From: Dysidea avara
Lineage: Eukaryota > Porifera > Demospongiae > Dictyoceratida > Dysideidae
Length of the DNA stretch: 64,000 nucleotides
NCBI RefSeq assembly: GCF_963678975.1
Contig: NC_089273.1
Location: forward strand, 7,192,614-7,256,613
Direction of reading: 5' to 3'
This document shows, in pieces, positions 1 to 64,000 of the stretch (its first letter is position 1; every line of letters begins with the position of its first letter). The position numbers and the translations under genes are program-made. Under the pieces are notes generated by a model that had not been told where the DNA came from, did not search any database, and saw only the letters and a list, made by a program, of their open reading frames with translations.

Positions 1-852
1 TGTAACAAATGTTTCTATATAATTTCATGCAGATCAGGGTAAGGTAGAGAATTCCCTTCAATAGTCGTCTTGGGGGAAAAAAGAGCTACGGTAAATTTCT
101 GTACTGGTTGAGAATTTTAGTTGATGATTAGCTGTACTGTATGGAAAAGATGGTGACAACTGGTGGGGAACAATAAGTAAATTGTTTACTAATTTGAATA
201 AAAGGATTAACTATTTCCATAAGGTCACTTTGACATTAACTAATCTACACTTTTCCAGCCAGCAACTTTTAGCACCATAAGGCACCACAATTTCTAAAAG
301 TATTATTGTTTAAACCCTTTGCTATTTTCTTTGTTGTATAACCATGAGAGCAGTAGTGGAACTTACTCAAGAAGCTGTGAACGGTTAATCTTTAAGAACA
401 TATAGATGATTACTAGTCTAATATCATGTATGATTGTTTGTAATTACACACCACACACATTTGATTCATGCAGCACAGGTTTATATCCCTGAACAAATAA
501 CAATATTATTGTGCTTTCATATTACAAGCTTTCAAATGTGAAGAGTAAAATTAATAATGGTTATGTTAATTGGTTCTATATAATTCCTTATATATAGTCA
601 GTAACTTCATTGGCAAGCAATAGCAATGATTATTTGTGACATAAGCACTACTTTTTATTGCTCAAAAATGTAAAACAATTTGTACATTTTATTGTTTCAC
701 CACTCGAAGTGTTGATTATAACCCCATACATTTATGGGTTTCACATCTTGAGAACTTCAATAAAGGTGTGATGTATTTTGTGACTTCATCAGTTTGCAAC
801 AGTAGCATTTCTTGTACAAACTTGTATTTGCATACTCAGCATCATGGGTAGA
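1..852. other. Gene-free stretch upstream of the F-box gene
   Basis: AT-rich sequence with no open frame I could support and no repeat family seen elsewhere in the window. It may hold distal promoter sequence or the 3' flank of a gene outside the window. Nothing specific is visible. Confidence 0.5.
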
Positions 853-860
853 TATAAATA
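853..860 (+). promoter_or_regulatory. TATA box candidate of the F-box gene
   Basis: TATAAATA lies 102 bp upstream of the ATG at 962, a plausible core-promoter distance if the 5' UTR is short and unspliced. This is seen only as a motif; no start site is known. Confidence 0.4.
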
Positions 861-961
861 GGCCATGAAATAAGTGTCATTCAGTTGGTATGACATTGTA
901 CATGCATGAAACTATCTCATAAGTTTAAGCTGAAACTGGACTAAATATTGTCATCAAAGTG

Positions 962-2797
962 ATGGATCAAAATCAAGACAATTTTCATGAGGAGTCCCTT
1001 GTCAACCTCTTATCACTTCCTACAGAGTTGTTAGTTTACATAGTATCATTTTTGTCTTCATTACGTGACAGGGTAAAACTGAGATATGTTTCAAGATGGT
1101 TGAGGTGTGTGATTGAAGAGACACCATCACTGTGGAAGGAGTTTGTGTGGCCTTATTATGACAGTCGTGATGAATGTAGTGTGAAGGAGGTGTTGAAGGT
1201 GTGTGGAGAACATGTCAAAGTATTGTCCTTTCCTAGCAGTAGAGTGCCATCACTGGTAGAGATGCTGCAGTATTGTAGTAATGTACAACATCTTAGTCTA
1301 CCATCAACCAAGTTAGTTCCTGAACAACTAAGAAAGGCAATACATCATATGGGATGTCTGCAAACACTAGAGCTTAAGGCAGATAATGAATGTCAAATTA
1401 AGCAATTACTTTTTGAAACTGGTCAGTTAAGGGAAATCACATTATTTTTGCCTTCTTATCGTTATTATTTGCTGAAACAACTGTTCAAGTACTGGATAAA
1501 GATAGAATTAAAACCATTAATTTTGCTTGTGTATATTACTCTAGTAGAACGTTCTAGAGAATGCTTAAATTTGATTGGCTGTGTGACTCGACTTACAAAG
1601 ATTCCTACTAGTACCACTGCTATTTTCAGACTGTATGATGATAAAGTACCCTTAAACTTTTCTCCTGCACTTCCATATTTTCAACTACAATTTGAAAAAT
1701 TTGGTAAAGTGACCACTCCAAGTATTAAGCTCAGTGAATTTGGTATACTGAGATTGCACAATGATGTGGCAGTGATGACTGATTGTCAGTATGGTGGAAG
1801 GATGATGTATATGCTGAGGTGTCAAACTGATGATCGCATTGTGAACAAACTGAATTCCATACCTTTTGCCAACAGTGGCATCCTTGGTTGTGCTACTCAT
1901 TTTGATCTTACTGGATGTATCTCACTATATTCTGGCCACTTGGAACAACTAGCTATTGTTTGCCCAAATCTTCGGAGACTAAACTTGCAGAAATGCTTCT
2001 GTTGTTTGATAAGCCTGGCAGGTCTGCAAGCTATTGCTAGTCACTGCCACAACCTACAAGGACTAAACTTACTTGGTATATGTTTTACACTAGTGCAGGA
2101 TCATATCCTATTGTGGGAAATATTGCATGATATGAAGTTGACTCACTTAGCAATGGAGTTTTGTGTATTGAGATCAGAGGCTGCAAATGAGGAAAAGTTG
2201 ATTTGTTTACAAAAGTGTTGCACTATAAGAGGAATACAGTGTGACGATTATTGTTGTGAGACTCTTACCAAAGAAGATATATTAATGTTATCCTATTTTC
2301 CATCACTAAACTATTGTTACGTAAAATTTTATGGCCGACTACCCACTATTGTGCAGGACATAATTAATAACTGTAAGGAACTAAGATATGTAAGTTTCAA
2401 TTGTTACCACATTTCCAAACCACTGTCACTCAGTTCAAATCACAACCACAATCTACAACAGTTATGCATTGATTCAACCAACACTGATGTTCCTGATAAC
2501 TTTATGACCTCAGTTTCAGCTCATGGTGGACTGGTTCATGTAGTTATGTTTGTAAAATCATTGACAGTTGAAGGTATAACTTCCCTTCTGAGGAATTCTC
2601 CAAAACTGATAACACTATATTTATATGTTTCAGCTATGAATGTGAATGTGCTGAATTTTAAAGCCACACTTAAGAAAATGTTTTGGAACAGAATATTTTT
2701 CACTGCTGGTCTCTACAAGTTAACAGATTCTTGGTATGACTCTGCAAGAGATGTGTTACGAGAACAAGGTACAGATCTGTTCCCACTTTGGCCCTAA
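962..2797 (+). CDS. F-box / leucine-rich-repeat-like protein, single exon
   Basis: The predicted protein has 611 residues and no intron. I start at the ATG at 962, which sits in a good Kozak context (G at -3, G at +4); the frame is open one codon further back, but that codon is GTG. An F-box occupies about residues 17-59 (LPTELLVYIVSFL followed by a conserved Trp-Leu-Arg stretch and PSLWKEF). F-boxes bind Skp1 in SCF ubiquitin ligases and present substrates to the cullin machinery. The rest is a long Leu/Cys-rich region with LRR-like segments; the clearest is near residues 325-375 (CPNLRRLNLQKC and HCHNLQGLNL, as in cysteine-containing LRRs of FBXL proteins). The repeats are irregular, so the FBXL label is inference and the substrate is unknown. 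A TATA-like box lies about 100 bp upstream and AATAAA about 340 bp downstream. No disabling mutation is visible. Confidence 0.85.
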   Translation: MDQNQDNFHEESLVNLLSLPTELLVYIVSFLSSLRDRVKLRYVSRWLRCVIEETPSLWKEFVWPYYDSRDECSVKEVLKVCGEHVKVLSFPSSRVPSLVEMLQYCSNVQHLSLPSTKLVPEQLRKAIHHMGCLQTLELKADNECQIKQLLFETGQLREITLFLPSYRYYLLKQLFKYWIKIELKPLILLVYITLVERSRECLNLIGCVTRLTKIPTSTTAIFRLYDDKVPLNFSPALPYFQLQFEKFGKVTTPSIKLSEFGILRLHNDVAVMTDCQYGGRMMYMLRCQTDDRIVNKLNSIPFANSGILGCATHFDLTGCISLYSGHLEQLAIVCPNLRRLNLQKCFCCLISLAGLQAIASHCHNLQGLNLLGICFTLVQDHILLWEILHDMKLTHLAMEFCVLRSEAANEEKLICLQKCCTIRGIQCDDYCCETLTKEDILMLSYFPSLNYCYVKFYGRLPTIVQDIINNCKELRYVSFNCYHISKPLSLSSNHNHNLQQLCIDSTNTDVPDNFMTSVSAHGGLVHVVMFVKSLTVEGITSLLRNSPKLITLYLYVSAMNVNVLNFKATLKKMFWNRIFFTAGLYKLTDSWYDSARDVLREQGTDLFPLWP

Positions 2798-3967
2798 ATA
2801 GTCACTACTGTTTTATTGCACTTGTCATATGATTATTGTGTAGTTGAGATTATTAGCACTATTAATGATTTTGAATGTTGTGTGTAATTGCATTTGTCTT
2901 AGTTTAATATGTACTGCATTACAAATTCTATCATTTATAGCTATTACTACAAAATCACTTCTGAATCAGTTTCTTGTAGCATTCAGTCTCATTTAAAAGA
3001 TTATACACAGAACAACAATACTCTTGTATGGAAACATGGTTTCTCCAACAATATCTTTACAATGATGCAGAAATTTAGTTAGCCAATTTTGTGTCAGACC
3101 TGGGGTCAAATTCATTGAATAGTAAATATATACAAATAAAATAAGAATGATTTTAGGAAGCCATTTTGACCAATTTGTAGATCACAAACGGATAATGAAA
3201 AGTAGCTGCTATCTTGTGACTTGGTTTGGGGAAACTTTTCATTAAATGTTAGATTGTACTACGTATGTGACTGTTTAACAACATTCTGTGATGTACACAG
3301 GGTTACATTCCAGGACGATTTTTACAACTAGCATAGTCATCATTACAACTACAGACCTTTGGCCCAGTCATGCACAGCCTGCAGCCTTTTGGTAACGCTA
3401 GCTATAACCCCTTTTAACCCCCTGTTACTTTCAATATATGCTAGTCTTCCTTTACCTCTTACAGTAGTTTGGGGCTTACAGGTGGTCATGAAACACAATA
3501 TCAATGTTAATTTCCTCGGTACTCTTCTTTAGCCATTTTAAAGAACTATTCTGCTACGGATCTTTATTTGACTCTTCTATTGGAGTAGTTTTGAGTGATC
3601 TGTTAAATTATTATAAAGTACTCAGCTGTAGCTAATAGATACTGCAGCTAATAGATAGGGTCTCAAAACTCACCAGAAATAATATGTGGGAAACATTTCA
3701 ACTAAATCACCATTTACTTATCCTTACATAATTAAACCAGGTAATAAAACACTGTTTTGGAAAGTTTTTTTTGTTTTCTCAAATGCATAGTTATCAGTAA
3801 AAAACAGTTTTGTATTGAACCACTTACCTATCTATGTACAAGTTGATACTCAACTTGTAAATGTAGAGGTAAATCAGCACATATAAGAACTATAATAAGC
3901 ATATACCACAACTTTACCAAGAAAAATGTTCCAAATGCTATGCTTGAGACATTTACTTTTAATAAAT
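2798..3967. other. 3' flank of the F-box gene; no gene seen
   Basis: It contains the candidate polyadenylation signal at 3135. I see no other ORF or recognised repeat until the truncated MITE at 3968. Confidence 0.5.
3135..3140 (+). terminator. AATAAA polyadenylation signal candidate (F-box gene)
   Basis: First canonical AATAAA after the F-box stop codon, 338 bp downstream. A closer noncanonical signal could be used instead. Confidence 0.35.
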
Positions 3968-4180
3968 GTGACCAGGCCTGCGAAAACAGGGCATGTGGGC
4001 ACAAACTACACCCCGTCATGTTACAGTGTATATCTCAATAATGGAACGGAATATTAGCAATCTGTAACTTGCATCATAAAGCCAATTAAATGCTTATTAA
4101 GATCTGAAAATTGCATTGCCTTAGTATAATGCTACAAAAAGTTATGACATTGAAAATATAGGCAAAAATCATAAGCAAAA
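3968..4180 (+). mobile_element. M1 MITE, right end missing
   Basis: It begins with GTGACCAGGCCTGCGAAAAC and GGGCATGTGGGCAC, as the complete 249-bp copies at 28606 and 35443 do. It follows their interior to about 4180, then similarity stops before the right terminal inverted repeat. Confidence 0.7.
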
Positions 4181-4946
4181 TTCCACTAAAGTTTCCAAGT
4201 GAAGATTTCCTAAATATACGTCTGAAATGCCATTCCTCATATCCAAGTTCATAGCAATATTCAATCATGCATTCATCACCAATCATACAATCGTTAATGT
4301 GAACAGTATCAGTTAATTACCACTATACAGTCCTAGTAACAGAACAGTGGTAATGATCATTTCATTGTTGTGTTGTCAACAGGGCATACCTTCGGGAAAA
4401 CTTTTGATTCAGCTTAGTAACGATTTGACTGAATTAATTGAATAAGCATGGCTATTGTGAGTTATTTTATGTTGAAAGAAAGCAGTCATCATCTTTCTAG
4501 AGTTGTCATGCATAAATGTCTCATGATATTTTTTTGTCAATTGCAGGCCACATAGTCTCATGATATTTTTTTGTCAATTGTTTCATAAGCAACCCATTCA
4601 CTGCAGTTTGTGCTTCCATTTAAGTTATTATTCTAGCTACATACACCCTGCATGCATGTGTACAACCAGAAGTTTCTAGGTTAGTTGGATAACTTGACTT
4701 TCTACTCTTTGTGTTGCTGATTATCTGCTGCTATCTGTGGCCTTCACAATACATTTTCATGCCATGATATGTATTCGAGCCACTTGATCATCATCATTAT
4801 TTTCATTCTACATAAATCACAATATGCTGCTGCAACCAAGATCATTATAACGGATACATGTTCCTAATGTGCGTAATTTTACTGTGCATCCATTTATGTT
4901 GCTAAGGCTTAAATTGCAGGTATATGCCTATTGGATGTACATGTTC
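4181..4946. other. Gene-free stretch with a short direct duplication
   Basis: The only structure seen is a ~25-bp direct repeat (TCTCATGATATTTTTTTGTC...) at 4519-4543 and 4556-4580. Confidence 0.5.
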
Positions 4947-5794
4947 CAGGGGCGGATCCAGGGGGGGGACTTTGGGGGCTGAAGCTCCCCCCTTCATATT
5001 TAGGCTTTACTTGATCAATATGCTGAGTATTGTAATGAAATTTTGTCTTAGCATAATTATATGATCACTAATAATACAAATACTCATAAAACCACCTTAT
5101 AAACATCTTTCCAAGGTATTATCAGTGGATTTTTGCTAACGTTTATGCAACAAGGACCCGGATCAGCATTGGAGGTGTACAAGATCGAGATACTCTAATA
5201 GAGCAGTCAGCTAACTACTGTAATAGAACATTCACTAGAAACATGTAGTTGGTTCTGTTATGGAATTTTTCCAAATCTGCCTGCACCTATACATACAATG
5301 AAGTGCATTGGTCTGTTTAAAGGGCTTCATTCTGCTTGTGTAGCTAATATGTATGGAAATACTTAATTCAGGTACACAATTTCCATTGAAAATGCTCTCA
5401 GATTCAATCTTTTATTGTTCAAATTTCAAAATTTTCCACTTTCAACATAACATGCACCTATTCAGTGTTGTGCAATTGTGAGAAGGGTGCATCATGTACT
5501 TGGTTGTCTGTACCTACCCAAACTTTTCCATTAGCAAAATGCTTCAGAGAGACCTATATAATCTAAAGGCAGTATATAAAATATCTACAGGTATGAATTT
5601 TATGTGGAAATGTCTCCAAATTGCAGTATTTTAGCATTTATTTTTCAAAATTTTCCTGGGGGAGCATGCCCCCAGACCCTCCTAGTTCCAGCATGCTTTG
5701 CATGCTGGGAAGTGTGCTTCACACACCTCTACCCAAGAGATTAGTACCTTGAGTTAGCCCCCCCCCCCTTTTATAAATCCTAGATCCGCCTCTG
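4947..5794 (+). mobile_element. H1: hAT-like nonautonomous element, 848 bp
   Basis: The left end CAGGGGCGGATCCAGG and right end GATCCGCCTCTG form terminal inverted repeats of the same type as the hAT elements at 22300 and 60534. The flanks share TGTTC (4942-4946 and 5795-5799), shorter than the 8 bp expected for hAT, so one flank may be altered. There is no transposase frame. The interior carries the shared box at 5182-5209. A left-truncated relative lies at 36031-36745. Confidence 0.7.
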
Positions 5795-5819
5795 TGTTCT
5801 TCCCATTCCATTATATGTT

Positions 5820-5866
5820 CGTGTTTGTGTGCGCGCGCGTGTGTGTGTGTGCGCGCGTGTGTGTGA
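5820..5866. repeat. (GT)n/(GC)n microsatellite
   Basis: Alternating purine-pyrimidine run of GT and GC dinucleotides, with Z-DNA-forming character. Confidence 0.9.
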
Positions 5867-5867
5867 G

Positions 5868-5940
5868 AGCAAGTTAATCAGGATAAGGAGTCAAGCGGGA
5901 CAACATTTCATTTGCTGATGTACATAATGTGTGGAATTTG
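5868..5940 (-). mobile_element. M2 MITE internal fragment
   Basis: It matches the interior of the M2 copies at 28528-29022 and 55379-55627 (AGTTAATCAGGATAAGGAGT, then the block ending in AATGTGTGGAA). Termini are absent. Confidence 0.55.
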
Positions 5941-6125
5941 TCTGAGTGTTCGATTTTATTGTACACTTTCTAACAATGCTATGTGTTAGATATTTACATC
6001 AGTATTGTTGTTGCATACACTTTATAGCTTTGTAGAAAATGTTACTGTAGTTATAAAAGCAGGTAGGCACAGTGGAAGGATGGTGTGTAACTATAACTAG
6101 GAAAATATATTCTGTATGCACATAT

Positions 6126-6355
6126 GTGACAGGATTTGCGAAAAGGGTCCTCCACGCACTCTACGAACTTAGGAAACCATAACTTAGTGTTCAGTTAACA
6201 AATAAATCTGAAATCTTCTCCATTTATTAAGTCATATTGGTATATACTCACTACTGACCATTTTCAAATCAATAGCTTTTCCAATCTTAAATTATTAGTC
6301 ATCAAAGCTGGTAAATTGGATGTGTGTGGAAGACCTCTTTCGCAAATCTGGTTAC
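6126..6355 (+). mobile_element. M2 MITE, 230 bp
   Basis: Termini are GTGACAGGATTTGCGAAAAG and a matching inverted end (TTTCGCAAATCTGGTTAC). It is flanked on both sides by ATAT (6122-6125, 6356-6359), a 4-bp target duplication. There is no coding capacity. Confidence 0.75.
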
Positions 6356-6479
6356 ATATACGAAATCCATTGTAAGTGATGATTGCACTCCGGATTGGTG
6401 TGCACTGCTGGAGTCTGACACCAATCAATATATTAAATGAATTTAGTAAGCCTAAGTCAAATACGCTCAAAATTTTGCC

Positions 6480-6760
6480 CAAAATGCTTTCAGGAATTTC
6501 CTAAAAGTTTTGTCTATAATGCTCTTCAGTGTTCCCATTTTGCTTGTATTATGCTCCTAGCAATTCTTGACCAGCTAATGCTCTAATAGAGTACTTCAGT
6601 AAAATAAATGTTCTATTACAGAGTATCAATCTAAAGAGCTACAATGCATTTGAGTGCTCTATTGCAGTTCTAGTGACTGTTCTATTAGGGAGTGCTCATG
6701 GAAATAAGCTCTGTAGTTTGAAATATCCACCTAATAAGCTAGCATTATGCTATTCGCATA
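6480..6760. repeat. Degenerate box-rich repeat (M4-like)
   Basis: It contains several diverged copies of the CTCTATTAGAG box (near 6580, 6610, 6655, 6680) beside phrases such as ATTATGCTCC that also occur at 54.3-54.6, 59.2-59.4 and 60.2-61.0 kb. Boundaries are uncertain. Confidence 0.45.
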
Positions 6761-6833
6761 TTTGATGCAGGCTTATAATGTGGTATAGTGTAGTTAACAA
6801 CTATACTTACAGTAACTAGATTATCATAATTAT

Positions 6834-7080
6834 GAGACTGGGCCTGCAAAAATAAGGCATGTGGGCACATGATTTTTGCCTACTTTTTCAAAGTTTCATC
6901 ACTCGTAACTTTTTGACCATAATGCTATGGCAATGCAATTTCAGCTTATAGTAGGCATTTAATTGGCTTTAGGATGCAAGTTACAGAATGCAAATATTCT
7001 GTTCCAGTACTGAGATATGATCTGTAAAGTGACAGGGTGTAGTTTGTGCCCACATGCCCTATTTTCGCAGGCCCAGTCAC
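6834..7080 (-). mobile_element. M1 MITE, 247 bp
   Basis: Reverse-oriented copy of the M1 family. The GGGCCTGC..GGGCATGTGGGCAC left end and GTGCCCACATGCCC..GGCCCAGTCAC right end form the inverted repeat. The target duplication is imperfect (TTAT / ATAT). Confidence 0.75.
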
Positions 7081-9773
7081 ATATTGAAATTCACGATGTC
7101 AGGATCATTTTTACACATCACATTTCAACCTTGTTACAATATGGCTGAGACATTCTCAAAGTCAGCAACTTACACTGTTATGTAGACTCAACAGTTTGTA
7201 CAAGGAGATAATACTATAAAAGCTTTAATTAAATTACCATTCTTCAAAACACTAAAGAGAAATCCTTTCAAGCTGTCATGCACTTGTTTGATACCGTAGC
7301 TACACTTGTTTGATAAAATCCATAATTTAATTAGCTAAACACTGATTAAGTAATGATACTACATTGTTCTCAAATAATCTAATCTGACAAAGTAGAATAA
7401 TGGTATCTAGAATAACGCAGGATGTGCAACATCTGATTGGTTACCTTAAAACTTAATCACTCTGTGCCTCCTTCTGTCATGAAATAATGCATTCTCGTCA
7501 TCTATAATCAAATATTTAAAATTTGGTGCAGGTACCTAAAAATTGATGCGAGCAGTGACAGGAAACAAGGAATTTAATAATGATGGCCATATATTGTGAT
7601 ATAAGCCTAGGTAAAGCAAAATGCACCCAAGATGTCATTGTATACTGTAATATTTTTTGATAAAATAGCTTGCAATGTTGTATGCTAGTCATGTACCATG
7701 TTGTATTGTACTTGTAGTACATCTGTGCTACAAGTGTCGTCAGTGTAAATACATAACTAAGTAATGAGTTGTGTATTGCAATAATTATTATCGTATCACA
7801 ATAGGTTGAGTGCAATAGTTGTGATAAGAAAGTATCCTACGTATATTGCACACCACTAGTGAACACCTTTTACTATAGCTTGTTTCCCATCACCCAATGG
7901 AACAAAAACTGATGCGAGTGGGAGTTTTGATTATTAATTATACACTTGACTATTGTTATTTCAGTCTCTGACTGCTTTTTTAAAGTATCTCGATCTTGAA
8001 GGCTGCCATGCAGGACTGTACCACCCATCCACCTTGTTGAATAAGAGTGAAGACACTTCCACCCTTCTGCTATGTTTATATGCACAGCTAATGCATTTAA
8101 AAACTGATTGTACAATAGTCAAACATTCTTAGACCATTTCACAATAAAATGAGTGCTGAAGTATGTTGTGAGTGCAATGTCATATTACAGAGGCTAGTCA
8201 CTTGATAATCTTAAGTCAAATTATGTGTACCATTGTAATGAGGTTTGACCGTAAGCAAAAGTTATGGCTAATTATAAGGACTTACAAATTAGTTCTGAAA
8301 TAATTGAACCCTACATCTTAGTTACATGTGCACTTATTCTATAGTTGTACTGACATACATAGTCATAACACAGGATTCTACAGTAGCCTGAAGCTTTGTG
8401 TAGTTGCAGCTTTAAACAAAGTGAGACACTACTCCAGAACCTATATTATGTATATAAGAGGGTAGACCTTTGAGTTTGAAATCTAATTAATTTAGACTAT
8501 GATGCCACTTGTTGTACCTTGACAGCTGTAATTTTAGTCTGCAATTCAGTACAACCTTTAGTATTATTGTAAATGCCCAAATGCTTTGCCAATGTTACAG
8601 GTATGCTGCTTTGCATCAAATCAGAGCATACAGGAGATGAGTGTGACACTATGACATAATATACAGACTAAGTTTTCATCCAACCAAATATCAGTATCAA
8701 ACTTGGTAAAGTTTAATATTGGTATTGTATGTAGTTGGATAGCTTAATGACCATAACTTGTATCATGACCATATAATACAATGGTGTAGCTAAACAGAGA
8801 CATGTGTCTGATGAAGCAAAGATAATTTTACTAGCTGTTGTAAAAAAGATAATAGACTTCAAAGTATAAATATTACTCCAACTGAAAAATTATGCTACAA
8901 GCATTATTTTCCAGTGGGTGCCATTACTTCTTTGAAGTGTTTTGTCTAACAACAGCTTGACAACAAAAGTGTACATGTAGTACCAAGCACATGTTAGAAG
9001 TAATTCTTATACTTATTAAAACTACTAAGTCGTAGATAGTCTACTACATCCATCTTAAATGGCTGGATAAAATTTTAAACTCAGAATGTAGTGAGAAGTT
9101 ATGATGTCACAAATGGCATAACAACTTTAACATAATAAACATTATAAGGTAGATTGATTTGTTACTACAATAAAATGGTTGTCCGCTACTGCAAGAAAGT
9201 TCATAGTTGTCCATTTTCAGTGGAAATGGTATACACAAAGGCCTAATGGGAGTACAGTATCTGTCCATTAGAGATAGGTAAATTAATGTATAATGCCCTA
9301 TCCTTTAAGACAGCTCCACTGTATACATGTACGAGTACAAGCTGCTCAGATATGTACATGTTAACTAACAACACATCAAGTTTATATGGATCTTATCAAA
9401 GATACATGCAATGTGATTTTAATTCACTGAGAATGGCCACCTGTTAAGTATTCAGTGTATACCTTTGCATCACATCGGTGCTACCCACAATGAAATTGTT
9501 GTTAGTGAAGTACATCTGAATGATGCTATCATGTGGAAAAATTACTACCACAAAATCTACTACAATTGTATGTAATGTAATGAGTCAATACTATAAGCTT
9601 GCTATATGTGTTGTGTAGCTAAGTGATTATGTACTGTGACCATATGTGAGAGTATAAATTGAACGGACCAACAGTAAGATGTTCAATGCAATTAGCTACT
9701 GTAATCCCCATAAGTACACTATTGGTAACATTGCATTATAACTAACATTACCATACAAGGAAGCACAGAGCAG
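7081..9773. other. Gene-free stretch
   Basis: 2.7 kb of AT-rich DNA with no supported gene. A box-like phrase (AGTATCTCGATCTT) occurs near 7982. No other recognised repeat is seen. Confidence 0.45.
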
Positions 9774-9780
9774 TATAAAA
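9774..9780 (+). promoter_or_regulatory. TATA box of fibrinogen-related gene 1
   Basis: TATAAAA lies 84 bp upstream of the ATG at 9864. The paralogue at 20 kb has TATAAAA 57 bp upstream of its own ATG, in the same orientation relative to the gene, which strengthens the call. Confidence 0.6.
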
Positions 9781-9863
9781 ACATTATTTTAATGTACAAT
9801 CATCATAATAGAATTGTCTTCTAATGGTATACTATAGCTACAGCTGTCAGTTTTGACAAGTCT

Positions 9864-10625
9864 ATGATGATCATTACTACTGTTATAACAATATTGATGT
9901 TGATACTAGGAGTGGTAGTAGCTGATGGTTCTGCTATAAAGAACTGCTGCAATGTTGCTGTCAAAGATCACTACTTCTCTATCAACAAGAACTCTTCAAG
10001 AGTATACACCATCATTGACTTGTGTGGACAAGGAACTAGAGTACAAGGATATTGTGACACTGTCACTGATGGTGGAGGATGGATGGTTATTCAGAGGAGG
10101 AAAGATGGCTCTGAAGATTTCAATAGATTTTGGTGGGAATATGAGATGGGATTTGGTAGCCTGACTGGAGAATTTTGGTATGGATTGCATGCCATCCATT
10201 GTCTTACCAACCTAGTTCAATCGGAGCTGCGTATTGACTATACATTCACTAATGGAACAAAAGGTTATCTATCATACAGTAACTTTAGAGTAGGACCAGC
10301 CTCAGCACAGTATCCATTAACCATATCAGGATTTGATGGAGTTACAACTGATCCATTTTATATAAGCCCTTCTCATCGAGAGTGGTCATTGAATCAGATG
10401 AATTTTACAACAAGGGATAGGGACAATGATCACCAGGGCAATGGTTACAATTGTGCAGTACATAATTATGGTTCTAATGGCTCTGGAGGATGGTGGTACA
10501 ACTATTGCTCTGACATTGTTCTCAACAACCAGCATAACCACATGTATACAATAAGGCTTAATGGTCAATGGTTTCCTCTACCATTTGTGGAAATGAAAAT
10601 CAGACCGAAGAAATGTATCATTTAA
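9864..10625 (+). CDS. Secreted fibrinogen-related (FReD) protein 1, single exon
   Basis: The protein has 253 residues. Residues 1-20 form a hydrophobic signal peptide (run ILMLILGVVVA), so it is predicted to be secreted. The rest is one fibrinogen C-terminal globular domain from about residue 40 to the end. Hallmarks are GYCDTVTDGGGWMVIQRR, a GEFWYGL block, the calcium-site motif DRDND near residue 184, GGWWYNYC, and the terminal VEMKIRP. Such domains act as extracellular recognition lectins (ficolin, tachylectin and FREP type) that often bind acetylated sugars. There is no collagen or coiled-coil stretch, so any oligomerisation would be through the domain itself. The start is supported by alignment with the paralogue at 19.6-20.4 kb. 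AATAAA follows the stop by 127 bp. The ligand is unknown. Confidence 0.9.
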   Translation: MMIITTVITILMLILGVVVADGSAIKNCCNVAVKDHYFSINKNSSRVYTIIDLCGQGTRVQGYCDTVTDGGGWMVIQRRKDGSEDFNRFWWEYEMGFGSLTGEFWYGLHAIHCLTNLVQSELRIDYTFTNGTKGYLSYSNFRVGPASAQYPLTISGFDGVTTDPFYISPSHREWSLNQMNFTTRDRDNDHQGNGYNCAVHNYGSNGSGGWWYNYCSDIVLNNQHNHMYTIRLNGQWFPLPFVEMKIRPKKCII

Positions 10626-10751
10626 CTTCATCAGTGATAATGTGTGGGGTATTTGACTAATTATCATGTAGCTATTAGTATTGTAATTACATCATCTACA
10701 TACATTTTTGGCATTGTTACTTGATTAACTGATTTATACTTTATGTTCACA

Positions 10752-10757
10752 AATAAA
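10752..10757 (+). terminator. AATAAA polyadenylation signal (fibrinogen gene 1)
   Basis: Canonical signal 127 bp after the stop codon, the first one downstream. Confidence 0.6.
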
Positions 10758-11073
10758 ATGTACATATACTGACTACCTTAAATACATTGGTGTACTAGTA
10801 ATTAGCATTATAAACTGGCTAAATTGTATTTACACTCATTTGTGGCTATTTCACTAATAGACAAATTTCATAATACATAATAATGGTTGCCCTAAGTAAC
10901 CTAAAGTTTACACAGTTTGTAGATGTGAATGCCTGATTTCTAAAAGTTTTAGCAAAATCTGTATAATATTATTATTATAATGGGTTATATATTTAATATA
11001 TTATCTACAATATATGAGAAGCCCACAAAGAGGAAACTGTCACCCCCTCACATAGGTATTGTAGAAAATACAT

Positions 11074-11401
11074 ATCTAATCCAAAACAGCCAAGTTGTAA
11101 AAAAAGAGTGCGGCCCTGAGAAAGGCTATGGTGAAAAAAGATGTGAAATCCAAGGTGGCAGCCAAGAAATGGCTGTGATGGTAGGTTAATGGTAAAAATT
11201 TTAATAACGACAAGTCAGGTGAATTTTGTGCCAAGACCAAGCGACACCAAATTCACCTGAATTGTTGTTATTAAAATTTTTACCATTAACCTACCATCAC
11301 AGCCATTTCTTGGCTGCCACCTTGGATTTCACATCTTTTTTCACCATAGCCTTTCTCAGGGCCTCACTCTTTTTTTACAGCTTGGCTGTTTTGGATTAGA
11401 T
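11074..11401. repeat. Fold-back palindrome of E2-A, 328 bp
   Basis: Two arms of about 145-150 bp are near-perfect inverted copies. They begin ATCTAATCCAAAACAGCC, end GGCTGTTTTGGATTAGAT, and are separated by a short loop near 11222-11245. The DNA or its RNA can form a long hairpin. Related palindromes lie at 36795, 44554, 30222, 16452 and 25012. Confidence 0.9.
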
Positions 11402-11504
11402 TTCACTTCTTTTTGTATTTGTATACCCCAAAGCCGGCCTATGGCCGGCTTTAGGGCTTTTTAACCTGTCATTTTTTCTTTACTACAGGAAGAAGAAAAG
11501 ATGA

Positions 11505-14388
11505 AGCAGGGTGATTTCTTTGTAGCTAACCTCTCTGCAAAATGGTCCTTCTAGCTGATCGCTCTACCGGATGACTTGTTTGTAGCTGAACTCTCTACAG
11601 GGTGATTTGTTTGTAGCTGAACTCTCTACATGGTAGTTTCTTTGTAGCTGAACTCTCTACAATGTGACTTCTTCTAACTGAACTCTCTACAGGATGACTT
11701 GTTTCTAGCTGATCTCTCTACAGTGTAACTTGTTTCTAGCTGAACTCTCTACAGGGTGACTTGTTTGTAGTTGAACACTCTACAGGGTGATTTGTTTGTC
11801 TCTACAGGGCAATTTGTTTGTTTGCAGCTGAACTCTCTACATGGTAGTTTCTTTGTAGCTGAACTCTCTACAATGTAACTTCTTCTAGCTGAACTCTCTA
11901 CAGGGTGATTTGTTTGTAGCTGAACTCTCTACAAGGTAACTTCTTCTATCTGATCTTTCTACAGGGTGATTTGTTTGTAGCTGAATTCTCTACAGGGCAA
12001 TTTGTTTGCAGTTGAACTCTGTACATGGTAATTTCTTTGTAGCTGAACTCTCTACAATGTAACTTCTTCTAGCTGAACTCTCTACAGGGTGACTTGTTTC
12101 TAGCTGATCTCTCTACAATGTAACTTCTTCTAGCTGAACTCTCTACGGGTGACTTGTTTCTAGCTGATCTCTCTACAGGGTGACTTGTTTCTAGCTGATC
12201 TTTCTACAGGGTGATTTGTTTGTAGCTGAATTCTCTACAGGGCAATTTGTTTGCTGCTGAACTCTCTACATGGTAGTTTCTTTGTAGCTGAACTCTCTAC
12301 AATGTAACTTCTTCTAGCTGAACTCTCTACATGGTGACTTGTTTCTAGCTGATCTCTCTACAGGGTGACTTGTTTCTAGCTGAACTCTCTACAGGGTGAT
12401 TTGTTTGTAGCTGAACTCTCTACAAGGTAACTTCTTCTAGCTGATCTTTCTACAGGGTGATTTGTTTGTAGCTGAATTCTCTATAGGGCGATTTGTTTGC
12501 AGCTGAACTCTCTACATGGTAGTTTCTTTGTAACTGAACTCTCTACAATGTAACTTCTTCTAGCTGAACTCTCTACAGGGTGATTTGTTTGTAGCTGAAC
12601 TCTCTACAAGGTAATTTCTTCTAGCTGATCTTTCTACAAGGTGATTTGTCTGTAGCTGAATTCTCTACAGGGCAATTTATTTGCAGCTGAACTCTCTACA
12701 TGGTAGTTTCTTTGTAACTGAACTCTCTGCAATGTAACTTCTTCTAGCTGAACTCTCTACAGGGTGATTTGTTTGTAACTGAACTCTCTACAATGTATCT
12801 TCTTCTAGCTGAACTCTCTACAGGGTGATTTGTTTGTAGCTGAACTCTCTACAAGGTAACTTCTTCTAGCTGATCTTTCTACAAGGTGATTTGTCTGTAG
12901 CTGAATTCTCTACAGGGCAATTTATTTGCAGCTGAACTCTCTACATGGTAGTTTCTTTGCAGCTGAACTCTCTACAATGTAACTTCTTCTAGCTGAACTC
13001 TCTACGGGTGACTTGTTTCTAGCTGATCTCTCTACAGGGTGACTTGTTTCTAGCTGAACTCTCTACAGGGTGATTTGTTTGTAGCTGAACTCTCTACAAG
13101 GTAACTTCTTCTATCTGATCTTTCTACAGGGTGATTTGCTTGTAGCTGAATTCTCTACAGGGCAATTTGTTTGCAGTTGAACTCTGTACATGGTAATTTC
13201 TTTGTAGCTGAACTCTCTACAATGTAACTTCTTCTAGCTGAACTCTCTACAGGGTGACTTGTTTCTAGCTGATCTCTCTACAATGTAACTTCTTCTAGCT
13301 GAACTCTCTACAGGGTGACTTGTTTCTAGCTGAACCCTCAACAGGGTGATTTGTTTGTAGCTGAACTCTCTACAAGGTAACTTCTTCTAGCTGATCTTTC
13401 TACAAGGTGATTTGTCTGTAGCTAAATTCTCTACAGGGCAATTTGTTTGCTGCTGAACTCTCTACGTGGTAGTTTCTTTGTAGCTGAACTCTCTACAATG
13501 TAACTTCTTCTAGCTGAACTCTCTACGGGTGACTTGTTTCTAGCTGATCTCTCTACAGGGTGACTTGTTTCTAGCTGAACTCTCTACAGGGTGATTTGTT
13601 TGTAGCTGAACTCTCTACAAGGTAACTTCTTCTAGCTGATCTTTCTACAGGGTGATTTGTTTGTGGCTGAATTCTCTACAGGGCGATTTGTTTGCAGCTA
13701 AATTCTCTACATGGTAGTTTCTTTGTAACTGAACTCTCTACAATGTAACTTCTTCTAGCTGAACTCTCTACAGGATGACTTGTTTCTAGCTGATCTCTGT
13801 ACAGGGTGACTTGTTCCTAGCTGAACTCTCTACAGGTGATTTGTTTGCAGCTGAACTCTCTTACATGGTGGTTTCTTTGTATCTGAACTCTCTACAAAGT
13901 GACTTCTTCTAGCTGATCTATCTACAGGATGACTTGTTTCTAACTGAACTCTCTACAGTGTGATCTGTTCATAGCGGAACTTTCTGCTGGGTGATTTGTT
14001 TGCAGCTAAACTCTTTGTATGATTGTTTCTTCGTAACTAAACTCTCTACAAGGTAACTTCTTGTAGTTGATCTCTCTACAGGATGACTTGTTTCTAACTG
14101 AACTCTCTACAGTGTGATCTGTTCATAGCGGAACTTTCTACTGGGTGATTTGTTTGTAGCTAAACTCTTTGCATGATTGTTTCTTTGTAATTGAACTCTC
14201 TACAAGGTAACTTCTTCTAGCTGATCTCTCTACAGGGCAATTTGTTTGTAGCTAAATTCTCTACAGGGGAGCTGAACTCTCTACATGATGGCTTCTTTGT
14301 AGCTGAACTCTCTATTAGGTACCTTCTTCTAGCTGATCTGACTACAGGATGACTTGTTTGTAGCTGAATTCCCTACAGAATAACTTGC
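11505..14388 (+). repeat. 30-31-bp minisatellite with higher-order structure, array 1
   Basis: About 90 units of the type TAGCTGAACTCTCTACA followed by one of several variable tails (GGGTGATTTGTTTG, TGGTAGTTTCTTTG, ATGTAACTTCTTC, AGGTAACTTCTTC). The variants follow a repeated order of roughly six units, i.e. a higher-order repeat near 185 bp. The last units decay towards E1. It is not a CRISPR array: the units are contiguous with no unique spacers. Confidence 0.95.
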
Positions 14389-14439
14389 AATGTAATATAA
14401 CTGAGTAAATTATACATGCAGCTGAATGCTTTATTAGGG

Positions 14440-15264
14440 TGACTGTTCTATTAGAGTATCTCGATCTCGCATTTGCTGCACGTAGTTGCCTTTCGAATCA
14501 TAACTCAGTGATTTGTAATGCGATTCTTCTGTACTACTGCAAGAACTTTCTATGATGATTATTGCAGCTACATACTGATTTTCAACTCGTTGCTCTAATC
14601 GGTTTGCCTGGTAGACACGAAAACTAATACTATAGTTTTTTTATTCATAAAAATCGATCGCGTAATTTTGACACAGGTTGGGTTTTGTGTCATATCTCCA
14701 TGGTCTTTATCCCGATTCCTTTCAAACCACAAAAAGGCACTCCTACGATGGTTGCTCCATCTACATATCAATTTTCAACTGATTCCTCCTAGGGGTTTAC
14801 CCTGTAGGCGTGACAGACCTTCGACCTTATTTTACGCAAATAATCGGTCATAACTCCGTGAATGTTCATCGGATTCCTACCAAAGTTGGTACGGAGATCC
14901 GCCTTAATGAGCCCTTTAAGTGTGCCAAATTTCAGCCCAATCCGAGCACGCATTCGTGTTTTATGGCGAATTTTGCGAAGTGTGCGAAATGAAGAAGATG
15001 AAGAAGAAGAAGAAAAAAACGAAGAAATTAAAACGAAATTTTGTTCGCTCGTATCTCGGAAATGACTGGAGCGATTTTCTTCAAATTTGGTATGTAGATT
15101 CCCCTAACTGGGCGGCACGTCTCTAGCAAATTTGGTTCCAATCGGATAAGGAATCACAGAGCTACATAGGTGTGAAAATTGCGTTTTCTTTCTTCCTGTT
15201 AATATACTCACGGTGTGGCGCGCCGGCTTCTTGGGCCGCACGACACACTATCGTGTGTCTTGAT
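14440..15264 (+). mobile_element. E1 module of E2-A
   Basis: It starts exactly at the shared box (TGACTG.TCTATTAGAGTAT then CTCGATCT) and ends with CGGCTTCTTGGGCCGCACGA and the GACACAC/GTGTGTC hairpin. The interior has TAGGCGTGAC phrases and an A-rich GAAGAAGAAG tract near 14990-15030. Short open frames here are fragmentary and not conserved between copies, so I do not call a gene. Confidence 0.75.
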
Positions 15265-16451
15265 CAGAAAACTGATGTCGTATAATTCATCTCATCAGTA
15301 AATGTCAATTAATGTACTAGTATCAATCACATTCACACCAATAAGTAATATAGAACTTACTGTAAGTTGGAACTCATCTATATACAGTACTTGTTCTAGA
15401 TACCAATTGAACCATTCATTGCATAATAAGTTTTATTACAATAGCGACATCCTTAACATTATTTTCACCATCACACTTGTCGAGTAGTCTAAAACAATTG
15501 GTAGCATTGGTGGTGAAACAGTGGGTCAGTGTGGCCATGCCCCTGCTACTTTTATTTTGATCAATTACTGTTAGAGATACTCTATATATATACACCCACC
15601 CTGATAGTACAGTGACATTTTTAAAACTGTAAGTACTGTACCTGCTTACAATATCACAGTAAAAATATACCAAGGTACTGACTCCTGTATTAAAAATGCG
15701 GGTATTATATTCACATTGAAATTTACATGCTCCAAACTCCACCATGTAACTTTCCTAAGTTGACTTTTTGACATGTTGACCTGCTCCACTGCACCTAATT
15801 GACAAAAGTTCTTGAGCTGCTCATTGTGTTTGAAATGTTAGCTACATAATGAAATACCCTTACGTATATTGCAACCTATTGAGGCTTTGTGACCTAGCTA
15901 ACACATCCCAAAGTATTGCAATAAAACTACAGACAATTTTATATAATACCTCATTACCATAATTTGCTTACACTTCCATTTGTTAAACATTTTCTTGGGT
16001 TTTGAGATATCAAAACAAGAGTCATGCATATGGCTTAGCATTTAATTTACGAATTAGTTCAATGTAATCACTGCACTATTAAGTGGCAAAAGAAGTCATT
16101 ATTAATTAGCCCAATGGTTGTATTTTGTTCTTTGGTATATATATAAACCAATTTTTTATTGTGGTTGTATCTGCAGACAGACTCTTTAGCTATAAGTAAT
16201 AAGACAATCCACCACTGTAACTATATAATATTCATGTTTAGCAATTTCAATTTTTGTCATTTTTAGGACACTCTCTCTGCACAGTATTTTATATCCTTTT
16301 TGTAGATGTGACCCAGTTTGACAAAGTCTACTTTCCAGGTATCCATGATTGATAACTCTGTATTTCCTATGTCTTTAATGAAACTTCGTCACTTTACTGC
16401 ACAAACGTTAGGCTGACCAAGAATTTAGTTGCTATAGTACCTTATTATAGA
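15265..16451. other. Gene-free stretch
   Basis: AT-rich sequence with no supported gene or recognised repeat. Confidence 0.45.
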
Positions 16452-16646
16452 AATGAAATCAAAGATGGTGGCCAAGAAATGGCTGCAATGATGTTAAATT
16501 TTAACAATACACACAGCCATTATTAATTTTCTTAGCATTAACATCATTGCAGCCATTTCTTGGCCACCATCTGTGATTCCACAACTTTTTTCACCTGGGT
16601 TTTAAGGCCACACCATTTTTTCACAGCTTGGCTGTTTTTGTGTGGA
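16452..16646. repeat. Fold-back element, partial (E2-palindrome family)
   Basis: Inverted arms around GGTGGCCAAGAAATGGCTGC and its complement, with the AATGATGTTAA variant also seen at 30222-30493. The distal part of the left arm is missing. The right arm retains the CACAGCTTGGCTGTTTT end. Confidence 0.75.
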
Positions 16647-16867
16647 TCACTGCTACCATCACCTCTTCTGTTTGTTCAAATTCTGCATGTAGTCTTGAGG
16701 TTTACTATGAACAATAAACAAACTATGGTTAAACAATGGGTATGAATTAGAATTTTAAAACTGGGTCTGATCCTTTACTGTAAGGAAAAGTGATAGTATC
16801 AGTAAGCCGATGAATACTGGTGAGTATAATGCCTTTTGGATTAGCTAATAGCTACTATCTCGTTGCC

Positions 16868-17099
16868 TAATGGCTGGACTTCCACACACACCCAATTCAT
16901 TGACTTTAACTGCTTGTACTTCACCAGTCAGTATGCTATTGACCTACACTTTTCACACTGTTTATTTATTTCTGTCCTTGCATTATGCAATAACAGGTCA
17001 AAATTTGAAAGTGATAGGATACACCTACGTTGTACTATGGTCCTTTAAAGTCACAAATCTGGTTGTGTGTGGAAGCCTGATTTTGTCAAATTCGGTCAC
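16868..17099. mobile_element. M2 MITE with degraded left end
   Basis: The left part keeps CTTCCACACACACCC. The right part ends TTCGGTCAC followed by ATAT, as in other M2 copies. The left GTGACC terminus is lost. Confidence 0.5.
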
Positions 17100-17833
17100 A
17101 TATAATATAGAGTGGTCATAGTAGTTAAGAGTCACTTAATTTAAAACTACTGCTATTGTTTCATACTGTGATCCTGATATTTCACACTACTTATAAGGAA
17201 AGGTGTAACCAAAACCATCCTAGAAATTTTCTTACCATGTGGTAGGGTGTATGGTCATCTCTCTAGAACATTATAAACGATGCTATTATGAGTCCTGTGA
17301 GTAATTACGAATCACTGTGTTCATAAGGTCATTATTTAATATCCAATTACGGTACATAAAATTAATATTATAGAAATGTTTACTGACACTTTTAAATGAC
17401 CGTCAAAACATCATAGTTGACTTAGTTTGTGCATTTTATAACTGTGTACTCCTTACTAAATGCTGATGGTTGCAAGTAGCTAGCTAACTAACTTGGGATA
17501 GTATTCCTATAGTGATACAGCTTAAAGAGCTATGTTATTTTCTAATTTGATTTGTGGTTAGCTTATAATCACTGACTATGTTGATCTGAAGTCGTATAAT
17601 TCCTTTCTTCAGAAATCAGTAGGATTTATCCTCTTGAAGGTAATGTTTAACCATGTGACCTTGACCCATGATGGCTACCAGCATCTACTCTATAGGAAAT
17701 ATGAACTCTTATAGTAAATTTAAATGGAGCTTATTTTCATTTCAGTTGGAGAATTTGGATATGTATTCGAATGACTATAGTCTATGCCTGACCAGTTAGG
17801 TACTTATCATACAGTACAATAGTTACTGTATAA
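17100..17833. other. Gene-free stretch
   Basis: No supported gene or known repeat seen. Confidence 0.45.
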
Positions 17834-18283
17834 TAGGGACCACAAAGGAGTAGGCGTGGCCCACAAAACAACATCATCCAAAAAACCAGCCTCGGTTTTC
17901 CCAGACGACAGTATTGGTTAATAAAACTAAGCCCAAACAAGCTTCCAGATCAACCCAAAATGCTTTCAACAAGTTGCTATGGAATGTTTCTTACAGTATG
18001 ACAATTATTCTGCCTATTATGCTAGTGTTATACTTGATGCTTTCAGGTATCTATTACTTATTTATTTTATTTATTTATTAATGCTTTACAGCACAAGTGC
18101 CGAAGGTCTGTAGGACACCTGGTCCTACAGCCTGCTCAAAGACATGCTCAAAATTATGCCAGCATAGTAGGCTAGTACTACATGCGGCACCATTTTAGAT
18201 GCGATATGCGTGGGTTCACCAGTCATAATAATTATTTACAAAAAAAATTAACAAACAAGTACACAAAAAATTTAGAATTTTCC

Positions 18284-18527
18284 ACTAGAGTAGGGATCAT
18301 AGCACATTGATGAAAAGTACTGAAAAAAGCTGGAGTAGTGTACGATATTAAATCACAGTAAAACATTAAGAAGTGTTATATCCCTACTGTGCTCAAGATA
18401 CCATAACAAAAATGCACAGTAGGGATATAAATAACACTTCTTATTGTTTTACTGTAAATAAATATCATGCATTACTCCAGCTTGTTTTAGTATTTTCATC
18501 GATGTGCTATGTATGGTCCCTACTCTA
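18284..18527. repeat. R3 fold-back arms
   Basis: Inverted arms begin ACTAGAGTAGGGATCATAGC and end GGTCCCTACTCTA, meeting near 18390-18410. The paired palindrome recurs at 58225-58455, and a single arm lies at 51783-51892. Confidence 0.8.
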
Positions 18528-18911
18528 TAGTATGTTCACGTTGAGCTGAATCCTGAAAAACAGCTAAAAATTAAAAGTGGATTTTTTCTCAACAGAGTTA
18601 ACATTTCAGCCAACCAGATGATCATTGGTAATAGCAAAGGTGTCAACAACAGACACGTACGGTTTGGCTCCACTACAAGTTCGGGAAAGGGCTGTAATGG
18701 ACACTGTATTTATATGGCTTTCCCATAGGAAATGTATTGTGAAAATTTTGATTGGCCGTAAATATTATGTCAAACATTTGAACAAAAAGATTTTGAAATA
18801 TTTTTAGCGGGTCAAGCAGTACTACAAATGAGCCAAGTTTCAAGATCGTGTGTAATTGCATCCATGAGTTATTAAATGTTATTGAGGGTTCAGCTCAACG
18901 TGAACATACTA
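18528..18911. mobile_element. MITE with TA duplication, 384 bp
   Basis: It has 23-bp perfect inverted ends beginning TAGTATGTTCACGTTGAGCT, flanked by TA (18526-18527, 18912-18913). The empty site is known from other R3 copies (ACTCTAGTT), so the insertion is well supported. TA duplication suggests the Tc1/mariner group. The interior has no transposase. Confidence 0.75.
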
Positions 18912-18950
18912 TAGTTGAGAATTCCAATTTTTTGTGTACTTGCATGTAAA

Positions 18951-19627
18951 CAATATCTTCAATTAAGCTAGTATTTAATGGGAATCAAGGAAAATTGTTA
19001 TAGTATTCTAAAATTCACAAATGAAGCATTTCAATGTATACGTACATGATCTGTCAGTAGTCATAGGAACTGTGCCCGTAGACTCCTGCATAGTCCTCAT
19101 TACCTAATCCTGAACTGCCTTAAAAAATCCTGGATACTCCCCCGAGGGCATGTATAGAAGGCAACCCTATATGCACTGACATTGTTGTATATGCTAAACA
19201 GTAGTGTGAGGCTTTCCATATTTATTACATAAACTTTTGGGAATGGTTGAACCGGTCAGACATACAGTTGAAGCAAACACTGCCAGGGGGGAGGCTCGCT
19301 TTAAACAGACACTACCAGGGAAAAGCGTGCTAAGGCTTAAAATTATCTATCAAACTAACTCTTCTACACTGAAGGCCTTTACATTTCCCAATTATGTGTG
19401 CAAAATATTATAAAAGTAATTACTACATAATATTATTGTAGCAAAAAAGTACATTCATTATGTTGCATCAAAAAGTAGCTACATTACGACAATACATGAC
19501 AACAATTTACTGTTACACACGGTAGAATTATACAGGTAAGTTTATCAACATGTACATGGAAACAAATGCATAGCTATGTGGGCAAAAATTATTAATTTGC
19601 AAAAGCAATGTATGCAAAGCGTTTAGT
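18951..19627. other. Gene-free 3' flank of fibrinogen gene 2
   Basis: No supported gene. A short GC-richer stretch lies at 19240-19340. No convincing AATAAA for the minus-strand gene is close to its stop. Confidence 0.4.
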
Positions 19628-20383
19628 TTAAACTGTACAAACTTTTGGTCTGATTTTAATTTCCACAAAGGGAAGCTGAAACCACTGGTAATTCAGCCAT
19701 ATTCCAAATGCATGATTGTACCGATGATTGGGAGCAAAGTGGGAACAAGACCTATACCACCATCCTCCAGAGTTTCCACCAGGATGTCCAGTTATTGCAC
19801 AACTACAACTAACACATAAATCTCCATCCCTATCCCTAGTTGTAAATTTCATACCAGTCAATGAGTGTGTGCTGAATGGATCAGTTGTAACTCCATCAAA
19901 TCCTAATATGGTCAATGGATACTGTTCGGTGGCTAATCCTACTCTAAAGTTACTGTATGATAGATAACCTTTTGTTCCATTAGTAAATGTATAGTCAATA
20001 CGTAGCTCCCACTGTGCTTTATTGGTCAAAGCATGCATTCCACGTAATCCAAACCAAAATTCTCCATTCAAGTTACCAAATCCATCTTCATAATCTATCC
20101 AGTCTCTGTTAAAGTCAACACTTCCATCTCGTCTTCTCTGAACAACTAACCATCCTCCTCCTCCTGAGGTAGTATCACAGTATACTCAAGTATTGGAACA
20201 CTTCACTCCACCAAAGTTACCAATAGTGTAGACTCCTGGACTCTTTGCATTGAAATGAGTATTATTGTAGCCAAGACAACAACAACTTTCAATAGGTCCA
20301 CCATTAGTTTGACACTCTCCATCAACCAGTACTATTCCTACAGCACTAACCACTGGTATTGAAATGGTGATAGTATTGATCAT
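19628..20383 (-). pseudogene. Fibrinogen-related (FReD) protein 2 with one in-frame stop
   Basis: Paralogue of the gene at 9864, read leftwards from the ATG at 20383. That ATG aligns with the start of gene 1 (the sequence GACAAGTCT precedes both); upstream in-frame codons are not ATG. The frame runs 251 codons to the stop at 19628, interrupted only by TGA at 20186-20188. The codons on both sides continue the fibrinogen domain: CSNT before, VYCDTTSGGGGWLVVQRR after, then GEFWFGL, DRDGD in the calcium-site position, GGWWYRSC and VEIKIRP at the end. The paralogue has Arg at the aligned position, so one CGA-to-TGA change at a CpG would explain the stop. It may be a young pseudogene, a polymorphic null allele or a sequence error. 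The N-terminus looks like a signal peptide. A TATA box is retained upstream. Confidence 0.8.
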
Positions 20384-20439
20384 TGTAGACTTGTCAACAC
20401 TGATCAACTGTAAACTGTTGATAGCACATCAGAGCAGTG

Positions 20440-20446
20440 TTTTATA
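20440..20446 (-). promoter_or_regulatory. TATA box of fibrinogen gene 2
   Basis: TATAAAA on the minus strand, 57 bp upstream of the ATG at 20383. It mirrors the TATAAAA upstream of the paralogue. Confidence 0.55.
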
Positions 20447-20892
20447 TTATTGTGTAAATCCTTATAAGGTAAAATATGGCACTCTTTCTATACCCATGAT
20501 TTTTACCACAAAATTACTCATCCTTATTAAGTAATGCCTTAGTGCATTATTGTAATGTGGTTACTACCCCACTACGTATATGTATCAATATCATACACCA
20601 ATCAGCCTACACATCTCATGAATCTCATGTACTAAAATGATAATCATTGCAATCAACATGCAGTAAACAATGATATCACTTCAGTGGCATAGTGGTCCAG
20701 TTTAAGTTACATAATTAAATGTTGTATATGTGAATATCTCTAGTGAAGGGACATTTGCATGAATATCAAAGCATGCACATTAAAACTGTTCTGTTTTAGT
20801 TATGCATTAAATAAAAGTGAACTGTATAGGGCTCTGAAGCACCCTGCATATGCCATACACTAGTCAAGGTAGTAGTAGAGGCTTTCCAGGGA
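20447..20892. other. Gene-free 5' flank of fibrinogen gene 2
   Basis: No repeat or ORF recognised before the hAT target duplication at 20893. Confidence 0.4.
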
Positions 20893-20900
20893 GGTGTAAT

Positions 20901-21232
20901 CAGGGCCGCCCAGAGAAATTAAGGGGCCCAGGGCAAAGAGTTAAAGTGGGGCCCTTGACCCAAGTTGTAAGGTGAAGACCAAAAAAAAAAAAAAAAAAAA
21001 AAGTCACAACCTGCTGGCAATGACAATAACTACCCATCACCAACCATATCTCCTTATCTATGAGCTTGCTATACTGCTCCTCTGAAGAATACTGTGACTG
21101 CTCTATTAGAGTATTTAGATCTGACTGCTCTATTAGAGTATATCGATCTTTTAAACAGGTATTCAGGGGGCCCCTTTCAGGCTGGGGCCCGGGGCAAAAT
21201 GCCCCAGTTGCCCCCCCCTGTGGGCGGCCCTG
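20901..21232 (+). mobile_element. H2: hAT nonautonomous element, 332 bp
   Basis: Terminal inverted repeats are CAGGGCCGCCCAGAG / CTGTGGGCGGCCCTG. A perfect 8-bp target duplication GGTGTAAT lies at 20893-20900 and 21233-21240, diagnostic of the hAT superfamily. It contains a poly(A) run near 20980 and two tandem shared boxes 27 bp apart (21095 and 21122). It has no transposase. Confidence 0.9.
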
Positions 21233-21240
21233 GGTGTAAT

Positions 21241-22289
21241 TTCACCTTAAGCACAGGGAATGAAAAGAAGAGGCTACCCTCTTCAAAGATGTATGTACTT
21301 ATAATCACAATTTACTAATATAAAGTCAAGTACTTTAATAGCATATTTAATTATAATTATCACACCACTTTCACTAGAGACCCACAAGAGCAAAAAAACT
21401 GTCAATAGAAATAGCTGTGTGATATTGCATCAAGTTTGCTTATAATGATACCGCAACAAGGGTCTTACAATTATTATACTTTTAGTTAGTACGTACGTAT
21501 CTATCTACAACATTGTCTTTTGTATACAAGGTGATCTATTGTAGTCTTGTTAAGGGGTTCTATCAGTGGTAATTTTATGACATATTGACCGATTTTAGTT
21601 ATGAGTTTTAGTTTCAGTTTCCACTGTTTCCAATGTCCCATCTGAGCTGTGCATGACTGTTTATTCTACAAACCAGTTGGTTGCTAGGCAATGCTACATT
21701 CTTCAACCCAAAAGAGGAAGTGCATGCAAATATACCTCATAAAGTAGCTATACACTGTACAACAGTTTTGTGGTTGTGACATACAACACTCGGGCTAGCT
21801 ACCTGGCAGCTTAACAGGCAGAGTGCAGTGCATTTGTGTCTATATAGTGCATTGGTTTGACCATCCAATTACATGGTTGCCTGACCTACTGCACATTTTT
21901 TGACTGGCACTTGGGATTGTAAATGGTACTTCAGCAAAACATAGAAATGTCACTGAGAATAATGTCAAAGAATGTCTACAAGGCATTTGAATATCTTCAA
22001 GACTATAATTATATGAATATTACCAACAAGCTACCACCTATTGGTGATATCATTGCTTTGGGACTATAATCATTTTTATAAACAGTTCACAGTGTTTTAC
22101 AGTAGGGGAAATTGTTATGCTGTATTGATAGCCATTACACTTACATTATTAGGCTCTTACATTATTTTATTGTATTGTGGTAAACTTTTAACACCAAGTT
22201 CAGTTAGTTATTTAATCCATTCTATTGATCTTTGCATGGTAATCATAATGACAAATCAATGAAATTATTGTATTAAGTATTATTATCAG
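21241..22289. other. Gene-free stretch
   Basis: No supported gene or recognised element. TTTTAGTT-type phrases near 21595-21620 resemble the low-complexity tract at 61.7-62.16 kb. Confidence 0.4.
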
Positions 22290-22850
22290 CAGTGGTGGAC
22301 AGGGGCGGATATGGGGGGGGGGGGGTCAAAGGGGGCTCTTGACCCCCCCCTCCAAAAATTTTTAGTATACCAAGATCGAGATACTTTAATAGAGTAGTCA
22401 CTCTAATAAAGCAGTCAAAGTATTAGAACAGTGTGTAGTGAGCTATTTAAGGATTTTTATGTACTTTATCAGCTATAAATGCGTGGTTGGTGAGGTGGAC
22501 AGCTATTGTTAGCTGGCTGTGACCTTTTTTTTTTTTTTTTTGTCTCACCTTATCAAACCAGAGACAATGTAGTGCCTCAGTTCATTTTTGACCCCTCCTT
22601 TCTATAAATCTGGATCCGCCCCTGGTGGTGGATACAGGGAGAGAGGGGTCTTGACCCACCCTACAAAACTTTTAGTATACCAAGATTGAGATACTCCAAT
22701 AAAGCAGCCACAGTATTAGTGCAGTGTGTATCGAGATAGGATTTTTATGTACTTTATTAGTGATATATGTGTAGTTAGTGGGGGCAGCTATTGTCAGCAG
22801 GCTGAATCTGTGACCTTTTTTGGGGCGGGCGGGGGTATTATGCATGGAGA
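22290..22850 (+). mobile_element. H3b: older hAT element, split by H3, right end lost
   Basis: Its left terminus CAGTGGTGGA (22290-22299) is cut off from the rest (GATACAGGGAGAGAGGGG onwards, from 22631) by the younger element at 22300-22624. The interior parallels H3 (AGTATACCAAGATTGAGATA, then ATGTACTTTATTAG). The right inverted repeat is missing after a G-rich run near 22825. Confidence 0.7.
22300..22624 (+). mobile_element. H3: hAT nonautonomous element, 325 bp
   Basis: The ends CAGGGGCGGATATGG / GGATCCGCCCCTG form inverted repeats. A perfect 8-bp duplication GTGGTGGA lies at 22292-22299 and 22625-22632, and that target is itself part of the terminus of H3b. It contains the shared box at 22373-22400 and a T-run at 22529-22546. 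Confidence 0.9.
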
Positions 22851-23186
22851 CATATACGTACATTATTCAAAGCTTGAAGGAATGACTATCATCATTATGC
22901 TTATAGTCTAGTGTGCATAGTAACACGGTAAAGTTGATTTAAACGCAATGCCGGAATTTAAAATGCCAGCAGCTCTCTCAACACAAGAACTTGAACAAAA
23001 TCATCCAAAATTACTGTACACATCATAGAGACTGGCACTTATTGATGACACTGGCTTGCTTTTAGTTGCACTGAGCAGCATAACATATATAGGCACAGGT
23101 CGCAGTGTCCTAGGTGATCATGATTGCAGAGGCACTCTTATACATGCATGTATTGGTGGTGCCAAAAGTTTGCAATCCATAATATA

Positions 23187-23427
23187 GTGACCATATTTAC
23201 AATAATTATGGAATCTTCCACACACATCCATTACCAGATTTGATAGTTCATAACTATAGACTGGACCTAACTATTGGCTTGCAATTTGGTCAGCAGTGAG
23301 GTCAAACACATGTTATTATATGAAGAAAATTTCAAGTTTGCAAGTTTCTTTCAAACAAAAGTTGTATGTCCTTTGAAGTTCAAGCATTGAAATATGTGTG
23401 GAAGTCTTTTTTCACAAATCCTGCCAT
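23187..23427 (+). mobile_element. M2 MITE, diverged
   Basis: The GTGACCATATTTAC left end and TTTTTCACAAATCCTGCCAT right end enclose the CTTCCACACACATCC phrase typical of M2. TATA precedes it; the right flank is altered. Confidence 0.5.
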
Positions 23428-23866
23428 TATTTATGTATGTTGGCAATGAAATGTTGGTCGATATTAGAATTATGCGCAGTTATCCATTATCTAGTTGGCA
23501 GCTGCTAGTCATATGCATGAATAATTATGGTGAAATACTTTAGTACATTTCTTTACAAATGTTTTAACAGTTTGCTGCAAGCTGACACTACTAACAGGAT
23601 AAATGAATGTTCAGAAAAATTCCTACATGCTGACAAGCAACTCATTTGCCATTTGCTTCTCATTCACACTGTACATGTTTAGGATATTCATTAATACTAC
23701 TTTCTATAGCACTGAAGCCCTACAGCAAAGCAAGTACCTGGAATGAAAGTTGTTTTATTAAGCTTTTAGTAGTTCCTTTGAGTGAAACAAGCTCTTTGAA
23801 GGCTTGTATCTCTGTCACTGGGAAGAAATACGCCAAAAATGCTTCCACAGGACCTAATAAATTTAA

Positions 23867-24363
23867 CAAGGGGGTGTCACGTCGGCTCACGCTGTAGGTA
23901 GATCTGCGACTGCGGTCAAAGTCTTGACCAGGGAAAATTTCATCTTGACCCTTGACTTGCAGCGTTTATCATCTTTGACCTGTGACTTGAGCGTTTCTTG
24001 TCAAAATTTTGACCTCCACTTATTTCTCTGTTTTCCTATACGCACTTGCGCTTATAACCTAGTATAATATTTTCTTAGTGCGTGCTACCAGCAGCTGGGA
24101 GAGAAAAATCATTATAGTTACGGCGAAATGCCTATTGGAGCTTTGAAACATCTTCTTGGAGATGCTTACTTCTTGTAAGTTACGTATAGTTCCGTAAACT
24201 TGATAATAGCTACGTATAGTTTTTGATTGTGGGTTTCAAACCTTCTGTATCATCTTGACCCTTGACTCACTGTAAGAGCTATTTTGTGGCCTTGACCGTT
24301 GACTTAGAGTTTGACCGCGGTCGCAGATCGACCTACAGCTAGAGCCTGAGTGACACCCCCTTG
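23867..24363. mobile_element. 497-bp inverted-repeat element with 6-bp target duplication
   Basis: The ends CAAGGGGGTGTCAC / GTGACACCCCCTTG continue into inverted repeats of about 55 bp that include GATCTGCGAC. A perfect duplication ATTTAA lies at 23861-23866 and 24364-24369. Internally it repeats CATCTTGACCCTTGACT (near 23940 and 24250). There is no coding capacity. The superfamily is not recognised, and it is the only copy in the window. Confidence 0.8.
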
Positions 24364-24369
24364 ATTTAA

Positions 24370-25011
24370 TGTGCAGTATCACCATGCCCCATAAGCCTAC
24401 AGCTTTTACTGCATTTGGCGGCGGAAAAACATGGTAGTGACAGCTGGAGCTGAGCAATGTAACAACTGGCTTACTTGTCTTGCTACAACTTGGTAATGTT
24501 CCACCTGCCTCAAACTACACTGTAGCAACATAGAAACATGAAATATTAAACCTTTCACTCTGCTAGACTCAGTAGACTGGTTTTATGGCCTTCTCAAAAA
24601 GTATCGATAGGCATTCAAAAATTTGAATGATGCCCATGACTATACCGTAACCTTAAGCTCCATTGAGTAACAGAACAATTAAAAATGTTTCCTACATTTG
24701 TCTACACAATGTTTTTCAATGCATTTTACTAGAAATAGCAAATTATACTTAGACAGTCACGTAAATTTCATACACACCACTAAAATTATTTTACAATTAT
24801 GTTAGTGGTAGCTACAGTGTATTTAAATTATTTGTGTTATGTAATTTCATAGTGTCATCAAAAGTAGAGTTGCAGAAACAGCTGAGCTATAAGCACAGAC
24901 ACTTGGAGAAAGGTTTGTTTTATAGTTACTGTATATTCATTTTACCAACTTTTCTGTAGTATGCATAACATAAGTTTGATCAATTATTTGCAAAGATATA
25001 ATATTATCTAT
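24370..25011. other. Gene-free stretch
   Basis: No supported gene or element seen. Confidence 0.4.
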
Positions 25012-25195
25012 ACCACAACAACCAAGCTGTAAAAACAGGATGCAGCTCCAAGAATCCAGGTTGAAAAATGTTGTGAATTCAAAGGTGGTGAACAGAAAAT
25101 GGTTGTGATGGTGTATATACAGGAATTAACATCACTGCAAGTATTTCTCAGTCACCACCCTTGATTTCATGACTTTTTTACTCTGAGGACTGCTA
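25012..25195. repeat. Fold-back element, short diverged copy
   Basis: The left arm begins CCACAACAACCAAGCTG and carries AATTCAAAGGTGGTGAACAG; the right arm has TCACCACCCTTGATTTCATG. It is the most diverged member of the palindrome family seen at 11074, 30222 and 36795. Confidence 0.6.
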
Positions 25196-25324
25196 CTTAC
25201 TAAGGATGTGGTACCTATTTTATTTCTGTTTTACATATAGGAATAGCAGAGTGATTGTTGTAAGCGGTGTTTTTCACACTGTTACAAGACCGTATGTGTT
25301 CTTTTTTCAACTCTAAAACCTGTT

Positions 25325-26240
25325 TATTCTAAGAGACCAACTCCATGGTTTACTCCTAAGGTTGCTGATAAAATCAAACTGAAGAACAAAGCAAAGCACA
25401 TTTTTGAGAAAACTTAGCTAGTATCTGATAGGGCAAGGTTTAAGAACCTTAAAAGCAATCTCAAATCAACTATTCGTCAGGCTAAGATTAATTATTTGAA
25501 GTTATCGCTATCACATCCAAGTAAAGTCTGCATCGAGGATGGCTGCTCATATGTGGCATTGAATCAACTCAATTATTGGTAGACCATCTCATCCTATATC
25601 TAAGTGTTCAGATGGTCTACAGTATCATTGCCTTTAGACTCGATCAATGACTTCCTTCAGAATGTTGCCATAATAGATCGTCACAAGCCATGAGCCTGCC
25701 TACTGATAGTCAAAGTAATGCTTTTCAGTTTTGTGAGTTATCTGTTGACGTTGTCTTATCACATTTGACCTCATTGAATACATCTAAACAAAAGTTCATA
25801 ATATATATAATGTATATATATTTAGGAGAGTACCCAATGCTGTATTTCCCCTTCAAAATGCACTGGGTTATAATGTTATGCAATAGTCATCATCACTAAA
25901 GGTATTAACTTGCTTCAAGATCTATAAGGGCCTTGAAGTGCTTGCAGGTCTCCGCTTTGGTATATCAACACCTATCAACAAGTCTTTCATGGCAAAGCCA
26001 TGTGTTGGAGTTTACTGAAATTATACTAAAATATTTAGATATGTTACACAATGTTGCACAATTATTACGCAGTGCATTTTGAAGGGGTAATACAGACGTT
26101 GGATACTCTCCAAAATATGTATATATTATGAACTCTTGATCTAAATCAACTGGACCTGCATGGTGGTTTATCAGCCCATTTCCTTAAACCATTCACTGCT
26201 GTAGATGCCATATGGTGCATCTGCTCTATAAACGCTCTTA
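25325..26240 (+). pseudogene. Non-LTR retrotransposon remnant, EN-RT linker and start of RT
   Basis: The translation gives RPTPWFTPKVADKIKLKNKA, then FKNLKSNLKSTIRQAKINYL, then LDSINDFLQNVA and FQFCELSVDVVLSHLTSLNT. These are the linker and early reverse-transcriptase blocks of CR1/Jockey-like LINEs. In-frame stops and frameshifts show it is dead. A 350-bp MITE splits it at 25789-26138; after the MITE the frame resumes with STGP and, after a one-base shift, GGLSAHFLK. It continues in pieces at 27400 and 29400. Confidence 0.7.
25789..26138. mobile_element. MITE inserted in the LINE, 350 bp
   Basis: The ends CAAAAGTTCATAAT / ATTATGAACTCTTG are inverted. About 65-70 bp of paired arms include CCCCTTCAAAATGCACTG and its complement. 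The duplication ATCTAAA (25782-25788, 26139-26145) restores the LINE sequence when the element is removed. An isolated terminus-like phrase lies at 53744-53757. Confidence 0.75.
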
Positions 26241-27399
26241 GAGTTAAGCACTCTGTGGCTTCCATTGTGTCTTCTAGCAGCTAATGGGCTTCTTCTAAGA
26301 TGGTCACACCCCTACACTAATGGGAACAGGGATAAACAGATCCCTCACACACCAATGTGCATAGAAATCGATGGACCTGTGGTCATGTGTAATTGCCGTT
26401 CTGGTGGACACTTCAAAATGATTCTGGCATTATGAGGGAAAGAAATGGTAAGGAGATAGATTAGACACGTTTTAACACTCTACTGGGTGATTTTCACTTC
26501 GCAGATTAATGACCTCATGTGCATGCATAGTTGTTCAAATATCTGAAAACCATACTTCAGTGAATCGCTTCAGACATAAACATGTATATTCAGTTGTAAA
26601 CACTATAAGATTGTTTATGTGTGTTAATTTGCTGGCTAAGGATTGTTGGCTGATGTTTTAACTTTGTGGGTGTATAACTGCATAGGAGTTACCGATAAGT
26701 AAACCATAATATCACAATGGGATTCGCTGTTTAATGGTGATTATAATATAGTTTTTTATGGGATTATGTTGTATGGTTTGTGAGATACAGTATCAGAGAG
26801 GATTATAACTAGTCTTCATTGATCTGACATTATGTCAGATCAAAGTCGAAGTTGAACTGACATAATCTGATATTGTATGGCAATGCTTAGCAGTATGTGT
26901 AAGCATGCCAAGTTGGGGCATACCCCTGAAACAAATTTGGATTTTCAAAGTTTGGATGTGAGTATTTTGACACCCATAACTCCTTCAGCAGCCATGCACT
27001 GTTACATTGTTAAAGTAATAATAGCATTAGGATGATTTGAGAATTTAGAAGCCACTAAAATAGTGTGTGAGCATGTGGTAGAATTTTGCAGATTGTACTT
27101 CATTGAAAGGTGCAGATTCGATTACCTAAGTCAGATGACTTTTTTCGCTTTTAAAAACCTTTTAGGTACACCTTTGTAAAAGTTATTCGACTGCTCTATT
27201 AGAGTCGCTGACTGTTCTATTACAGTATATCAATCTTTTCTAACAGAAATCGGTTGGCCATCCTTGACCGATTCAGTACGTAATTGGGCGGTCTTCAAGC
27301 CAGTTGGTCGGTAAATGTCTGATGGCCGACCGTTACAATCCACTCTGTACAGTATAGTGGCTTAAAGCATGCAGATTGGAATCTCCCAGAAATGGAGCT
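26241..27399. other. Unassigned insert between two LINE pieces
   Basis: It separates RT N-terminal from RT palm sequence of the same LINE. It contains a perfect short palindrome GATCTGACAT-T-ATGTCAGATC (26821-26841) and two tandem diverged boxes (27189-27236). No ORF and no clear element ends are seen. Confidence 0.4.
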
Positions 27400-27797
27400 G
27401 TTGAAGGGTTAAGAAAATAGCTACTGAAATTGCTGAACCTCTTACAACACTTTATAATAAATCTTTTTAAACTGGTATAATTCCACTAGAATGGAAACGT
27501 TCTCACATCACATCCTGGAACTTGATGAAGGGTGTAAATCCTCAGGGCAGTGCCTTTAAGACTCTTGCTATGTCTATTTATATGACCCCAGTGGAAGTTG
27601 CTTATAAACTTAATTGCAAACTGCAATTTATTAGTTCTTGGTTGGCAGATAATAGAATGCAAATTAATGTCAAGAAATCCAGCGTTATGTGGTTCAGCAC
27701 CACTCAATGTAGAAACTCACAGCCTTTTCCAGATATTAAATTTGAAAACATCACATTATCTACAGTACTACTAACAGACAAAAATATCTTAGGTTAG
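27400..27797 (+). pseudogene. Non-LTR retrotransposon remnant, RT palm fragment
   Basis: EIAEPLTTLYNKSF, a stop, then GIIPLEWKRSHIT matches the RT block before the catalytic core. LQFISSWLADNRMQINVKKS and MWFSTTQ match the block after the YADD region. The catalytic aspartates themselves are deleted. The piece ends at the block normally followed by LGV.FD, which is found at 29470. Confidence 0.7.
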
Positions 27798-27880
27798 GCC
27801 ACAAAAAGTTAATCATATGTTTCTGGTTCCCTTCCTGGTCATTTTTTTGCTGAATGGATTGCACAATCATCATAATAATT

Positions 27881-28522
27881 GTGACCAGATCTGCAAAAAC
27901 CCGACACAATCGCGCATTTTCAAATTCATGTTTATTAAATATTTATAATCTACTTAGCCAAGTGTACCCTCTGACAAAGTTTCAGCCTCATAATGCCAAC
28001 AACTTTAGGGGTTACAGCCCTACAAAGTAGCAACAACAGAAAAATCGAGCAAGTATATGGAAAATATATTACAGGCGCCTACAAAAACGGTTGTAACTCA
28101 TCAACAAAGCGAGGTACGGAGCTATAATTTTCACCATCGTGTTTGCCATGAACAGGGGAAGCGATTACTGGGTAAGTTTGTCCTATACTCACCCTTCTTC
28201 ACTGCATACAAAGGCAAAATTTGTGAATAAAATATTGATCGCGTACGATTGCTTGGATGTGATGTAAACAAACGCTTAATATATCTTCCGCATCCTTGGG
28301 TCTACTGCAACGTAACAAAGATTTTACAACTCCTCTTGAGCAGGCAAATACGATGATATCCAGGGTTTTATTGTTAGTCCCTTCCTTCACTACAAAAGAG
28401 GCATTCAAAAAATGTACAAATTTTTTTCAATAATACGCAAATATTTCACCCATTGTATTCAATGCTTTATACTGTAAATTTAGGCTTGCGCGACTGTGTC
28501 GGATTTTCGCAGATCCGGTCAC
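27881..28522 (+). mobile_element. M3 element, 642 bp
   Basis: The ends GTGACCAGATCTGCAAAAAC / TTTTCGCAGATCCGGTCAC are inverted. AATT flanks both sides (27877-27880, 28523-28526). The outer arms also pair: ACCCGACACAATCGCGC against GCGCGACTGTGTCGG. A second complete copy in the opposite orientation lies at 58469-59117. It has no transposase frame. Confidence 0.8.
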
Positions 28523-28527
28523 AATTT

Positions 28528-29022
28528 GTGACCATATTTGCGAAAAGGTACCTTTTTCACACACTAAATTTGACCCATTGTTTGAACTCTGAAGCTTCAT
28601 AAATTGTGACCAGGTCTGCGAAAACAGGGCATGTGGGCACAAACTACACTCCATCACTCTACAGGTCATATCTCAGTACTGAAAAGGTATATTTCCGTTC
28701 TGTAACTTGCATCATAATGCCAATTAATTGCATACTAAGAGCTGAAAATTGCAATTCCATAGCATAATGGTAGAAAACGTTATGAGTGATGAAACTGTAA
28801 AAAAGTAGGCAAAAATCATGTGCCCACATGCCCTATTATCGCAGGCCCGGTCACAATTTTTGATCATAGCATAAAATTTTCCATGAGTGTAGTATACAGT
28901 GTCTGGCTACATTTTGATACTAAGACTACATTAATCAGTATAGGGAGTCAAGTGTGTAACATCATTTTGTTTACTGTTATATAAAATGTGTGGAAAAGGT
29001 ACCTTTTTGTAAACCCGGTCAC
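28528..29022. mobile_element. M2 element split by an M1 insertion
   Basis: The left part GTGACCATATTTGCGAAAAG with GGTACCTTTT and the right part ending AAACCCGGTCAC form one M2 element. Removing the nested M1 element and one 4-bp duplicate leaves about 242 bp, matching the 249-bp copy at 55379-55627. It lies directly against the M3 element on its left. Confidence 0.8.
28606..28854 (+). mobile_element. M1 MITE, 249 bp, nested inside M2
   Basis: GTGACCAGGTCTGCGAAAAC..GGCCCGGTCAC ends with AATT duplications (28602-28605, 28855-28858). It has the same length as the copy at 35443-35691. The insertion interrupts the M2 element, so it is the younger of the two. Confidence 0.85.
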
Positions 29023-29399
29023 ATTAAGATTTTACATCCCTTGAAAGGGTTTCATCTTTCGTAAACATTCTTTTCTTATAAGGATGCACTAACTTTATAC
29101 ATTAACTTTGTTTTCCCTATAATTTCATGTACTGTTATGTCAAATGTAGTGTATCACACCAAAAAGTTGCAAAAAAATTTAAAAAAAAAACAAACGAAAC
29201 AAGCCTGGTCACCTAGTTATTTTTTTGGAGAATTGGTGGGACCAGAAACATATTATTAATTAACTTTGCAAAGCCTAAACACCTGCAATTTATTTCATGT
29301 ATTGTTACTGTAAAAATTGAGTTTATCACTGTTCCAACTGTCAAGCGCTATAATTTCAAGACCATGCATTCATAATAAAAGGCAGAAACTTTGGCTGTC

Positions 29400-29960
29400 C
29401 ACTCTTGTTACTATAGATTACAGAGATGCAATTAAATGGAATTCAAGGAATGTGCAAAAATGGCCAGTGTTTGCTCAGCTGGTCACATTTGATAGTCAGC
29501 TAAGGTGGTGTGAACAAGTTGCAAATGTATATAAGAGAATGTCATACAGTGTTATATCCACCTTGTAAATTACAACAAGAAAGAATTTCGTGGTGAAATC
29601 ATCAAGCTTTTAATGAACTCAATTGTATTTTGTATTGTTATTTGCCTATGCCAAATTGTTTACATTGATTGAAGTTCCCTCACCTTATCAATTTTAACTT
29701 TGTTTGTACTGTGTTTTATCAGTTCCACTCCACAAGAGAAATTTCACTTCTCCCTTTAAATATAAGACTAACTACAACACTAGCTAGGACTGCACCATAT
29801 TTTCCCAATCTGGTCAGATGTTACTTAACTTGTACGCAAGGATTTTTTTGGTACAAAGCCACTCATTTGTGGAATTCCTTGCTAGCCGACATTAAGGATC
29901 TTTATTTTTTCAGAGAATTTAGAGACTATACGAAAAGCCATTTCTTGTCATCTATGTAAT
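29400..29960 (+). pseudogene. Non-LTR retrotransposon remnant, RT C-terminal part
   Basis: VTFDSQLRWCEQVANVYKRM, a frame break, then EFRGEIIKLLMNSIVF, and finally ATHLWNSLLADIKDL with FREFRDYTKSHFLS. These are the thumb and tail blocks that end many LINE ORF2 proteins. Several frameshifts are present. It joins logically to the 27400-27797 piece, from which it is separated by the M1/M2/M3 insertions. Confidence 0.65.
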
Positions 29961-29968
29961 TCAGTGTT

Positions 29969-29971
29969 GTT

Positions 29972-30038
<67 letters not shown>

Positions 30039-30063
30039 GTGTGTGTATGTGTGTGTTTGTGTA
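29969..30063 (+). repeat. (TG)n microsatellite, possibly the LINE 3' tail
   Basis: About 95 bp of TG repeats with few interruptions, starting some ten bases after the LINE stop codon. It could be the element's simple-repeat 3' end or an independent microsatellite. The open frame through it (poly Cys-Val) is not a gene. Confidence 0.9.
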
Positions 30064-30221
30064 ATGTGTGCTATTGTCTTGCTTTGTGTCTATATATGTA
30101 TGTTTGTTTAGTTGGTTTTTTTTGCATTACTCCAACAAGGAGGAACAGTATTGTGCCGGTTGTTATAAGTGTAAAATTAAATCATATCAAAATCAAAATT
30201 AATAGTACAAATTATATATAA

Positions 30222-30493
30222 TCCACACAAAAACAGACAAGCCAGGGGAAAATGCTGCAGCCTTAAAAAGCCTGGGTGAATAAAAGTTGTGAAATCAAAG
30301 GTGGTGGCTAAGAAATGGCTGCAATGATGTTAATACTGATAAATTTTAACAAGGCACAGCCATTATTAAAATTTATTAGCCTTAACATCATTGCAGCCAT
30401 TTCTTGGCCACCACCTTTGATTTCACAACTTTTTTCACCTAGGATTTTTAAGGCCACGCCATTTTTTCACAGCTTGAGTGTTTTTTGTTTGGA
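30222..30493. repeat. Fold-back element without minisatellite
   Basis: Arms CAAAGGTGGTGGCTAAGAAA / TTTCTTGGCCACCACCTTTG with outer ends ACAAAAACAGACAAGCC / AGCTTGAGTGTTTTTTG. It is followed to about 30590 by the E2-type linker (CCAAAACCAGCCTATGACTG, then TTTCTTCTTTTCTATACAG), but no tandem repeats follow. It may represent the ancestral form of the E2 5' end. Confidence 0.8.
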
Positions 30494-30801
30494 CTTCACT
30501 TCTTTTGTAGTTTATAAGGCTCCAAAACCAGCCTATGACTGACTTTTAGGTTTGTTTTTACTCACATTTCTTCTTTTCTATACAGATACAATAATGATTA
30601 TTGAATACAGACTTATAAATGTATTGTATTACATGATTTACTTCAATGTTGTTGTAATACTCTAATAGAGTGCACATTTTTGAGGACTTCTAATAGAGCA
30701 TACATAGAATGTTCTAGAACAATCTAGTACTTCTATTGGTAGATCTATGAAATTAAAAGTTCAAAATTATCATTTATAAAGCAGAAATTAAATGAGGTGC
30801 T

Positions 30802-30879
30802 AAGCCAAGATAGCAGTGGTTCAGTGGTTAATGATGCAGATGTTTGGTATGGAGGTCCCTGATTCAAATTCTGATAGGT
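30802..30879 (+). repeat. tRNA-like SINE head fragment
   Basis: Box A-like TAGCAGTGGTTCAGTGG and box B-like GATTCAAATTC are spaced about 35 bp apart, as in a tRNA-derived pol III promoter. The cloverleaf is degraded, so a functional tRNA is unlikely. It immediately precedes the diverged E1 at 30922. Confidence 0.4.
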
Positions 30880-30921
30880 TGTTTTTTTTCGACATTTTTT
30901 TGCACCATTTTTATCCCACTG

Positions 30922-31769
30922 TGACTGCTCTATTAGGGTATCTCGATACTGCAATTTTACGTACATTTGTTTGATTTTTGCTATATAACTTTGTAGCTGT
31001 AACTCTATTGCTATTCAAACTATCAAAAAGCACTGCTATGATGATCAGTGTATGTACACACCAATTTTCAAGTTATTCCTACGTATACTGAGTTTACCCT
31101 GTAGCCATGACAGAACTTTGCTCTTTGTATGTGAATAAACGCTCATACTATCTTGAATATTCACTGTATTCACAACAAACTTAGTACGTGACTTCACCTT
31201 TATACGCTCTTCATTTGTGTCAAAGATCGAGACAATCAAATTACACATTTTTGTTATATAGCAATTTTTGCAAAGTGTGCAAACATAAACCGAAGCCCCC
31301 ATAACCACCTAGCATAAGAAGAAAAAAACAAAGAAATTAAAATGAAATTTTGAAAGCCCATATCTTGCAAATGGCTGTTGCGAATTAAATCAAATTTTGC
31401 TGTGTGGCCCACCCTACCTGGCAGACAGCTACCGTAATTTACTTTTTTTCGTTGTAAAACTAATCTTCGTATGCAAAATTTGTACAAAAATTTCTTGCAC
31501 AAAAATTTTTATGCAAGATCAAACCACTCTAATAGAGCAGTCATTCATGTAAATCAGATGAAAATACTTTTACACAAAAATTTTTATCATGAAAAGCTTT
31601 TGCACGAAAATAAAGCGTATTACGGTATATTGCAAAAATGGTGTGCTTTGGAGAAGGGGCCGTAGTGCTATGCATGCGTAAAAAGCTGTTTTCTTTCTTC
31701 CTGTCAATATACTCACAGTGTTGGTACACAGGCTTTCTTGGCTGCACGACACACTGCCGTATGTCTTGA
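30922..31769 (+). mobile_element. E1 module, solo and diverged
   Basis: It starts with the shared box (TGACTGCTCTATTAGGGTAT) and ends with TTTCTTGGCTGCACGACACAC and TGTCTTGAT. Intermediate landmarks (TTTACCCTGTAGCCATGACAG, an A-rich GAAGAAAAAAAC tract, CATATCTTGCAAATGG, TTCTTTCTTCCTGTCAATAT) follow the order in E1 at 14440. A reversed second box lies inside at 31516-31543. No minisatellite or fold-back precedes it. Confidence 0.7.
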
Positions 31770-31977
31770 TACATATATAAATCTGTGTACATACCATACG
31801 TTTGTACCTATATTATGTACTAAACAGTTAGCGACAAGCTCTTAAAATAATGTTACTTACAGTATAATTTATGTAATAAAACTTCTTCATCTGATAGCAT
31901 CATCTTTGACAGTGTTAGCTACAGATGACTGTTCAGACCATGCAGCATGCCTATAGTTTTGTTTGTGGAATTGTTAA

Positions 31978-32649
31978 AGGTCCACTGAAATGAAAAATTC
32001 ACTTGCCATTTTATTGAATAAATTGATTGTTGGTATCATGCAATGCACAAAAACACCTTTTTAATAATTCATTTATGTTGTTATACCGAGATATTAAGCC
32101 GCAAAGTCTAGTTACATCACATTGTGACACAAGACAAAGAACTGGAAGTACTACTATTACACACTTTACAATGGGAAAGGTAGAAAAACAGTGAAAGTCT
32201 GATGTGCAGATGGCAATACCAAGCCCTCATTTTCAACTTAATGGTGTTCCAAGATTACTTGATTGTTCTGCTGGAAAACAATAGTGGAGTTATTCTGTAG
32301 CTCACTACAGCCTGTAGTGCTTTACACCAGCTATCGAACTTCACCGGCAGTATGCTTCACTGAAGTAAGGTTAGTTTGGTCTGTATGTAAAGCTGGGTTA
32401 GCAGTACCATGAAACATCCGATGGTATCTATGTTACACTTTCCGGAGTTTCCTCTCCACCTGTTAGGTATAATGCCTCATGTTGAGCCGTCTCGTGCATA
32501 TCTTTTCCAGTGGCACCATCGCAATCGATTTTCCTCATGTTTCTCTACCTCCATCCACTGTACTGGACCCTTAAACATATTCAAAACATTCACGAAAATT
32601 AATAAACTTAGACGTGCTTCAACCACTGTACTGTTGATTTACAGTCCCT
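31978..32649. mobile_element. Possible TTAA-flanked element
   Basis: TTAA flanks both sides (31974-31977, 32650-32653) with weakly inverted ends AGGTCCACTG / CAGTCCCT. A TTAA duplication would fit piggyBac-type insertion, but the inverted repeat is short and the interior is not recognised. The open frame 32409-32783 within it is not convincing as a gene. Confidence 0.25.
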
Positions 32650-32656
32650 TTAACAG

Positions 32657-33271
32657 GTGTTCTCAAGCTGTCCTTCAAGATCAGCATAAAATCACTAGTA
32701 GACTTGTAACTGGCTGCAGTACAAGTTCTTACCATCTTTCAAGCTGTTATGGTAGATTTGACATGAAACTAAATCAAATCTAGCTGTACATGGATACTTT
32801 AATGGCACCTCACGCATACTAAAGCTTCATTGTCGATGTGTTATGATGTAATATAATTGACTAACCATAATACACTAAAATGCATTATATCTACTAAACA
32901 AAATAAAATCTGACTAAATTACATGCACCAACCTATCCCACTAGTAGTAAGGGTGGGTAATAGCCAAAGTGTATTTTACCATTTCAGTAGATCTTTAAAC
33001 CCTGGTTTCCTGAAATACTGTAGTTTTCCAAAAAAAAACACATGTGTATGTTTGTTTGTATTTCTGTACCCATGTGAGAAAAATGGCTTATGCTAAAAGC
33101 AGCCTTTATGTGAGAAATGAAGGCTGTACAGAACCAGTATAAAAGCTCCCAATAGGTACGCTTTCATTTTGATTCTTTTATCCAATATTACACCCAACAG
33201 TTCTTAGTCTTATGTAACTATTAATAAAGTGATTACTGCATTGCCATCATGACATGTCTTTTTAACTGTAG
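32657..33271. other. Presumed intron upstream of NB-ARC gene 1
   Basis: No death-fold or linker exon comparable to those at 62-63.6 kb was found here or further upstream on the plus strand. It ends in an acceptor, CTTTTTAACTGTAG. Confidence 0.4.
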
Positions 33272-35162
33272 GGATAACATGTCCACCACCTCCACCGCTG
33301 CAACCTAATAATGTGTGTCGTCAACATTTAATGGATGAAATAGTTACAAAGTTATGTCAATCCACCATCAACTCACATAATCATGAAACTTGTATAACAG
33401 TTACTGGTGCTGGAGGATTTGGGAAGACTTCCCTTGTTACTGCTTTGTGTCATCATCCTGTGATAAAGGAACAATTTGTAGAAGGTGTTGTGTTCATAGA
33501 ACTAGGACCACAAGCTACTGATCCCAGTATGAAGCTGAGCCAATTATATCACTTACTAATTGGTGAATACTTAAAACAAGGTGACATCAATCATGCTGAA
33601 CAGGAAATCAATCAACTCACACACCTTTATTGTCATAATCTTCTTGTCATTATTGATGATGTGTGGCATGTTGAGGATGCTGAGCCAATAGTGAAGGCAT
33701 TTAGTAACTGTAAAATAGTCCTCACTACCAGGATGAATGATGTTGACCAGTACATACCTACCAAACAGGTAGTTAGTGTAGGTCCAATGGAGCAAAGTGA
33801 AGCTATCTCTCTACTGACTTGTGGAGTGATTGATATCGATCAACTTTCACATGAGGATGTGAGCTTGCTTACTGAACTAGCTCACGATGTCCACCTGTGG
33901 CCGCTGCTTCTCTCCCTCATAAAAGGACAATTGTGTCATAACCTGAAACGACATAACTTAAGTTGTCATGAAGCTATTCAATGCTTGCAAACCAAATTAC
34001 ACGAGATGGGTCTAACTGCTTATGACAAGAATAACATTGAAAAAAGTAGAAAACATGCAGTAAAGATTTGCATTGAAGTGACACCGACATTGCTAAAAAA
34101 ATCCTTTACTGACAAAATAAAGTCATTGATACTGTACACTGGTATTGGTACTTCAGTGCAAACAGCAGTATTAAATATTCTGTGGAATATTACTGAAAAT
34201 GAAGCAAAAGGCTTTGTTGATGTACTATGGGCCTATGGGCTAGTCCAATTTACTAAAGTTACAATACATCCATATAATATCCAGCAAAGTTGTGTAGAGG
34301 TTCATACCGTCATCAGTCAATATGTAATTGAATGCATAGACAGTAAAGAAGCAGAAATATTATCTCCAGTTGGTAGATTACGTACAATAAAATCAGTTAC
34401 TATAGGTTTAAACAACCAATTTCACAGGTGCTCTGGAATATTTGACAGATCACCATTATCTGCTAGTGGCTTTTTACAGTATAAAATAAGTGAGATAGAG
34501 AATAATTTATTGCCATCTAGACTGAAAAAGATCAACGTGTGGATAATAATGGATCCACATTGTATTATAGGAACATTGCAAGGTTTACAAAATGCTCTAA
34601 CTTTAGGAAGCATCACAATGACATTACCATCACTTGGTCAAAAAATTAATGACTTGATAAATGATTGTCGTACAGTGTTGTTTGATGCTCACAAACTAAG
34701 TAGAAATTTAAATCAAACCGTTGAACGATTTCTTACTCAAAGGAGCTATCAAAACTTGATTGAATCACTAGAAACATATAACAGTAAATATCCTGCAGCG
34801 ATAGTAGCAAAGCAAGCAGTTTCATTGGTAAAGAATATAATTCCATACTGTCAAGGAGATTTACAAATTGAGGTCATGAACTTTGTGAAGAGTTACAGAT
34901 GCTCACACATGACTATCATATCATTACTCTACAGATAATACCATTAATTAAATTGCATACAAAATGGCTCCAACAAATTTACTGCTCTTTAGAAGAAAGG
35001 AATGCACCAAATATGAAAACTCTTCTACAGTATTTCTCATCTGGAAAAGATAGTGAAGAATTTAAGTCTGTGATGTCTGGATATTTTATTAAAATACAAG
35101 AGATTGCTCCAAAATTTGTGCAGATAAAAGCTCCAAAATATGGTCTAGCTAGCTCAAACTAA
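33272..35162 (+). pseudogene. NB-ARC STAND ATPase exon (gene 1), frameshifted near its end
   Basis: The exon begins after the acceptor AG at 33270-33271 in phase 1. The frame is open back to that point (ITCPPPPPL..), exactly as in the minus-strand paralogue, so the first Met is not a true start. It encodes the switch domain of APAF-1/NLR-type proteins: P-loop GAGGFGKTS, Walker B LLVIIDDVW, sensor KIVLTTRM, a GLPL-like HLWPLLLSL, a winged-helix region, an MHD-like VEVHTVISQY, and then a helical C-terminal region without recognisable LRR, WD40 or TPR repeats. Such proteins bind ATP/ADP and oligomerise after sensing a signal. The first frame stops at 34938. The sequence homologous to the paralogue's last ~85 residues continues in another frame to the stop at 35162, implying a 2-nt deletion near 34880-34895. 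No upstream exons are recognised. It may be a pseudogene, or a gene with a changed C-terminus. Confidence 0.75.
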
Positions 35163-35442
35163 TTTTTTTTCTTTATTTTAAGTTTATTACCTGATTACTT
35201 TATTGTTTGTACAAGCATAGAAAACGTATGCCATAGATAATGTATGCGTACAAGTTAGCCACTAAGTGTAGCTATGTTAGTTTATGTACTGACTATGTAT
35301 CGAAACCATTATCATGTTTACGAATGATTTTTAAAACAAATTAAAGTTGAATTCTTAAACATACGTAGAACAATCTTTTGTCCTTAAATTTTTCTGATTG
35401 TGTCTGAATGGTGTTGTTATCATATCCAACAAACTTATATAT

Positions 35443-35691
35443 GTGACCGGGCCTGCGAAAATAGGGCATGTGGGCACAAACTACATCCAGTCACTCTACA
35501 GGTCATATCTCAATACCGGAACAGAATATTAGCATTCTGGAACTTGCATCATAAAGCCAATTAAATGCTTACTAAGAGCTGAAAATTACATTGCCATAGC
35601 ACAATGGTGCAAAAAGCTATGTACAATGAAAGTTTGAAAAAGTAGGCAAAAATCATGTTCCCACATGCCCTTTAATCGCAGGCCCAGTCAC
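35443..35691 (+). mobile_element. M1 MITE, 249 bp
   Basis: GTGACCGGGCCTGCGAAAAT..CAGGCCCAGTCAC with ATAT duplications (35439-35442, 35692-35695). It is a complete copy. Confidence 0.85.
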
Positions 35692-35695
35692 ATAT

Positions 35696-36030
35696 TACAA
35701 ATATGCAAATAGACAGAGTGCATCTATCATGAACCACAGTAGTGGTGTGGTTCATCATAGAGATCACCTATGGTTTTGCCAAAATCATAATAGAACACGC
35801 AGGTGCCTAAACACCACCTCAGGAAGTTCCCCAACCACAAAATAAGTCTTAGAAGTTAATTTGGAAGAAGCATAGGTTACTGGAAAATAAGAAGTGAAAA
35901 GGAATAGGGCTATACTGGCATAATTTTGAGACTTTTGATGGCAGATGACATTCTGGAATGATTTATATAGGAACACAGGTCTAATTGCACATATACTGCA
36001 CCTTACAAGACATTAATTCAGGATGACTGC
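35696..36030. other. Gene-free stretch
   Basis: Nothing recognised. Confidence 0.4.
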
Positions 36031-36745
36031 ATGCAGTGGATTTATGCTAAAGGTGTTGCAAAAAGGACCCAGATCAGCGTTGGAGGTGTACAAGGTCAAG
36101 ATACTCTAATACAGCAGTCACTTAACTACTCTAATAGAACATTCATTGTAAGCAATAAGCATACAAGTTGTTTCTGTTATGGAATTTTTCCAAATCTGCC
36201 TGCAACTATACAAGCAATTAAATGCATTGGTTTGTTTAAAAGGCTTGATCCATCTACTTGTGTAGCTATTACTGGTACCAGTATACTTAATTCAGGTACA
36301 CAATTTCCATTGAAAATGTTCTCATATTCAATTTCGTATCATTCAAATTTCAAAATTTTCCAGTTTCAACATTATTATTCTATCATGCACACAATTGTGA
36401 GAGGGTGCATCATGTACTTGGTTGTCTGAACCTACCCAAAACTTTCCATTAGCAAATGCTGCAGAGACTAGAGAGCCATACCCATAATCTAAAGGCAGTA
36501 TATAAAAATATCTAGAGGCAGAAATATGCATTTTATGTGGAAATGCAAACTGGCAGCATTTTAAAAAAAACTCCTGGGGGTGCATGCCCCCAGATCCCCT
36601 AGTTCCAGCATGCTGGGAGCCAGTGGGAGGTGTGTGAAGCACACCTCCACCTAAGAAATTAGTACCTTGAGTTAGCCCCCCCCCTCCCCACCCCTTCCCC
36701 CCTCCCCACCCCTTCCCCCCTTTACAAATCCTGGATCCACCCCTA
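36031..36745 (+). mobile_element. H1-type hAT-like element, left end missing
   Basis: From GCAGTGGATTTATGCTAA it follows the interior of H1 (5126-5794), including the box (36093-36120), CTGGGGGTGCATGCCCCCAG, the C-rich run and the right end GGATCCACCCCTA. The left inverted repeat is absent. Confidence 0.65.
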
Positions 36746-36794
36746 CTATGATATAATTGATTCAGGAAAAATCTAGTATAAATATGTATAATAT

Positions 36795-37115
36795 ATCTAA
36801 TCCAAAACAGCCAAGCTGTAAAAAAAGTGTGCGGCCCTCAGAAAGGCTATGGTGAAAAAAGATGTGAAATCCAAGGTGGCGGCCAAGAAATGGCTGTGAT
36901 GGTAGGTTAATGGTAAAAAATTTAATAATGACAATTCAGGTAAATTTTGTGAAGCGGCACAAAAATTCACCTGAATTGTTGTTATTAAAATTTTTACCAT
37001 TAACCTGCGATCACAGCCATTTCTTGGCCGCCACCTTGGATTTCACATCTTTTTTCACCATAGCCTTTTTGAGGGCCGCACACTTTTTTTACAGCTTGGC
37101 TGTTTTGGATTAGAT
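36795..37115. repeat. Fold-back palindrome of E2-B, 321 bp
   Basis: ATCTAATCCAAAACAGCC..GGCTGTTTTGGATTAGAT with near-perfect arms. The loop lies near 36948-36965. Confidence 0.9.
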
Positions 37116-37270
37116 TTCATTTCTTTTTGTATTTGTATACCCCAAAGCCGGCCCATAGGCCAGCTTTGGGACTTTTTTAACCTATGTTTTTTTTCTTTAC
37201 AACAGGAAGAAGAAAAGATGTAGATGTACTTTAAATATTTTATCAGTAAATGTACAAATTATATACATAT

Positions 37271-37373
37271 GTGACCGGATTTGCGAAAAGGGGCCTTCCA
37301 CACACATCCAATTTGCCAAATTTGACAATTGATAACTTCAGATTGGAAAGAGCTATTGCCTTGAAATTTGGGC
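37271..37373 (+). mobile_element. M2 MITE left half inside E2-B
   Basis: GTGACCGGATTTGCGAAAAG with CCTTCCACACACATCC and an ATAT left flank. It is cut off where the tandem array begins, so the array probably expanded over, or deleted, the right half. Confidence 0.65.
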
Positions 37374-37375
37374 TG

Positions 37376-38970
37376 TGGTGATTTCTTTGCAGCTGAACTC
37401 TCTACATGATGGTTTCTTTGTAGCTGAACTCTCTACAAGGTAATTTCTTCTAGCTGATCTCTCTACAGGGAGATTTGTTTGTAGCTGAATTCTGTACAGA
37501 TGATTTGTTTGCAGCTGAGCTCTTCACAGAATGGTTTCTTTGTAGCTGAACTCTCTAAAAGGTAACTTCTTCTAACTGATCTTTCTACAGGGCAATTTGT
37601 TTGCGGCTGAATTTTATACAGGGTGATTTCTTTGCAGCTGAACTCTCTACATGGTGGTTTCTTTTTACTGTAGCTGAACTATCTACAAGGTAATTTCTTC
37701 TAGCTGATCTCTCTACAGGGTGATTTGTTTGTAGCTGAATTCTGTACAGGTGATTTGTTTGCAGCTGAGCTCTTTACAGAATGGTTTCTTTGTAGCTGAA
37801 CTCTCTACAAGATAACTTTTCTAGCTGATGTCTCTAAAAGGTGACTAGTTTGTAGCTGAACTCTCTACATGGTGGTTTCTTTGTAACTGAACTTTCTACA
37901 AGGTGATTTCTTCTAGCTGATCTTTCTACAGGGTGATTTGTTTGTAGCTGAACTCTCTACAAGGTAACTTCTTCTAGCTGATCTCTCTACAGGGAGATTT
38001 GTTTGTAGCTGAACTCTCTACAGGTGATTTGTTTGAAGCTGAACTCTCTAAATGATGGTTTCTTTGTAGCTGAACTCTCTACAAGTTAACTTCTTCTAGC
38101 TGATCTCTCTACAGGGTGATTTGCTTGTAGCTGAACTATCTACAAGATAACTTCTTCTAGCTGATCTATCTACATGGTCATTTGTTTGTAGCTGAATTCT
38201 GTATAGGTGATTTGTTTGCAGCTGAGCTCATTAAATAATGGTTTCTTTGTAGCTGAACTCTCTCAAGGTAACTTCTTCTAGTTGATGTCTTTACAGGGTC
38301 ACTAGTTTGTAGCTGAATTCTCTACATGGTGGTTCCTTTGTAACTGAACTCTCTACAAGGTAACTTTTTCTAGCTCATCTTTCTACAGGGGGATTTGTTT
38401 GTAGCTGAATTCTGTTCAGGTGATTTGTTTGCAGCTGAGCTCTTTAAAGAATGGTTTCTTTGTAGTTGAACTCTCTACAAGGTAACTTCTTCTAGCTAAT
38501 GTATCTACAAGGTAACTGGTTTGTAGCTGAGCTCTCTACATGGTGGTTTCTTTATAACTGAACTCTCTACAAGGTGACCTCTTCTAGCTGATCTTTCTAC
38601 AGGGTGATTTGTTTGAAGCTGAACTCTCTACAAGGTAACTTCTTCTAGCTGATCTCTCTACAGGGAGATTTGTTTGTAGCTGAACTCTCTACATGATGGT
38701 TTCTTTGTAGCTGAACTCTCTGCAAGGTAACTTCTTCTATTGATCTCTCCACAGGGGGATTTGTTTGTAGCTGAACTCTTTACATGGTGGTTTCTTTGTA
38801 GCTGAACTCTACAAGGTGATTTTTTCTAGCTGAACTATCTCTTTCCATAGTTGCATGAACTCCCTACAAGGTAACTTCTTCTAGCTTATCTCTCTACAGG
38901 GTGACTTGTGTGTAGCTGATCTCTAAACAGGATTCTTATTTCTAGCTGATCTCTTGAATTCTCTTCAGGG
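37376..38970 (+). repeat. 30-31-bp minisatellite, array 2
   Basis: About 50 units of the array-1 type (TAGCTGAACTCTCTACA plus variable tail), shorter and more diverged at its 3' end near 38820-38970. Confidence 0.95.
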
Positions 38971-39810
38971 TGACTGCTCTATTAGGATGACTGCTCTATT
39001 AGAGTATCTCGATCTCGCACTTGCTGCACCAAGTTGGATTTCGTGTTATAACTCCGTTGCTTTACGTCTGATTCTTCTACACCATTGATGAGCCTTTCTA
39101 AGCTGATTACTCCATCTGTATAACGATTTTCAGAGCATTACCCCAAGCGGTTTATCTGGTAGGCGTGGCAAGCAGTCGTTTTTTTTATTAGCTAATCTCG
39201 ATTGCGTAATTGTTACACACTGTTGGTTTTTTCGTTGTATCTTCCTGTTTTGTAACTCGATTTCTTTCAACCCACAAAAGGTTTGAGGTTCAATAGTTAA
39301 CCTATTCACCCACCGATTTGCAGCTTCTTCCCATACGCGGTTTACCCTGTAGGCGTGACAACATATTGGTGTTATTTTCATGAATAATCGCTCATAACTC
39401 TTTGCCTGTTTATCGTATTCCAGCCAAAGTAGGTACCGAGATGCGCCTTTATATCCTTCTTCTGTGTGCCAAATTTCAAGGCAATCGAATATGGCGTTCG
39501 AGTTGTATAGCAGTTTTTGTAAGTGTGCGACAAGAAAAAGAAAAATAATAAGAAAAAAAAAAAAACGAAGAAACTTAGCCAATTATTGAAGTCGCATATC
39601 TCGGGAACGCTTGAAGCGATTTCGTTCAAATTTGGAATGTAGAGTACTGCAGTTGGAGGGCATGTCCACAGCAAAAATCGTCTTGTTTCATCAAGGAAGC
39701 ACAGAGCTACGGAGGTGCGAAATTTGCGTTTTCTTTCTTCCTGTCAATATACTCACGGATGTTACGCGCCGGCTTCTTGGGCCGTACGACACACTACCGT
39801 GTGTCTTGAT
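38971..39810 (+). mobile_element. E1 module of E2-B
   Basis: It starts with two tandem boxes (38971 and 38988), continues with CTCGCACTTGCTGCACC, and ends GCCGGCTTCTTGGGCCGTAC plus the GACACAC/GTGTGTC hairpin and TTGAT. Confidence 0.75.
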
Positions 39811-40004
39811 ACCTACTTTGCAATTAAACTAAGCAGCTTTTTTTTCAGAGCTAATTAACTCACTAGCTAGTTACATGTTTACAATGTGACATGTAGAGTG
39901 TAGTCAGAGTACACTTGTCATTATGATAGACTGTACATGAACACATTTAACTGATAGATCTAGAGCTAAACATTTGCTGTCTGATTATGTAGGACCATAA
40001 GTAC

Positions 40005-40395
40005 AGTAGTTTTAACCTGCAGCTGTGATTGAATAAGTGCTCATAACAACTTGGATACTCATCAGACTTGGTATGTGAATTCACCCCTATATGCTCTTCA
40101 TTTGTGCCAAAAATGAGTTACGCATTAGTGAATTTAGTGTTTACAGCAATTTTTACAAAAATAAATGTGTGAAAAAATTGAAGTTCCCATAGCCCTACTA
40201 CAGCGTAAGATGAAATTAAATTGAAGTTTGAATGCCCATATCTCGCAAATGGTTGTTGCAAATTTAATCAAAATTGCTGTGTGGCCTACCCTACCTGGCA
40301 GACAGCTATAATGCAAAAGGTGTCATGGAGCTGTGCATATGTGAAAAAGCTGTTTTCTTTCTTCCTGTCAGTATACTCATGGTGTAGCACTAGGC
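40005..40395 (+). mobile_element. E1 fragment between the two E2 copies
   Basis: It matches the 3' half of the diverged E1 at 30922 (CTCATAACAACTTGGATACT, CATATCTCGCAAATGG, CTACCCTACCTGGCAGACAG, TTTCTTTCTTCCTGTCAGTA). Both termini are missing. Confidence 0.6.
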
Positions 40396-41353
40396 CTATG
40401 CATGTGTCAAATATGCCAGCATAATAAAATCATAAGTGGCAGCTGGAGTAGTATGTGAGCATAATGCTAGCATATTAGGTGGGTAATAAGCTTAATTCCA
40501 TGAAAACCAAGACACACGGTAGTGTGTCGTGCGGCCCAAGAAGCCGGCGTGTAACACCTGTGAGTATATTGACAGGAAGAAAGAAAACACAATTTTCGCA
40601 CCTCCATAGCTCTGTGCTGCCTTGATGAAACAAGACTATTTTTGCTGTGGACACTCCCTCCACCTTCAGCACTCCACATTCCAAATTAAAGCGAAATCGT
40701 TTCAAGCGTTCCCGAGATATGCGACTTCAACAATTGGCTTCGTTTCTTCGTTTTTTTTCTTCTTATTTTTCTTCCTCATTTCGTACACTTACAAAAACTG
40801 CTATAAAACGCGAACTCCATATCCGGTCGCCTTGGAATTTGGCACACAGAAGGGGGGTATAAAGGCGCATCTCTGTACCAACTTTGGCTGGAATACGATA
40901 GGCCGGCAAAGAGTTATTAGCGATTATTCACGAAAAATAACACCAATATGTTGTCACGCCTATAGGGTAAACCGCGTATGGGAAGAAGCTGAAAATCGGT
41001 GGGTGAATATAGGTTAACTATTGAACTTCAAACCTTTTGTGGTTTGAAAGAAATCGAGCTAAAAACCAGGAAGATACAATGAAAAAACCAACAGTGTGTA
41101 ACAATTACGCAATCGAGATTAGCTAATAAAAAACGACTGTTTGCCACGCCTACCAGGTAAACCTCTTGGGGTAATGCTTTGAAAATCGCTGTACAGATGG
41201 AGTTATCATCTTAGAAAGGATCTTCAATGGTGTAGAAGAATAAGACTTAAAGCCACGGAGTTATAACACGAAATCCAACTTGGTGTAGCAAGTGCGAGAT
41301 CGAGATACTCTAATAGAGCAGTCATCCTAATAGAGCAGTCAACCTAATAGAGC

Positions 41354-44350
41354 AGTCACCCTAAAGAGAATTCAAGAGATCAGCTAGAAACAAGTAACCT
41401 TTATAGAGATCTGCTACAAACAAGTCACCCTGTAGAGAGATCAACCACAAACAATTCACCCTGTAGAGTGATCAGCTAGAAGAAGTTACCTTGTAGGGAA
41501 TTCATGCAATATAGAGAGAGATAGTTCAGCTAGAAGAAATCACCTTGTAGAGTTCAGCTACAAAGAAACCACCATATAGAGAGTTTAGCTACAAACAAAT
41601 TGCCCTGTAGAGAGATGAGCTAGAAGAAGTTACCTTGTAGAGAGTTCAGCTACAAAGAAACCATCATGTAGAGAATTCAGCTGCAAACAAATCACCTGTA
41701 GAGAGTTCAGCTACAAACAAATCTCCCTGTAGAGAGATCAGCTAGGAGAAGTTTCCTTGTAGAGAGTTCAGCTACAAACAAATCACCTTGTAGAAAGCTC
41801 AGCTAGAAGAAGTCACCTTGTAGAGAGTTCAGTTACAAAGAAACCACGATGTAGAGAGTTCAGCTACAAACTAGTGACCTTGTGGCGACATCAGCTAGAA
41901 GAAGCTACCTTGTAGAGAGTTCAGCTACAAAGAAACCATTCTGTAAAGAGCTCAGTTGCAAACAAATCACCTGTACAGAATTCCACTACAATCAAATCAC
42001 CCTGTAGAAAGATCAGCTAGAAGAAGTTACCTTGTAGAGAGTTCAGTTACAAAGAAACCACCATGTAGAGAATTCATTTACAAACTAGTGACCCTGTAAA
42101 GACATCAGCTAGAAGAAGTTACCTTGTAAAGAGTTCAGCTACAAAGACACCATTCTGTAAAGAGCTCAGCTGCAAACAAATCACCCTGTAGAGAGATCAG
42201 CTAGAAGAAGTCACCTTGTAGAGAGTTCAGCTACAAAGAAACCACCATAATTATAGAGAGTTCAGCTGCAAACAAATCACCCTGTAAAACTATCAGCTAG
42301 AAGAAGTCACCTTGTAGAGAGTTCAGCTACAAAGAAACCACCAAGTAGGGAGTTCAGCTAAAAGAAGCTACCTTGTAGAGAGTTCAGCTACAAAGAAACC
42401 ATCATGAAGAGAGTTCAGCTGCAAACAAATGTCCCTGCGTGTAGAGAGTTCAGTTAGAAGAAGTTACCTTGTAGAGAGTTCAACTACAAAGAAACCATTC
42501 TGTAAAGAGCACAGCTGCAAACAAATCACCTGTACAGAGTTCAGCTACAAAGAAACCACCATGTAGGGAGTTCAGCTAGAAGAAATTACCTTGTAGAGAG
42601 TTCAGCTACAAAGAAACCATCATGAAGAAAGTTCAGCTGCAAACAAATGTCCCTGTAGAGAGTTCAGTTAGAAGAAGTTACCTTGTAGAGAGTTCAACTA
42701 CAAAGAAACCATTCTGTAAAGAGCTCAGCTGCAAACAAATCACCTATACAGAGTTCAGCTACAAAGAAACCACCATGTAGGGAGTTCAGCTAGAAGAAGT
42801 TACCTTGTAGAGAGTTCAGCTGCAAACAAATCACCCTGTAAAAAATTCAGCTACAAACAAATCACCCTGTAGAGAGATCAGCTAGAAGAAGTCACCTTGT
42901 AGAAAGTTCAGCTACAAAGAAACCACCATATAGAGAGTTCAGCTGCAAACAAATCACCCTGTAAAAAATTCAGCTACAAACAAATCACTCTGTAGAGAGA
43001 TCAACTAGAAGAAGTCACCTTGTAGAGAGTTCAGCTACAAAGAAACCACCATGTAGGAAGTTCAGCTAGAAGAAGTTACCTTGTAGAGAGTTCAGCTACA
43101 AAGAAACCATCATGAAGAGAGTTCAGCTGCAAACAAATCTACCTGTAGAGAGTTCAGTTAGAAGAAGTTACCTTGTAGAGAGTTCAGCTACAAAGAAACC
43201 ATCATGAAGAGAGTTCAGCTGCAAACAAATCTACCTGTAGAGAGTTCAGTTAGAAGACGTTACCTTGTAGAGAGTTCAGCTACAAAGAAACCATTCTGTA
43301 AAGAGCTCAGCTGCAAACAAATCACCTGTACAGAATTCAGCTACAAACAAATCACCCTGTAGAGAGATCAGCTAGAAGAAATTACCTTGTAGAGAGTTCA
43401 GCTACAAAGAAACCACCGTGTAGAGAGTTCAGCTGCAAAGAAATCACCCTGTAGAAAATTCTGCCACAAACTAATTGCCCTGTAGAAAGATCAGTTAGAA
43501 GAAGTTATCTTGTAGAGAGTTCAGCTACAAAGAAACCACCATGTAGAGAGTTCAGCTAGAAGAAATTACCTTGTAGAGAGTTCAGCTACAAAGAAACCAC
43601 CGTGTAGAGAGTTCAGCTGCAAAGAAATCACCCTGTAGAAAATTCTGCCACAAACTAATTGCCCTGTAGAAAGATCAGTTAGAAGAAGTTATCTTGTAGA
43701 GAGTTCAGCTACAAAGAAACCACCATGTAGAGAGTTCAGCTAGAAGAAATTACCTTGTAGAGAGTTCAGGTACAAAGAAACCATCATCTAGATAGTTTAG
43801 CTGCAAACAAATCACCTGTAGAGAGTTCAGCTACAAACAAATCTCCCTGTAGAGAGATCAGTTAGAAGAAGTTACCTTGTAGAGAGTTCAGCTACAAAGA
43901 AACCATTCTGTAAAGAGCGCAGCAGCAAAGAAATCACCTGTACACAATTCAGCTACAAACAAATCACACTGTGAAAAAAGAGGGATATAAGATGGTATTT
44001 CCAGTGAATACAAAAAGCTTGATATAATCTGTATTATACTAACAATCTCATGTAAGGCTTTAGTTAATGTGTTAAACATACTGAAACCATATATTTGATG
44101 GTATAGTGTGGGCATTATACTAGATATAAGCTATTTCAGGTAATGTGGTAAATAAACTGAAACCATATATGTAATAGTATAGCATGCATTATACTGAAGT
44201 ATAACATGAGTATAATACAGGGTTTATATTAAAGCTTATTTGTATTCAATAAGCCACTGGAAATACCATCTTATATCCCACCTTTTTCACAGTGTCACCC
44301 TGTAGAGAGAACAGCTAGAAGAAGTTACCTTGAAGAGTGTTCAGTTACAA
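41354..44350 (-). repeat. 30-31-bp minisatellite, array 3, interrupted by a MITE
   Basis: About 85 units, reverse complement of arrays 1 and 2, at 41354-43966 and 44295-44350. It includes a 184-bp six-unit block repeated in tandem almost without change (43371-43554, 43555-43738) and a four-unit ~123-bp block repeated near 43060-43250. Confidence 0.95.
43967..44294. mobile_element. CACTG-type MITE, 328 bp, inside array 3
   Basis: Inverted repeats of 40 bp with two mismatches (CACTGTGAAAAAAG and GATATAAGATGGTATTTCC). TCA is duplicated at 43964-43966 and 44295-44297. CACTG ends with a 3-bp duplication fit the CACTA/EnSpm-like group. The tandem array reads through cleanly when the element is removed. 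Confidence 0.85.
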
Positions 44351-44553
44351 AGAAACCACCATGGAAAGTTCTGTAATAAATATATGTATTATATATATAA
44401 TTTGTACATTTACTGATAAAATCTGAAATATTTAAGGTACATCTTCTTCATCTTTTCTTCTTCCTGTGGTAAAGAAAAAGGATAGGTTAAAAAGTCCCAA
44501 AGCCGGTATGGCCGGCTTTGGAGTTGGGGTATACAAATACAAAAAGAAGTGAA

Positions 44554-44883
44554 ATCTAATCCAAAACAGCCAAGTTGTAAAAAAAGTGTGCGGCCCTCAA
44601 AAAGGCTATGGTGAAAAAAGATGTGAAATCCAAGGTGGCAGCCAAGAAATGGCTGTGATGGTAGGTTAATGGTAAAAATTTAATAACGACAATTCAGGTG
44701 AATTTTGTGCCAATTGACCAAGCGGCACCAAAATTCACCTGAATTGGTGTTATTAAATTTTTTGCCATTAACCTACCATCACAGCCATTTCTTGGCCGCC
44801 ACCTTGGATTTCACATCTTTTTTCACCATAGCCTTTTTGAGGGCCGCACACTTTTTTTACAGCTTGGCTGTTTTGGATTAGAT
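44554..44883. repeat. Fold-back palindrome of E2-C, 330 bp
   Basis: ATCTAATCCAAAACAGCC..GGCTGTTTTGGATTAGAT with near-perfect arms and a loop near 44710-44735. Confidence 0.9.
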
Positions 44884-45150
44884 AGCTTGATACTACCTAA
44901 TAAAGCAGTCAGTGGAAACTGCACATTACAATAGAGCCCTCAAATGCATTGCACATACAAATTATTCCTTAGATCAATACTCGCTAATAGAACAGTCACT
45001 TTGTAGTGAAATAATTCAATAGAGCATTCACTGATTAAAATGTTTCAAGTTAATTGTCACAAATGTTGAAGCATAATTGGAACACTGAAAAGCATAATAA
45101 GTGAAAATGTTGAGAAATTCCTGAAAGCTTTTTGGGTAAAATTTTAAAGC
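44884..45150. repeat. Degenerate box-rich fragment
   Basis: Diverged boxes (CCTAATAAAGCAGTCA at 44896; AATAGAACAGTCA near 44985; AATAGAGCATTCA near 45012) with GCATAATAAGTGAAAATG phrases, as in the 6.5-6.7 kb fragment. Confidence 0.45.
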
Positions 45151-45154
45151 ATAT

Positions 45155-45220
45155 TTGACTCAGGCCTATGTGGCACACCGACTTTCTTTGCCGCATGACA
45201 CACTACTGTGTGTCTTGATT
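45155..45220 (+). mobile_element. E1 3' terminus, solo
   Basis: GACTTTCTTTGCCGCATGAC then ACACACTACTGTGTGTCTTGAT, the last ~60 bp of E1 only. Confidence 0.6.
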
Positions 45221-46789
45221 ACAGAGGAATTTTCTTCCATAATTTCAGCAATTTTGTTGAATAGCAGACCACTGGGCAATTGGAACAAAATGAAAGTTAG
45301 TTTGTTACTATTATTATTATTAGAATTTATTACAGGTAAATTTGTAAGGCTGACAGTCTGTTAATTTACTTCGTATATACATACAGACCATCCACTCTTC
45401 TTTCTTCAGCACTATAGTTCTCCTTACCATAAACTTCTAAAACCAATTCACGATTTTTAAAATTCTGTATCTAAGTGATAGAAGATCCCATCATCATAAA
45501 AATTTCAGGAAATATAAATCAGTTTACACTTTGAACTTGCAGTTAATTTTAGACTTTTGCGAAGATGATATGTGTGGGTGCATGCGCAGTACTCGATAAC
45601 AACCAGCTGTTTTTTTCAACAAAATATAACTGGACTATAACAGTTTAAGACAGCCTAAATTAAATACATTTAATATTTTCACATGTGGTAAAGTTAAAAG
45701 TTACAGAGGATTTTTTGATTGCTGCTCTGATGTGATTTTTAAAAGTGATAATGCGAAAATGTTACAAACGATAGCAACTACCACATACAAGCAGAGATCC
45801 ACATTGCTTTCTAGAAACAGATTTTATATTTTATGTGTATAAAAATATAATAATACAGAGCTATTTTAGTGCAGCTTGTTTGTTTGGCTGTATATCTGAA
45901 CATCTTCACATGTGTGATCCTAGTTTCATCATAGCATTAAATTTTTTGTACCATTAAAATTTCTATGTCAGTCTTTGGGTGACATTGTAAATCGCTAAAA
46001 CTAGCCAAACTAATCCTATTAGTTTGTTCTACAACTAGAAATAGGTTATAAAAACACTTTCTGATATCCTGATTACTGAAAATTGCAGCGGTTTGAGTAC
46101 TAGAGAAAATCACTCCAAGCCAGACAACCAGGAATTGCAATATAACACTTAAAGCACCGCCTATGTTTGTGTGTATGAAATATGAAAAATACAGCACTTG
46201 CGGGTGTTTCGAGGCAAATACAGCACTTGGCTTTGCCTCGTACTTCGCTATATGTCAGTTTTTATGAAAAATAACTTAATTAAGTGCATGGGGTGTTGAG
46301 GGATTGCTACATGGGAAGGCTTTAAAAAAATATCATTTTGACATTTTGGAAGTTTATGGTAAGGAGAACTATACATGTATAGGGTACCTGTTTTCTCACC
46401 ACTATCAAATGATTGTGGTGTGGTTGGATTTGGAAGGTGTACAAGGGCTCCGTCTGCCTGGGAGTACAATAATGTTCATTGTGTTCAGTAGTACTGAAAC
46501 TTAAAATATCTTATGTCACAATAACTATGGTATGTACAACTATAATGAATACAATTCTCTCCATTCAAGGCAAGCAATATTTTGTGGTGCACATCTAATG
46601 CATATATGACAGTGTAGTGTGTTTTCTAATAATGTAAGTGGTACAGTGGTGATGGAGCCATAGCCATTGACTGACTGCAACACAACTTATTGATAAATTC
46701 TGAAAGTGTGTTCTATCGAATTAGTTCCAATAACCACATTATCCACATAAATATGGGACATCCAGAATAAGTGGTGTGTTTTCTTTCAG
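45221..46789. other. Gene-free stretch
   Basis: A direct repeat AATACAGCACTTG occurs at 46188 and 46217. An 86-residue minus-strand frame at 45937-46197 has hydrophobic runs but no family resemblance and no start or splice support, so I leave it uncalled. Confidence 0.4.
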
Positions 46790-47215
46790 AAGATGATGCT
46801 TAAGTGTGGCACCAAGTAAGAAACGGACTACATATCAGCCCCAAAGGGACTCTACAAATTGATATATACACAACAATATTGTCATTACCTCAAAGTTTGG
46901 ATATAATTAAGATTTTATGTAGTAGTTATGGGCAAGTGTCCGGTGATCATAATTCACAGGTTAACACAATGTTTGTATCTACAGTTGATCTGGGGCATCT
47001 TCACATTGTTTACCAAGGACCTTCAACCTGTGGATGACTTGTGGTCCCTTCAAGTTATATTTATTGGCATAAAAGGCCCTATGATAGAAAGTGATGATCA
47101 TCTAGCATTACATAAATTTAGCATTAGATTTGAGGATGGAAGTTATCAAATTACATGGCCATGGAAAGGGATCAATACTTGCTTACCTGATAACTATGTA
47201 ATCTCTCTTCCACAA
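46790..47215 (+). pseudogene. BEL/Pao retrotransposon pol fragment
   Basis: The readable part is ESDDHLALHKF, EDGSYQITWPWKG and LPDNYVISLP. This is the stretch between protease and reverse transcriptase in BEL/Pao polyproteins (F-x-x-x-I.., W/LPWK, LP-x-NY). The frame is short and broken upstream. It stops where an oppositely oriented gag fragment begins. Confidence 0.55.
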
Positions 47216-47860
47216 TGATCACAAGCTCTCTTATGTAGGACAACCTTTTACAAAATTTCCAGGTTTTAAACAAATAAACCATCTACTCTCAGATCTCAAA
47301 TTCTAATTTCTTTCTAATAAATTCTTGTACTCCTCACACTGATCATTATAGTGGTCACCATTACAGAGAATGCAAGGGCACGCCCATTGCTAATTGAACA
47401 CTTTTATTATATCACTGATACTACTGAATACCTCCATTGGAATATTATTGGCTGGATGGTGACACTTTATCTGATGAGCTGGCCACGGTTTGTCTTTATA
47501 ATTAAAAGCATAGTGGTGAATATTCTCTGACTAACAAATTGAGAAATAGCTGCTCGTATAATTTTTACATATTCCAAATATTATTGGGCTGGTTTATAAT
47601 TCTTTCTTCTATTTTCACCACTTTAGTTGGAAATTTATAAAGGACTAAATGTATTAACATTCTCTGACTATTTGCACTCTCACCTTGAGCCTCCAATTGC
47701 CATAATATCTTTTCTATACAGTCGCAAGTTCTTTGTATCTCTGTAAACTTATTACACTGTACATGACCTTGGTAAATTTTGCAACCTAGAGTATAATGCT
47801 TCAACTATCACCTTTTTTCTACCCCATCTTTCTCAACTGCAAGATCATAATTTTTTGTTA
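47216..47860 (-). pseudogene. BEL/Pao retrotransposon gag fragment
   Basis: CDCIEKILWQLEAQGE and LVLYKFPTKVVKIEERI resemble the BEL/Pao gag region (DUF1759 type). Further along the strand is a zinc knuckle CILCNGDHYNDQC (CX2CX3HX4C, about 47337-47374), and then ICLKPGNFVKGC, a degraded second knuckle. Frameshifts and stops separate these blocks. The element is dead. Confidence 0.6.
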
Positions 47861-49026
47861 TCCACCAATACTAGAAATATTATAGTTGTTGCTGCTGTAC
47901 CCTTCAAAACACTTTTTAGGTGATTAAACTTTGATACCTTGGGTAAGAGCAACAACAACAAACCCGTCGTCATCAATTGTGGAAATAATCGACAACCTTA
48001 AATTCCAACACCTATCTTATTCATATGGCAATACAAACACTGTCTCTGTGGATACCAGTCCAACTGGCTCTTTATACTATGCGGTCTATGCCAACGTATA
48101 TAGACATTGAAGGATCATCAGTAGAAGCCCTTACTAGTGGATCCAGGATCAACAGCAACATTTATCTCCTTCAATCTATTCAAATGGATAGGCGGAAATA
48201 CTAACATACCACTCAGTGCATTGTCAAAACCTTCTGTTGCATCAAGAGATTACAACCAGTGGACAATCCCCATTGACATATCCGTTGACTCGAGTCATAC
48301 CATTTTTAAATAGTTATTTTAACAGGGAGACAACATCAGTGAACCTGTTTTTCAGCTCTGCCCTGAACAAACAAGCAAACATACATACATCAATAAATTG
48401 CAAATCAAAGCATGTGTGCTAATTAGTTCATGCACACATGTGATTGAAGTGTGTTGATAAGTTATCCATGTAATCCTTCCTGAATTGTGGAGTTAGAAAC
48501 TAATACTGCCGACAGCGATATTACAGAACTTACACATGAATCGAATCATGATCGCCTTTCATTGAGGAATCTGATAAACCAAACCTCATGTCTGTCAATC
48601 ACAGTACGTAAAAGTTATGGTGCCTTCTTTAGTAGACAATGTTATTTTATATGAAACGAGAGTAACCTATTCAGAAATCTACAAAAGTTTTGATATGCAA
48701 GTGATTCTTAATAATATTATACAGTAAAACTGGTTCTACATATAGCACACCACATAATGATGTATTAATAATAAAATAGTAATGAACACAATAATTTAGG
48801 CAATGTTCTCTTCATTACAGAAGCCATAAAGGTCTATATGATACTTCCTTTTCCAAGAATTGATTATGATTACTGATAAGCTAAATATGGATAAAGGTAA
48901 ATCCCACATACCCAATCAATGTATTAACATTAGAATCCCAACTTATGCTACATATTTATATAATAATTGGAGCCAAACCACAAAAATGTGCTCTTCAAAT
49001 ACTGTACTTACTGTCATCATTGATTA
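47861..49026. other. Gene-free stretch, possibly decayed retrotransposon
   Basis: No recognisable protein block. It lies upstream of the gag fragment on its strand and could hold decayed LTR or leader sequence; no paired LTRs were found. Confidence 0.35.
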
Positions 49027-49032
49027 TTTATT
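49027..49032 (-). terminator. AATAAA candidate for NB-ARC gene 2
   Basis: AATAAA on the minus strand, 333 bp beyond the stop at 49365. Nearer noncanonical signals are possible. Confidence 0.3.
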
Positions 49033-49364
49033 AAGGTAATGTACAGGGTCCCTTTGCCCAGTTTTATAGGTTTTGTAATCCTTTAACAAGTATAATAATT
49101 ATGTTTGTGTTACGGTTCCCAAAAGCCTTTAGACTTAGTGCATGAGTAATTGTATAAGTAATGTTATGGTAAAGTTGAAAGTTAACACAGAAAACTCTGG
49201 AACTCTGTACAAAAAAATAACCATCAGTTGATGGAAGTTGATTATGGTTGTGCAAAGTAAGCCATATTGAACCAATAGAATTACAGTTATACAAATATTT
49301 GACAATAACCTAATAAAAAATTTGAAGTCTGAGTGTACTATTGCTTGGCTGCAAACAAACGTGC

Positions 49365-51190
49365 TTAACAATTAGGAGCAACTTCTTGTTGCTTGATTTG
49401 CATATTAGCTTTTATCAGTGATATTTCATCATCATATTCAGTAGATGATAAATATTGGTAAACCATTTCTATATGAGGTGATCCTGCTTGTAATGCGGCA
49501 TCAATCTGTTGAACTTCTTTTATAAGTAGTTTAAAAGTGGGTAATATTTGTAGGCTTATCATATTGTACTCATTTGTCTTTAACTGCATAACTTCACTAT
49601 TCCTATTCATAAGATCCAGCAGTTCCCCATCACAATATGGGATAGCTTTTTGCAAAATTGAGATTCCTCTTTGTGCTACCAGTCCATTCGCATATGTGTT
49701 CACAAATGTTTCTACTGCTCTGATTAAATTTTGGTAGCTTTTTTGAGCAAAGTAACATTGTACACTTTGAGTAAATTTTCTATTAATATTGTAAGTATTG
49801 TTTAATATTTTACGACAGTCACTTATCAATGATTCAATGTCATCACTTAATGATGGCAAAAATGTTGCAAGGTGTTGTGATTTTGTCATAGTTTCTCTCA
49901 ATAGTAATATAGTCTCATGTGGATCAGTTACAATGGACAAACTGATTTGTTGCATGCAAGATGGTATCATATCATATTCTAGCCAAATTAGCTTATACTT
50001 TAAATAATCTGTAACAGAAAGTGATGACACATCGCATATTCCATACCACTTTAGAAATTCTTTACTTAATTCTTTTTTAACTTGTCTAGCTCTACCTAAA
50101 TACGGTGTCATTGTGAGTACTTCAATGCTGTCCATATGCTCAGTGATGTATCGACTAATGACAGCGTGAACCTCAATATGATTTTGTATGTTGCCATGTG
50201 GAGGCATTGTAATATCAGTAAATTGAACTAAGCCATAGGACCATAGTACATCAACAATGTTCCTAGCTTCGTTTTCTGTAGAATTCCAAAGTTTGTGTAA
50301 AACTGCTCTTTGTAGTGAATTCCCTATTCCAGCAAATAATATCAGTAACTTGATGTTATGTGATAATGATTTTGATATTAATTCCAAAGTTGCTTCAATA
50401 CAACTCTTTACAGCATATTGACGACTCCTCTCAATGTTGTTCTTGTCAAAAGCTGTAAGTCCTTTTTCACATAAATTAGCTTTTGCAAATTGAATGGCTT
50501 CATGATAACATGATTTATGTTGTTTCAGATTGTGTAACAATTGTCCTCTTACAAGGGACAGAAGTAGTGGCCACAGGTGGACATCTTGAGCTAGTTCATC
50601 AAGTAAGCTTACATCGTCTTGTGACAGTTGACTGACATCAATTACTCCGCAGGTCAGTAGAGAGATAGCTTCACTTTGCTCCATTGGACCTACACTGACT
50701 ACCTGTTTGGTAGGTATGTATTGTTCAATGTTATTCATCCTGGTAGTGAGGACTATTTTACAGTTACTAAATGCCCTCACTATTGGCTCAACATCTTCAA
50801 CATACCAGACATCATCAATAATGACAAGAAGATTACGACAATAAAGACTTGTAAGTTGAGTGATTTTTTGTTCTACAGTATTAACATCACATTGTTTATC
50901 AGTTAATAAATTATATAATCCTTTCAGTTTCATACTGGGATCAGTAGCTTGTGGTCCAAGTTCTATAAACACTATACCATCCCTGAATTGTTCCTTTATG
51001 AAAGGATGATGGCACAAAGCAGTGACAATAGACGTTTTGCCAAATCCACCAGCTCCAGTAATTGTTAAACTTGTTCCATAACTATTAGGTTCAATGGATG
51101 ATTGGTTTAACTTACTCACCATTTTATCCAATAGTTGCTGACGACGTACATATTTAGGTGACAGTGGTGGAGGTTGTGGACATGTTATAC
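49365..51190 (-). CDS. NLR-like gene 2, NB-ARC exon (last coding exon seen)
   Basis: An open frame of about 607 codons begins right after the acceptor GATGTTCTACTTCAG (AG at 51192-51191) in phase 1, with no ATG at the 5' edge. It is therefore an internal or last exon. Motifs in order: proline-rich ITCPQPPPLSP, P-loop GAGGFGKTS, Walker B LLVIIDDVW, KIVLTTRM, HLWPLLLSL, winged helix, MHD-like VEVHAVISRYI, then about 230 helical residues with no LRR, WD40 or TPR repeat. NB-ARC domains are nucleotide-dependent oligomerisation switches in apoptosis and innate immunity, acting in the cytosol. The same-strand exons at 62297 and 63317 have matching phases and would supply a linker and a CARD-like domain. 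It is intact to the stop, unlike the paralogue at 33272. Confidence 0.85.
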
Positions 51191-51756
51191 CTGAAGTAGA
51201 ACATCAGTAATGATAAGCACTTTTACAACTATGCAGTACATTCAAATGGCTCTCCATGGGTAAATTTAAACTACAAAAATTGTGGTGAAAATGACCATCT
51301 AAAGGTAGTTGTAACCGGGATAGGCATTTGAACTAAATCAGTCAAAAACACTAAGAGAGGTCAATATAACTGCTGAATTACATATTTTGGTAATTTCAGT
51401 GTGTATTAATTGTCAAGTCTACTATGGTAAAGGTCGGATGAGTAGCTAAATGGTTAATTTACATTGGTACATTGGTCATTATAACATTATTGTGGTTAAT
51501 ACTGTTACATCCCGCAATGAAAAGTGAACATAGAGAACATAGCATTTATGTATAATTTAAAAACTCTATAAGATTAGGTATGTTTAAAGTATTAAGATTC
51601 AGTATGTAACGATATAATATTATGTCATGGATTTATGTTGTTACTAGTGATGAATGACTCATTAATTAATGTAAACAAACAAACAAAACAAACTAATAAA
51701 CACATATTTTGTGATGAGGGTTAATTTTACAACAGATGGTTAAAATGGCCATGCAC
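51191..51756. other. Start of the long TE-filled intron of NLR-like gene 2
   Basis: No repeat recognised directly next to the NB-ARC exon. The intron would run to 62296 and contains R3, M2, M3, M4, hAT and E1 copies listed separately. Confidence 0.4.
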
Positions 51757-52545
51757 AAGTACACAAAAATTGGAATTTAAAACTAGAGTAGGGACCATAG
51801 CACATTGATAAAAAGTACTGAAACAAGCTGGAGTAGTCGACGATATCAAATCACAGTAAAACAATAAGAAGTGTTATATCCCTACTGTGCTTGTGTTTAC
51901 TTGTTTGTATACTTTTTTTGCAAAAGATTATTATAACTGGCAAACCCACGCATACCATGTGCCCCGGCTGTATCAATTATTATCCAAAAAGTGAAGTATC
52001 CATTACGATTTATTGTCGGCTATGTTCAATCTGTTACACAGCAGTACAAATTAAGAACTGTTTAAAAAGCACCTCTGCAATCAAAATAGCCACTACGAAA
52101 AATACGGACAATTTCCGCTACGAAGGGAAGCAATCATGTGCTACTGCCAAATCTACACTTGTTGCTGTCAGCAAAGATGAATGGGTCACAAAGGAGAGCA
52201 CTGGTAAGTCCATGAAGAATGCATTGTATGTACTGCAGTATGCCAAAAGGTACCTCTCGGGCTGAAGCAATGTCAAACAGTGAAAAAATCAAGCCCGTAG
52301 CCTTAGCCGCTATCGAGATATGCTTGTCTGAAGGCATCAGTCAGTCAGCCAGTCAGTCACTAGAAAATTCTGTAATATAATTTTTAAAAATTCCATATCA
52401 ACTTGTTGAAAACATTTTGGGTGAATCTGAAAGCTTGTTTGAGTTTAGTTTTACCTAACCAATACTGCCTCATCATCGTCAGGGAAAATTTAGGCTGGTT
52501 TTTGGGTGGTATTATTTCATGGGCCATGGCAATTCCTATCATACA
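51757..52545 (-). mobile_element. R3 element copy 2
   Basis: Reverse orientation relative to 57345-58456, with one fold-back arm only (51783-51892). Then follow GCATACCATGTGCCCCGGCT, the GTAAGTCCATGAAGAATGCA region, a CAGT-rich tract at 52338-52368, and AACCAATACTGCCTCATCAT. Open frames on both strands (51891-52265 +, 52134-52337 -) are poorly conserved against copy 3, so no gene is called. Confidence 0.65.
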
Positions 52546-52659
52546 GTACTATCGCACTGTATGATGATGGTACATAAGGTTATTTTGAACACTTAGCTAG
52601 AGGTTGAAGGGACTATGGGATATCTGGGTTATATCATGAGGTCATAATATATTATTATA

Positions 52660-53088
52660 CTGAGGAGATTGTCCTACTCTCATATACCCCTGTAGAAGGG
52701 TGTTACAGTATCGTGAAGTTATGACGTAGCATTTCTGAGCTCACCTGTTTTTCTTTGTATAATTAATGATGTCATTAGTTGAACATGATATCGATTGAAC
52801 ATGTGCCTAACAACGTTGCTAGCAACCAAATTATCTCCAGCTCTATGCATTTCTCACTGAACTACAATATTATTGTTCCTTTGTGGGTTAAGACCACTTT
52901 GTAGGCGTTTCTTGCTAGGCCATTCGCGAATACGACTATCCTGATCGTCATGAGTGTGAAATGGTGCTAATGATTCTTGCACTTTTATGGCTGCCCATAT
53001 GTCACAAACTACAACATCTTGTCGTTGCATCATAACTTCACGATACGCCCTTCTACAGGGGTATATGAGAGTAGGACACTCTCCTCAG
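52660..53088. mobile_element. Fold-back MITE with TA duplication, 429 bp
   Basis: Inverted arms of about 70 bp: CTGAGGAGA, then CCTACTCTCATATACCCCTG and TATCGTGAAGTTATGA on the left and their complements on the right, ending CTCCTCAG. It is flanked by TA (or TATA: 52656-52659, 53089-53092), fitting the Tc1/mariner group. It has no transposase. Confidence 0.8.
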
Positions 53089-53092
53089 TATA

Positions 53093-54319
53093 TGTGGCTA
53101 GATTTTACAAAACCGATCCAAATCGCACATCAGGCAAAATCTAACTAACACCACCAGTGGATAGCTACACTATTGTACTACTAGTTTTGACCCTCAGTAC
53201 TACTCAAACTACTCGAGGCTGGTTTTAACAGATGTCTTTTCTGGGTGGTGTGGAGTGCTCAAATGGCAGTTTCAGGCCTTGTGAAGGACCTGGCTTGGTA
53301 AGAATCAGTGGTTTACTGGTGGACAGCCTTATAATGTTGGCCAGACATTTTCTCTGTTGATTTTGCTACATATCAGCCACTAAGGAGCAAGCACAGCCCC
53401 GTAATTTTGTGTCTGGACTCCAATCGTGATTTGCCTCCATTTTGAGGTCTATCTCTTGCCCTACCCGCCACCCTCCACCCCTTTGTGAGCACTCGTGATA
53501 CTACTTCACACATCCAAATGCTCAGATTTTCTATCTTATTTGGTGGGAAACTCTACAAGCAGCTACAAGTACTGGAAGTGGCCTGAAAGGAAACAGATTT
53601 ATGCATGTTTTGTGTAAATTTCACAAGCGTGCTTGCTATCCTTGGAAAGTTATGCTGGCTTCAATTCTTTAAAACCATTTATCTCGAAACTTCTAATGTG
53701 CGATTTAGATCATTTTCCCAATATCCAGTCACATATATATTATGAACTCTTGATAATAAATGAATATATCTTACAAAGTTAAAATAAACAAGTACATCCT
53801 TGGGTCATTACTACCAAAAAATTGGTCGCTTGAATTGCAGGTAAAACAACTAGGCCTGAGCTGAATATGCTCAAAATTTTACCTATTATTGTTTCCAGAA
53901 TTTCCCAAAATTTTCTCCTATTCTTTTTTAATTCTTTTATCTAGCCTATTATTCCATAATAATGCTCACGTAGTTTCTGTAGCTATAGTCACTTAATTCT
54001 CAAGATGCTGATATAAGTAGTTTTGCCAGAATTAATAATAGCTAGTCATAAATGAAGCATTTCACCTTACACATAATAGTTATAGTCATTACAACAGACG
54101 TAAAATAGCTATCGGGAGTATAACAAAAGAGTTTTTGATTATCAGTGTATTAAAGCTGTAGCTATAGCTACATGCTAAGTTTAGTGGATAATGATATCAA
54201 TATGTTTGTTGAAAGACTTAAAGAAGATACACTGGTATAAGAGTACAGGTTTCAGAATTGCAGATAATCATGCAATTAAATCCCTGATGCTGTCTGCAGA
54301 TTGTTAACATGAAACGAGC
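53093..54319. other. Intronic gene-free stretch
   Basis: It contains a terminus-like phrase TATTATGAACTCTTGAT (53742-53758) shared with the MITE at 25789, and CTATTATTCCATAATAATGC phrases (near 53945) of the M4 type. No gene is seen. Confidence 0.4.
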
Positions 54320-54610
54320 TGACTGCTTTATTAGAGTATTTGAGCGTTCTATTAGAGTATATCGATCTTTAAGAGATTTTTCAGCTCCTTTCAGCCAGCA
54401 CTCCTGTCAGCTTTATATCATTCTTAGAAGTTTAGTACTTTCTTCTAGGTAATCAAGAAGAGGCACGCCCCTTAATTCCATTGATTATTCCTGTGGACAT
54501 CCGATAATTCTAAAATTATTCCCGTAACCATCCTATTATTCCGGAATTATTCTCACGAAATTGGTGACCTATTATTCTCAAAATTATGCTGGCATATTAG
54601 GTGCAGGCCT
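54320..54610 (+). repeat. M4-like box-rich fragment
   Basis: Two tandem boxes (54320 and about 54346-54368) are followed by repeated CTATTATTCC / AAAATTATGCTGGCATA phrases. The same order (boxes, then ATTATTC phrases) occurs at 59190-59400 and 60192-61016. Confidence 0.5.
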
Positions 54611-54979
54611 AAAAACAACCTAAAAATTTGTGTCATTTGTACTTTTTTGAATTTAAAGTGTATCTCCAGTCTTACTTCCCATGGTAGTATGTTAGATATT
54701 TTATCAGACTTAAAGCAAAATGTCATAATTCATTATTTTTCATGCAGATTAATCTTTCATAATATTTACACTGAATCAATCTATTTTACTAGATTTCCTC
54801 TACTAGAATATTTTTTTTTTAGCAGTAATGGACAACTACCTTGGTATAACTGTGATTTCCAGCCACATTCTTTGATACTAGATATATCTTTTTATTGAAG
54901 ACACTAAACCACACAGTTAAGGCTTGGAAACTCTGTATAAGTTATTGCAATTGCAGGTAAAAAATCATACTATAGGAAA

Positions 54980-55960
54980 TCAAGACACATGGTAGACCAA
55001 GTCCCAAGAAACCAGCACCCCACAACGTGAGTATATTGGCCAGAAGAAATAAACGCAATTTTCAGATATATGTAGGTCCATGATCACTTATCTGATTGCA
55101 AAAAAATCTACAGTAGAGATGCCAATCTGCTAGGGGAGCTTACACACCACATTCACTCAAGCCATTTTCAAGATACAAACAATATAAGTTTTGGTTTTTT
55201 CTTTATCTTTCGCATACTTTGCAAAAAGTGTTATAAAACACAAATGTGTTATCCAATCACAATAGAGTTTGGCACAATAAAAGGGAATCCAAAATTGACT
55301 CTTAGTATCAAGTTTGGTGCAAATGTGGAAAAAAAACTAGGAGTTATGACCAATTATTCAAGCAAACAAGAACAATTTGTGACCGGATTTGCAAAAAGGT
55401 ACCTTTTCCACACATTTGACATACCAACGAACAAAATGATGTAACACTGGACTCCTTATACTGATTAACTTGCTCTTAGTATCAAAATGTAGCCAGATGC
55501 TTTAGCTACCTTCACTGAAAATTGCAAGCAATTATATGCCATGATCAAAAAGTTATGAAGCTTTTAAGTTCAAAAAATAGGTCAAAAGTTGTGTGTGAAA
55601 AAGGTACCTTTTCGCAAATCCGGTCACATTTGTTGTCACATCTATAGGGTAAACAAACCACTTCATGGAATGAATTTAAAATTAGTTTAAGGATAAATTA
55701 CTAATCATAGGAGTGCTTTTTGGTGGTTTGAAAGGAACTAAGAAAAAGACTGTGGAGATATAGAACAAAACCCCAAAGGAGTGTAACAATTGCGCGATTG
55801 ATTTCCATGATTAAAATAATGTAAGTTTTTATGCCTATCAGTTATGTCTATCAGGCAAACCACTTAAGGGAATTAGTATGTACATGGATTAGCCATACAA
55901 AAGGCCTATCTGTAGTATAGAAGAATCTGACTAAAAGCTACTGACTTATGAATCAAAATT
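54980..55960 (-). mobile_element. E1 module, solo, diverged and interrupted
   Basis: It begins CAAGACACATGGTAGACC (hairpin side) and follows E1 backwards: GAGTATATTGGCCAGAAG, AGTTTGGCACAATAAAAGGG, GAGTTATGACCAATTATTC, then after the nested MITE GTTGTCACATCTATAGGGTA. It fades near 55960 before the box. An intact M2 MITE sits inside. Confidence 0.65.
55379..55627. mobile_element. M2 MITE, 249 bp, nested in E1
   Basis: GTGACCGGATTTGCAAAAAG..TTTTCGCAAATCCGGTCAC with KpnI-like GGTACC near both ends. ATTT is duplicated (55375-55378, 55628-55631). Comparison with uninterrupted E1 copies gives the empty site (..CAAT.TGTTGTCAC), making this the best-defined insertion of the family. Confidence 0.85.
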
Positions 55961-55984
55961 CAACTACAGTACAGTCCATTTATA

Positions 55985-56200
55985 ACTTCACACATGCGTG
56001 GCATTTTAGGCTTGGTGCCACGCAGCACCATGGTGCTTGCCACAGAACATTGTTGTGTGGCCCATGCCAGGTTTGTTGCTTGGCCCAAGCGAAGTTTGCT
56101 GTGTGGCACACGCGTGTGGCCCTCACTGGCTGCAACGTGTAGTCCTTGTGCCATGTGTGGCTGTCAACTACGTGTGTGTGTGTGTAAACCACAAACTCTA
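55985..56200. other. GC-rich patch with repeated GTGTGGC/GCCACA words
   Basis: A locally GC-rich stretch in AT-rich surroundings contains a GCGTGGC..GCCACGC hairpin (about 55996-56023) and many GTGTGGC-type words, ending in a short (GT)n at 56170-56187. Overlapping open frames occur on both strands, but none has a recognisable product. Confidence 0.45.
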
Positions 56201-56708
56201 CAGTAGTTATATGTATAGTACTGTACTATATGGCTGGGATGAAGCTTCGAATGTTTTGTGGGTTCAAAGGTCAAGTAAACTTTGGATTACGAAAGCATCC
56301 TTCGAATCTTTGCAATGCACTCATAGTCTACAAAAGGCCTACAAATAAAATTTGCTATCTTTATTGCAGTTGTCTTTTAGTGATCGATCTTCGTGTGTCA
56401 CGTCCACTTTTGAACCATCACAGTTTAGCTTGCTAGAGTAGTTGTAGCCTTAAAATACCTTACAATGTGATAGATAATGCATGGAAACGTCCTTTCAGCC
56501 ATTTGTTGGTGTTTACCTATCCATGATTGCAGTATGGTGGACATGCTCATTTGCATTCAATCAATCACACCATTTAGTACTGCTGCTAAGTACTTTCCAA
56601 AATGCTTACAAACTTATTAATAGGACCAGAAAGATAAAACTTAAGGAGAATGTGCATTAATTCTTAAACCCGCATAATCCAAAAAACTGGATTTGATACT
56701 CATGGGAG
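56201..56708. other. Intronic gene-free stretch
   Basis: Nothing recognised. Confidence 0.35.
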
Positions 56709-56757
56709 TTGCATGCTGGCTTCTTGGCTGCACGACACGCTACCGTGTGTCTTGATA
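56709..56757 (+). mobile_element. E1 3' terminus, solo
   Basis: TGCTGGCTTCTTGGCTGCAC and GACACGCTACCGTGTGTCTTGAT. Only the last ~50 bp of E1 are clearly present. Confidence 0.6.
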
Positions 56758-57344
56758 TAGAAACATTTTATGACTGTAGGTTTTAAAATAACATCAATCA
56801 TATTGTATTACATGTAACTGGTACATACTAAGGTATACATACTGTACTTATGTATTGAATTTGGTAAGCAATAAACCAACCTTTCTCCATACGCTTGTGT
56901 TCATACTTTAGTACTTCCCGTAATTCCAATTTTGATGATACATTTGCTGTGAACATGAAACAAAATTCTATAACAATACTGTAGACAAGCTCTACATATG
57001 TAACACAAACTATGCACTGAATGTTAATCCTGTAAGTAAAAGTACATAACAGGTCCTAAAACCTTCCTGGAATAAGTCAGTCACTGTACCATAATGTGAC
57101 CTGCTGAGCAAAAACCCAACTTAGTTTTCTCAAACTTCATACAATTCTTTGTCGTTTAGAGGAAATAAACAATAGGCTGCTAAGCTTCAGTCTTATCTGG
57201 TAGAGTTATAGCAATAGACAATAAGAAGATGCTCCACAATCTTTCAATTCCTTTTTCTGGCAATTTTTTTTTATTTGCCTGTTATTCCAAAAATTATTCT
57301 TGAAAATTGTGCCAGACAAAAGCATCATATATCGTACTGTATAG
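56758..57344. other. Intronic gene-free stretch
   Basis: Nothing recognised. Confidence 0.35.
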
Positions 57345-58456
57345 TAGGGATCACAAAGGAGTAGGTGTAGTCCACGAAATAATATCACCCCAAAACCAGC
57401 CTCAAGTTTCCCTGATGATGATGAGGCGGTATTGGTTAGGTAAAACTAAGCCCAAACAAACTTTCATATCGACCCGAAACGCTTTCAACAAGCTGCTACG
57501 GAACTTTAAAAATAATTTATTTAACGGAATTTTCTACTAACTGACTGCCTAACTGACTTGACTGACTAACTGACTAATGCCTTCAGAGAAGCATCAGCTA
57601 AGGCCATGGGCTTGATGTTTTCACTGTTCGACATTGCTTCAGTCCAACAGGTGCCTTATGGCATACCACAGTACATACAATGCATTCTTCATGGACTTAC
57701 CAGTGTCCTCCTTTGTGTCCCATTCATTTTTGCTGACAGCGAAAAGCGTCAAATTGGTAATAGTACATGATGGCTTCCCTTTGTAATGAATATCATCCAT
57801 ATTTTTCATAATGGCTGTTTTGATTGCAGAGGTGTTTTTCGAACAGTTCTTGATTCATGCTGTTGTGTAACAGGTTGAACACAGCTGAAAACAAAACACA
57901 ATGGATACTTCACTTTTTGGATGATAATTGATATAATAACTTTTGGATGATAATTGATATAATTGGGGTGCACAGCACCATTTATTTTGGTATGTTTGGA
58001 TTGTAGAGGTGCTTTTCAAACAGTTCTAGATCCGAAATGCTGTGTAACTGGTCCAACATAGCTGACAACGAAGCGTAATGGATGCTTCACTTTTCAGATG
58101 ATAATTGATATAGCTGGGGCGCGTGGCGCCATTTCAGATGTTGTATGCGTGGTTTCACCAGTCATTATAATAATATTTCCAAAAAAAAGTTAACAAACAA
58201 GTACACAGAAAATTTGGAATTTTCAACTAGAGTAGGGACCATAGCAGATCGATAAAAAGCACTGAAACAAGCTGTAGTACTGCATGATATTACATCACAG
58301 TAATACAATAAGAAGTACCGTGCTCAAAATACCATAATAAAAATGCAAAGTAGGGATATAGCACTTCTTATTGTTTTATTGTGATTTAATATCGTGCACT
58401 ACTCCAGCTTGCTTCAGTGCTTTTTATTGATGTGCTATGGTCCCTAATCTAGTTTA
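57345..58456 (+). mobile_element. R3 element copy 3, most complete (~1.1 kb)
   Basis: It runs TAGGGATCACAAAGGAGTAG, AAACCAGCCTCAAGTTTCCC, AACTAAGCCCAAACAAAC, a GACT-rich tract (57540-57578), ATGCATTCTTCATGGACTTA, a duplicated GGATGATAATTGATATA segment, TGTATGCGTGGTTTCACCAG, then the fold-back arms (58225-58455). The superfamily is unassigned. Confidence 0.65.
58225..58455. repeat. R3 fold-back arms
   Basis: AACTAGAGTAGGGACCATAG..TATGGTCCCTAATCTAGTTT, paired arms around 58320-58345. Same family as 18284-18527. Confidence 0.8.
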
Positions 58457-58468
58457 AAATTACAATTT

Positions 58469-59117
58469 GTGACCGTATCTGTGAAAAAGGGACATAATCA
58501 CACAAGCATAAATTATACAGTATAAAGCATTGAATACATTGGGTGAAATCCTTGCATATTATTGAAAAAAATCTGTAATTTTTTAAAGCCCTCTTTCTGT
58601 GAGAAGGCTGAGACTAACAGTAAAAGCTTGGATATTGCCTGCTCAAGAGGAGTTTGAAAATCTTCTTTGTTTCTTTGCAGTAAACCCAAGGATACGTAAA
58701 TTATGAGCATTTGTTTACGTCATGTCGAAGCAATCGTACATGATCGACTTTTCCTCATGAATTTTGCCTTTGTATGCAGTGAAGAAGAGTGAGTAAAGGA
58801 AATACGTACCCAGTAATTGATTTCCCTGTTCATAGCGAACATGATGGTGAAATTTTTGGCTCCGTACCTCAATCCGTTGGTAAGTTACAACCGTTTGTGT
58901 AAGCACCTGTAATTTATTTTCCCTATGCTTGCTGTACATAATGGTTTTTCTGTTGTTGCTACTTTAATTTGTAGGGCTGTAACTCCCAAAGTTATTGGCA
59001 TATGAAGCTGAAACTTTACCAGTAGATACACTAGCTGGGCTAAGTAGATTATAAATATCTAATAATCAGGAATTCGAAAAATATGCGATTATGTCCTATT
59101 TTCACAGATCCGGTTAC
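58469..59117 (-). mobile_element. M3 element, 649 bp
   Basis: GTGACCGTATCTGTGAAAAA..TTTTCACAGATCCGGTTAC with ATTT duplications (58465-58468, 59118-59121). The interior is the reverse complement of the copy at 27881 (e.g. the CCCAGTAATTGATTTCCCTG region). It abuts the R3 element on the left. Confidence 0.8.
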
Positions 59118-59189
59118 ATTTTTTCTGTGTACTTGTAATAATTATAGTTCATATAAGTTAGAATTAACTCGAAGTTAGCCACTCTATTA

Positions 59190-59400
59190 GTGTAAGTGAC
59201 TGCTCTATTAGAGTATGTCAATCTTTTCAACTGCTTTTATGTTTGCACTGTTTTCAAAAGATTTTTTTGCATCAGGCTACAAGGAAAACTTATAATTTTA
59301 CACCAATTATTCCTAATACTCATCCAATTATTCTGGAATACTCCCAATTATTTCAACTACCTAATACTCCCAAAATTATGCTGGAAGTATATTTGCAATC
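59190..59400 (+). repeat. M4-like box-rich fragment
   Basis: A strong box at 59197-59224 followed by CAATTATTCC, CCAATTATTCTGGAATAC and AAAATTATGCTGGAAG phrases. Confidence 0.5.
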
Positions 59401-60191
59401 CTACAAGAAGAGCAAAACAATCAATTTGTACATTGCCTATATATGGAAAATAGACTACAGGTGTTCACTCAATCGATCATAAGTCACGAGTACTATAGAT
59501 TACGACAAAGTTGTGTCTTGTGCCATTATCACCCTGAACTGGGGCATTCATCAAAGTATAGTTTTTGGCGTATATCCATCAACGCCATTAAGCAAGAAGG
59601 CTGTTCAAGCTTAGAAACGGCATCGATACACTAATGTTTTACCGCAACGAAAACAAACACACATATATAACTCAGTCATGATTGCAACGCACTACAGAGT
59701 TGGGGCTGTTGTCATTCTATTCACCATGAACTGGGGTATTCATCAAGGTATAGGTTGTGGCCTAAATACACCCATGCTATTAAGTAAGTAGGCTGTTAAA
59801 ACTGAGAAGCAGCAATGACGAAGTTACAAACATACATAACTCATGTTTTCTTCATGGTAGAGAAATGAAACAACAATATTCTTGTTATCAGTGGAGCAGC
59901 AAATCCAGTAGTGTATTAGAGGCCTCAATTTGTGTCTTCCTTCACAGTTTACTGGAGCGGTTGTAAATTATTTTTGTAGCACAATTTTTTTACTTAATGT
60001 ATTTCAATGGCATTCATCTCAAAAAGTAAAGTTAAATAAACAAGTCAGATTTTCGTTCAGTGGGTCACATATGTATAGATACAGTATGTATTGTATAAAT
60101 CAAGTGTTTTGCTATTCTTGCTGTCTATCTCTATAAACCCATAATGGTCACTAGATAAGATTGAAACTTTAACAGCTCATTAGTTTTTCCA
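59401..60191. other. Intronic gene-free stretch
   Basis: Two related phrases (CTGAACTGGGGCATTCATCA near 59534, CATGAACTGGGGTATTCATC near 59726) suggest an old ~190-bp duplication. No gene is seen. Confidence 0.4.
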
Positions 60192-61016
60192 TCTAGACTA
60201 GGCATGAGGCTATTATGCTCCAAAAATTGTACATTATGCAGTACATTATGCAGTGCTAAAAAAATCACCTATTATGCTTTTGAGAATTGCCCATTATTCC
60301 CAAAATTATGCCACCATAATTGGCTAATAATGCCAATTTATTGCTGTATCACACCATTTTAATTGATGTTTGAGCTTCTAATAGTCTTGAATTCTTCAGC
60401 TGGTTGCTGTATTAGAGTATTTCGTATCAATGTGACTGCTTTATTACAGTAAATAACATTAATTTACTGTTCTATTAGAGTTTCTGACTGCTCTATTAGA
60501 GTACCATGATCTTTTTAACGGAATTGTGCAATCCAGGGGTGGATACAGGGGGAGGGGGATCAAAGGGGGCTCTTTATCCCCCTCCAAAAATTTTCAGTAT
60601 ACCAAGATCGAGATACTTTAATAGAGCAGTCACTCTAATAAAGCACTCACAGTAGTAGAACAGTGTGTAGTGAGCTATTTAAGGAGTTTTATGTACTTTA
60701 TCAACTATAAATACATGGTTGGTGGGGTGGGCAGCTATTGTTAGCTGGCTGTGACCTTTTTATTTATTTTTATTTTGGTCTCATCTTATCAAACCAGAGA
60801 CAATGTAGTGTGTAGTGCCTCAGTTTATTTTTGACCCCCCCCCCCCCCCCTCCCCCCCCTTTCTATAAGTCTGGATCCACCCCTGGTGCAATCTGCAAAT
60901 TTTCCTACTGTTAAAGCTTTACAATGACGTCAAAATGCTAGCATAATTCCTGATTCCCACACATACCTATTATGTCCGAAATTATGCCGGCATAATCGCC
61001 GCATCCCTACTCTAGA
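60192..61016. mobile_element. M4 inverted-repeat element, interrupted by hAT H4
   Basis: The ends TCTAGACTAGGCATGAGGC / GCCGCATCCCTACTCTAGA are imperfect inverted repeats that continue into ATTATGC phrases. It contains several boxes (60423-60512). Without the nested H4 it would be about 465 bp. The target duplication is unclear. Confidence 0.55.
60534..60885 (+). mobile_element. H4: hAT nonautonomous element, 352 bp
   Basis: CAGGGGTGGATACAGG / GGATCCACCCCTG ends with a perfect 8-bp duplication GTGCAATC (60526-60533, 60886-60893). It is closely related to H3 (22300), including the box at 60605-60632 and the ATGTACTTTATCAACTATAA segment. Confidence 0.9.
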
Positions 61017-61660
61017 CAACAAACTCATTAATGAATTTTGAGAAAATGCAAGCGAGTTGGATGTTCATTCAGTGGGTCACATATAGTATTATTATAGTAG
61101 TCAATGGCAACCATAAAAATCGTAGTTTTAATAGTAGACACATATGTATCCTCAACATCACTTCACAGTTGTGTTATTATTGCTCATACCGTGATATGTA
61201 TAACTCTAGCTCATATTATCGAGTGTAGGCAGATCATGCTGGCCGTGTTACAATCAAGTGTGATTTAGTTTTAAAAATAGTTGCAAAATCTCCATTTAGC
61301 CACACATTCTGGCCACCAGTTACGTAGTTTGAAGGCACCATTCGTACATTGTACTGCCACAAGAAGTTGTTATAAAAGGCAAACTAGCTACCAATGACTA
61401 AACTAGCTACCTATAAAGTATAGCTAACCATTCAGACAGTAAATATAATCATTCCTCAGACACAGTAATCAGCGATAGTGAATATTAGTCTAACTTAGTC
61501 TTGATCCCTCCATGCTACCAATGGGCCCCTTTAATCTGCAGATGCCCTATAACAGTTATAACAGTTAACTCATGAGCATGACTTTTGAAAGCACACTTTT
61601 AATCAGCTCGGCACTGCCCAATAGCACAATATGTACACTATTTTCAAAGTAGTGTTGTTT
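61017..61660. other. Intronic gene-free stretch
   Basis: Nothing recognised. Confidence 0.35.
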
Positions 61661-62165
61661 TAGTAAGGACTTTTTGTTTTGATTTTAGTTTTAGTATTAG
61701 CTAACTAATGCATGTTTGTCTTAAATGTTTCAGTTTTATATAATTATAGTTTTAGTTGTGTATAAGAATATCTTTTTGCTTTAGTTATACGGTACTTCCC
61801 AAGCACAACATTGCACTCGCTCGCACACACAATTTTTCTTGAGATTTAAAAAATTGCTAATAAGGGGCGTGGCAACTGTTTAGCTTGTAAGACAGTGTGG
61901 CAGTTGTTTCATTCATGAGAATCGCAGTTGCCATGCCCCTTAATTAACAATTTTAAAAATCTTAAGCAAAATTGTGCGTGCAAGCAAGTGCAACATTGCA
62001 CTTGGGCAGTACCATAGTTTTAGTTATCTTTCTCCATTCTTTTTAGTTTCAGATTTAGTTTTGGTAAATTATTCTGTTGATTTGCTTTTAGTTATAGTTT
62101 CAGTTGTAGTTAACTAATACATATTTGTCTTACTAAAAGTACTTTTAGTTTTAGTTATAGTTAGG
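61660..62165. repeat. Degenerate TTTTAGTT low-complexity tract, duplicated
   Basis: TTTTAGTT-like words occur throughout, and the segment around TAGCTAACTAATGCATGTTT (61698) recurs near 62107 as TAGTTAACTAATACATATTT. The MITE at 61791 lies inside the tract. Confidence 0.5.
61791..62013. mobile_element. Fold-back MITE, 223 bp
   Basis: Inverted arms of about 85-90 bp: GGTACTTCCCAAGCACAACA, TTGCACTCGCTCGC and GGGGCGTGGCAACTG on the left, with their complements on the right ending GGGCAGTACC. The target duplication is unclear in the repetitive flank. Confidence 0.75.
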
Positions 62166-62296
62166 TAAAGCAACAAGCATAATTGGCTTAGCATATTGCC
62201 AAAGTAAATGTTTGAAACTGTTAACATAACAATACTTTGTTACCATTAACAAATGTACATTTACTACGCACACCATAACATAACTATAATACAAAC

Positions 62297-62476
62297 CTTG
62301 TTTTGGTGGTTGTGATGTACTACTGACTACTGAGACTGACTCAACCCTCACTGATGAATCACTTGATACTGTTGTAGGGTTATGTGATTCAGGTGGTGAG
62401 CTGACACCATTATTAGGTAGTGATATATTAGTAGTAATTGTAGTGGGTGGTGACAAACTAAGGGCTTCTAAAAATT
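62297..62476 (-). CDS. NLR-like gene 2, Ser/Thr/Pro-rich linker exon
   Basis: A 180-nt exon bounded by the acceptor TGTCTCTCTTACTATAG (AG at 62478-62477) and a GTTTGT donor at 62296. Both ends are phase 1, so it can be skipped or duplicated without a frame change. It encodes FLEALSLSPPTTITT followed by a Ser/Thr/Pro-rich stretch ending TSQPPKQ: a flexible linker without a fold. Its last G joins the GT at the start of the NB-ARC exon to give Gly. Its first AA joins the final G of the CARD-like exon to give Glu. The joins are inferred; no transcript evidence is available. Confidence 0.6.
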
Positions 62477-62599
62477 CTATAGTAAGAGAGACAAAGAGAC
62501 AAATCTAGTATGTGCACAATTGTTAATTTTCAAAGTATGTACAATGTTAACTCTATTACATAACTAGTTCATGCTCTATTGTGACATTTGTATAGTGTG

Positions 62600-62865
62600 C
62601 AAAGACGACAAAAGGGAAACAATAAAATTTTAATGAAGAAAAAATCAACAAAGTTCTGTTCATCCATATTTCAAGAATGGACTAGGTGAATCTAGCTTGT
62701 GTACTTCCCTACCAGGCAGCATAAAATCTGTTTCATTTGAATAAGAGATCATGGAGCTATATACGTATGTGTGACATTGTCCTTCTTCCTGTCAATATAA
62801 CCCATGCACGGTGTGCCTTGTAGGCTTTCTTGGGCTGCACATCATGCTATTGTTTTTCTTGATCG
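62600..62865 (+). mobile_element. E1 3' part, diverged
   Basis: The AAGAAAAAATCAACAAAG tract, CTACCAGGCAGCATAAAATC, CTTCTTCCTGTCAATATAAC and GGCTTTCTTGGGCTGCACAT follow the E1 3' order to the terminal TTCTTGAT; the hairpin itself is eroded. Confidence 0.55.
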
Positions 62866-63316
62866 GTCACTAAAACATTAATGTTTAGTGCCTGTTGTGA
62901 TGGTTCAAGTACATTGCGAGTGGTGATATAGCTAGAATTCAAACTATCTACAGTTGTTAAACGACTGTTGCATGCTGAAATATTACAGGCAGCACCACTG
63001 CTCCAAGTTTATACAAGTTAATCATATTTTTAAAAGAATTATATAGACTTTATGGTAAATCATATCAACAAATAAGTTGTTATTGGATTGATAAGGGAAT
63101 ACATTGCGGTCAGCAAAATAACAATAAAAGTTTGTTAGCTATGGTCCATAAATCTTCTACTTCCCAAATAACTTCTGATCCTACAGCACAAATACTATGC
63201 AATGTGATTAAGTGTTTGTTTTATGAATTTATTTTTACTATGTGCCTATGATACACATGCATATACCATGACTTCAATTTCTCTTTAAACCATAGCAGTT
63301 ATATTACCTCACATAC
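62866..63316. other. Presumed intron between linker and CARD-like exons
   Basis: It starts, on the minus strand, at a GTATGT donor (63316). No repeat is recognised apart from the E1 fragment at its far end. Confidence 0.4.
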
Positions 63317-63598
63317 CATTTCTTAAACTGTTAATAAGATTCTTTGTGGTAATTTCATCACTCAAATTTTCCATAATACCGCAGAATTTAAATACATCAT
63401 CGTCTGCTTCCATTGGACCCATAAGATGGCCGACAATTGCTTCATTAATTAATTCAGTAGATGGGAAGGTTTTCAACAGCTTTAGATATTCAGCAGGTAT
63501 TTCAGGCATTAGTTGCTTTAGTTTATCAATAGTTTTCTCAAAGTCTTGTGGTAGACAATGACACAATCTTGTAAAGTTGGTCTTGAGTACTGGCAAAA
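63317..63598 (-). CDS. NLR-like gene 2, CARD/death-fold-like exon
   Basis: A 282-nt exon (94 codons, phase 1 at both ends) with a consensus donor GTATGTGAG at 63316. The acceptor is either ...GTTGATAG (exon from 63598) or nine bases further in (63589). The encoded ~93 residues are all-helical by composition. Their pattern is that of six-helix death-fold adaptors, most like CARDs: VLKTNFTRLCHCLPQDFEKT, IDKLKQLMPEIP, INEAIVGHLMG, VFKFCGIMENLSDE and a terminal LINSLRN. CARDs recruit other CARD proteins, such as caspases or adaptors, after NB-ARC oligomerisation. Position and phase place it upstream of the linker and NB-ARC exons. The start codon exon was not found and probably lies beyond 64000. 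The CARD label is a fold-level inference. Confidence 0.55.
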
Positions 63599-63752
63599 CT
63601 ATCAACAAGTATTAAATACAGTATGTCAATAAACAATGTAAACACGCAATATAATTACATGCATACTTATGTGAAGTGTTAATTTATTATGAATACGTGA
63701 AAAGCATGGCTGGAGTTTCCTTGTAGGTTAAGCCCTCAGTTGACATAATTAT
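63599..63752. other. Intron upstream of the CARD-like exon
   Basis: Nothing recognised. Confidence 0.3.
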
Positions 63753-64000
63753 GTGACTGGATCTGTGAAAACCGGTCTTATCGCCCAAGACAGAAAGTTT
63801 GATTTTTTCACGCAAACACAAAGCTTTATGAATGTACTATCAAATTTCACCGTCACAGTTGACCAGAGTAAAGTGGTCTGTTTTTGTTAGCTGCTGTTTT
63901 CAAGCACAGTGGTGAGCTGTACAAATGGTCTGGGGTCTTGATGGAGCCCTGGCCAACTGGGAGATAGCTGTGTGTGGCCGTACAGCTCCATGCATGGCAT
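63753..64000. mobile_element. M-family element, left end, running off the window
   Basis: GTGACTGGATCTGTGAAAAC after an A/T flank matches the shared terminus of M1, M2 and M3. The interior (CACGCAAACACAAAGCTTTA) differs from all three, so it may be another subfamily. Confidence 0.45.

What the first reader, a model, noticed from the sequence alone, without database searches (positions are those of the whole stretch)
11074..15264. E2: composite mobile element of fold-back, hairpin, minisatellite and hairpin-ended module
Three copies (11.07-15.26, 36.80-39.81, 40.51-44.88 kb) keep the same order of four very different parts. A 5' inverted repeat, a central tandem array and a 3' terminal hairpin (GACACAC..GTGTGTC, then TTGAT) is the layout of Helentron/DINE-1-type nonautonomous elements. 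The 320-330-bp perfect fold-back and the several-kb array are larger than usual there. If mobile, it spreads minisatellites through the genome.
Basis: partly seen in the sequence, partly recalled or inferred. Interest (0 to 1): 0.75.

Follow-up and report, generated by a model that had tools for sequence, protein, structure and literature searches.

The report
Mobile element carrying its own minisatellite
A non-coding jumping element, present in thousands of copies, carries a long hairpin at one end, a short hairpin at the other and kilobases of tandem repeats between them, and seems to spread those repeats through an animal-like genome by a rolling-circle type of transposition.

Summary
All three window copies have the same order: a ~328-bp palindrome, a short hairpin, a 31-bp tandem array, and a ~0.87-kb module ending in GACACAC-N4-GTGTGTC. 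Genome-wide it behaves as one mobile unit. The 3' end occurs 9,201 times and the palindrome/hairpin junction 6,403 times (each <=1 mismatch; reversed-pattern controls 0). All 30 palindrome loci fetched by similarity lead into the array. Five of five longer regions, chosen because both ends had matched, are complete, as are three of three copies first scored as unlinked. The 5' flank ends in AT in 34 of 34 places and the 3' flank starts with AT in 20 of 20. One 4.1-kb copy has 40 paralogous empty sites (95-100% identity across the junction); the four read hold a single AT. So the whole composite, array included, inserts as one piece into AT. The ends have no terminal inverted repeats and fit a non-autonomous rolling-circle (Helitron-like) element, closest in layout to Helitron2. 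No Rep/helicase partner with these ends was found in the part I could read. Striking and abundant, but a variant of a known kind.

The parts
11075..15263 (+). E2 copy 1, whole element under the A^T model (T of TCTAATCC to A of CTTGA); AT at both flanks
11074..11401 (+). 5' terminal palindrome, two ~155-nt arms and a ~20-nt asymmetric loop (the outermost A-T pair is the host A and the T that follows the inner arm)
11108..11116 (+). 5' copy of a 9-nt asymmetric inverted repeat GTGCGGCCC, inside the 5' hairpin
   Evidence: 18 of 2000 shuffles reach 9 nt
11427..11457 (+). short GC-rich hairpin (CCCCAAAGCCGGCCTATGGCCGGCTTTAGGG)
   Evidence: DNA fold z = -5.8 for 11,402-11,470
11548..14387 (+). 31-bp minisatellite array with higher-order periods of 92, 123 and 245 bp (by eye its first, weaker unit starts near 11,512)
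14388..15263 (+). 3' module E1 (~0.87 kb)
   Evidence: best conserved in its last 75 nt (partly by selection of the rows)
15233..15241 (+). 3' copy of the 9-nt inverted repeat GGGCCGCAC, directly upstream of the 3' hairpin
15242..15259 (+). 3' terminal hairpin GACACAC-TATC-GTGTGTC, four nt from the end
36796..39809 (+). E2 copy 2 (3.0 kb)
40507..44882 (-). E2 copy 3 (4.4 kb), inserted into an older repeat whose diverged uninterrupted paralogue lies at ~6,447-6,751; AT at 5' flank, GT at 3' flank (probably a mutation)
30222..31769 (+). Diverged relative with palindrome, short hairpin and E1-like module but without the 31-bp array

Best explanation
E2 is a non-autonomous rolling-circle (Helitron-like) transposon. 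SHOWN: palindrome, short hairpin, minisatellite and 3' module move as one unit of about 3-6 kb into the dinucleotide AT; the element has no terminal inverted repeats, starts A|TCTAATCC and ends GTGTGTCTTGA|T. INFERRED: a Rep/helicase supplied in trans nicks the 5' end at A|TC, one strand is displaced through palindrome, array and E1, the GACACAC/GTGTGTC hairpin marks where replication stops, and the strand is joined into another AT; the 9-nt repeat shared by the 5' hairpin and the base of the 3' hairpin may pair to define the end, as proposed for Helitron2. The array is carried as cargo and changes length and sequence much faster than its flanks. The arms of the palindrome are kept alike by exchange or copying between them, or by selection for pairing.
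For: Unit: 30 of 30 palindrome loci lead into the array at a fixed place (palindrome end and short hairpin were part of the query, the array was not); 5 of 5 longer regions are complete (chosen because both ends had matched); 3 of 3 extended 'unlinked' 3' ends are also complete; 19 of 20 such 3' ends carry E1 or its 3' part. Ends: AT at 34 of 34 5' flanks and 20 of 20 3' flanks. Empty sites: joined flanks of the L038 copy match 40 of 40 scored places at 95-100% across the junction, and the four read hold one AT. Two elements head to tail share a single AT in L036. Asymmetric ends with a 3' hairpin. The genome holds many Helitron Rep sequences: 230 first-look candidates, 150 scored and listed as matches over the Pfam cut-off, some being pieces of one gene. 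Cargo: the array 18-mer occurs 120,846 times, about 7,200 elements at 16.7 per element (range 6-33 in 11 copies), in line with 6,403-9,201 ends.
Against: No autonomous partner with these ends was found. Helitron family A2 ends in CTAG|T by comparison of copies, A1 by motif only, and no E2-type end lies in the parts read of families B, F and H; the apparent 5' boundary of G in its one locus is not E2-like. The 3' end is not CTRR and the hairpin lies 4 nt, not ~11 nt, from the end. A 2-bp AT duplication by another enzyme would look the same. The 9-nt repeat is lost in window copy 2 and is not the longest inverted match in the 30.2-kb relative. Only 1 of 7 joined flank pairs gave empty sites, since one repeat filled the 40 scored places.
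Confidence: 0.75

Rival explanations
1. Cut-and-paste (or other) DNA transposon making a 2-bp AT target-site duplication, its palindromic 5' end being a fold-back.
For: A filled site with AT on both sides and an empty site with one AT is formally the same for A^T insertion and for a 2-bp duplication.
Against: No terminal inverted repeats between the two ends; the only long inverted repeat lies wholly at the 5' end. Two elements share one AT head to tail, though a duplication model allows that too. A terminal 3' hairpin is present.
Confidence: 0.12
2. Parvovirus-like rolling-hairpin replication, with the terminal palindrome self-priming and flipping each cycle.
For: The arms change together (20 of 153 pairs changed on both sides; 0 of 500 shuffles as many), and the loop occurs in both orientations: 27 forward, 5 reversed, 4 of 36 not used (3 not callable, 1 set aside).
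Against: Orientation is far from 1:1 and the extent of the flipped block differs between copies (L016 versus L020), as expected from occasional recombination or conversion between arms. There is a terminal palindrome of this size at one end only.
Confidence: 0.06
3. Canonical Helitron moved by the abundant family A Rep/helicase, which probably also uses AT.
For: 5'-TC start and AT target agree with canonical Helitrons; family A has many long open frames and ends CTAG|T after a hairpin.
Against: E2 ends CTTGA, not CTRR; hairpin position and sequence differ; no E2 homology found in the family A loci read.
Confidence: 0.1
4. No mobile unit: separate repeats (fold-back, satellite, E1) that cluster by chance or by nested insertion.
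For: Palindromes without an array and 3' ends without E1 do exist (L044 and L092 first palindrome, L071, and window 45,217 and 56,754); 5 of 12 array clusters counted by hand on C1 have no exact 3' end nearby.
Against: Fixed order and strand and precise empty sites for a whole unit.
Confidence: 0.01

Closest known systems
Helitron2 (Bao and Jurka 2013, PMC3627910; passages read)
   Same: Hairpins at both ends; 5' T; short inverted repeat whose 3' copy lies 20-30 bp from the end directly upstream of the 3' hairpin (here 23-31); non-autonomous members known.
   Different: 5' hairpin is ~330 bp rather than a short one; 5' repeat is 33 bp from the end rather than 0-2; target is AT, whereas the Chlamydomonas examples insert after TTTT; no partner protein identified here.
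Non-autonomous Helentrons: HINE, DINE-1, oyster Cg_HINE (PMC4067079, PMC7492417; passages read)
   Same: Non-coding; central tandem array; 3' palindrome; spreads satellite-like repeats genome-wide; no longer target-site duplication.
   Different: They insert at TT/T-rich sites and have 11-15-bp subterminal repeats; here AT, a 9-bp match and a very long 5' palindrome.
Canonical Helitron (Helitron1, Helraiser; PMC4778049, passages read)
   Same: 5'-TC, precise insertion between A and T, 3' hairpin.
   Different: No CTRR end; hairpin 4 nt rather than about 11 nt from the end; 5' palindrome.
Replitrons (Craig 2023, not read; described in PMC10741241, passages read)
   Same: HUH-type elements without TIRs; 2-8-bp duplications would allow AT.
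   Different: They have 5-11-bp direct terminal repeats; none seen here by eye (not computed).

Membership tests
Canonical Helitron (Helitron1) | Insertion between A and T without further duplication | tested here: met
   34 of 34 5' flanks, 20 of 20 3' flanks; empty sites with one AT. A 2-bp AT duplication is not distinguishable.
Canonical Helitron (Helitron1) | 5'-TC | tested here: met
   A|TCTAATCC
Canonical Helitron (Helitron1) | CTRR-3' end | tested here: not met
   GTGTGTCTTGA|T in 20 of 20; by contrast families A1 and A2 of this genome end CTAG|T
Canonical Helitron (Helitron1) | Hairpin about 11 nt upstream of the 3' end | tested here: not met
   Hairpin 4 nt from the end
Helentron / HINE / DINE-1 | Insertion at TT or T-rich target | tested here: not met
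   AT in all flanks counted
Helentron / HINE / DINE-1 | Subterminal inverted repeats of 11-15 bp near both ends | tested here: inconclusive
   Only 9 bp; 18 and 12 of 2000 shuffles do as well for copies 1 and 3, absent in copy 2
Helentron / HINE / DINE-1 | 3' palindrome and optional central tandem repeats | tested here: met
Helitron2 | Hairpins at both ends | tested here: met
Helitron2 | 3' asymmetric repeat directly upstream of the 3' hairpin | tested here: met
   GGGCCGCAC, 23-31 nt from the 3' end in copies 1 and 3; mutated in copy 2
Helitron2 | 5' asymmetric repeat 0-2 bp from the 5' end, inside the 5' hairpin | tested here: inconclusive
   Inside the hairpin but at nt 34-42
Helitron2 / any Helitron-like element | Autonomous Rep/helicase partner with the same ends | tested here: inconclusive
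   Families A1, A2, F, G, H and part of B read around a few loci, no match; C, D and E not read
Any rolling-circle element | Single-strand or circle intermediates | not testable with these tools
   Needs cells and a transposase

The most novel reading that the evidence does not exclude
E2 belongs to an unrecognised lineage of rolling-circle transposons that combines the AT target of canonical Helitrons with Helitron2-like double hairpins. Its 5' end has grown into a ~330-bp palindrome whose arms are kept alike by copying between them and whose loop flips. This lineage is the main generator of the genome's 31-bp minisatellite, turning a satellite-bearing element into about 6-8% of the genome by transposition rather than by local amplification.
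Probability: 0.3. Interest if true: 0.7.

Novelty: new variant of a known kind. Interest (0 to 1): 0.5.

Why it matters
It is a clear natural case in which the copy number of an abundant minisatellite is matched by a transposon that carries it (about 7,200 element equivalents of array against 6,403-9,201 element ends). Because flanks that are 97-99.8% identical bound arrays of very different length, thousands of datable copies could be used to measure how fast tandem arrays change after insertion. The long palindrome, with paired changes in its arms and a loop found in both orientations, gives a similar natural record of palindrome repair.

Tried and rejected
Parts independent: rejected by fixed order and empty sites. 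On-the-spot empty site inside the window: the paralogue at 6,447-6,751 is much diverged, so it confirms the insertion but not the exact target. Family G Rep as partner: an E2-type array directly upstream of its ORF looked promising, but the sequence shows an E2 copy broken inside E1 by other DNA, i.e. nesting. A 24-nt piece like the palindrome arm lies downstream of the family H frame in L068 (E = 0.002) and weaker pieces in L094 and L095; I did not take these as ends. Family A as partner: ends differ. Rolling-hairpin replication: loop orientation 27 to 5, not equal. A count of the outer palindrome arm in the whole genome was asked for and never answered. My first hairpin scan of the Rep loci gave nothing useful.
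Full report
The window lies in a 550.8-Mb eukaryote genome in 108 contigs, at C2:7,192,614-7,256,613.

Observation. The three copies are as described. Under an A^T model they span 11,075-15,263 (+), 36,796-39,809 (+) and 40,507-44,882 (-). Each starts TCTAATCCAAAACAGCC as the outer arm of a 320-330-nt palindrome. Then come a short GC-rich hairpin (fold z -5.8 and -5.2 in copies 1 and 2), a 31-bp tandem array, and the E1 module ending in GACACAC-N4-GTGTGTC-TTGA (in copy 3 the last A is G; fold z about -2.6 in copies 1 and 2).

Genome-wide abundance. The 3' end GGGCCGCACGACACACTAYYGTGTGTCTTGAT occurs 9,201 times with up to 1 mismatch and the inner-arm/hairpin junction 6,403 times; reversed-pattern controls give 0. 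The best 40 matches of each end query are 98-100% identical to copy 1 (2,675 and 1,668 first-look candidates, 40 scored each), so part of the family is young. The array 18-mer GTAGCTGAACTCTCTACA occurs 120,846 times; eleven copies hold 6-33 each, 16.7 on average (three of them, L091-L093, cut within E1 by the stretch fetched but with their arrays whole), giving about 7,200 element equivalents. With a mean size of about 4.6 kb this is roughly 33-42 Mb, 6-8% of the assembly. This is an estimate, since some ends are solo.

Do the parts travel together? All 30 palindrome loci fetched by similarity (L005-L034, the first 30 of 40 matches; L005 is window copy 1) lead into the array right after the short hairpin; palindrome end and short hairpin were in the query, the array was not. 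Three with short arrays also show E1 after it. Five longer regions (L035-L039), chosen because both ends had appeared in the top-40 lists, are complete. On C1 0-7.8 Mb, 20 of 37 exact 5' markers have an exact 3' end on the same strand 1.7-8.1 kb downstream, against 1 of 37 on the flipped strand, 2 of 37 on the wrong side, and a circular-shift mean of 2.2. In the other direction only 21 of 100 exact 3' ends had an exact 5' marker. I fetched 20 of the 73 unlinked ends of the commoner loop type: 19 of 20 carry E1 (16 over the whole slice, L075, L077 and L079 only its 3' part in the best alignments) and L071 only the last ~50 nt. Three of these were extended upstream and 3 of 3 proved complete, with diverged 5' parts that the exact marker had missed. 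By hand from the list, 7 of 12 array clusters (two or more hits, gaps up to 1.2 kb) on the + strand of C1 have an exact 3' end within 2 kb downstream; 5 of 12 have none.

Ends and target. The 5' flank ends in AT in 34 of 34 places, with T before it in 26 of 34. The 34 include the second element of L036, whose AT is shared with its neighbour, and one related palindrome in L031. The 3' flank begins with AT in 20 of 20 fetched ends, L035-L054. These were picked as best matches to a query that contained the AT, so the count leans that way; a diverged end in L006 was not counted. Of the window copies 2 of 3 have AT (copy 3 has GT), and the other diverged ends of this type in the window at 31,768, 45,217, 56,754 and 62,861 are also followed by AT, found with a pattern that did not include it (one more hit, at 60,794 with nine mismatches, is not end-like). 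Seven joined flank pairs were searched together. One of the seven, the L038 copy (4.1 kb), lies in a multi-copy repeat and fills all 40 scored places with matches across the junction at 95-100%. Four read in full show ...CCAAATATATTATATCACG... where the filled site reads ...ATATATTAT|CTAATCC...GTGTGTCTTG|ATATCACG. The other six pairs gave no match among the 40 scored, because this one repeat filled the list. Copy 3 of the window sits in an older repeat whose uninterrupted paralogue lies at 6,447-6,751, too diverged to fix the base. In L036 two elements stand head to tail and share one AT.

Evolution of the parts. Among L035-L039 the 5' part and E1 are 97-99.8% identical while the arrays differ in length (2.9-5.2 kb); the longest shared array blocks are about 90-93% identical in a search cut off at 90%. 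L035 and L037 share 2,851 bp colinear from the start, whereas L035 and L036, about equally close in their flanks, share only blocks out of register. Between copy 1's subfamily and that of copies 2 and 3 the 5' part is 93-95% identical but E1 only 77-79%; copies 2 and 3 are 92% alike in E1. Within E1 the last 75 nt are best conserved in ten sequences, but six of the ten had been chosen by an exact last 32 nt, so only the stretch 50-75 nt from the end is free of that choice. The palindrome arms change together: across 13 palindromes, 20 of 153 pairs show changes on both sides and 97.6% of cells stay paired; 0 of 500 shuffles reach this and slid versions give 2-6 pairs. That test cannot tell selection for pairing from copying of one arm onto the other. 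The loop occurs in both orientations, 27 forward and 5 reversed (L001, L007, L016, L020, window copy 3). Of 36 palindromes, three were not callable and one call (L036, second element) I set aside as spurious because that palindrome is a different, shorter one.

Mechanism. Asymmetric ends, AT target without further duplication, a 3' hairpin, head-to-tail neighbours and an abundant Helitron background (230 first-look candidates for Helitron_like_N, 150 scored and listed as matches over the cut-off, some of them pieces of one gene) point to rolling-circle transposition with the protein supplied in trans. The Helraiser work on the 3' hairpin as terminator (PMC4778049, passages) and the Helitron2 proposal that the two asymmetric repeats pair at the end of replication (PMC3627910, passages) supply the likely steps. 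Neither is shown here.

Partner search. Family names A-H are my own, by score bands. Family A (A1, L067) encodes OTU, Rep and Pif1 domains in one 1,613-aa frame. A2 ends CTAG|T after a hairpin, seen in three copies; A1 has such an end by motif only. These are canonical Helitron ends, unlike E2. Families F, G and H (Rep, Pif1 and OTU or UCH domains) and the part of B that was read show no E2 end (patterns allowing 3-6 substitutions); F and H may run on beyond the stretches read. C, D and E were not read.

Verdict. A very abundant, partly young non-autonomous rolling-circle-type element that carries a minisatellite, near Helitron2 and HINE in layout but with an AT target and an unusually long 5' palindrome. 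Satellite-carrying HINEs are known, so I call it a new variant of a known kind.

Noticed in passing
window ~43,970-44,290: An insert with inverted ends (TGTGAAAAA..GGGATATAAGATGGTATTTCCAGT) interrupts the array of copy 3; it looks like a MITE.
   Followed up: no
window 31,768; 45,217; 56,754; 62,861 (+): The same 3' terminal motif followed by AT occurs, more or less diverged, at the end of other sequences; at 45,217 and 56,754 the interior looks quite different, so other element families may use this 3' end.
   Followed up: partly
L069 1-545: An E2 copy appears broken inside E1 by a DNA segment that carries a 2,078-aa Rep/helicase frame (family G): a nested insertion.
   Followed up: partly
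L070 7,640-9,200 and L069 8,330-9,901: Helitron families F and G show long tandem arrays downstream of their Rep frames (by eye, outputs), so arrays inside rolling-circle elements may be common in this genome.
   Followed up: no
G000:C15 12.0-14.1 Mb: Several Rep matches of the lower-scoring families lie close together on the small contig C15.
   Followed up: no
window 16,454-16,654; 24,997-25,112; L044 680-1001; L092 762-1047; L031 2082-2430: Related palindromes that stand alone or beside E2, possibly solo hairpin elements of the same superfamily.
   Followed up: partly
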